IMG/VR virus record: IMGVR_UViG_3300031673_000418 | Span: 1 to 26,220 of that record | Origin: a virus | Reading direction: 5' to 3' (one strand) | Length of the DNA: 26,220 bases | In this document: positions 1-26,220 of the stretch, one piece after another | Layout of the letters: every line of letters starts with the position of its first letter | Position numbering within the stretch: the first letter of the stretch is position 1 | Made by a program: the position numbers and the translations under genes | The notes under the pieces: generated by a model | Seen by the model: only the letters and a program-made list of their open reading frames with translations | Told to the model about the DNA's origin: nothing | Database searches by the model: none

Positions 1-1
1 C

Positions 2-205
2 AATATTGCTGGTGATTTGATTGCTGGTGCCGGAATCGCTACGAAATCAATTAGTATTGACGGGATATCGCAGAGCATAGGGACCACTGCTAGTGCTACG
101 AACGCCGGGTATGGTGCAAGGATTCTGCAATATGAGAAGCAAATAAAAGACGATATCGGTACTTTAAGAAACTATTATCTAGGCCTACAGATGGCAGTCG
201 CTTAA
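2..205 (+). CDS. C-terminal fragment of an upstream phage protein (5' end outside window)
   Basis: The frame is open from the first bases of the window to a TAA at 203-205, so this is the last 67 residues of a gene beginning to the left. The visible end contains SISIDGISQSIGTTASATN followed by a helical, charged stretch (ARILQYEKQIKDDIGTLRNYY). From general familiarity, Ser/Thr-rich 'IDG-SQS-TT-SATN' tails like this occur at the C-terminus of large phage proteins near capsid and neck genes, so a virion protein is likely. I cannot name the family. The next gene follows after 42 bases with its own Shine-Dalgarno, so both are probably in one late transcript. A TTG at 17 could be read as a start, but the frame is already open before it and has no ribosome-binding site there. 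Confidence 0.6.
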   Translation, partial: NIAGDLIAGAGIATKSISIDGISQSIGTTASATNAGYGARILQYEKQIKDDIGTLRNYYLGLQMAVA

Positions 206-247
206 TAAATCCTAGATATTTCCGAAACAAATACTGGAGGATATTTA

Positions 248-658
248 ATGAACAAGCCTATAAAAACAAACTCTCAAATTTTGTCTGATTACAAAAGCCA
301 AGCCGATAACACTGGTGAATCAGAACTATCTATTTATTTATCAGAGATGCTTGGAGAGACCATATCTGGCGACAACGACGCAATGTCATCGATTACTCCT
401 GCGATAACTAAGATACACAGGTTAGAGCAAGAAATGTCTTATGTGGCTTCGGCAGCATCTGGGATTGGGGCTATTAATGAGAGAGTGAAGAATAGTTCAG
501 ATGCCATGAGAGACATGTTGATGGTGGTTTACGCTCTCTCCGTGAAGGTGGAGCGATTGCAAAATGCAGTGGATGTCTTGACTAAGAAGCTAGACGCAGA
601 AGACGTGACCAATCTAGATGCAAATTACAACGATTCTGTAAAAGGCGATTTAATTTAA
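248..658 (+). CDS. Hypothetical 136-aa protein with predicted coiled coil
   Basis: Family not recognised. The ATG at 248 is preceded by GGAGG at 236-240 with a 7-base spacer, which fixes the start. The N-terminal half is polar and acidic. Residues about 75-118 form a long amphipathic helix with heptad-like hydrophobic spacing (VYALSVKVERLQNAVDVLTKKL), so it probably forms a coiled-coil oligomer. There is no signal peptide, membrane segment or cysteine. It lies between an upstream putative virion gene and two glycine-rich paralogues, all on the same strand with short gaps. A small structural or assembly role in head or neck formation is plausible but is inferred from position only. Confidence 0.6.
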   Translation: MNKPIKTNSQILSDYKSQADNTGESELSIYLSEMLGETISGDNDAMSSITPAITKIHRLEQEMSYVASAASGIGAINERVKNSSDAMRDMLMVVYALSVKVERLQNAVDVLTKKLDAEDVTNLDANYNDSVKGDLI

Positions 659-676
659 TTGAAAGGAGAATGAGAA

Positions 677-1384
677 ATGAGTGAAAGACTTAAAATTCTA
701 GCCACCAGCATCACAGTTGATCCTGGCGGGGCAATCGTGAATGAGATCAGTAAGACAGATGATGCAGATCTTGTATATCCAGGAATTTATGGAGGGGGGA
801 AAATATTTGGTTCTGGTGGAGTTCCGAGTGGTGATCAACAGAGGTGGATCATTCATACCAGTAATGCAATGAACCAGAGGGGTACTTTCCAGGCGCAATT
901 GTTTGATAGTCTCGGAGTTCTTCGTGGTATGTCCTCTATACCACTAGGAGTTATGTTGTTTAATAGTTATGTTAAGGGCGTCCAGTTAGAAGCTACATTG
1001 GCAGCACACGGTACTGCTTGGTTCAATACAGAAAAAATTGAGGACTACAAAGGTGGTCAAGGTGCCCCAGATCCATGGCTAGGTATGAATTATAACTCAT
1101 ACAACAACGCAACAAACAATGTTGCTCTATGTGCGGGATACCTATTATCACCAGCAAATTACGCAACAGGAACTTTAGTTATCACTGTTGCTGGTAGGTT
1201 TGCTGCTGGAATGGGATTGGAAATCTGGTCTGGTATAGGAGATAATAATGGTAATGGTGGGTTTGGACATTTTAAGAATACTAATTCCCCACAAGGCCGT
1301 GCATACAAAGCCACTATTGAAGGTAGCGGCCCAGTTGAATTCACTATCCCACTTTTGATGGGAAGCATTCCTGATCCTGCATAA
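677..1384 (+). CDS. Gly-rich putative virion surface protein, copy 1 of a tandem pair
   Basis: This 235-aa protein is clearly paralogous to the next gene. Both start M-S/A-ERLK-I/V-LA, share a KTDD motif near residue 26, a (N)QRGTFQ / NQKGIFQ motif, an ANYATG-LVI segment followed by GxxLEIWSG, and end in the identical string EGSGPVEFTIP. The composition (Gly, Asn, Tyr, Ser, short beta-prone stretches, no long helix) suits an all-beta surface protein. The start has AAAGGAGAA at 661-669 upstream. Its place among head- or neck-proximal genes suggests a capsid decoration, head-fibre or other appendage protein. The fold and role are inferred, and no database family was recognised. An open frame on the opposite strand inside it is a shadow. 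Confidence 0.6.
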   Translation: MSERLKILATSITVDPGGAIVNEISKTDDADLVYPGIYGGGKIFGSGGVPSGDQQRWIIHTSNAMNQRGTFQAQLFDSLGVLRGMSSIPLGVMLFNSYVKGVQLEATLAAHGTAWFNTEKIEDYKGGQGAPDPWLGMNYNSYNNATNNVALCAGYLLSPANYATGTLVITVAGRFAAGMGLEIWSGIGDNNGNGGFGHFKNTNSPQGRAYKATIEGSGPVEFTIPLLMGSIPDPA

Positions 1385-1421
1385 ATTAAAAACTGTAACT
1401 AATTAAAGAGGAGAGAGAAAA

Positions 1422-2075
1422 ATGGCTGAAAGACTTAAAGTATTGGCAAGTGGCATTGTAGTTAGTTCGTTCGGAGCCTTGGTCACAGAGGTAAACAAAA
1501 CCGACGATATCGATCTAACCAGTCCTGGAGGAGCGGGAGGCAATGGAGATTTTCAGGTTTGGAAAGTTTTCACCACTGGCTCTGTTAATCAGAAGGGAAT
1601 TTTTCAAGTTGAGTTGCTTGACTCTGCTGGTGATTCCCAAGGTCTAGGTGGGGTGCCCTTTGCAGTAGGCGGTATCGGTTACAATAACCGGGGCGTAAGC
1701 ATGAGTGCTGTTAGAGCTGGCGGGGGCGGGTCTTGGCCTACGGAGGCGATCACTGACTTCAAAGGGCTTGGTGGCCCTTCTCCATGGCCGGGCGATACTT
1801 TCACGGTTGATGTGGGACATTCTATGTTGTTGGCCTCAAAGTATCTTATGAGTGCTGCAAATTATGCTACAGCGTCGCTGGTGATTCGCATGGGTGGCAA
1901 ATATGCTACTGGGCAAAGTCTTGAAATTTGGTCTGGATATGGGAGCGTGAACGATCCTCATAGCGTGCCTGGAACTTTTAATCCTGGGCCAGCCAATGCA
2001 AGAGCATATAAGGCGGTACTAGAGGGTAGTGGTCCAGTTGAGTTCACGATTCCTCTTTCAATCGTAACCATATAA
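1422..2075 (+). CDS. Gly-rich putative virion surface protein, copy 2 of a tandem pair
   Basis: This 217-aa paralogue of the preceding gene follows 37 bases after its stop and has AGAGGAGAG at about 1407-1415 as ribosome-binding site. The ends are best conserved (ERLKVLA at the N-terminus; LEIWSG and EGSGPVEFTIP at the C-terminus). The central third, including the loop around residues 85-125, has diverged and is partly deleted. That pattern of fixed ends and a variable middle is what duplicated surface or receptor-facing proteins often show, but a decoration role is only inferred. It is the last rightward gene before the hairpin at 2082-2112, so it closes the left-hand transcription unit. Confidence 0.6.
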   Translation: MAERLKVLASGIVVSSFGALVTEVNKTDDIDLTSPGGAGGNGDFQVWKVFTTGSVNQKGIFQVELLDSAGDSQGLGGVPFAVGGIGYNNRGVSMSAVRAGGGGSWPTEAITDFKGLGGPSPWPGDTFTVDVGHSMLLASKYLMSAANYATASLVIRMGGKYATGQSLEIWSGYGSVNDPHSVPGTFNPGPANARAYKAVLEGSGPVEFTIPLSIVTI

Positions 2076-2081
2076 AACTGT

Positions 2082-2112
2082 GCGGGAGGGGGTCGTATTG
2101 GCTCTCTCCCGC
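2082..2112. terminator. Bidirectional rho-independent terminator between convergent genes
   Basis: The arms 2082-2092 (GCGGGAGGGGG) and 2102-2112 (CTCTCTCCCGC) pair over 11 positions, two of them G-U in the plus transcript, around a 9-base loop. A T4 tract follows on the plus strand at 2120-2123. The minus strand also reads into a T4 tract after the hairpin (complement of AAAA at 2074-2077). It lies exactly between the end of the rightward gene at 2075 and the stop of the leftward gene at 2112-2114, so it can terminate both. The T tracts are short and set a few bases from the stem, so efficiency may be moderate. Confidence 0.65.
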
Positions 2113-2267
2113 TATCTACTTTTGATAATGCACTGACTCTTACCACAGTGCGGGCAGCCCTTCTTCTTCTCCGCTTCTTCTTCTTCTTTAAATTTCACTT
2201 CCGACATTACTCGTTTGAACGTCTGAAGAAAGTGGATAGCGTGAATTTGATGCATTGTCAGTTCCAT
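2112..2267 (-). CDS. 51-aa Cys-rich small protein (CxxC-x4-C), last gene of leftward operon
   Basis: This is a short frame read on the minus strand from ATG at 2267 to TAG at 2114-2112. It has an N-terminal helical part, a run of Glu and Lys (KEEEEAEKKK), then GCPHCGKSQC near residues 37-46. The CPHCGK knuckle with one further Cys and a nearby His looks like a minimal or half zinc ribbon. Three Cys plus one His could bind a metal, or two chains could share a site. GGAGGA lies inside the last codons of the upstream gene and the start follows that gene's TAA by one base, so translation is probably coupled. Function unknown. It could be a small regulator or nucleic-acid-binding peptide, as many such phage proteins are, but this is speculative. 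Confidence 0.6.
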   Translation of the reverse strand: MELTMHQIHAIHFLQTFKRVMSEVKFKEEEEAEKKKGCPHCGKSQCIIKSR

Positions 2268-2268
2268 T

Positions 2269-2559
2269 TTAGTAGTCTCCTCCATCATCGAGGCAGTTTA
2301 AGAAATCATCCACTAATTTCCCTTCCAGCTCTTCTGTTAGTTTTTTGTTTAAAAGCTCTGTGACAGATTTACCGGACTTGGTTTCTACTTCCAGATCTTC
2401 TACATATGGCATAGAGATCCCAACATCTGGTTCGGCTGGTTGTATAACGCCAGTGACTACCACATCAAGATCGTCTCCAGGTTCGTCTACAAACTTATCG
2501 AGAGCGGGACATCCCTCGGTGCTCATGGTCGTTTCAAATTCCCATCTATCGTTTCTCAT
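2269..2559 (-). CDS. Hypothetical acidic 96-aa protein, leftward operon
   Basis: The start ATG at 2559 is preceded on the minus strand by AAGGAG about 7 bases away, lying inside the 3' end of the gene before it. The protein is strongly acidic, with clusters DEPGDDLD and DDGGDY, and has a helical stretch ELLNKKLTEELEGKLVDDFL near residues 68-87. There is no signal peptide, membrane segment or recognised domain. The stop is one base before the next ATG. Small acidic phage proteins are sometimes inhibitors of host nucleic-acid-binding enzymes or DNA mimics. I note that only as a possibility. Confidence 0.55.
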   Translation of the reverse strand: MRNDRWEFETTMSTEGCPALDKFVDEPGDDLDVVVTGVIQPAEPDVGISMPYVEDLEVETKSGKSVTELLNKKLTEELEGKLVDDFLNCLDDGGDY

Positions 2560-2562
2560 TAT

Positions 2563-2883
2563 TCACTCCTTAATAATACAAAGATTGAACGCTGACTCGG
2601 CTTCTATGCGGTGTTTCAATTGAGGCTTCTGGCATCCTTCGTCGTCCCCGTTCCATCCGTCATAAAATGCATTCCCTCCGTCGTCCCTCAATCTACTTTT
2701 AAATTCGTCCATAAATGTTTCTGCCTTCTCTCTCATACTCCATTTTTCAAAACTGTAAGTGTCTAGCGAACTCAGGTATTCGGTAAACAGGTCTAGCATG
2801 TGAGATTTAGTGAAATGGAATGAGAATTTGAAATCGGTTCCCAATTCACCGTGTCTGCGCTCTGTGAATTTAATTTTTCTCAT
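2563..2883 (-). CDS. Hypothetical 106-aa protein, leftward operon
   Basis: Not recognised. The gene starts at ATG 2883, overlapping the end of the upstream gene by 14 bases, with AAAGGGA just upstream as a weak to moderate ribosome-binding site. The protein has a beta-prone, basic N-terminus (KIKFTERRHGELG then FKFSFHF), a helical middle (residues about 30-67) and a C-terminal segment rich in Asp, Gly and Trp (YDGWNGDDEG). No transmembrane segment is visible. The tight overlap argues that it is expressed with its neighbours from the promoter region near 3440. Confidence 0.55.
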   Translation of the reverse strand: MRKIKFTERRHGELGTDFKFSFHFTKSHMLDLFTEYLSSLDTYSFEKWSMREKAETFMDEFKSRLRDDGGNAFYDGWNGDDEGCQKPQLKHRIEAESAFNLCIIKE

Positions 2884-3172
2884 CGTTCCCTTTCTCTAGG
2901 TATTCGCAGACTTCGTCGTAGGAGGCACCGGCGGCCTTGCAAAGAGCTTCTAGGTAGTCGCAATCCCCATCCTCGACTGCGAAATCGTTCAAGGTTCCAC
3001 CGTCTTGATCGATGATGGCTCCGGTAGCCTGGGAAACAAACTCGGCGATGGTGTTCGCTCGAATCGTGTCGCCGTTGTGAAGGGCCTGCCATCTCCCGCT
3101 ATCCTCATTGACTTCTTCAATGAATTCTCCGTCTGGCAGGAAATATTTAAATTTTGATTTTTCATCACTCAT
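2870..3172 (-). CDS. Hypothetical acidic 100-aa protein, leftward operon
   Basis: The start ATG at 3172 has GAGG about 6 bases upstream on the minus strand. The protein is acidic throughout. It opens with a beta-prone part (KFKYFLPDGEFIEEVNEDSG), continues with a segment ANTIAEFVSQATGAIIDQDGG, and ends in a helical region with two cysteines (DYLEALCKAAGASYDEVCEYLEKG). A second frame lies on the same strand at about 2880-3092, but it is Arg-rich, lacks a ribosome-binding site and is a shadow. No family was recognised and no function can be claimed. Confidence 0.6.
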   Translation of the reverse strand: MSDEKSKFKYFLPDGEFIEEVNEDSGRWQALHNGDTIRANTIAEFVSQATGAIIDQDGGTLNDFAVEDGDCDYLEALCKAAGASYDEVCEYLEKGNDEKN

Positions 3173-3219
3173 TATTTCCTCTTCTTTGTGCGTAGGGCCT
3201 TTCAGGCTCTCTTTTCTTT

Positions 3220-3420
3220 CTAAAATCTCTTGCCGGAGTCATCTTTTTCGCAACCCATCCAACCAAAGGGATAGACAACTATGTAGTTGTAAGAGCGGTC
3301 TCCAACGACTGCGAAGGCTTTCTTCTCAGCCGACTTTCTGGTTCGTGCCCTAGTTTCAAACTCACTCATGTAAGTCCCTGCCAACCCGACAAATTCAATT
3401 TTTACTTTCCAGACTTTCAT
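3220..3420 (-). CDS. Hypothetical 66-aa basic protein, first gene of leftward operon
   Basis: The start is set at ATG 3420, which has a full AGGAGG four bases upstream. An in-frame ATG at 3486 would read through the palindromic control region and has no good ribosome-binding site, so it was not used. The protein begins MKVWKVKIEFVG and continues with a basic helix (TRARTRKSAEKKAFAVVG) and a beta-prone end (YNYIVVYPF). This strand-helix-strand pattern resembles short phage proteins that I know only as hypotheticals. It is the promoter-proximal gene of the reverse-strand cluster, which makes it a reasonable candidate for a small regulator. That is inference. Confidence 0.55.
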   Translation of the reverse strand: MKVWKVKIEFVGLAGTYMSEFETRARTRKSAEKKAFAVVGDRSYNYIVVYPFGWMGCEKDDSGKRF

Positions 3421-3438
3421 CGTTCCTCCTACACTTAT

Positions 3439-3463
3439 AATGTACCACATAGCGTGGTACATT
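3439..3463. promoter_or_regulatory. 25-bp palindrome, putative operator overlapping the leftward promoter
   Basis: AATGTACCAC and GTGGTACATT form perfect 10-bp arms around the 5-base centre ATAGC. Read on the minus strand, a -35-like TTGCAA (3467-3462) and a -10-like TACATT (3444-3439) sit 17 bases apart, so the palindrome covers the whole promoter spacer. The first gene of the leftward operon starts 19 bases downstream. This geometry fits a dimeric repressor that blocks RNA polymerase. Both promoter hexamers match the consensus at only four of six positions, and the leader would be very short, so the exact promoter is uncertain while the palindrome itself is plain. Confidence 0.6.
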
Positions 3464-3466
3464 GCA

Positions 3467-3480
3467 ACAAATAAATTTGT
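3467..3480. repeat. Second adjacent palindrome ACAAATAAATTTGT
   Basis: Six-bp perfect arms (ACAAAT / ATTTGT) surround a 2-base centre, three bases beyond the 25-bp palindrome. It lies directly upstream of the putative -35 of the leftward promoter, where activators or a second repressor dimer could bind. AT-rich palindromes of this size can arise by chance, so the call depends mainly on position. Confidence 0.35.
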
Positions 3481-3502
3481 ACGCATAAAAACGTAACTTG
3501 CT

Positions 3503-3508
3503 TAAAAT
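3503..3508 (+). promoter_or_regulatory. Candidate -10 element for the rightward neck-tail operon
   Basis: TAAAAT matches the bacterial -10 consensus at five of six positions and lies in the only sizeable intergenic gap (3421-3595) in front of the rightward neck-to-fibre genes. A TTGTAC at 3477-3482 is the best -35 candidate, but the 20-base spacer is longer than optimal. Phage late promoters often need a phage-coded factor and may look quite different. The remainder of the gap, about 3509-3595, shows a CCGG-GTTT-CCGG mini-hairpin and no other clear signal. Confidence 0.25.
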
Positions 3509-3595
3509 ATTGAGTTTATTTCGTGCCTACATCCGGGTTTCCGGCGGGATTCTACTGCTGGGGAGGCTCCAGAGAGGGCCTTCCGATAGGGTGGT

Positions 3596-4366
3596 ATGAG
3601 CGAATTTCAGCCTGCGAGCCCGAACAGATACCCCAAGCGGAAAGGGAAGCCTGGACGAGTCGATTTGGACGTTTCGGAGCTGGATAACCTAATTGACGAC
3701 CAAGGTATCAGGCTCCGAATTGTGCCGTCCATCCTGTGCCCCAACCGAGATACGCTGGAGGGGACGAACCATCATCTGGATTGCACCGTTTGCAACGGGG
3801 ATGAGGCGGTGGACGTAGTGGATGAATGTTTCGAAACTTTCGGGGCAATCCAGAGTATCCGACATGAAAAAAAGTTAGAGGTCCAGGGGATTTGGGACGA
3901 GAAGGACGCGACTCTGACCCTGCAATCCAAAGATAGAATCTATTTCTGGTACAAGGTCATTGTCCTGGATTTTGCTTCTATTTATAACGAACTCATTAAG
4001 AAGGACGACGACGATACCGACAAGTTGAGATACCCACCGAATAGGTCTTGTGACACTCCATATCACTTAATTGATTCTGAGAATAAGTCATACAGAAAAG
4101 GGGTGGATTACAGAATAATTAATGAAACATTCTTAAAATGGCTGACTAGTAACAGACCTAAAGTCGGAACCTTGTATTCCATTTGTTACCCGGTTTTCCC
4201 CACGTTCAGAGTTCTAGAGACTTTGCACGAAAATCGATTTTACAATGTGACATCCAAAGAGAAGGAAAGAGTCCCGGTGAACCTCCCGCAGCAGGCCGTG
4301 ATCAGATGGGACTATTTGGCAAATAGATCTGGGAACCGGCAAATCATTAACGAAGAGCCCACATGA
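3596..4366 (+). CDS. Putative neck / head-completion protein with Cys-His cluster
   Basis: This 256-aa protein comes first in the rightward neck-tail unit and is followed directly by tail completion and terminator genes, the usual place of a head-tail adaptor or head-closure protein. A putative zinc-binding cluster is visible: C48 in ILCPN, H59-H60, C63 and C66 (HHLDCTVCNG). Phage proteins in this position often carry a similar CPN...C..C knuckle. The rest is a mixed alpha/beta region, with RIYFWYKVIVLDF in the middle and a C-terminal segment containing VIRWDYL. GGGTGG just upstream serves as a modest ribosome-binding site for ATG 3596. The stop overlaps the next start by four bases (ATGA). 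The role is inferred from synteny and the Cys cluster. Confidence 0.5.
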   Translation: MSEFQPASPNRYPKRKGKPGRVDLDVSELDNLIDDQGIRLRIVPSILCPNRDTLEGTNHHLDCTVCNGDEAVDVVDECFETFGAIQSIRHEKKLEVQGIWDEKDATLTLQSKDRIYFWYKVIVLDFASIYNELIKKDDDDTDKLRYPPNRSCDTPYHLIDSENKSYRKGVDYRIINETFLKWLTSNRPKVGTLYSICYPVFPTFRVLETLHENRFYNVTSKEKERVPVNLPQQAVIRWDYLANRSGNRQIINEEPT

Positions 4367-5136
4367 AAATATCAGTAGAGGCAAAATTAGCTGAATTGGG
4401 CGAGAACATCGAATCTATTAGCGGTGCGATGCGAGAACAGTTCAAACATGCGATTGCTGGGATTGCCAGAGGAGCACAGGCAGAGTGGATCAGGTTGGCT
4501 CAGGAGAGGCTTAAAAGCTCCAGGGCTGACTATATCGACGGCCTTTCAAAAGCTCAGAGCTTCAAAGCATATTCAGTCGGCACGAAGCAGGTTTATGAAG
4601 TCCAACTTGTAGGGAGAATGCCGAACAACTTTGAATTTGGGATGGCCGGTTTTGATATGAAATCCGTCAGACCGGGATGGCTCGGGGGGTCTAAAGCGAA
4701 GACGAACAAAGAGGGGAAAAAATATATCAGCATCCCATTCCGACACTCCATGTCTTCCAGTGCGCGAGTGGCTTATTCTGGACGCGCTGCAAAAATGGGT
4801 CTTCAAAGTAAATTAAAATCTACTGCTAAAAGATATGGATTGGACAAAATGATTAGGAGCACCAGCGGGCGAGTCATCCCCGGACCAGTCGCTAGAGTTC
4901 CGAATGTCTCCAGCGTTCACCCGTTCCTCAGAGGCCTCACTAGGATTCAAAAACCAACAAGTAGCGGCAAGGGTTCTTCTACTATGATGACATTTAGAAC
5001 TATGTCCGAAAACAGTTCGCCAAGTAGTTGGGTCCATCCTGGAATAGTTGGTGCGAAAATATTACCAATCGTGGAAAGATGGGTGGATACTGAATTGGGT
5101 CGAGTAATTAAAACTATTTTGGAGTCATCGCGTTGA
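4363..5136 (+). CDS. Putative tail completion protein (HK97 gp10-like)
   Basis: This 257-aa basic protein has an N-terminal helical region (about residues 1-60) with repeated Ala, Arg and Glu, a motif NNFEFGMAGFDMKSVRPGW near residues 87-106, a section ISIPFRHSM near 122-130, and near the C-terminus SSWVHPGIVGAKI. The FE-G/P-F-D-M-K and W-HPG-G-K/A pattern is typical of gp10/gpG-like tail completion (virion morphogenesis) proteins that sit at the neck between connector and tail tube. Order supports this, with a neck protein before and the terminator after. It overlaps both neighbours by a few bases (ATGA at the start, TTGA at the end), showing translational coupling. Confidence 0.6.
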   Translation: MKISVEAKLAELGENIESISGAMREQFKHAIAGIARGAQAEWIRLAQERLKSSRADYIDGLSKAQSFKAYSVGTKQVYEVQLVGRMPNNFEFGMAGFDMKSVRPGWLGGSKAKTNKEGKKYISIPFRHSMSSSARVAYSGRAAKMGLQSKLKSTAKRYGLDKMIRSTSGRVIPGPVARVPNVSSVHPFLRGLTRIQKPTSSGKGSSTMMTFRTMSENSSPSSWVHPGIVGAKILPIVERWVDTELGRVIKTILESSR

Positions 5137-5942
5137 ACTTAGAACTAGATCCAGACAGGATTTCTCCAGTGAAAACTGTTTATCCCCCTGTAAAGCAGGC
5201 GGAGGAGTGTTTCACTGGGATTTACCCAGTAGATTTCGTTTTAGAAACCATCATTGACGCAGGGCTAAAATGGTTTCGAACGGATCCTAACGCGCCTCTT
5301 GCCGTTTTCGGTCAATTGAATAGGCCATGGCTCCGTGATCGTTATGGGGAGAAAAAAATAGCCGAGATAGAGGCTTACATCAAAAAATATGAAGTGAGAG
5401 TGGTGCAGCATTGGTCTTTGATAGCGAAAGTGACTCCTTGTATCTCAATCCAGTTACTCGAAGCCAACGAGGAAGAATCTCGGGCGGGGTTAGAGGACCA
5501 TTCGAGAGTCTTGGATAATCTGGGAGACGACAACGCGGTGCTCGGGAGAGAAAGCTATGGATACATCCCGGTAATTGATAATATTCAAATAGGGATTCAC
5601 GCTTCGGAGACACCGGATCTGGCCAAATATATTTACTATCTGATAGTTTACATTTTGAGCGCATTCAAAACTGATCTTCAGGATAGGGGCCTTAAGTTAA
5701 CGACTTTCAGGGCCACTGACATCTCAAGAATAAATGAATACCTCCCTGAGAACGTATTTTCTAGATTCATCAATTTCCAAGTTTATACGAACGCAGAGTA
5801 TAAAAAGGATGACCTCCCAATCATTGATAAATTTTTGGGTCTTAATATTGATGACACTTCAGACTCCGAGAAGGAAAATTACGAGATTGCTGATGCAGGG
5901 GGTATCACTCTGGAAAATATCAGTCCTTCCGATGTGGAATAA
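5133..5942 (+). CDS. Putative tail terminator / sheath-capping protein
   Basis: This 269-aa protein starts at TTG 5133, which overlaps the preceding TGA and has GGAG eight bases upstream. It lies between the completion protein and the sheath, where contractile phages encode the ring protein that ends tube and sheath growth. The middle is beta-rich (RVVQHWSLIAKVTPCISIQLLEANEE), followed by a conserved-looking GYIPVIDNIQIGIHASE and a helix LAKYIYYLIVYILSAFKTDL, consistent with the alpha/beta fold of terminators. At 269 aa it is longer than siphophage terminators (about 130 aa) and closer to myophage ones. No sequence signature is decisive, so the name depends on synteny. Confidence 0.5.
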   Translation: MNLELDPDRISPVKTVYPPVKQAEECFTGIYPVDFVLETIIDAGLKWFRTDPNAPLAVFGQLNRPWLRDRYGEKKIAEIEAYIKKYEVRVVQHWSLIAKVTPCISIQLLEANEEESRAGLEDHSRVLDNLGDDNAVLGRESYGYIPVIDNIQIGIHASETPDLAKYIYYLIVYILSAFKTDLQDRGLKLTTFRATDISRINEYLPENVFSRFINFQVYTNAEYKKDDLPIIDKFLGLNIDDTSDSEKENYEIADAGGITLENISPSDVE

Positions 5943-5943
5943 T

Positions 5944-6267
5944 ATGAACGACTACGATGAAAATGAATATCTTGAGGTTGAGACGGAGATAGAAGAGCTA
6001 ACCGTCCCAGCCATAGTCTCTGACCTAGAGTCGAAGGGTAAAAGAATCATGGAGTCTAACCTCTCAGATGAGGAAAAAACGGCCTACATGATCCGTCTTG
6101 GGCTGGAAAAAGATAGTGAGCCGCAAAGTGGGATTACTTTTTCTGCCTATACAGTGATTAGAAAGATTCCAAGGGATATGCATGAAGCGATGCGGCTTTG
6201 GCCAAAAGCTGTCGGCATTAGCCTGGCAGATTTAAAACAGTGGGATGAAATTTTTAAAGACTTCTAA
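5944..6267 (+). CDS. Hypothetical 107-aa protein upstream of the tail sheath
   Basis: The start is taken at ATG 5944, one base after the previous stop. An in-frame ATG at 5932 would also be possible, and the frame stays open back to 5734, but that region overlaps the terminator gene out of frame and reads as a shadow. The protein has an acidic N-terminus (YDENEYLEVETEIEEL), a helical middle and a C-terminal segment with IPRDMHEAMRLWPKAVGISL. It has no membrane segment. It may be a head-tail joining or sheath-associated factor because of its position between terminator and sheath. Family not recognised. Confidence 0.55.
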   Translation: MNDYDENEYLEVETEIEELTVPAIVSDLESKGKRIMESNLSDEEKTAYMIRLGLEKDSEPQSGITFSAYTVIRKIPRDMHEAMRLWPKAVGISLADLKQWDEIFKDF

Positions 6268-6279
6268 GGGAGTGATTCA

Positions 6280-8415
6280 ATGGCGATTATCGTAACTTTT
6301 AATGGGGTTCCACTGCTTGATCCAGGCTCTTACAGCCGAATTTTGGCGGAGAATCTTTCTGGATTCCCCCTCCAGCCCACTGGGACAGTCGGGATCATCG
6401 GGAATGCTTTGGGTGGGCAACCTAGAGTCCTGGATGTCCTCGAAAAGACTTCGATACAGAGCGCGAAAGAACGCTACAAAGAGGGCGAAATCGCAGATGC
6501 CTTGGAGCTTCTGGTGAGTCCGTCTGGTGATCCAAGAATCGTGAATGGCGCGAGCAAAGTCGTAGTCTATAAAGTGAACAATAGCACTCAGTCTACTTCT
6601 CCATTAAACAACCCAAATGCTCAAGAAGTTATCAAGCTCGATTCGAAAAATTATGGATCTGACGAAAACAATTTGATTCGCAATGTTAGTCAGGGGGAAG
6701 TCGTCGATGCAGACGCAGAGATCGATGGTTCCATTGACGGTCCTTTCACATTGGCAGGTGGGGAAACTCTGATTCTACGAGCGAATGGGGTTACTTACAC
6801 CTACACAGAGAGTCTTGGTGTAGGCGTACACACTGCGGCAGCGTTGGCTGCGGATATGGATTCTGGAGGTAACTGGGCTCCTGCGAAGCCGGTCCTGGTC
6901 GATGTGAACCCTGCATCCGTTTTAAAAATCCGTGTGCGACTCGACCCATCGGTGGTGATTGGTGGAGAGTTGGATTACGGGTATCTCGAAGTAGACCCGA
7001 CTTCGACAATAGACACTGTGATTGGGGTTATAGGTTCAAACCGAGGAGTGAAGGGATCTAGAATTATTGTATTCTCGAAGGGTGGGAATGAAGAAACTAC
7101 GTTGGAAATGGGCGGAGTGAATGTCTCCAGCATCCTCTATACCGGGGCTGGCACATCTTGCCTCCTTGATGTGCTCCGGGTCGGCGGGGAACTGCGACTT
7201 AAGACAACATGTGCCGGAGCCGCAGCAGACAATTTGGATATCCTATTAGAGGATTCCGAAGGGCGTAATAAGCTAACTGTGTCCGAACTGGCGGTCCTGA
7301 TAAACTCAAACGCCTCTTACACCGCGAGCAACTTGTTCCCCAACGGGAATCAAAATGCAAATGAATTGGATTATTACGACGATCTAGAAATTATTGATGT
7401 CGCTGGGGTTCTCAGAAGAGATGTGTTTGACGCAGTTGATTACATGAATACCTTCCTCACCGCTGCCGTGGCGACAAGGATAGACAACATCTACCGTGCT
7501 TATGTCGCAGACGGATTGGATACCTTATTCACCGGAGCCGGTGACGGGACATCTGCGAACGGCGACTGGGCCGATGGATTCAATGCATTCAAACAAATAC
7601 GAATCAACTCCGTAGTCCCCCTAATTTCGAAAGACATTGGGGCTGTGACGATTGATTCCATCAATGCCTTGGCGAAGGGTCATGTGAAGGCGATGTGGGC
7701 CACAGATGGTGGTTCTGAGAGAAATGCATACGTCTCCAAATTGGGGACGAAGGACGAACTCCTCGCTGCGGCAAAGAGTTTGAACGATTTCCCGATCTCC
7801 ATATGCGGACAGCAAGTCAGGGTCCTGGATCGAACTAGCACTTTGGTCTGGCAGGACCCATGGGCAAAATGTTGTATCGCCGCTGGAATGCAGCAAGGGT
7901 CTGAGGTCGGAGAGCCCATCACCAAAAAGATTTTGAATGTGAATGATGTGCGAGTCCTGGATAGTTCTTGGGATCCGACTATCAATAAAAACGAAATGAT
8001 AGCGGCAGGGATTTTATTCTCTCAGCCACTCGACACGGGCGGGCATAGATGGGTCGTGGGGAATACGACTTGGAGTCGAGATGGTAGTTTCGTTTGGAAT
8101 AGGATCTCGGTTGTGGAGGCGGCTGGATTCATCGTTTATGATCTTCGATATAATCTAGATCTTGTATTCACTGGAACGAAGGCGCGTACTGGAACGGCAG
8201 AGGCCATCGCGAATTTTATTCGAAATCGAATGTCCGTGTATCTGGAAAACGATATTACTGTTGGCGATGATAGAAACGATCAATTGGGATACAGGAAATT
8301 GCGAGTAGAACTCACTGGGAGTAGGGCGGCAATTAATTTAGCTGTGACCCCAGTCCAAGGGGTGGATTTCACTCTGCCGACAATCTATTTAGAAGATATC
8401 CGACAAAGCGCGTAA
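6280..8415 (+). CDS. Tail sheath protein (contractile tail)
   Basis: This 711-aa protein forms the contractile outer layer of the tail. The N-terminus (VTFNGVPLLDPGSYSRI) and the C-terminal region with GGHRWVVGNTTWSRDGSFVWNR split over residues 588-610, LRYNLDLVFTGTKARTG, and the final LP TIYLEDI are typical of myophage sheaths. The C-terminal domain carries the strand that interlocks neighbouring subunits. It is larger than many sheaths because of inserted domains at residues about 147-250 and 256-370. The first of these (GPFTLAGGETLILRANG) resembles modules of the baseplate J protein in this window. AAGGGAG precedes ATG 6280. The tube gene follows 15 bases later, the standard sheath-tube order. 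Confidence 0.9.
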   Translation: MAIIVTFNGVPLLDPGSYSRILAENLSGFPLQPTGTVGIIGNALGGQPRVLDVLEKTSIQSAKERYKEGEIADALELLVSPSGDPRIVNGASKVVVYKVNNSTQSTSPLNNPNAQEVIKLDSKNYGSDENNLIRNVSQGEVVDADAEIDGSIDGPFTLAGGETLILRANGVTYTYTESLGVGVHTAAALAADMDSGGNWAPAKPVLVDVNPASVLKIRVRLDPSVVIGGELDYGYLEVDPTSTIDTVIGVIGSNRGVKGSRIIVFSKGGNEETTLEMGGVNVSSILYTGAGTSCLLDVLRVGGELRLKTTCAGAAADNLDILLEDSEGRNKLTVSELAVLINSNASYTASNLFPNGNQNANELDYYDDLEIIDVAGVLRRDVFDAVDYMNTFLTAAVATRIDNIYRAYVADGLDTLFTGAGDGTSANGDWADGFNAFKQIRINSVVPLISKDIGAVTIDSINALAKGHVKAMWATDGGSERNAYVSKLGTKDELLAAAKSLNDFPISICGQQVRVLDRTSTLVWQDPWAKCCIAAGMQQGSEVGEPITKKILNVNDVRVLDSSWDPTINKNEMIAAGILFSQPLDTGGHRWVVGNTTWSRDGSFVWNRISVVEAAGFIVYDLRYNLDLVFTGTKARTGTAEAIANFIRNRMSVYLENDITVGDDRNDQLGYRKLRVELTGSRAAINLAVTPVQGVDFTLPTIYLEDIRQSA

Positions 8416-8430
8416 TAAGGGAGATAAATT

Positions 8431-8847
8431 ATGGGTTCTCAAGCAATGACGGGGCCAAAGGCGATCTTTAGGCTCAATGGAGTGCAGGTCGCTAACGCCT
8501 CAAACGTCAGTTACAACGAAAATATCCAACTTGAAGAAGTGAATGTCCTCGATGAGATCGCCACGAAAGAACACGCAGAAGTCGGGTATCGGGTTGATAT
8601 GACCACTCAAACTTTTAGGATTCAAAACCAATCCGTGAAGCAGCTTGGGATTATGCCACGACTCGAAGACATCCTGACCAACGGAGAGATCACGGCAGAG
8701 GTGGTGGATAGGACGACCAACACCGTTCTGCTTTTGATGGAGGGCGTGAAGTTGGAGACACGGCAAACCACAGTAGACGCCAGGGGCTTAATGACAGAAA
8801 CATGGAGCTTCAAAGGACGGAAATCTTCAGACGAATCAGAAAATTAA
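8431..8847 (+). CDS. Tail tube protein
   Basis: This 138-aa protein directly downstream of the sheath matches the size and pattern of contractile-tail inner tube proteins (XkdM-like class). It has an N-terminal FRLNGVQVANASNVSY, alternating beta strands, a mid-region DMTTQTFRIQNQSV and an end ETWSFKGRKS, as expected for the beta-barrel subunit that stacks in hexameric rings. AAGGGAG at 8417-8423 is the ribosome-binding site for ATG 8431. A second ATG five codons in is possible but has no better site. The 51-base gap after this gene is the only sizeable break between sheath and fibre genes and contains a palindrome. Confidence 0.85.
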   Translation: MGSQAMTGPKAIFRLNGVQVANASNVSYNENIQLEEVNVLDEIATKEHAEVGYRVDMTTQTFRIQNQSVKQLGIMPRLEDILTNGEITAEVVDRTTNTVLLLMEGVKLETRQTTVDARGLMTETWSFKGRKSSDESEN

Positions 8848-8855
8848 AAACTTTA

Positions 8856-8871
8856 GTTTCTACATAGAAAC
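8856..8871. repeat. 16-bp palindrome GTTTCTACATAGAAAC, copy 1
   Basis: The arms GTTTCTA and TAGAAAC are perfect reverse complements around a CA centre. Nearly the same 16-mer, GTTTCTACGTAGAAAT, occurs at 24879-24894. It lies in the 51-base gap between the tube gene and the first chaperone gene, about 27 bases before that ATG. In RNA it could form a six-pair stem with an ACAT loop. In DNA it is shaped like a dimeric protein-binding site. No T tract follows, so it does not look like a terminator. Confidence 0.55.
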
Positions 8872-8898
8872 GATTAATTAGCTTGAAAGAGGTAAAAT

Positions 8899-9321
8899 AT
8901 GGACACGCAGTATAAACTCCCGAAGATGGAGTTTACCTTCCACATCCAATCCACTGGAATTGAAAGCAAACTAAATTGGGTTGGAGATTTCACCTACCAA
9001 AGACCAAATATCGGAGAGAGAAGTCTCATTGACGCATTCCGCGCAAGACTTAACGGGGACATGCGTACTATCGATCCGGTTATTGATTACAACAACGCAG
9101 TTCTGGCCCATCTCAGATACACTTTGAAAAAATTCCCATCATGGTGGGAGGCAGCCAATTACGGCGGATCTCTTTTTGATTCGAATGTGATTACTGAAAT
9201 TTATTCAAAATGTATGGAGTTCGAGAAAGAGTGGAAAGAGAAGGTTACTGGCGACGCAACGGCGGTGGAGGTCAATAATGAACGAATTGATCCAGTTGGG
9301 CATCAAGCCGCTCAAGTATGA
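8899..9321 (+). CDS. Putative tail assembly chaperone, upstream protein (gpG-position)
   Basis: This 140-aa protein lies between tube and tape measure and overlaps the next gene by 44 bases, the arrangement of paired tail assembly chaperones that coat the tape measure during assembly. AAAGAGG at 8885-8891 precedes ATG 8899. The sequence contains a beta-prone N-terminus, a segment IGERSLIDAFRARLNGDM and a Trp-rich KKFPSWWEAANYGG near residues 75-90. The next frame is +1 relative to this one. Many such pairs make a fusion by programmed frameshifting, but here the second gene has its own strong start, so a fusion is not required. Chaperone identity is positional. Confidence 0.55.
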   Translation: MDTQYKLPKMEFTFHIQSTGIESKLNWVGDFTYQRPNIGERSLIDAFRARLNGDMRTIDPVIDYNNAVLAHLRYTLKKFPSWWEAANYGGSLFDSNVITEIYSKCMEFEKEWKEKVTGDATAVEVNNERIDPVGHQAAQV

Positions 9322-9754
9322 CAACCTGCATCTGATAGCTATCACAAACGCCAGAAGTGGTGAAAAAAAGATTTCTATATGGTGGAGAAAAAAATACAGA
9401 GTCCCGCCAAAGCCATTCGAAGAATACACTTGGGAGGAATTAATCCTAGAAAGGCTGGAAGATTACTATTACGAAAACCCAGCGGAAGCGGATAAGACCC
9501 TCGCCAATATCATAAAGCCAGAAATATGGGACGGTGAGATGCCGGACTATTACGAGAAGGATATAAAGAGGAAATATAAGAAATTCTTTGATCGCAACAA
9601 AGTCGATCTTTCCAAATATCAAACAGATGTGGTCGTTTCTAAAAAAGAAGAGGATGACATCATAAATAATTTAGGAAGAAAATTGCCAGGATCTAAAGTC
9701 GTCAACTCTATCCAATCTATTGAAGAGCCTGATGAATTTGAGGATAATTTCTAA
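9278..9754 (+). CDS. Putative tail assembly chaperone, downstream protein (gpT-position)
   Basis: This 158-aa, highly charged protein ends directly at the tape measure start. ATG 9278 has GGAGGT at 9267-9272, a five-base spacer, so it can be translated on its own although it begins inside the previous gene. The frame is open upstream only to 9191. The sequence is rich in Lys, Glu, Asp and Tyr (ERLEDYYYENPAEADKT, YYEKDIKRKYKKFFDRNK) and looks mostly helical, with an acidic C-terminus. Position between tube and tape measure argues for a chaperone; the sequence alone does not identify it. Confidence 0.5.
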   Translation: MNELIQLGIKPLKYDNLHLIAITNARSGEKKISIWWRKKYRVPPKPFEEYTWEELILERLEDYYYENPAEADKTLANIIKPEIWDGEMPDYYEKDIKRKYKKFFDRNKVDLSKYQTDVVVSKKEEDDIINNLGRKLPGSKVVNSIQSIEEPDEFEDNF

Positions 9755-11536
9755 ATGGCACCTCCAGCGAAAATAATACTCTCCGCAGATGTAGAAGGGC
9801 TCAAGCAAAAGGTCGAGGAGGGCAAAAAGGTCTTACACGGACTTGGATCTGCCGGGCTAGATGATTCTTTTTCTAAAAAAGTAAAAAAGAATATTTTTGA
9901 TGAATTAGAAAAAGGGGCCAAAAGGATTGAAGAAGACATCGATGGTGTTAGAGATTCTCTAAAAAAAATGGGTAGGGCTGGAGAGGCTGCTTTTGATTCT
10001 GGGAAAGTAAAAAGCATGTTGGGGGCTCTCTCCGAGATGCAGGTGCGATTGAAGGATATTAAGAGTGCGCAGGCCGGAATGAGCGGTGGCGCGGGCGGAG
10101 CCGGTGGTGGTGGTGGGATGGGTGTCGGCGGAGCTTTAAGAATGGCTAAGGGTGGTCTGGGGATGGTGGCGGGGATACTTGGGGTGGGTGTGGGAGCCGC
10201 TGCTTTAACGCAGAGACAATTCGGAGTCTCTCAGGAAAATCTTCGTATCAGGGCATTGACCGGCGGGGCAACGGTTTCCGGCGAATCTCAATTCGGGTTC
10301 ACCACTCAGGAAAGACGGCAAAGGGCTGCTGAGATTGCGAAGTCTATCGGTAGAGATATAAATGCAGAAGAGCTTAACAAGGTCACTGACATGGGGGAGA
10401 AAGCTGAGAGGGCTTTCGGGATAACCTCTGGAGACCAGGTTGGAGCAATGGCGGCGGCCAGGAGGGCCGGGGGACAAGGAGAAGAGTTCTTCTCTAATGC
10501 GATTGGAGTCGCGGTTGCCTCTGGATTAGAAGGAGGCCGCGTCGGTGAGTTCCTTCAATCAATGACCCAAAGTCTTACTGAGATGTCCAAGGGTGTGAAT
10601 ATTGACACGGCATCTTTGAACGGGTTCGCTGGCTCGTTGGCTTCAATGCCGTTTTTTAAATCTGATCCTGCCAGGGTCGGTAGAACAATGCAGACCCTGA
10701 ATCAAACATTCCAAAGTGGTGATAAATTCCAGCAGGCGATGGTCGCTAGAGCGATTAGAAGTGCTGCGCCTTCTGACACGAATATCTCTCCGGCTTCCAT
10801 AGAGGTTCGGAGGATGCTGGGATTATTTGGTGGAGGGGATGAAGATAAAACCGGACTTATGGGTAAAATTGCAAAGATGCCGGGTGGGGGGGCAGATTTC
10901 GCAAAGACATTGAAGATCGGTGGTGGGGATATCATCAGACAAATGTTTGAAGAAAGTACGTCAGAGACTAAAAATTTATCAGTTGGACAACAGGCGCAGG
11001 AGTTCATGGAACGGATGTCAATGCGTAGCCAGGCTGGTCTCGAACTATTTGTAAAACAAAAATTAGGAAGGGGAGTCACTGAGAAAGATATCGAAATCGC
11101 CAGAACTGCTCAATTCTCCCCAGAGAAAAGATTAGAAAATGCATTTACAGGTCTTGATAAAACCATGGTTGGTCTAAAATCAGAAGTCTCAAGGCTAGCA
11201 GATACGATGGCGCTAACGCTCACGACCCCTGCTGCTACGGCGGTAGAGTTTTTAGGAAAGAAATTATCAGACAGCGGAGGCAGTAGTTTTGGGTTTGATT
11301 CTAGATCTCTCAGGGTTCTAGGAGCCGATGGTTCCGGGAAGGGAGCGGCGGCGGAATCTCTCGGTAGCAGACTTATGGGGGCACCGCGAGGAGATGGGAA
11401 AGTTCCAGAAATTTTAAGTGAACAAACTAAAATTCTAAGACAGATAGCTACAGCCGCCTCCAAGAAGGGACCAAAGCCATTGCCTGGGTCGGTGGAGAGT
11501 CAAGTTAGGACCGCGCTGGGTGTGGGCAAAAATTAA
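9755..11536 (+). CDS. Tape measure protein (short)
   Basis: The ATG follows the previous stop without a gap. The 593-aa protein has a charged, coiled-coil N-terminus (residues about 10-105), a Gly-rich linker (about 109-126), a hydrophobic segment KGGLGMVAGILGVGVGAAAL (about 132-151), then a long helical Gly/Ala/Ser-rich region. This matches the layout of tape measures, which span the tube, fix its length and may insert in membranes during DNA entry. At the usual rule of about 0.15 nm per residue it would give a tail near 90 nm, short for a myophage. It ends with TAATG overlap into the hub gene. I see no peptidase or lysozyme motif. Confidence 0.8.
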   Translation: MAPPAKIILSADVEGLKQKVEEGKKVLHGLGSAGLDDSFSKKVKKNIFDELEKGAKRIEEDIDGVRDSLKKMGRAGEAAFDSGKVKSMLGALSEMQVRLKDIKSAQAGMSGGAGGAGGGGGMGVGGALRMAKGGLGMVAGILGVGVGAAALTQRQFGVSQENLRIRALTGGATVSGESQFGFTTQERRQRAAEIAKSIGRDINAEELNKVTDMGEKAERAFGITSGDQVGAMAAARRAGGQGEEFFSNAIGVAVASGLEGGRVGEFLQSMTQSLTEMSKGVNIDTASLNGFAGSLASMPFFKSDPARVGRTMQTLNQTFQSGDKFQQAMVARAIRSAAPSDTNISPASIEVRRMLGLFGGGDEDKTGLMGKIAKMPGGGADFAKTLKIGGGDIIRQMFEESTSETKNLSVGQQAQEFMERMSMRSQAGLELFVKQKLGRGVTEKDIEIARTAQFSPEKRLENAFTGLDKTMVGLKSEVSRLADTMALTLTTPAATAVEFLGKKLSDSGGSSFGFDSRSLRVLGADGSGKGAAAESLGSRLMGAPRGDGKVPEILSEQTKILRQIATAASKKGPKPLPGSVESQVRTALGVGKN

Positions 11537-13227
11537 TGGCCAATCCGAGGACAGACAAGGGAGCGAGGAAAAATCCGTTACTTGGGCAATTTCCTATCTC
11601 AGAGAGAGTCCCAGCCTCTAGAACAAGTTATTGTCGAATCGTAGTGTTCCACTATGAAAGGCAAAACTTTAAATTTGCTTCGAACGTAAATCCAACCGAA
11701 TCGACAACGTCTGTAATACTAAAAACAGAAAGAATAATTATTGAAGAAGAGGTGTCTTCGTTAAGGATATCGAAATCACTTTCTAACCCTTCTGGAATAT
11801 TTGATGCGACTTTATTCCCGACTAGGAACTGGAAGCAAATTATAAGTCCAGGCGATTGGGTAGCTATTTATCTCTTCAGCAGCATGGAGGTCGGAAAAAA
11901 ATCCACATCAGATTTAGATACCAAGAATATGGTTATGCTTGGGAATATAGACAGAGTTTCTAGGACTATAGAAAGAAACGAAGACGACGACAAAATTGAA
12001 TCTCGCTATAAATTATCTGGAAGAAATTTTGGGAAAGCGTTCGAAGATATAAATGTATGGTTCGACCCATATTCCATCCAAGATGCCGTTCTAGACGTTT
12101 CACTTAGGACGGCTGGTCTAGAAATAGTTGGAAATCCAACGGAACAAGTACAACAAATTCTAGATGTGTTTTTAGGACCAGGATCAAACTTCCCTGGGAA
12201 GGGTAGCACATCCCCGCTAAGACAATTCCTGATACCAACCGAACTATCAGCGTTGTTCGGGGTATCAAAATTCGCAGTTGGGTCTGATAGACCACTGCTC
12301 TACGATATTTTAAATATTAATATAGAACCAGATTTGCCTGGATTCAGAACTAGAAATAACATTTCTGCCAGAGATAACGGCAATCTGTGGGAGAATTTGG
12401 TTGGAGCCTCAAATGAATTAATTAACGAAATGTATTTAGAAGAAGTCAGGGCCACAGATGGGACTGTTTCGCCAACAATCACGCTAAGGCCAAAGCCACT
12501 CAATACTCCACGTTTTGAACTTCAATTCGGAGACGAGAAAGACGCTGTAATCGGAACACTAAATGGGAAAGTGACCACATTACAATCTCTTTCTAAGACT
12601 AGCTTCATAGAAATAGTTCAGGGAGAAATAATTTCAGAGGACATTGGTAAGGACGATCATTCTAGATTCAATATGTATTGGCTGACTTCAACTAGGTTTG
12701 AATACTATACTAGAAGCATTTACGCCGATAAAAGAACGAACAACTCCATTGGAAATCCATTCGTATCTCAAGAATCAATAAGAAGATATGGACTAAAAAG
12801 ATTCGAGAAAAATTTAGATTTTGATCGCCCAGGAAGAAGCATAAAAGAGTCGCAAAGCGAAACAGAGCTATTTAAAGCATTCATGGTTCAATTATATGAC
12901 CAGAATTTCGCCAATCATCTCTATGATGGCGGGACGATGGAGACAAGCGGAGTGCTAGAAGCGGAACTAGGAAAGACGCTGAATATCCTACCCAATGCTG
13001 GATTAAATGCGAAATCTCCAGTGCCTCCTAAAAAGATTTATTACATCCAGGCGTATGAACACGAATGGAATTTCCCAAATACTTGGAGAACAACATTCAC
13101 ATTAACCCATGGTCAATATCAAGATCCGCCAAATATATTTATTGATGTCCAACCGGGAGACGACGGGGCGTTGGACGAGGAATTTGACTCAACATATATC
13201 GCCAAAACAGAGACGATTAATAAATGA
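11536..13227 (+). CDS. Baseplate hub protein (gp27/gpD-like)
   Basis: This 563-aa protein follows the tape measure and precedes the spike. The N-terminal half includes RISKSLSNPSGIFDATLFPT, GDWVAIYLFSS and MLGNIDRVSRTI followed by YKLSGRNFGKAFEDINVWFDP, the beta-barrel pattern of hub proteins that form the ring on which the spike sits (T4 gp27, Mu gp44, P2 gpD class). The C-terminal part has YYIQAYEHEWNFPNTWRTTF, also usual near the end of these proteins. It starts with a one-base TAATG overlap and ends with an ATGA overlap, so hub and spike are translated together. Several AGA/ATA-rich stretches occur, without an obvious break in composition. Confidence 0.7.
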   Translation: MANPRTDKGARKNPLLGQFPISERVPASRTSYCRIVVFHYERQNFKFASNVNPTESTTSVILKTERIIIEEEVSSLRISKSLSNPSGIFDATLFPTRNWKQIISPGDWVAIYLFSSMEVGKKSTSDLDTKNMVMLGNIDRVSRTIERNEDDDKIESRYKLSGRNFGKAFEDINVWFDPYSIQDAVLDVSLRTAGLEIVGNPTEQVQQILDVFLGPGSNFPGKGSTSPLRQFLIPTELSALFGVSKFAVGSDRPLLYDILNINIEPDLPGFRTRNNISARDNGNLWENLVGASNELINEMYLEEVRATDGTVSPTITLRPKPLNTPRFELQFGDEKDAVIGTLNGKVTTLQSLSKTSFIEIVQGEIISEDIGKDDHSRFNMYWLTSTRFEYYTRSIYADKRTNNSIGNPFVSQESIRRYGLKRFEKNLDFDRPGRSIKESQSETELFKAFMVQLYDQNFANHLYDGGTMETSGVLEAELGKTLNILPNAGLNAKSPVPPKKIYYIQAYEHEWNFPNTWRTTFTLTHGQYQDPPNIFIDVQPGDDGALDEEFDSTYIAKTETINK

Positions 13228-14057
13228 GATATTCAAGGACAGGCGCTCCAATCCCATCTCATATCCCGTCATCGACGAGGGTAGGCTCTGGGACTAAAAC
13301 AATGGTTTCTCTGGCTAAGGGGAATATCGTTGACATAATTTATCCAGAAGACCCTAGAAATAGGAATGGCGAGCATATTGAGTACACCGTGAATATCGAC
13401 GGTAGAGATTGCCCTGGCGTTTTGGATATGAAGAATCGTGGAGCCATTTATAATTCTTCAGACAAAATAAGAAAAGTGCCGGAAAAGATATTCGGAGGAG
13501 AGGCGGCTGGGGACAGTTCTGTATTCGATGAGAATTCTGATGCCGAACTAGTTTATGTTTTGTTCCTAGGAGGAGATAAGGATTTCGCAGTAATAATAGG
13601 TTCGGCGTCACACCCAAAGCAAAACAAAAAACATACTAAGACAGATGGGGTATTCGACAGGGATGAATTTAATGGGGTCGAAGTCCTTATAGATAAAGAT
13701 TCGAATTACATCATCACACAAAATGGCAGAAAAAATCCAGAAGGTGAAATTCTAAATCCCGACGCAGTCGGAGCCTTTATCAAGCTGTATGGCAATGGAG
13801 ATTTCGAAGCCCAGAACAGTCGGGGTAAAATTTTCAAGCTGACAGATATGCAAATTCTTGGTCAGGGGGATGAGCCCGTCGTGTTGGGGGATACACTGGA
13901 GAGCATCGTTAATACGTTTTTACAATCACTGATACTAGGAATCATCCCAGGTTCGGTGGGACAGAACGCGGCTTCTTTATTGGTAATAAAATCCGCTGCT
14001 GTAACCTTGGCTTCGGTTTTATCAACAATGAAAAGTGATAATTCGAGGACCGATTAA
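13224..14057 (+). CDS. Baseplate spike / OB-fold protein (gpV/gp45-like)
   Basis: This 277-aa protein opens with an OB-fold-like segment: VSLAKGNIVDIIYPEDPR and EYTVNIDGRDCPGV (about residues 28-70), then VYVLFLGGDKDFAVIIGSA. Spike proteins of the gpV/Mu gp45 class use such an N-terminal OB domain to attach to the hub. The middle (AFIKLYGNGDFEAQNSRG then FKLTDMQILGQGDEPVVLGDTL) matches the short beta-helical spike region and the 'PVVLGDTL' ending seen in related proteins. The C-terminal part about 225-270 is helical and hydrophobic, which is unusual for a spike tip and may be a hub-binding or assembly tail. ATGA overlap with the hub gene supports the pairing. Confidence 0.65.
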   Translation: MRYSRTGAPIPSHIPSSTRVGSGTKTMVSLAKGNIVDIIYPEDPRNRNGEHIEYTVNIDGRDCPGVLDMKNRGAIYNSSDKIRKVPEKIFGGEAAGDSSVFDENSDAELVYVLFLGGDKDFAVIIGSASHPKQNKKHTKTDGVFDRDEFNGVEVLIDKDSNYIITQNGRKNPEGEILNPDAVGAFIKLYGNGDFEAQNSRGKIFKLTDMQILGQGDEPVVLGDTLESIVNTFLQSLILGIIPGSVGQNAASLLVIKSAAVTLASVLSTMKSDNSRTD

Positions 14058-14281
14058 TGCCATTGGACAAACCGACATTGAAAACAGCATTGGAAAACGC
14101 TTTAGGGATTGGTCAACTGTCCGCTGGAGACGCTAGCACCGTGGCAGCCAAGGCAAGTTTGCAACAGGTCGCGTCAGATATGGCAGACGCTATAGATTCT
14201 TTTGTAAGATCCGGTCTTGTGTCCACGGTTGTAGTGACCCCTGATACTATAAATGGCACTGGAGTTGGCGCAGTAACTTAA
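14057..14281 (+). CDS. Hypothetical 74-aa baseplate-region protein
   Basis: It overlaps the spike stop by one base (TAATG) and is followed 15 bases later by the LysM/gp25-like gene. The N-terminal two-thirds are an Ala-rich helix (KTALENALGIG, VAAKASLQQVASDMADAIDSFV). The end is a beta-prone Val/Thr/Gly tail (VSTVVVTPDTINGTGVGAVT). Short Ala-rich proteins next to spike genes occur in other phages, but I know no assigned function. Coupled translation suggests a part in spike or baseplate assembly. Confidence 0.55.
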   Translation: MPLDKPTLKTALENALGIGQLSAGDASTVAAKASLQQVASDMADAIDSFVRSGLVSTVVVTPDTINGTGVGAVT

Positions 14282-14296
14282 TCCGATAGAGGAATT

Positions 14297-16159
14297 ATGC
14301 CAGAATTGGGATTCGGTAAAATCGCAGAAGGAGCCGCTAAAGTCGCGACGAATATCATTGATGGCTTGGCTGCGACCCTTGGGAAAGGGCAGACAGGGTC
14401 TCCGAAGTATCCTTCCAAAATAAACTCAGTGGATATCTCAAAATTTACAAATATCCCCAACTTCAGAGATGGCGGCTGGAAAGAGTCTCGCGGATATGGG
14501 TTCCAGGTACACCGAGTTAAATCTGGAGGATCCGTATTAAAGGCGGCGGAGGGTTTTGAAGAGTTTAGACTTCAAATCAATCCACAAGAATTGTCTCAAG
14601 ACGAAATTTTTGCCATTGAAGTGACCCCAACATTTCGTGGCGTCATAGTAGAACATCACGGGCAAATACTGAAAGACATCGTCATCTCTGGAACCACTGG
14701 GAAATCACCGTTGGCCAGAGAGGGTGGAGTCGTCCGTGCCACTGGAAGACCAGTCGTGGCTAGTGGACATTCTGGTTATGAAGAATTCCATGAATTCAGA
14801 TCCTACATAAGAGCTTATGTCGAAGCGAAAAGAGTGGACAAAAAAGATGGTGGAGAACTAAGACTTGTTTTCAACAATTTCAAAGATAATGAATTTCTAT
14901 TTGTAGAGCCACAGAAATTCACGATGAAGAGGACCGCTCAGAAATCCATCCTTTACGAGTACAATCTACAACTGAAAGCGATTGGAGTAGCTGGCGCTCC
15001 GAACAAGGCGAATGATGATGGCTATGGCCTTATCGGTAGCGTAATTGATGTCATCAACATCGCGACTGATTTAATTTCCCAGGCTGGGAGTATTGTTGCC
15101 GCGAGCGCCGGGATTATTCGGAGATTCGAACAAGATTTGGTAAATACGATTCTAGGACCGCTAAACGCACTAGAGACTGCTTTAAACACCGCTAAAGTGC
15201 AGGGGAAGTCCTCCTTTGAATATACTCGGAGAAGTCTGGAGAGTTTTAAAACTACAATAAATGGTGTTGTTAATAACATGGCAGACGGTCTTGGCAGAGA
15301 TATGACCGCCTATAACGATGTGGCGAATAGGACACCGACTCTCGTGGGGGTATCTGGCAGAGAATCTACATTCCAAGAGCTTCGGGCGTTCAATGGATTA
15401 CAAAAAGCAAAAAGAGGATTGTCGATCCTTTTATCAGAAGACTCTTTGTTCGCTAAAGACATGTCAGAAGCAAACGCGGAGATTGAAGATATCTTCAATG
15501 GGAAAATCAGTCTTCCAGCACCTAATTCTACGAGGTCGGTAATTATTGATGGCCAAGATAATATCCAGATACTTTCGGCGAGAGAGCTTGGAGATATTAA
15601 TAGATTTAAAGAAATTGTAATTTTGAACAATTTGAAACCCCCATATATTGACCCTGCTGGCGGAGAAGGGGTGTTGAGACCTGGGGAAAGGATTCTTGTC
15701 CCCCAGAGTTCGGAGCAAGAATCGACTGGGGTAAAAAGGAATAAAGAATATGAAATAACCAGGTTCTTGAGCGAGTCAGAGAAAAATCTTGGCGTGGATA
15801 TTATGCTGGATAAGAATAATGATCTGGCCGTGTCAAATACAAATGATCTGGATCTCATAGCTGGAGTACCGAATTTCTCACAGGCATTGTTAATCATCAT
15901 TTCTTTAGAGCCTGGAGATTTAAAAAGACACCCAGAAATTGGACTTGGGATTGAGACTGGAACAAAAATTACAACAAAAAAATTAGCAGATAGCAGGAGA
16001 AGATTCATTTCTTCTCTAGCATCCGATCTCAGAGTATCTTCGGTCCCTTTCATCGAATTGATTCAGGATGGGAACGGAACAATAATAAATGCCGTTGTTA
16101 ATATGAAAAACTTAGATCAACCGGTCCCACTCCCATTGAGGGTGACTGACGCAGCTTAG
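14297..16159 (+). CDS. Baseplate protein: gp53-like region, LysM-like domain and gp25-like wedge domain fused
   Basis: This 620-aa protein has three recognisable parts. Residues about 60-230 are a beta-rich region with FRLQINPQELSQDE, TPTFRGVIVEHHGQI and ELRLVFNNFKDNEFLFVEP, typical of baseplate proteins that precede LysM. Residues about 419-470 match a LysM fold: LGDINRFKEIVILNNLKPPY and VLRPGERILVP. Residues about 497-605 resemble T4 gp25/GPW: LAVSNTNDLDLIAGVPNFSQ then LEPGDLKRHPEIGLGI. In T4, gp53 (LysM) and gp25 are separate proteins that join baseplate wedges and start sheath growth. Here they appear to be one chain. The LysM part probably serves protein contacts rather than glycan binding. 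GAGGAATT precedes ATG 14297. The J protein follows at once. Confidence 0.7.
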   Translation: MPELGFGKIAEGAAKVATNIIDGLAATLGKGQTGSPKYPSKINSVDISKFTNIPNFRDGGWKESRGYGFQVHRVKSGGSVLKAAEGFEEFRLQINPQELSQDEIFAIEVTPTFRGVIVEHHGQILKDIVISGTTGKSPLAREGGVVRATGRPVVASGHSGYEEFHEFRSYIRAYVEAKRVDKKDGGELRLVFNNFKDNEFLFVEPQKFTMKRTAQKSILYEYNLQLKAIGVAGAPNKANDDGYGLIGSVIDVINIATDLISQAGSIVAASAGIIRRFEQDLVNTILGPLNALETALNTAKVQGKSSFEYTRRSLESFKTTINGVVNNMADGLGRDMTAYNDVANRTPTLVGVSGRESTFQELRAFNGLQKAKRGLSILLSEDSLFAKDMSEANAEIEDIFNGKISLPAPNSTRSVIIDGQDNIQILSARELGDINRFKEIVILNNLKPPYIDPAGGEGVLRPGERILVPQSSEQESTGVKRNKEYEITRFLSESEKNLGVDIMLDKNNDLAVSNTNDLDLIAGVPNFSQALLIIISLEPGDLKRHPEIGLGIETGTKITTKKLADSRRRFISSLASDLRVSSVPFIELIQDGNGTIINAVVNMKNLDQPVPLPLRVTDAA

Positions 16160-16167
16160 GTAATATT

Positions 16168-19100
16168 ATGGGATTTTTTACACCTAGAATTTTTCCAGAG
16201 ATCCAAGGGGAGATGATAGCCAATGTATTGGCCACTACTCCTTTGACCGATGTTAACTTCCCATCAGTTTGGACCTCGATGCTTGATGCGGCTGCGACCG
16301 AGGATGACGAACAGTATTTCGCGATGCTTGAGATTGTCAGGGCATTCTCTCTCGATACTATAACTGGAACAGACTTAGATGATAGAGCCGCAGAATCGTC
16401 CGTCAGTGAGCGAAGGTCTGCAAAGAAGGCCTCCACTACCGTCACCCTTGGGGATACCGCTGTAACCAAAATTTCTACTGGTGTTTATTCTGGCAAGCCT
16501 GGACCTGCCGCTACTACTTCCGCAATAAATGGTGATTCTGCCACTGGATTTTTAGCTTCTGGATCGATAATTATAGGTCGTGGGACTCCAAACGCAGAGA
16601 CAGTCCCATATAGTTCGATATCTGTTTTTGCGAATTATGTAACATTCAATCTAAGTGCAGCACTTGCATTTGATCATGGGACCGATGAAACGATAATTCG
16701 ATCTCAAGGTGGAAATCGACTTATAAATGCTGGAGTTGTTGTTTTCGTACCATCTTCGGACATTAGTGAAAAAATTGAATTCATATTGGATTCCGCCGCC
16801 ACGATTCTAGATGGTGAGAGAGTCATTGAGAATGTGCAGGTAACGGCTGTGAATGCCGGAGCCTCCTCTAACGTGCCAATCGGATCTATTAGGGAGTACG
16901 ATTCCAACCCATTCTCTACAGCTACAGTGACCAATCCTAGCCGGGTGACAAATGGTAGGGATGTGGAAACTGACCAGGAATTAAGAGACAGGATAAAAAG
17001 CACGATTCAGTCCCTGTCTCGCGGGACCGGAACGGCTATCATTACTGGAGCCCTTGGGCTCATCTCTGGGAACCAAAGAGTCGTGTCTGCATCTATAGTA
17101 GAGCCAACTTTGCCAGCAGACGTGGTCAAACTCTACATTGATGATGGCGCTGGATCTCCGTTCACCTTCGAAAACATTGGATTCGAGCAAGTCTTGGCGG
17201 CGGCTACTGGCGGGGAGAAGTTTCTAAACGTAGACAATGTCCCTTTGGTTAAGGCTTTCGTAGAGACCATCAGCAACGCCCCATTCACCTTGTTTGGTGG
17301 AGAAATTCTATTCGTTGATGTCGGTGGGGTGGTTGAGACCATAACATTCGAGAGTGCGGACTTCCTTGCTCCTGGTGCGGCCACGGCTCAAGAAGTCCTA
17401 ACCAGAATCAATGCGAGTGCATCTCTATTTGAATCTAGGATATCAGTAGGGGATAAGATAAGGATATTTGCCCGCGCAAATTTCCAAGAGGAGATACAGG
17501 TAACTGGTGGGACGGCCAACACCGCCCTTGCGTTCCCAACAGATAATAAATTCACAACAAAATTATTTTTAGAAAGAGATTTTGAACTAACTCTTTTATC
17601 AAAAGATGGCCGGACAGCCACTATAGAATCAGGGAGCGCAGAAGCCTATGACCTGTCTGGAGAGATTAAATCTTTTCAAATCGTTGCTGATGGTAAAATT
17701 GATAATCCTATTTCTGTATTTCTCAATCCTACTAGTTTCGTTGACGCTGCGAATGCGACTGCTGAAGAAGTCTGCGCTCTAGTGGAATCACAGTCTCCTG
17801 GAATTTCATGTGAGGCTTCTTCAAACGACACTAAATTTAGACTGACCTCAAAAACTACGAAAGACATCACTTCTAAAATCAGGGTTGTCGGAACTTTCGA
17901 CCAGGTCTGGAACGAGGAGGGTGGCTCCCCGTTCGTGGAGCGGACGGCAGATTCAAAGGGCGTCGCTACTTACACTCTTTTTGGGGCCGACCTGGATTAC
18001 ATCTATCTTGGTCATTCCGATGTCAAATTTAATGTTGTATTCCCAATATTTAACACTGTGTCTTCTGCGGACGTGGGGGCAGTATACGAACAATGGGATG
18101 GGGCCATCTGGAGGCAGCTTGGGGTGGCCGACAATACAAATGGATTTCAGCAAGACGGTTATATCTCCCTCCCTAACAATCCAAGATGGGTCAAGACTTC
18201 TGTGAATGGCAGTATCAATATGTATTTCCTCAGAATTCAGAGGAATAATGCCGCTGCTATTACGGCTCCTATTATTGAAAGATTTGTAATTTCTTCTTCA
18301 AACTTGGAGTTTGCGTTTGATGAAACCGAGATCGTTGGAGCTAATAAAGATTATACACTCAACCGCTTCATCGGACAAATTGAGCTAGAATCCCCATCGA
18401 ATGTCGGGGATAGATTAACCCTTGGGTCTTTGATCACCAGGGCGTTTGTTACAACGACAGTAAACGGGAACTACGCTTTATTCGGTGGAGAAGTATTCGA
18501 TATTGAAATTGATGGAGTATTCCAGACTTACACTTTCTTGGTTGGAGATTTCACGATTCCGGGATCCGCAACGCCTGCCGAAGTGGCTATCGCATTGAAT
18601 AGAGAATTGGGTGGGATAACTTCTGCGACAGTGGATTCTGGATTGAAAGTGGAGATATCAACAAACAAAATGAATGGTGGGAGTCTAAAGGTTCTCTCTA
18701 GCACGGCGAATGCGATCCTATTGTTTTCTGAGATACAGTCTGAAAGTTTCATCCCACATCTGGCGGCGGTAGAATCTGGGAGTGCAGAGCCATATAGTTT
18801 CGCGACGAATGATACTTTAATAGTGATTATAGATGGCGCTCTAGGCAATAACACCACGGTCCCGGTTTTCTTTGGGAGTTTGCTGACCGCAGTGACCAGC
18901 CCGTCGATTGTCATAGACACCGGACTGAATGTTACATTTCCGCTGGACACAGATCTGGTTGGATATGAGATAGAAATGATTGATGGGGCTCAGGCTGGGG
19001 TGAGGAGAGTAATTTCAACCTATGTCGCAGCCACCGGGACCATTACGACCACGGCGGGATTCCCAGGCGCTCCTTCTATTGGAGATTCTTTCCAGATACT

Positions 19101-19713
19101 GCCGGTAGACGCTGACAAAGTCGTTAGGTTCCTGAACAACAAACTAATTACTACCATAAGCTCTAGGGCTGAAATAAAAACATCGAGTGGTGGGGTAAAG
19201 GTGCAGATAGCCACCTTGAATCCAGGAGAAGATGGTTCGGTGCAGGTGAGTGGTGGTGGAGCGAATGCCGTTCTCAACTTCCCTGTGACGAAATCCATTG
19301 GAGTGGACGGATACCGTTATTATTCCAATCTCGCCCAATTCACTCAGCAAACCATTGACGGGATAGAGGGGGACGAAGATTTCCAAGGTATCAGGGCGGC
19401 TGGGGTCCAGGTTGAGGTGTCGGAAGCTGTTACCATCCCAATCTTTATAGACCTAGATGTGACTACCGAAGATGGTGTAACTCTAAATTCTATATCTAAT
19501 GAAATCAAAACCGCTGTGTCCAATTACATCAACAATCTTGGAGTCAGAGACGATGTTATTAGGACTCAGATCGAATGCGCTGTGAAAGATGTGGTCGGAG
19601 TATTCGATATAGAGGTAACAAGATTAGACCCGGCGTCGGTCGGAAGTAGGAACATCGCGATTGCCGACAATGAGCGAGCAAGGATAAATGAAGGAGACAT
19701 AGTCGTTGGGTAA
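16168..19713 (+). CDS. Baseplate J-like wedge protein, greatly enlarged (gp6/gp47-like)
   Basis: This 1181-aa protein has a J-like N-terminal core (residues about 1-330: RAFSLDTITGTDLDDRAAES, ILDGERVIENVQVTAVNAG, SNVPIGSI, RVTNGRDVETDQELRDRI) and a J-like end (about 1045-1181: AAGVQVEVSEAV, IDLDVTTEDGVTL, DPASVGSRNIAIADNERAR). Ordinary J proteins have about 300-500 aa. The extra length is an insertion of beta modules: about 361-460 and 757-855 (both LFGGE ... T/STANxxLxF), about 485-580 and 867-1040 (both begin ESGSAE-Y), and a different WDGAIWRQLG-type domain near 640-690. J proteins form the iris-like ring around the hub and trigger sheath contraction. The inserts may face outward. It overlaps the next gene by eight bases. 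Confidence 0.8.
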   Translation: MGFFTPRIFPEIQGEMIANVLATTPLTDVNFPSVWTSMLDAAATEDDEQYFAMLEIVRAFSLDTITGTDLDDRAAESSVSERRSAKKASTTVTLGDTAVTKISTGVYSGKPGPAATTSAINGDSATGFLASGSIIIGRGTPNAETVPYSSISVFANYVTFNLSAALAFDHGTDETIIRSQGGNRLINAGVVVFVPSSDISEKIEFILDSAATILDGERVIENVQVTAVNAGASSNVPIGSIREYDSNPFSTATVTNPSRVTNGRDVETDQELRDRIKSTIQSLSRGTGTAIITGALGLISGNQRVVSASIVEPTLPADVVKLYIDDGAGSPFTFENIGFEQVLAAATGGEKFLNVDNVPLVKAFVETISNAPFTLFGGEILFVDVGGVVETITFESADFLAPGAATAQEVLTRINASASLFESRISVGDKIRIFARANFQEEIQVTGGTANTALAFPTDNKFTTKLFLERDFELTLLSKDGRTATIESGSAEAYDLSGEIKSFQIVADGKIDNPISVFLNPTSFVDAANATAEEVCALVESQSPGISCEASSNDTKFRLTSKTTKDITSKIRVVGTFDQVWNEEGGSPFVERTADSKGVATYTLFGADLDYIYLGHSDVKFNVVFPIFNTVSSADVGAVYEQWDGAIWRQLGVADNTNGFQQDGYISLPNNPRWVKTSVNGSINMYFLRIQRNNAAAITAPIIERFVISSSNLEFAFDETEIVGANKDYTLNRFIGQIELESPSNVGDRLTLGSLITRAFVTTTVNGNYALFGGEVFDIEIDGVFQTYTFLVGDFTIPGSATPAEVAIALNRELGGITSATVDSGLKVEISTNKMNGGSLKVLSSTANAILLFSEIQSESFIPHLAAVESGSAEPYSFATNDTLIVIIDGALGNNTTVPVFFGSLLTAVTSPSIVIDTGLNVTFPLDTDLVGYEIEMIDGAQAGVRRVISTYVAATGTITTTAGFPGAPSIGDSFQILPVDADKVVRFLNNKLITTISSRAEIKTSSGGVKVQIATLNPGEDGSVQVSGGGANAVLNFPVTKSIGVDGYRYYSNLAQFTQQTIDGIEGDEDFQGIRAAGVQVEVSEAVTIPIFIDLDVTTEDGVTLNSISNEIKTAVSNYINNLGVRDDVIRTQIECAVKDVVGVFDIEVTRLDPASVGSRNIAIADNERARINEGDIVVG

Positions 19714-20827
19714 GCTGAAAAAAATGCAGAGGTTCGTTCCTGGGATTTATCATCCCACTGTGAATCCGCATGTGAGGGGCTTATTATACTCTTATGCTAC
19801 CGAGGACGATCTAATCGTCCAGGCGATAAAGGATGCGAAAGAGCAATTGTTCCAGAGGACCGCTCAGAGGCAATATCTAAACGTATTAGGTTCTAATGTC
19901 GGGGTATTCCGTCCTACTGGATTCAATCTGGCAGATCCAGAGTATAGGCTTTTGATCCCAGCGTTAAGCTACGCTCCAAAACAAATGGCCCCAACTATCC
20001 AGAAAGTTTTGGATATATTTTTTGGTGTTGGGAACCCGGATGTTTTAGTTAAACAAATAAATCCAAATGAATTGGTGATTCAATTACCAAGTTCTGTGCC
20101 TTCGTTGAGGAGGACTCTGAAAGGGTCCGTCCATCTTCATTCTTATCTGGCGACAATAACTGCTGTCGATAATGTTTTTAAAACAATGACGATTGATTTG
20201 AACGATCCTTTAAAAACTTTAAAGGTAGATGAATTGGCGAACGCTACAGTGGGACAGGATTTATTGACTGGGATTGTAGCTTCGAATACAGCAGGGACTA
20301 CTGGAGTGACTCTCCAATTTTTCGCAGCCACAGATCTGTCTCCATTCAGTTTGATAAGAAATATAAACATGATATTGCCTGGGTATCCCGGATCATTTAT
20401 CCCAGACAGAACTTCGGCATTCTCAGTTACCAAACAAAGGGGAATCCTTGGACAAGTGATCACGGCTGGGCAAATTCTTCCGTCCATCACGATGACAGAT
20501 GCCTCTGGAATACCAGATCAGGCCGGTGAGATATCGTTTAATTTTGGTAGGAATAATGAAGAGTCGCAGGTCAAATATTTTGGAAGACCGAACAACACGA
20601 CATTATTAATTAACCCGGCGTATACATTTTTACAAGATCATACGATTGGGAGTCCTGTGAATTTCACTATCAAGCCGTATAGTGTCCCCAGGACTAACGG
20701 GAGCGATTACTCGGTTTATTTGGTTGGAGTGACGGCGGCTAGAATCTTAGCGCAGCAGATTGTCCAGACTATCGTTGCGGCTGGTGTCGTTATAAGGTTC
20801 ATAATACTTGAGCCAGAATGTGAATAG
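19706..20827 (+). CDS. Baseplate wedge protein, tail protein I / gp48-like
   Basis: It begins at TTG 19706 inside the end of the J gene, with AAGGAG at 19691-19696. An ATG at 19724 is a weaker alternative with no clear site. The 373-aa protein opens with RFVPGIYHPTVNPHVRGL, then EQLFQRTAQRQYLNVLGSNVG and FRPTGFNLADPEYRLLIPAL, a pattern shared by gpI-like wedge proteins (EQL..RTA...YLD.LG...G..R....D..YR) encoded directly after J. These link the wedge to the tail fibre, and the fibre gene is next. Its remaining two-thirds are beta-rich and longer than in P2-type gpI (about 180 aa), so extra domains have been added. Confidence 0.65.
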   Translation: MGKLKKMQRFVPGIYHPTVNPHVRGLLYSYATEDDLIVQAIKDAKEQLFQRTAQRQYLNVLGSNVGVFRPTGFNLADPEYRLLIPALSYAPKQMAPTIQKVLDIFFGVGNPDVLVKQINPNELVIQLPSSVPSLRRTLKGSVHLHSYLATITAVDNVFKTMTIDLNDPLKTLKVDELANATVGQDLLTGIVASNTAGTTGVTLQFFAATDLSPFSLIRNINMILPGYPGSFIPDRTSAFSVTKQRGILGQVITAGQILPSITMTDASGIPDQAGEISFNFGRNNEESQVKYFGRPNNTTLLINPAYTFLQDHTIGSPVNFTIKPYSVPRTNGSDYSVYLVGVTAARILAQQIVQTIVAAGVVIRFIILEPECE

Positions 20828-20837
20828 GGGATTATAA

Positions 20838-23417
20838 ATGCAGAAGTTTCAAAGATTTTTGGCTGATCAAAGATGGGACCTCCCTCATTATACTGGGATG
20901 AAGAAATTCATTGAAGAGGAGTTCCAGGCATATGCAAAGCAATTCATCTCTCCCAGCCCAAGAGTGGTCAAAAATTGGCTGATAGAGAGTGCTGGCGGGA
21001 TCAAAGTTAGAGTAAACCAATCAGTAGACTCTACTCTTTTTGCCACAGCCAGAGTTGGGAAAGAAGATTTCCTAAGACATCTGACTACTGACGATGTCCT
21101 CGAATTAGATCTATCTGATAACGCCGTCAACTACGTAGAAGTTCAGATATTCGATAAGACCTGCCAGGATGATACCGTCGCGATTTGGGACACAAGCGCC
21201 GGGGCCGAGGGGGAAGAGTTTTCGCAGAATGTGGATCTGGTGTTCGCACAGGATTTTGTGCTGGTCTCCAATATCGTTGCCTTCTCTGGAGACGCTGACA
21301 AATTGCCACTAGCAGAAGTGACAACTTCTGGCGGGGTTATCACGCTCATCACAGATTCTAGAGAATTCCTTTTTGGCGCTGACCCATTCAATTTTGGATC
21401 TCCAAGGAGCGACAAAGGGATTGGCTCCATCAAAGATATGTACGATGGGATAACCACCATTCTACAGGAGATGAAAGGGACTTCCGCGTGGTATACGGAG
21501 GGTGTCAGCGCCTTGGGTCTTTTAGAAAGATTCAGCTACAACCTGGTTGATGGCGGGGACATCGAATGGGAAAACCCAACTGCTAACGAATTAAAATGGT
21601 CCGCTGCTTTAAAGATAATCGCTCCAAATAGAGCGTTTGACTACACGGTATCGGCTCAGGCGATTAGTATCCTTTCAGACGAGGTCGCTTATGTGACCCT
21701 CCCAGATGTCGGAGTGGCTCCTGGAGGCGCACTCCCGGTCTCTGTGGTGGCGAATGCTTCTTATCTTTTAGATGAAACCAATACTAGAAACTATATCCTT
21801 GGATATAGGTCTGCGACTGGGAAATTGTATTTTGGCAATGGATGGAATGGAGTTGAATTAGAGTCTGGAGAAAAGACTCAGCTTGGGGACGGGATCACTG
21901 ACGCCTTCCTTATTGCTACCGGATTGACAGATGAAAACGATCCGACGCCTCCTTATACTTCTACAAATATAATTACGGCAGGCGCGAGCTTCACTCAAAC
22001 CATATCCGAGCTTGATGCAGAAGTCGAAAGGCCTCTCAGAATCTACGCGACAGAGCCGACAGAAGATTCGAATCTGAACTTCACCCCACATCAGGTAAAA
22101 AGATCGGACGGCACTGGGAGAAGCGTTGCAAGTGTTCTCGGGAGTGTCCCCAGTTTCGTAGCGTCTAGTATTGATTTCCAAGCACAAACAACTGCCGGTG
22201 GAACTTTTAATATTACCTTCCCAGCTTCTACGGTTGGCCAATTCAGAAGGTGCGCGTTTACGCTCACCTCGACTGGCACATTGGAGGCTGTGTTCAGTGC
22301 AGAAGCTGCCTCTGTCGCTGCCTTAGCTAACCCTGGGACTTTATTTGTTCTTGGGGATCACGTTGGGTGGATTGATCTAGAGGCCACAGATGTCGCAGGG
22401 AAATTTAAAACTGCCGGTTCTGCGACGGACATCATCGAAAACGAGGTCGGCGGTATAAGCCGGGTCGTTGTGGCCCCTAAAGCGGCTGATACGGTCGGCA
22501 AGGGGATTACGGGATTGGGTGTTGATGACGATGTAATTTTTGATGACGCCGACAATTCTATTTCTTTCGACGCCGATGGTGGCGTCGCCAATATGCTCCT
22601 TGAGGCTGGAAGTTTGAAAACGACTGCGGGGGTCGCGATAGATCATAACAGGCCAACCTACGACAGATATCAATGGGAGCAGTCTCCTGGGATTGGTTTA
22701 AATCTCAAACACGTACCGAGTGGTAGGTCGGAAATCTTTTTTCCAGGTGGTGGTTCTCAAATATTAGGTATGGGAACTACTTCTCCCCTAGACGATCTCC
22801 ATCTCAATAGATCCAACGCTGCAATGGCGTTTAGGATGACATCATCCCTTGGGACTTTGAGACAAAGTTTAGAGACTGCGGCACCATTTGGTCTTGTTGG
22901 TGTGATGCTGAATCTTGACGACCTATCTGGAGGGGTCAATTTAAGATTTGGGAATTCTGCTCCTATGATTAGGCCAATAGGTGCCGTTGGATTATCAATC
23001 AGGAAGACTACTGGTAATGATGCGGGGATTGTGACCAGTGAAACTGGGACCGGCATTCCGTTTTCGGTTGTCGCTGGAACAATTACTTTTAATCGGACAG
23101 TCGCCGGTACTGGGAAAGATGTCCAAAACGTAGCATCTATAGCTGGTGCTGGATTTTCAGCCGCCGTGGTGGCTGGATGGCCTGGGACAGATGATTGGGC
23201 GGGATTCCCATTTATTAGAATCACATTCACTAATGCTTTTGCAGCGACCCCCTATACCATATGTCAAGTCGGCGGTACTGGTGCCGCTCAACAAGGGGCA
23301 GAGATAGTAGTCCTAGGCTCTGCTGTCGGTACAGTTGACATAGGAGTCGATGGATTTAATGTCAACGCCGCTCAATATAGTTTACATTTTATAACAACTG
23401 GATCTAGAGGATCTTGA
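20838..23417 (+). CDS. Tail fibre protein
   Basis: This 859-aa protein follows the gpI-like gene, the standard fibre position. The N-terminal about 110 residues (MKKFIEEEFQAYAKQF, LFATARVGKEDFLRHLT, LELDLSDNAVNYVEVQIFD) probably bind the baseplate. The middle is Gly/Ser/Thr-rich beta sequence. Near residue 645 is GMGTTSPLDDLHLNRSNAAM, a motif commonly seen in trimeric fibres near their C-terminal part. The last about 100 residues (FPFIRITFTNAFAATPYTI and AAQYSLHFITTG) look like a compact beta-sandwich tip that could bind the receptor. I see no S74 peptidase motif and no separate fibre-chaperone gene. AGGGGATT precedes ATG 20838. Confidence 0.75.
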   Translation: MQKFQRFLADQRWDLPHYTGMKKFIEEEFQAYAKQFISPSPRVVKNWLIESAGGIKVRVNQSVDSTLFATARVGKEDFLRHLTTDDVLELDLSDNAVNYVEVQIFDKTCQDDTVAIWDTSAGAEGEEFSQNVDLVFAQDFVLVSNIVAFSGDADKLPLAEVTTSGGVITLITDSREFLFGADPFNFGSPRSDKGIGSIKDMYDGITTILQEMKGTSAWYTEGVSALGLLERFSYNLVDGGDIEWENPTANELKWSAALKIIAPNRAFDYTVSAQAISILSDEVAYVTLPDVGVAPGGALPVSVVANASYLLDETNTRNYILGYRSATGKLYFGNGWNGVELESGEKTQLGDGITDAFLIATGLTDENDPTPPYTSTNIITAGASFTQTISELDAEVERPLRIYATEPTEDSNLNFTPHQVKRSDGTGRSVASVLGSVPSFVASSIDFQAQTTAGGTFNITFPASTVGQFRRCAFTLTSTGTLEAVFSAEAASVAALANPGTLFVLGDHVGWIDLEATDVAGKFKTAGSATDIIENEVGGISRVVVAPKAADTVGKGITGLGVDDDVIFDDADNSISFDADGGVANMLLEAGSLKTTAGVAIDHNRPTYDRYQWEQSPGIGLNLKHVPSGRSEIFFPGGGSQILGMGTTSPLDDLHLNRSNAAMAFRMTSSLGTLRQSLETAAPFGLVGVMLNLDDLSGGVNLRFGNSAPMIRPIGAVGLSIRKTTGNDAGIVTSETGTGIPFSVVAGTITFNRTVAGTGKDVQNVASIAGAGFSAAVVAGWPGTDDWAGFPFIRITFTNAFAATPYTICQVGGTGAAQQGAEIVVLGSAVGTVDIGVDGFNVNAAQYSLHFITTGSRGS

Positions 23418-23429
23418 TGGAGGTAGAAA

Positions 23430-23654
23430 ATGGCCAAAGAAGCGAGAAGACTAACACTGATGATAGAACCAGATGCGACCGGGATGGCTTTTGATAAGGT
23501 CAAAGCGATTTTCTCTTTTGGTACTTCTGACGATGCGTCGATGCAAAAGACAAAAGAAGCGGACCCTACTCTGACGGGACAGCAGGTCACTGACATAACT
23601 GCAATATACGACGCAGTTCTGGCAGCTTGCAAAACCGATGAAGGAATCGCTTAA
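23430..23654 (+). CDS. Hypothetical 74-aa protein after the fibre
   Basis: GGAGGT at 23419-23424 is a near-perfect ribosome-binding site for ATG 23430, so high expression is likely. The protein has a beta-prone start (RRLTLMIEPDATGMAF), a short middle and a helical end (TDITAIYDAVLAACKTDEGIA). It has no membrane segment. A fibre-assembly chaperone or minor virion role fits its place between fibre and lysis genes, but nothing in the sequence shows this. Confidence 0.6.
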   Translation: MAKEARRLTLMIEPDATGMAFDKVKAIFSFGTSDDASMQKTKEADPTLTGQQVTDITAIYDAVLAACKTDEGIA

Positions 23655-23684
23655 GAGACGCAGACCATCTTCCGTTAAGCCTTG

Positions 23685-23792
23685 ATGAAGCGGGAGTCAG
23701 AAAATAAATTTGATAAGATTTTTGGAATCTGCGAACAACTTGCGATCCCAATTATTTTCATATTGATTTTGATATTTTTGGTATTTCGATAA
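23685..23792 (+). CDS. 35-aa single-transmembrane peptide at head of lysis cassette
   Basis: The frame from ATG 23685 to TAA 23790-23792 fills most of the gap before the next gene, whose ATG follows directly. It encodes a charged N-terminal part (KRESENKFDKIFG) and one strong hydrophobic segment, IPIIFILILIFLV, ending in FR. The only upstream candidate ribosome-binding site, TAAG, is weak, which lowers confidence. A small membrane protein beside an endolysin could be a pinholin, antiholin or an unrelated lysis modulator. Length and hydrophobicity do not decide between these. Confidence 0.5.
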   Translation: MKRESENKFDKIFGICEQLAIPIIFILILIFLVFR

Positions 23793-24056
23793 ATGGATAA
23801 ACTAAGTCCAGCCCTATTAGCAATAATAACAACGCAATCTATTGCGCTTCTTGGATTTATAGCGAGAGAAGTTTATAGGCACGTAAAGAAAACCACTGGG
23901 GATAATCGAAATTCCATAAACAGCATAGAAAAGAACTTCCAAAGAATAGAAATTTTTATGGAGTTTATGAAAAAAGATGTCGATAGCATCCCGAAGATGA
24001 AGCAGGACATCCAGGCGGCGCACAACAAAATTAGAGCATTGGAGAAAGATGTATAG
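23793..24056 (+). CDS. 87-aa membrane-anchored coiled-coil protein of the lysis cassette
   Basis: The ATG directly follows the preceding stop, with no clear ribosome-binding site, so translation is probably coupled. Residues about 5-24 (SPALLAIITTQSIALLGFIA) form one membrane segment, followed by a basic patch (REVYRHVKK) and a long helix with coiled-coil character (about 40-86). The layout of N-terminal anchor plus coiled coil resembles an inner-membrane spanin. Against this, positive residues lie after the membrane segment, so the positive-inside rule would put the coiled coil in the cytoplasm. No lipoprotein partner was found next to it. The last eight bases overlap the endolysin gene. Confidence 0.55.
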   Translation: MDKLSPALLAIITTQSIALLGFIAREVYRHVKKTTGDNRNSINSIEKNFQRIEIFMEFMKKDVDSIPKMKQDIQAAHNKIRALEKDV

Positions 24057-24438
24057 CTTCGGAAATAGATCTATGCGAAATCTTTCCACCGTCAATGGGA
24101 GGCTCCAGGATGTTTTCCTTGAGGTGATCAAAAATTATGACTGTACGATACTCTGCGGTTTTCGCACAGAAGAAGAACAAGATGAGGCATTCCATAGTGG
24201 CAGAAGCCAAAAAAGATGGCCAAACGGAGAGCACAACAAAGCTCCGTCTAACGCAGCAGACGTGGCTCCTTGGCCAATCGACTGGAATAACAAAAAACGA
24301 TTTTATCATTTCGCAGGATACGTAAAGGGAGTCGCAGACAAAATGGGAATTAAACTTCGCTGGGGCGGTGATTGGGACTCTGATAACGATTTAGACGACC
24401 AAAGTTTATTTGATTTAGTGCATTTCGAACTTATTTAA
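24049..24438 (+). CDS. Endolysin, M15-type L-alanyl-D-glutamate peptidase
   Basis: This 129-aa single-domain enzyme should cut the L-Ala-D-Glu bond of peptidoglycan peptides (T5 endolysin / VanY-like M15C class). Visible motifs are ILCGFRTEEEQDEAFHSGRS near residue 34, the zinc motif GEHNKAPSNAADVAP with H62 and D71 as likely ligands, RWGGDWD near 104-110, and DLVHFEL with H125 as the third ligand. The family usually has SxHxxGxAxD; here Gly replaces the Ser before E-H, and the spacing between H and D is one residue longer. No cell-wall-binding or signal sequence is present, so it needs a holin for export. It overlaps the upstream gene by eight bases. Confidence 0.85.
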   Translation: MYSFGNRSMRNLSTVNGRLQDVFLEVIKNYDCTILCGFRTEEEQDEAFHSGRSQKRWPNGEHNKAPSNAADVAPWPIDWNNKKRFYHFAGYVKGVADKMGIKLRWGGDWDSDNDLDDQSLFDLVHFELI

Positions 24439-24452
24439 TTTTGGGGGAATTT

Positions 24453-24890
24453 ATGATCAGACTATTCGTAATGTTTCTTTTTATCCCAACAAGAATGGCT
24501 TTTTGTGACGCCCCAGTCGAGGCGGTGATAGACCCGGCTCTCGTTGTGGTGGAGGGGGACGAATTTATTCAGTTCCTCATAAAATCCATCGGTGGGATAG
24601 GTGGGATGGGAACCCTCGCCATCGTCGGTTGTGTCGCTCAAGTAATCCAAAAAGGACTACAAGTGAAGTGGCTTGGCAAAATGGCTGGCGAATGGAAGTA
24701 CATTTCCATTTATGCACTGAATATAATCGGTGGTGTTTCGGCTTTAATGCTGGGGGTCGGGATTGAACAACCCCTCACGTTCCTTCCGGCACTCGTACAT
24801 GCGCACACCCTAGCAGCATTCTCACTCTTCGGGCACCAAGGCTATAAACAATATATGGAAAGAAAAAAGAGACTCGCTGTTTCTACGTAG
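24453..24890 (+). CDS. Holin-like multi-TM protein
   Basis: ATG 24453 is preceded by GGGGGAA and gives 145 aa. A TTG at 24441 in frame has no ribosome-binding site and was not used. The N-terminus (IRLFVMFLFIP ending at AFC) looks like a signal peptide. The cysteine lacks a proper lipobox because Phe precedes it. Three further hydrophobic segments follow at about 45-65, 82-102 and 107-127, and the end is basic (ERKKR). Location directly after the endolysin suggests a holin or a holin partner. The length and a cleavable N-terminus are less usual for holins, so the role is tentative. The stop codon lies within the second copy of the 16-bp palindrome. Confidence 0.55.
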   Translation: MIRLFVMFLFIPTRMAFCDAPVEAVIDPALVVVEGDEFIQFLIKSIGGIGGMGTLAIVGCVAQVIQKGLQVKWLGKMAGEWKYISIYALNIIGGVSALMLGVGIEQPLTFLPALVHAHTLAAFSLFGHQGYKQYMERKKRLAVST

Positions 24891-24894
24891 AAAT
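24879..24894. repeat. 16-bp palindrome GTTTCTACGTAGAAAT, copy 2
   Basis: The inner 14 bases (TTTCTACGTAGAAA) are a perfect palindrome, and 14 of 16 bases match copy 1 at 8856-8871. It covers the stop codon of the holin-like gene and lies about 45 bases before the helicase gene, at the boundary between lysis and replication modules. As at copy 1, no T tract follows. It could be a phage regulator's DNA site or a small RNA processing hairpin. Confidence 0.55.
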
Positions 24895-24900
24895 GAAGAT

Positions 24901-24932
24901 CGTTGTAAAGCGTTGTAAAGCGTTGTAAAGCG
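24901..24932. repeat. Direct repeat: 3.2 copies of a 10-bp unit, CGTTGTAAAG
   Basis: CGTTGTAAAG occurs three times without a gap at 24901-24930 and continues with CG. The 10-bp period is close to one helical turn, so every copy faces the same side of the DNA, as with iteron-type binding sites. It lies directly in front of the helicase start and after the palindrome at 24879-24894. The last AAAG may also act as a weak ribosome-binding site for ATG 24940. Confidence 0.7.
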
Positions 24933-24939
24933 ATTCCCA

Positions 24940-26220
24940 ATGGTTGAAATAGCTATAAGGAATGCCTTTTCTAGAATCGATTGCACACCGGAGATTCATC
25001 AATCAATTCGGAAACTTTTGAGCTTTGAGATCCCCGGATCTGGTTTCGCCCAGCGGGCCAACCCCCAATGGTGCTGGGATGGCAGGACCTACCTGCTCAA
25101 AAAGAATGGGACCTTCCCTACCGGGTTGCTGCTGCGTGTCGAGAACTACCTCACAGAAAATAAAATTGAATTTAGGACGAGAGACCAGCGAGACGTTCCA
25201 CGTTCCAACGAGAAGAGGTTTTCAATAAACCCATCCTGGGAGCCGAGGGATTATCAGTTACGCGCTGTCAGCGCCACTCAGGAGAATCATAGGGGGGTTA
25301 TAAACCTCGGGACTGGTGGTGGGAAAACATTCCTGGCAGCATTAATTATGCGATCCCGTGGCCTCGATACTCTTTACGTGACGCCAGACACCGGGCTCCG
25401 AGAGCAGGCCTTGGACGACTTCACTGATTATTTCAAAAATCCTGGATCTTTACTGAGTAAAGATGTGGCCAGCGACTATCCAATCGTAGTTTCGAACATC
25501 CAGTCACTCGCCAAAAAGAAGCCAGAGTTTTTCCACAGATTCGGGATGCTGATAACCGATGAGTTCCATCATTCCAGCGCGGCTTCTTACCAGAAGCTCA
25601 ATCACCTTGTAGAAAATGCCTACTATCGGTATGGGCAGACTGGGACATTTTTGCGCACCGATGGGACCGAAATGACGATGCACGGGGTGTTGAGTGAGGT
25701 AATTTTTACAAAAACTACCAGCGAACTAATAGAAGAGGATTGGCTTGTAAGGCCACATATCACCATATATCGCTACCAGCTTAATAACTGGTCGCGCCTA
25801 AGTTATAGGGCAGCTTACGATAAGATAATTTCCGATGTCGCGTTCAATACTTTGGTTTCTAGAATTGCTCAAAAGAAAATTGATGAAGGGAAGCAGACTC
25901 TTATCCTGATTAGACGTAAAGACCACGGGGAGCTTCTGAATAAAATGATCGAAGGTTCCCATTACATTTGTGGAGACGATCCGATAGAGCATCGGAAAAC
26001 GGTTAAAAGAAATTTTATTCAGAAAAAAATCAGATGTTTAATAGCTACCGGGGTCCTTGGGGAAGGCCAAAATATCACTTCTATTGACGTATTGGTTAAC
26101 GCCAGACTTGAGAAAACCGAAATCCAAACGACGCAGGGGATTGGCAGGGCGCTCCGTAAAGAGTTCGGTAAAACGATGGCTGAAGTATTCGATTTTTTAA
26201 TTGTAGGTCAGAAGCATTTG
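24940..26220 (+). CDS. SF2 DNA/RNA helicase, UvsW-like (3' end outside window)
   Basis: The frame is open from ATG 24940 to the window end, 427 residues, with an in-frame TAA at 24916-24918 limiting the start. Helicase motifs are in order: Q-motif-like WEPRDYQ (100-106), Walker A GTGGGKT (124-130), DEFH with a second His (207-211) as the DEAH-type box, GQTGTF (232-237) as motif III, LIATGVLGEGQNI (367-379) as motif V, and QTTQGIGRALR (396-406) as motif VI with its arginine finger. The N-terminal about 95 residues may be the small accessory domain of UvsW-type enzymes. UvsW remodels recombination and replication-fork intermediates. A role here as recombination or replication helicase is by family analogy. 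It probably starts a different functional module from the virion genes. Confidence 0.85.
   Translation, partial: MVEIAIRNAFSRIDCTPEIHQSIRKLLSFEIPGSGFAQRANPQWCWDGRTYLLKKNGTFPTGLLLRVENYLTENKIEFRTRDQRDVPRSNEKRFSINPSWEPRDYQLRAVSATQENHRGVINLGTGGGKTFLAALIMRSRGLDTLYVTPDTGLREQALDDFTDYFKNPGSLLSKDVASDYPIVVSNIQSLAKKKPEFFHRFGMLITDEFHHSSAASYQKLNHLVENAYYRYGQTGTFLRTDGTEMTMHGVLSEVIFTKTTSELIEEDWLVRPHITIYRYQLNNWSRLSYRAAYDKIISDVAFNTLVSRIAQKKIDEGKQTLILIRRKDHGELLNKMIEGSHYICGDDPIEHRKTVKRNFIQKKIRCLIATGVLGEGQNITSIDVLVNARLEKTEIQTTQGIGRALRKEFGKTMAEVFDFLIVGQKHL

Follow-up and report, generated by a model that had tools for sequence, protein, structure and literature searches.

We conclude, at a probability of roughly 70%, that five small minus-strand genes among the neck genes of an uncultured myovirus are the leftward half of an accessory island and form a separately expressed operon whose products are most likely host-directed. 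The window, that is, the whole stretch of DNA analysed here (26,220 bases), is the entire IMG/VR record IMGVR_UViG_3300031673_000418, which is itself a fragment. It carries a myovirus late region including neck proteins, sheath, baseplate genes, an endolysin and a helicase whose N-terminus is of the UvsW type. No close DNA match to the window was found among named phages, and no integrase or repressor was seen in this fragment. A 10-base unit, CGTTGTAAAG, is repeated three times in tandem at 24891-24939, with a small ORF on one side and the UvsW-like helicase gene on the other. The features referred to below are as follows, with coding scores given per codon.

1-205, plus strand: 3' end of the gene for a 260-aa neck protein, the left flank of the insertion
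206-3595, no strand assigned: lineage-specific island of 3,390 bases between two neck genes, present in the window and in a 99.94% identical copy
248-658, plus strand: 136-aa orphan gene of the island (ORF, SD, coding score 0.17), matching no family and predicted to be helical through weak profile matches only
677-1384, plus strand: 235-aa orphan gene, paralogue of the gene at 1422-2075, with no database relatives
1422-2075, plus strand: 217-aa orphan gene with a variable 3' end
2082-2112, no strand assigned: two-way terminator-like hairpin of 31 bases between the converging 217-aa gene and minus block (terminator scan, folds of both strands)
2112-2267, minus strand: m5, 51 aa, basic, orphan, with a single CxxC...C motif and the SD GGAGGAG
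2269-2559, minus strand: m4, 96 aa, strongly acidic (net charge -17.5), SD, coding score 0.23
2563-2883, minus strand: m3, 106 aa, orphan, SD, overlapping m2 by 14 nt
2870-3172, minus strand: m2, 100 aa, strongly acidic (net charge -16.4), orphan, SD, coding score 0.23
3220-3420, minus strand: m1, 66 aa, basic (pI 9.6), orphan, leading the leftward block, with the strong SD AGGAGG
3439-3463, no strand assigned: palindrome AATGTACCAC-N5-GTGGTACATT, with 10-base arms and a 5-base loop, immediately upstream of m1
3596-4366, plus strand: 256-aa neck/virion structural gene (phrog_1004), the right flank of the insertion
6280-8415: sheath gene
16168-19713: J-like baseplate wedge gene

The five minus-strand genes are real. 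They fill the minus strand of 2112-3420 at the lengths (66, 100, 106, 96 and 51 aa) and in the almost gap-free or overlapping arrangement given by the original prediction, which was borne out by the frames, the SD sites, the shuffles and the skew. In gene order from m1 to m5, the successive genes are separated by a gap of 47 nt, an overlap of 14 nt, and gaps of 3 nt and 1 nt, and an SD-like sequence lies ahead of the start in all five; an alternative form of m5 has 58 aa and starts at 2288. ORFs of at least 50 aa with an ATG and an SD covered 96% of the minus strand across the block, whereas coverage in 2000 dinucleotide shuffles averaged 3% and peaked at 55%, none of them being as full as the observed sequence. 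In a codon model trained on the window's structural genes, 100-codon chunks of known genes had a mean score of 0.19, and shadow frames a mean of -0.17 with a 95th percentile of 0.08. The scores of m1 to m4 ranged from 0.03 to 0.23, each exceeding those of the other five frames at its site. The signal was clear for m2 and m4, which were level with known genes; m1 and m3 were the top frame of six, yet scored close to the shadow-frame boundary, and m5, at -0.20, gave the weakest coding signal of the five. GC skew, calculated in 500-base steps, was negative from 2001 to 3750 and positive on either flank, with no other negative value in the first 7 kb, and AT skew was negative from 1501 to 3500. 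No base difference between the window and the 99.94% identical contig falls inside the five minus frames.

We examined the same locus in relatives found through a sheath-based search. The genes for the 260-aa and 256-aa neck proteins abut in six related contigs (L015, L018, L019, L020, L023 and L024), where they are joined by a stop-start overlap or a gap of 0-3 nt, compared with a gap of 3,390 bases in the window. Because L015 and L003 are one record and L018-L020 are apparently one lineage, the six contigs amount to about four lineages. Homologues of the 260-aa protein were 62-79% identical in near kin and 52% identical in L024, and none of the eight proteins encoded between the window's neck genes had a match in the six empty-site contigs. 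The empty site in kin, taken together with the 3,390-base gap, indicates that the five genes are a portion of a larger lineage-specific insert that also carries three rightward genes. The near-identical contig (L002/L014) has the same arrangement as the window, so an assembly error confined to a single contig does not account for it. As is characteristic of an accessory cassette, the insert is absent from close relatives in which the flanking genes are contiguous, and we consider it very probable that 206-3595 is an accessory island of the moron or hyperplastic-region type. An additional 107-aa ORF lies at 1411-1734 of L002, immediately ahead of the gene for the 260-aa neck protein, and is missing from L003; hence gene gain in the neck region may have occurred at more than one point in this virus.

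These comparisons modify the original description of a self-contained, moron-like cassette that splits the virion gene cluster. The block does run against the late genes, but it does not stand alone between virion genes, being the right-hand part of the insert. Its accessory nature was upheld by its absence as a unit from the six contigs and by end signals of its own, but it is only partly self-contained, the three rightward genes belonging to the same 3.4-kb insert. Likewise, when related phages were compared for presence or absence of the block as a unit, as had been proposed, the unit missing from the six contigs proved to be the whole 3.4-kb insert and not the block alone.

The signals at the two ends of the block were not equally clear. 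The two-way hairpin expected on one side was found in folds of both strands: the 2082-2112 sequence folded with -25.1 kcal/mol (z -5.6) as plus-strand RNA and with -13.1 kcal/mol (z -3.6) as minus-strand RNA. Several of its pairs are G-U on the plus strand, so that it pairs better as plus-strand RNA; it is therefore primarily a rightward terminator and a less strong one in the leftward direction. It contains seven perfect DNA pairs enclosing 17 nt, has a GUAUU loop as RNA, and is bordered on each side by a T-rich tail, as would be expected of a terminator serving its own transcription unit. The palindromic promoter region placed on the other side was supported with respect to the palindrome but not the promoter, as no site upstream of m1 passed a sigma-70 scan. 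The palindrome, which lies with an AT-rich stretch upstream of m1, is the window's only perfect inverted repeat whose arms are 10 bases long and whose loop does not exceed 10. Among the other records searched, it recurred in the near-identical contig and, with three mismatches, once in Myxococcus phage Mx1, and no other perfect copy was found. It may be an operator or promoter element. A minus-strand sequence spotted by eye, TTGCAA-17-TACATT, straddles the palindrome, matches four of six positions in each box, and is a candidate promoter. The T4-type late promoter sequence TATAAATA occurs only once, on the minus strand within a gene at 3987, and was set aside as uninformative. The leader of the 256-aa gene folded no better than shuffled sequences.

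Searches for the function of the five proteins were largely negative. Family searches with m1-m5 in Pfam, PHROGs, NCBIfam and PADLOC (which covers defence families, not anti-defence) gave no match that assigns a function, and neither did PDB searches with m1-m4. Profile searches and structure prediction had been proposed as a check in the original prediction. The profile searches yielded only a weak match of m4 to phrog_18992 (E 2.7e-4), a family of unknown function, and AlphaFold models built from the single sequences of m1 and m2 had a mean pLDDT of about 50, too poor for use. A search for phrog_18992 in Mx1 returned nothing. Scans of viral contigs with m1, m2 and m3 returned only the 99.94% identical contig, and genome scans with m2 and with the sheath returned nothing. 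A 34-residue alignment of m4 with L022 (E 0.008, 26% identity) was judged to be due to chance, and minus-strand ORFs at the end of L018 were dismissed as shadows within a baseplate gene. The prediction that two of the proteins are strongly acidic was confirmed in m2 and m4, and its remark that none is recognised as structural held, no structural family matching any of the five. For the host-interaction, anti-defence or superinfection role that it put forward as inference, these searches gave no direct support. Judged from the size and orientation of the genes and by analogy, a host-directed, non-virion role is most likely for the block; that its proteins act on the host is, as a separate claim, a tentative proposal to which we give somewhat less than even odds, and our confidence in any specific activity is low.

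We weighed this reading against four others, one of which, a diversity-generating retroelement (DGR) target locus, is taken up below with the variable neighbouring gene. The minus frames might be chance or shadow ORFs in a region that either codes for nothing or has its genes on the plus strand, as the weak score of the 51-aa frame and the presence of overlapping plus-strand ORFs of 54-92 aa could suggest. However, those plus-strand ORFs had codon scores of -0.10 to -0.66, like shadows, whereas the larger minus frames do not score in this way, and the tiling of the block, unmatched in the shuffles, is accompanied by a flip in strand skew; we regard this explanation as extremely improbable. The location of the five genes in the structural region, beside neck genes, would be expected if they coded for accessory proteins of the virion or of its assembly, forming a set with the adjoining neck genes, and had been inverted by happenstance. 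This is unlikely, given their opposite orientation, the negative structural family searches, and the existence of kin that have the same neck, sheath and tube genes without the block, for which it must be dispensable. Finally, the block could be ancestral and have been lost separately in the relatives, as the evidence consists of presence and absence only, with no outgroup that carries the block. Against this, a tight neck junction, including the stop-start overlap, is present in about four lineages, and repeated clean loss is less likely than one gain; we give ancestry of the block a low probability.

If the five genes are a separately expressed operon, the leftward transcript would start at about 3440, close to the palindrome and perhaps controlled by an operator at that site, span all five genes, and end at the hairpin, where transcription coming rightward from the 217-aa gene would stop as well. 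Expression of the minus block would then be separate from that of the late structural genes and would probably precede it. No longer coupled to the gene upstream, the 256-aa gene would depend either on read-through or on a separate start within 3464-3595. The products, small and in part very acidic, would act on the host cell, in takeover, counter-defence or exclusion of rivals, rather than as parts of the virion.

The gene that converges on the block holds most of the differences from the near-identical contig. The two contigs differ at six positions across 10,363 bases, and five of these fall within 86 bases (1944-2029) at the 3' end of the 217-aa gene, where three codons are altered (AGC/GAC, CCT/CTT and AGT/CAT), all non-synonymously; none of 2 million random placements was clustered this tightly. 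The 217-aa gene and the gene at 677-1384 are tandem paralogues with 46% identity, for which no relatives were found in named phages, the PDB, or viral contigs beyond the same virus; their products are perhaps virion surface proteins. Possible sources of the variation are recombination, strong selection acting on a surface protein, and a retroelement located in another part of the genome. Such clustering of non-synonymous differences, and the position of the hairpin 6 nt past the stop codon, could indicate that the block and the 217-aa gene make up a DGR target locus in which the hairpin is the homing structure. Phage DGR hairpins have a GC-rich stem of 7-10 bp and a 4-nt GRNA loop, and lie 4-34 bp after the variable repeat (PMC3240598), a stem/loop pattern that the 2082-2112 hairpin does not have. 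In addition, no template repeat was found in the window or the near-identical contig, nor by blastn in the relatives searched, and no reverse transcriptase was found in seven virus records, all of which are fragments; NNY codons were no more enriched than in other genes, and the codon make-up was not DGR-like. We consider a DGR target locus very improbable. A broader proposal, in which the island is a coupled adaptation unit that combines tandem paralogous surface proteins, one of them subject to targeted hypervariation by an unseen retroelement or similar process, with a leftward operon that is controlled by a repressor and encodes new host-directed inhibitors, is speculative and has little chance of being correct.

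The preferred reading, an accessory island with a leftward operon, locates an insertion slot for accessory genes among the neck genes of an uncultured myovirus group, the exact empty site being visible in relatives. The class of event, an ordinary accessory insertion in a phage, is familiar; the value lies in the five orphan proteins, which are candidates for host-directed activity, and in the variable neighbouring gene.

A comparable arrangement occurs in a distant cousin. Myxococcus phage Mx1 was the only named phage returned by a search with the baseplate J protein (34.5% identity over 46% of the protein). In Mx1 (OR576727.2, 123822-129929; L006, 27823-33930), two baseplate genes are separated by twelve minus-strand genes, among them those for the NAD-salvage enzymes nicotinamide phosphoribosyltransferase and nicotinamide-nucleotide adenylyltransferase; in the window, the homologues of the two baseplate genes, of 620 and 1181 aa, are 8 nt apart. 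Blocks of small opposite-strand genes in the late region are therefore not special to the window. Both phages have small-gene clusters oriented against late genes, but that of Mx1 lies among baseplate genes, in another slot, and consists of other genes, with no detectable homology to m1-m5. Prophage ST64B carries an accessory locus antisense to its lytic genes (PMC7067206), and the island resembles such loci and morons (PMC7380047, PMC7067206) in that genes missing from relatives have been added to a late region, in the opposite orientation and with their own end signals. It differs from morons, which in the strict sense are expressed from a prophage, in having five leftward genes rather than one or two and in holding rightward genes as well. 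T4-like cyanophages have an insertion-prone stretch between g15 and g18 in the structural module (PMC2984593). The phage group is unrelated to that of the window, and here the right half of the insert opposes the late genes, while host-derived metabolic genes were not recognised; nevertheless, the island shares with this hyperplastic region of cyanomyoviruses a lineage-specific insertion of several genes, located between neck-type genes and the sheath gene, in which the order of the flanking genes is kept (PMC2984593).
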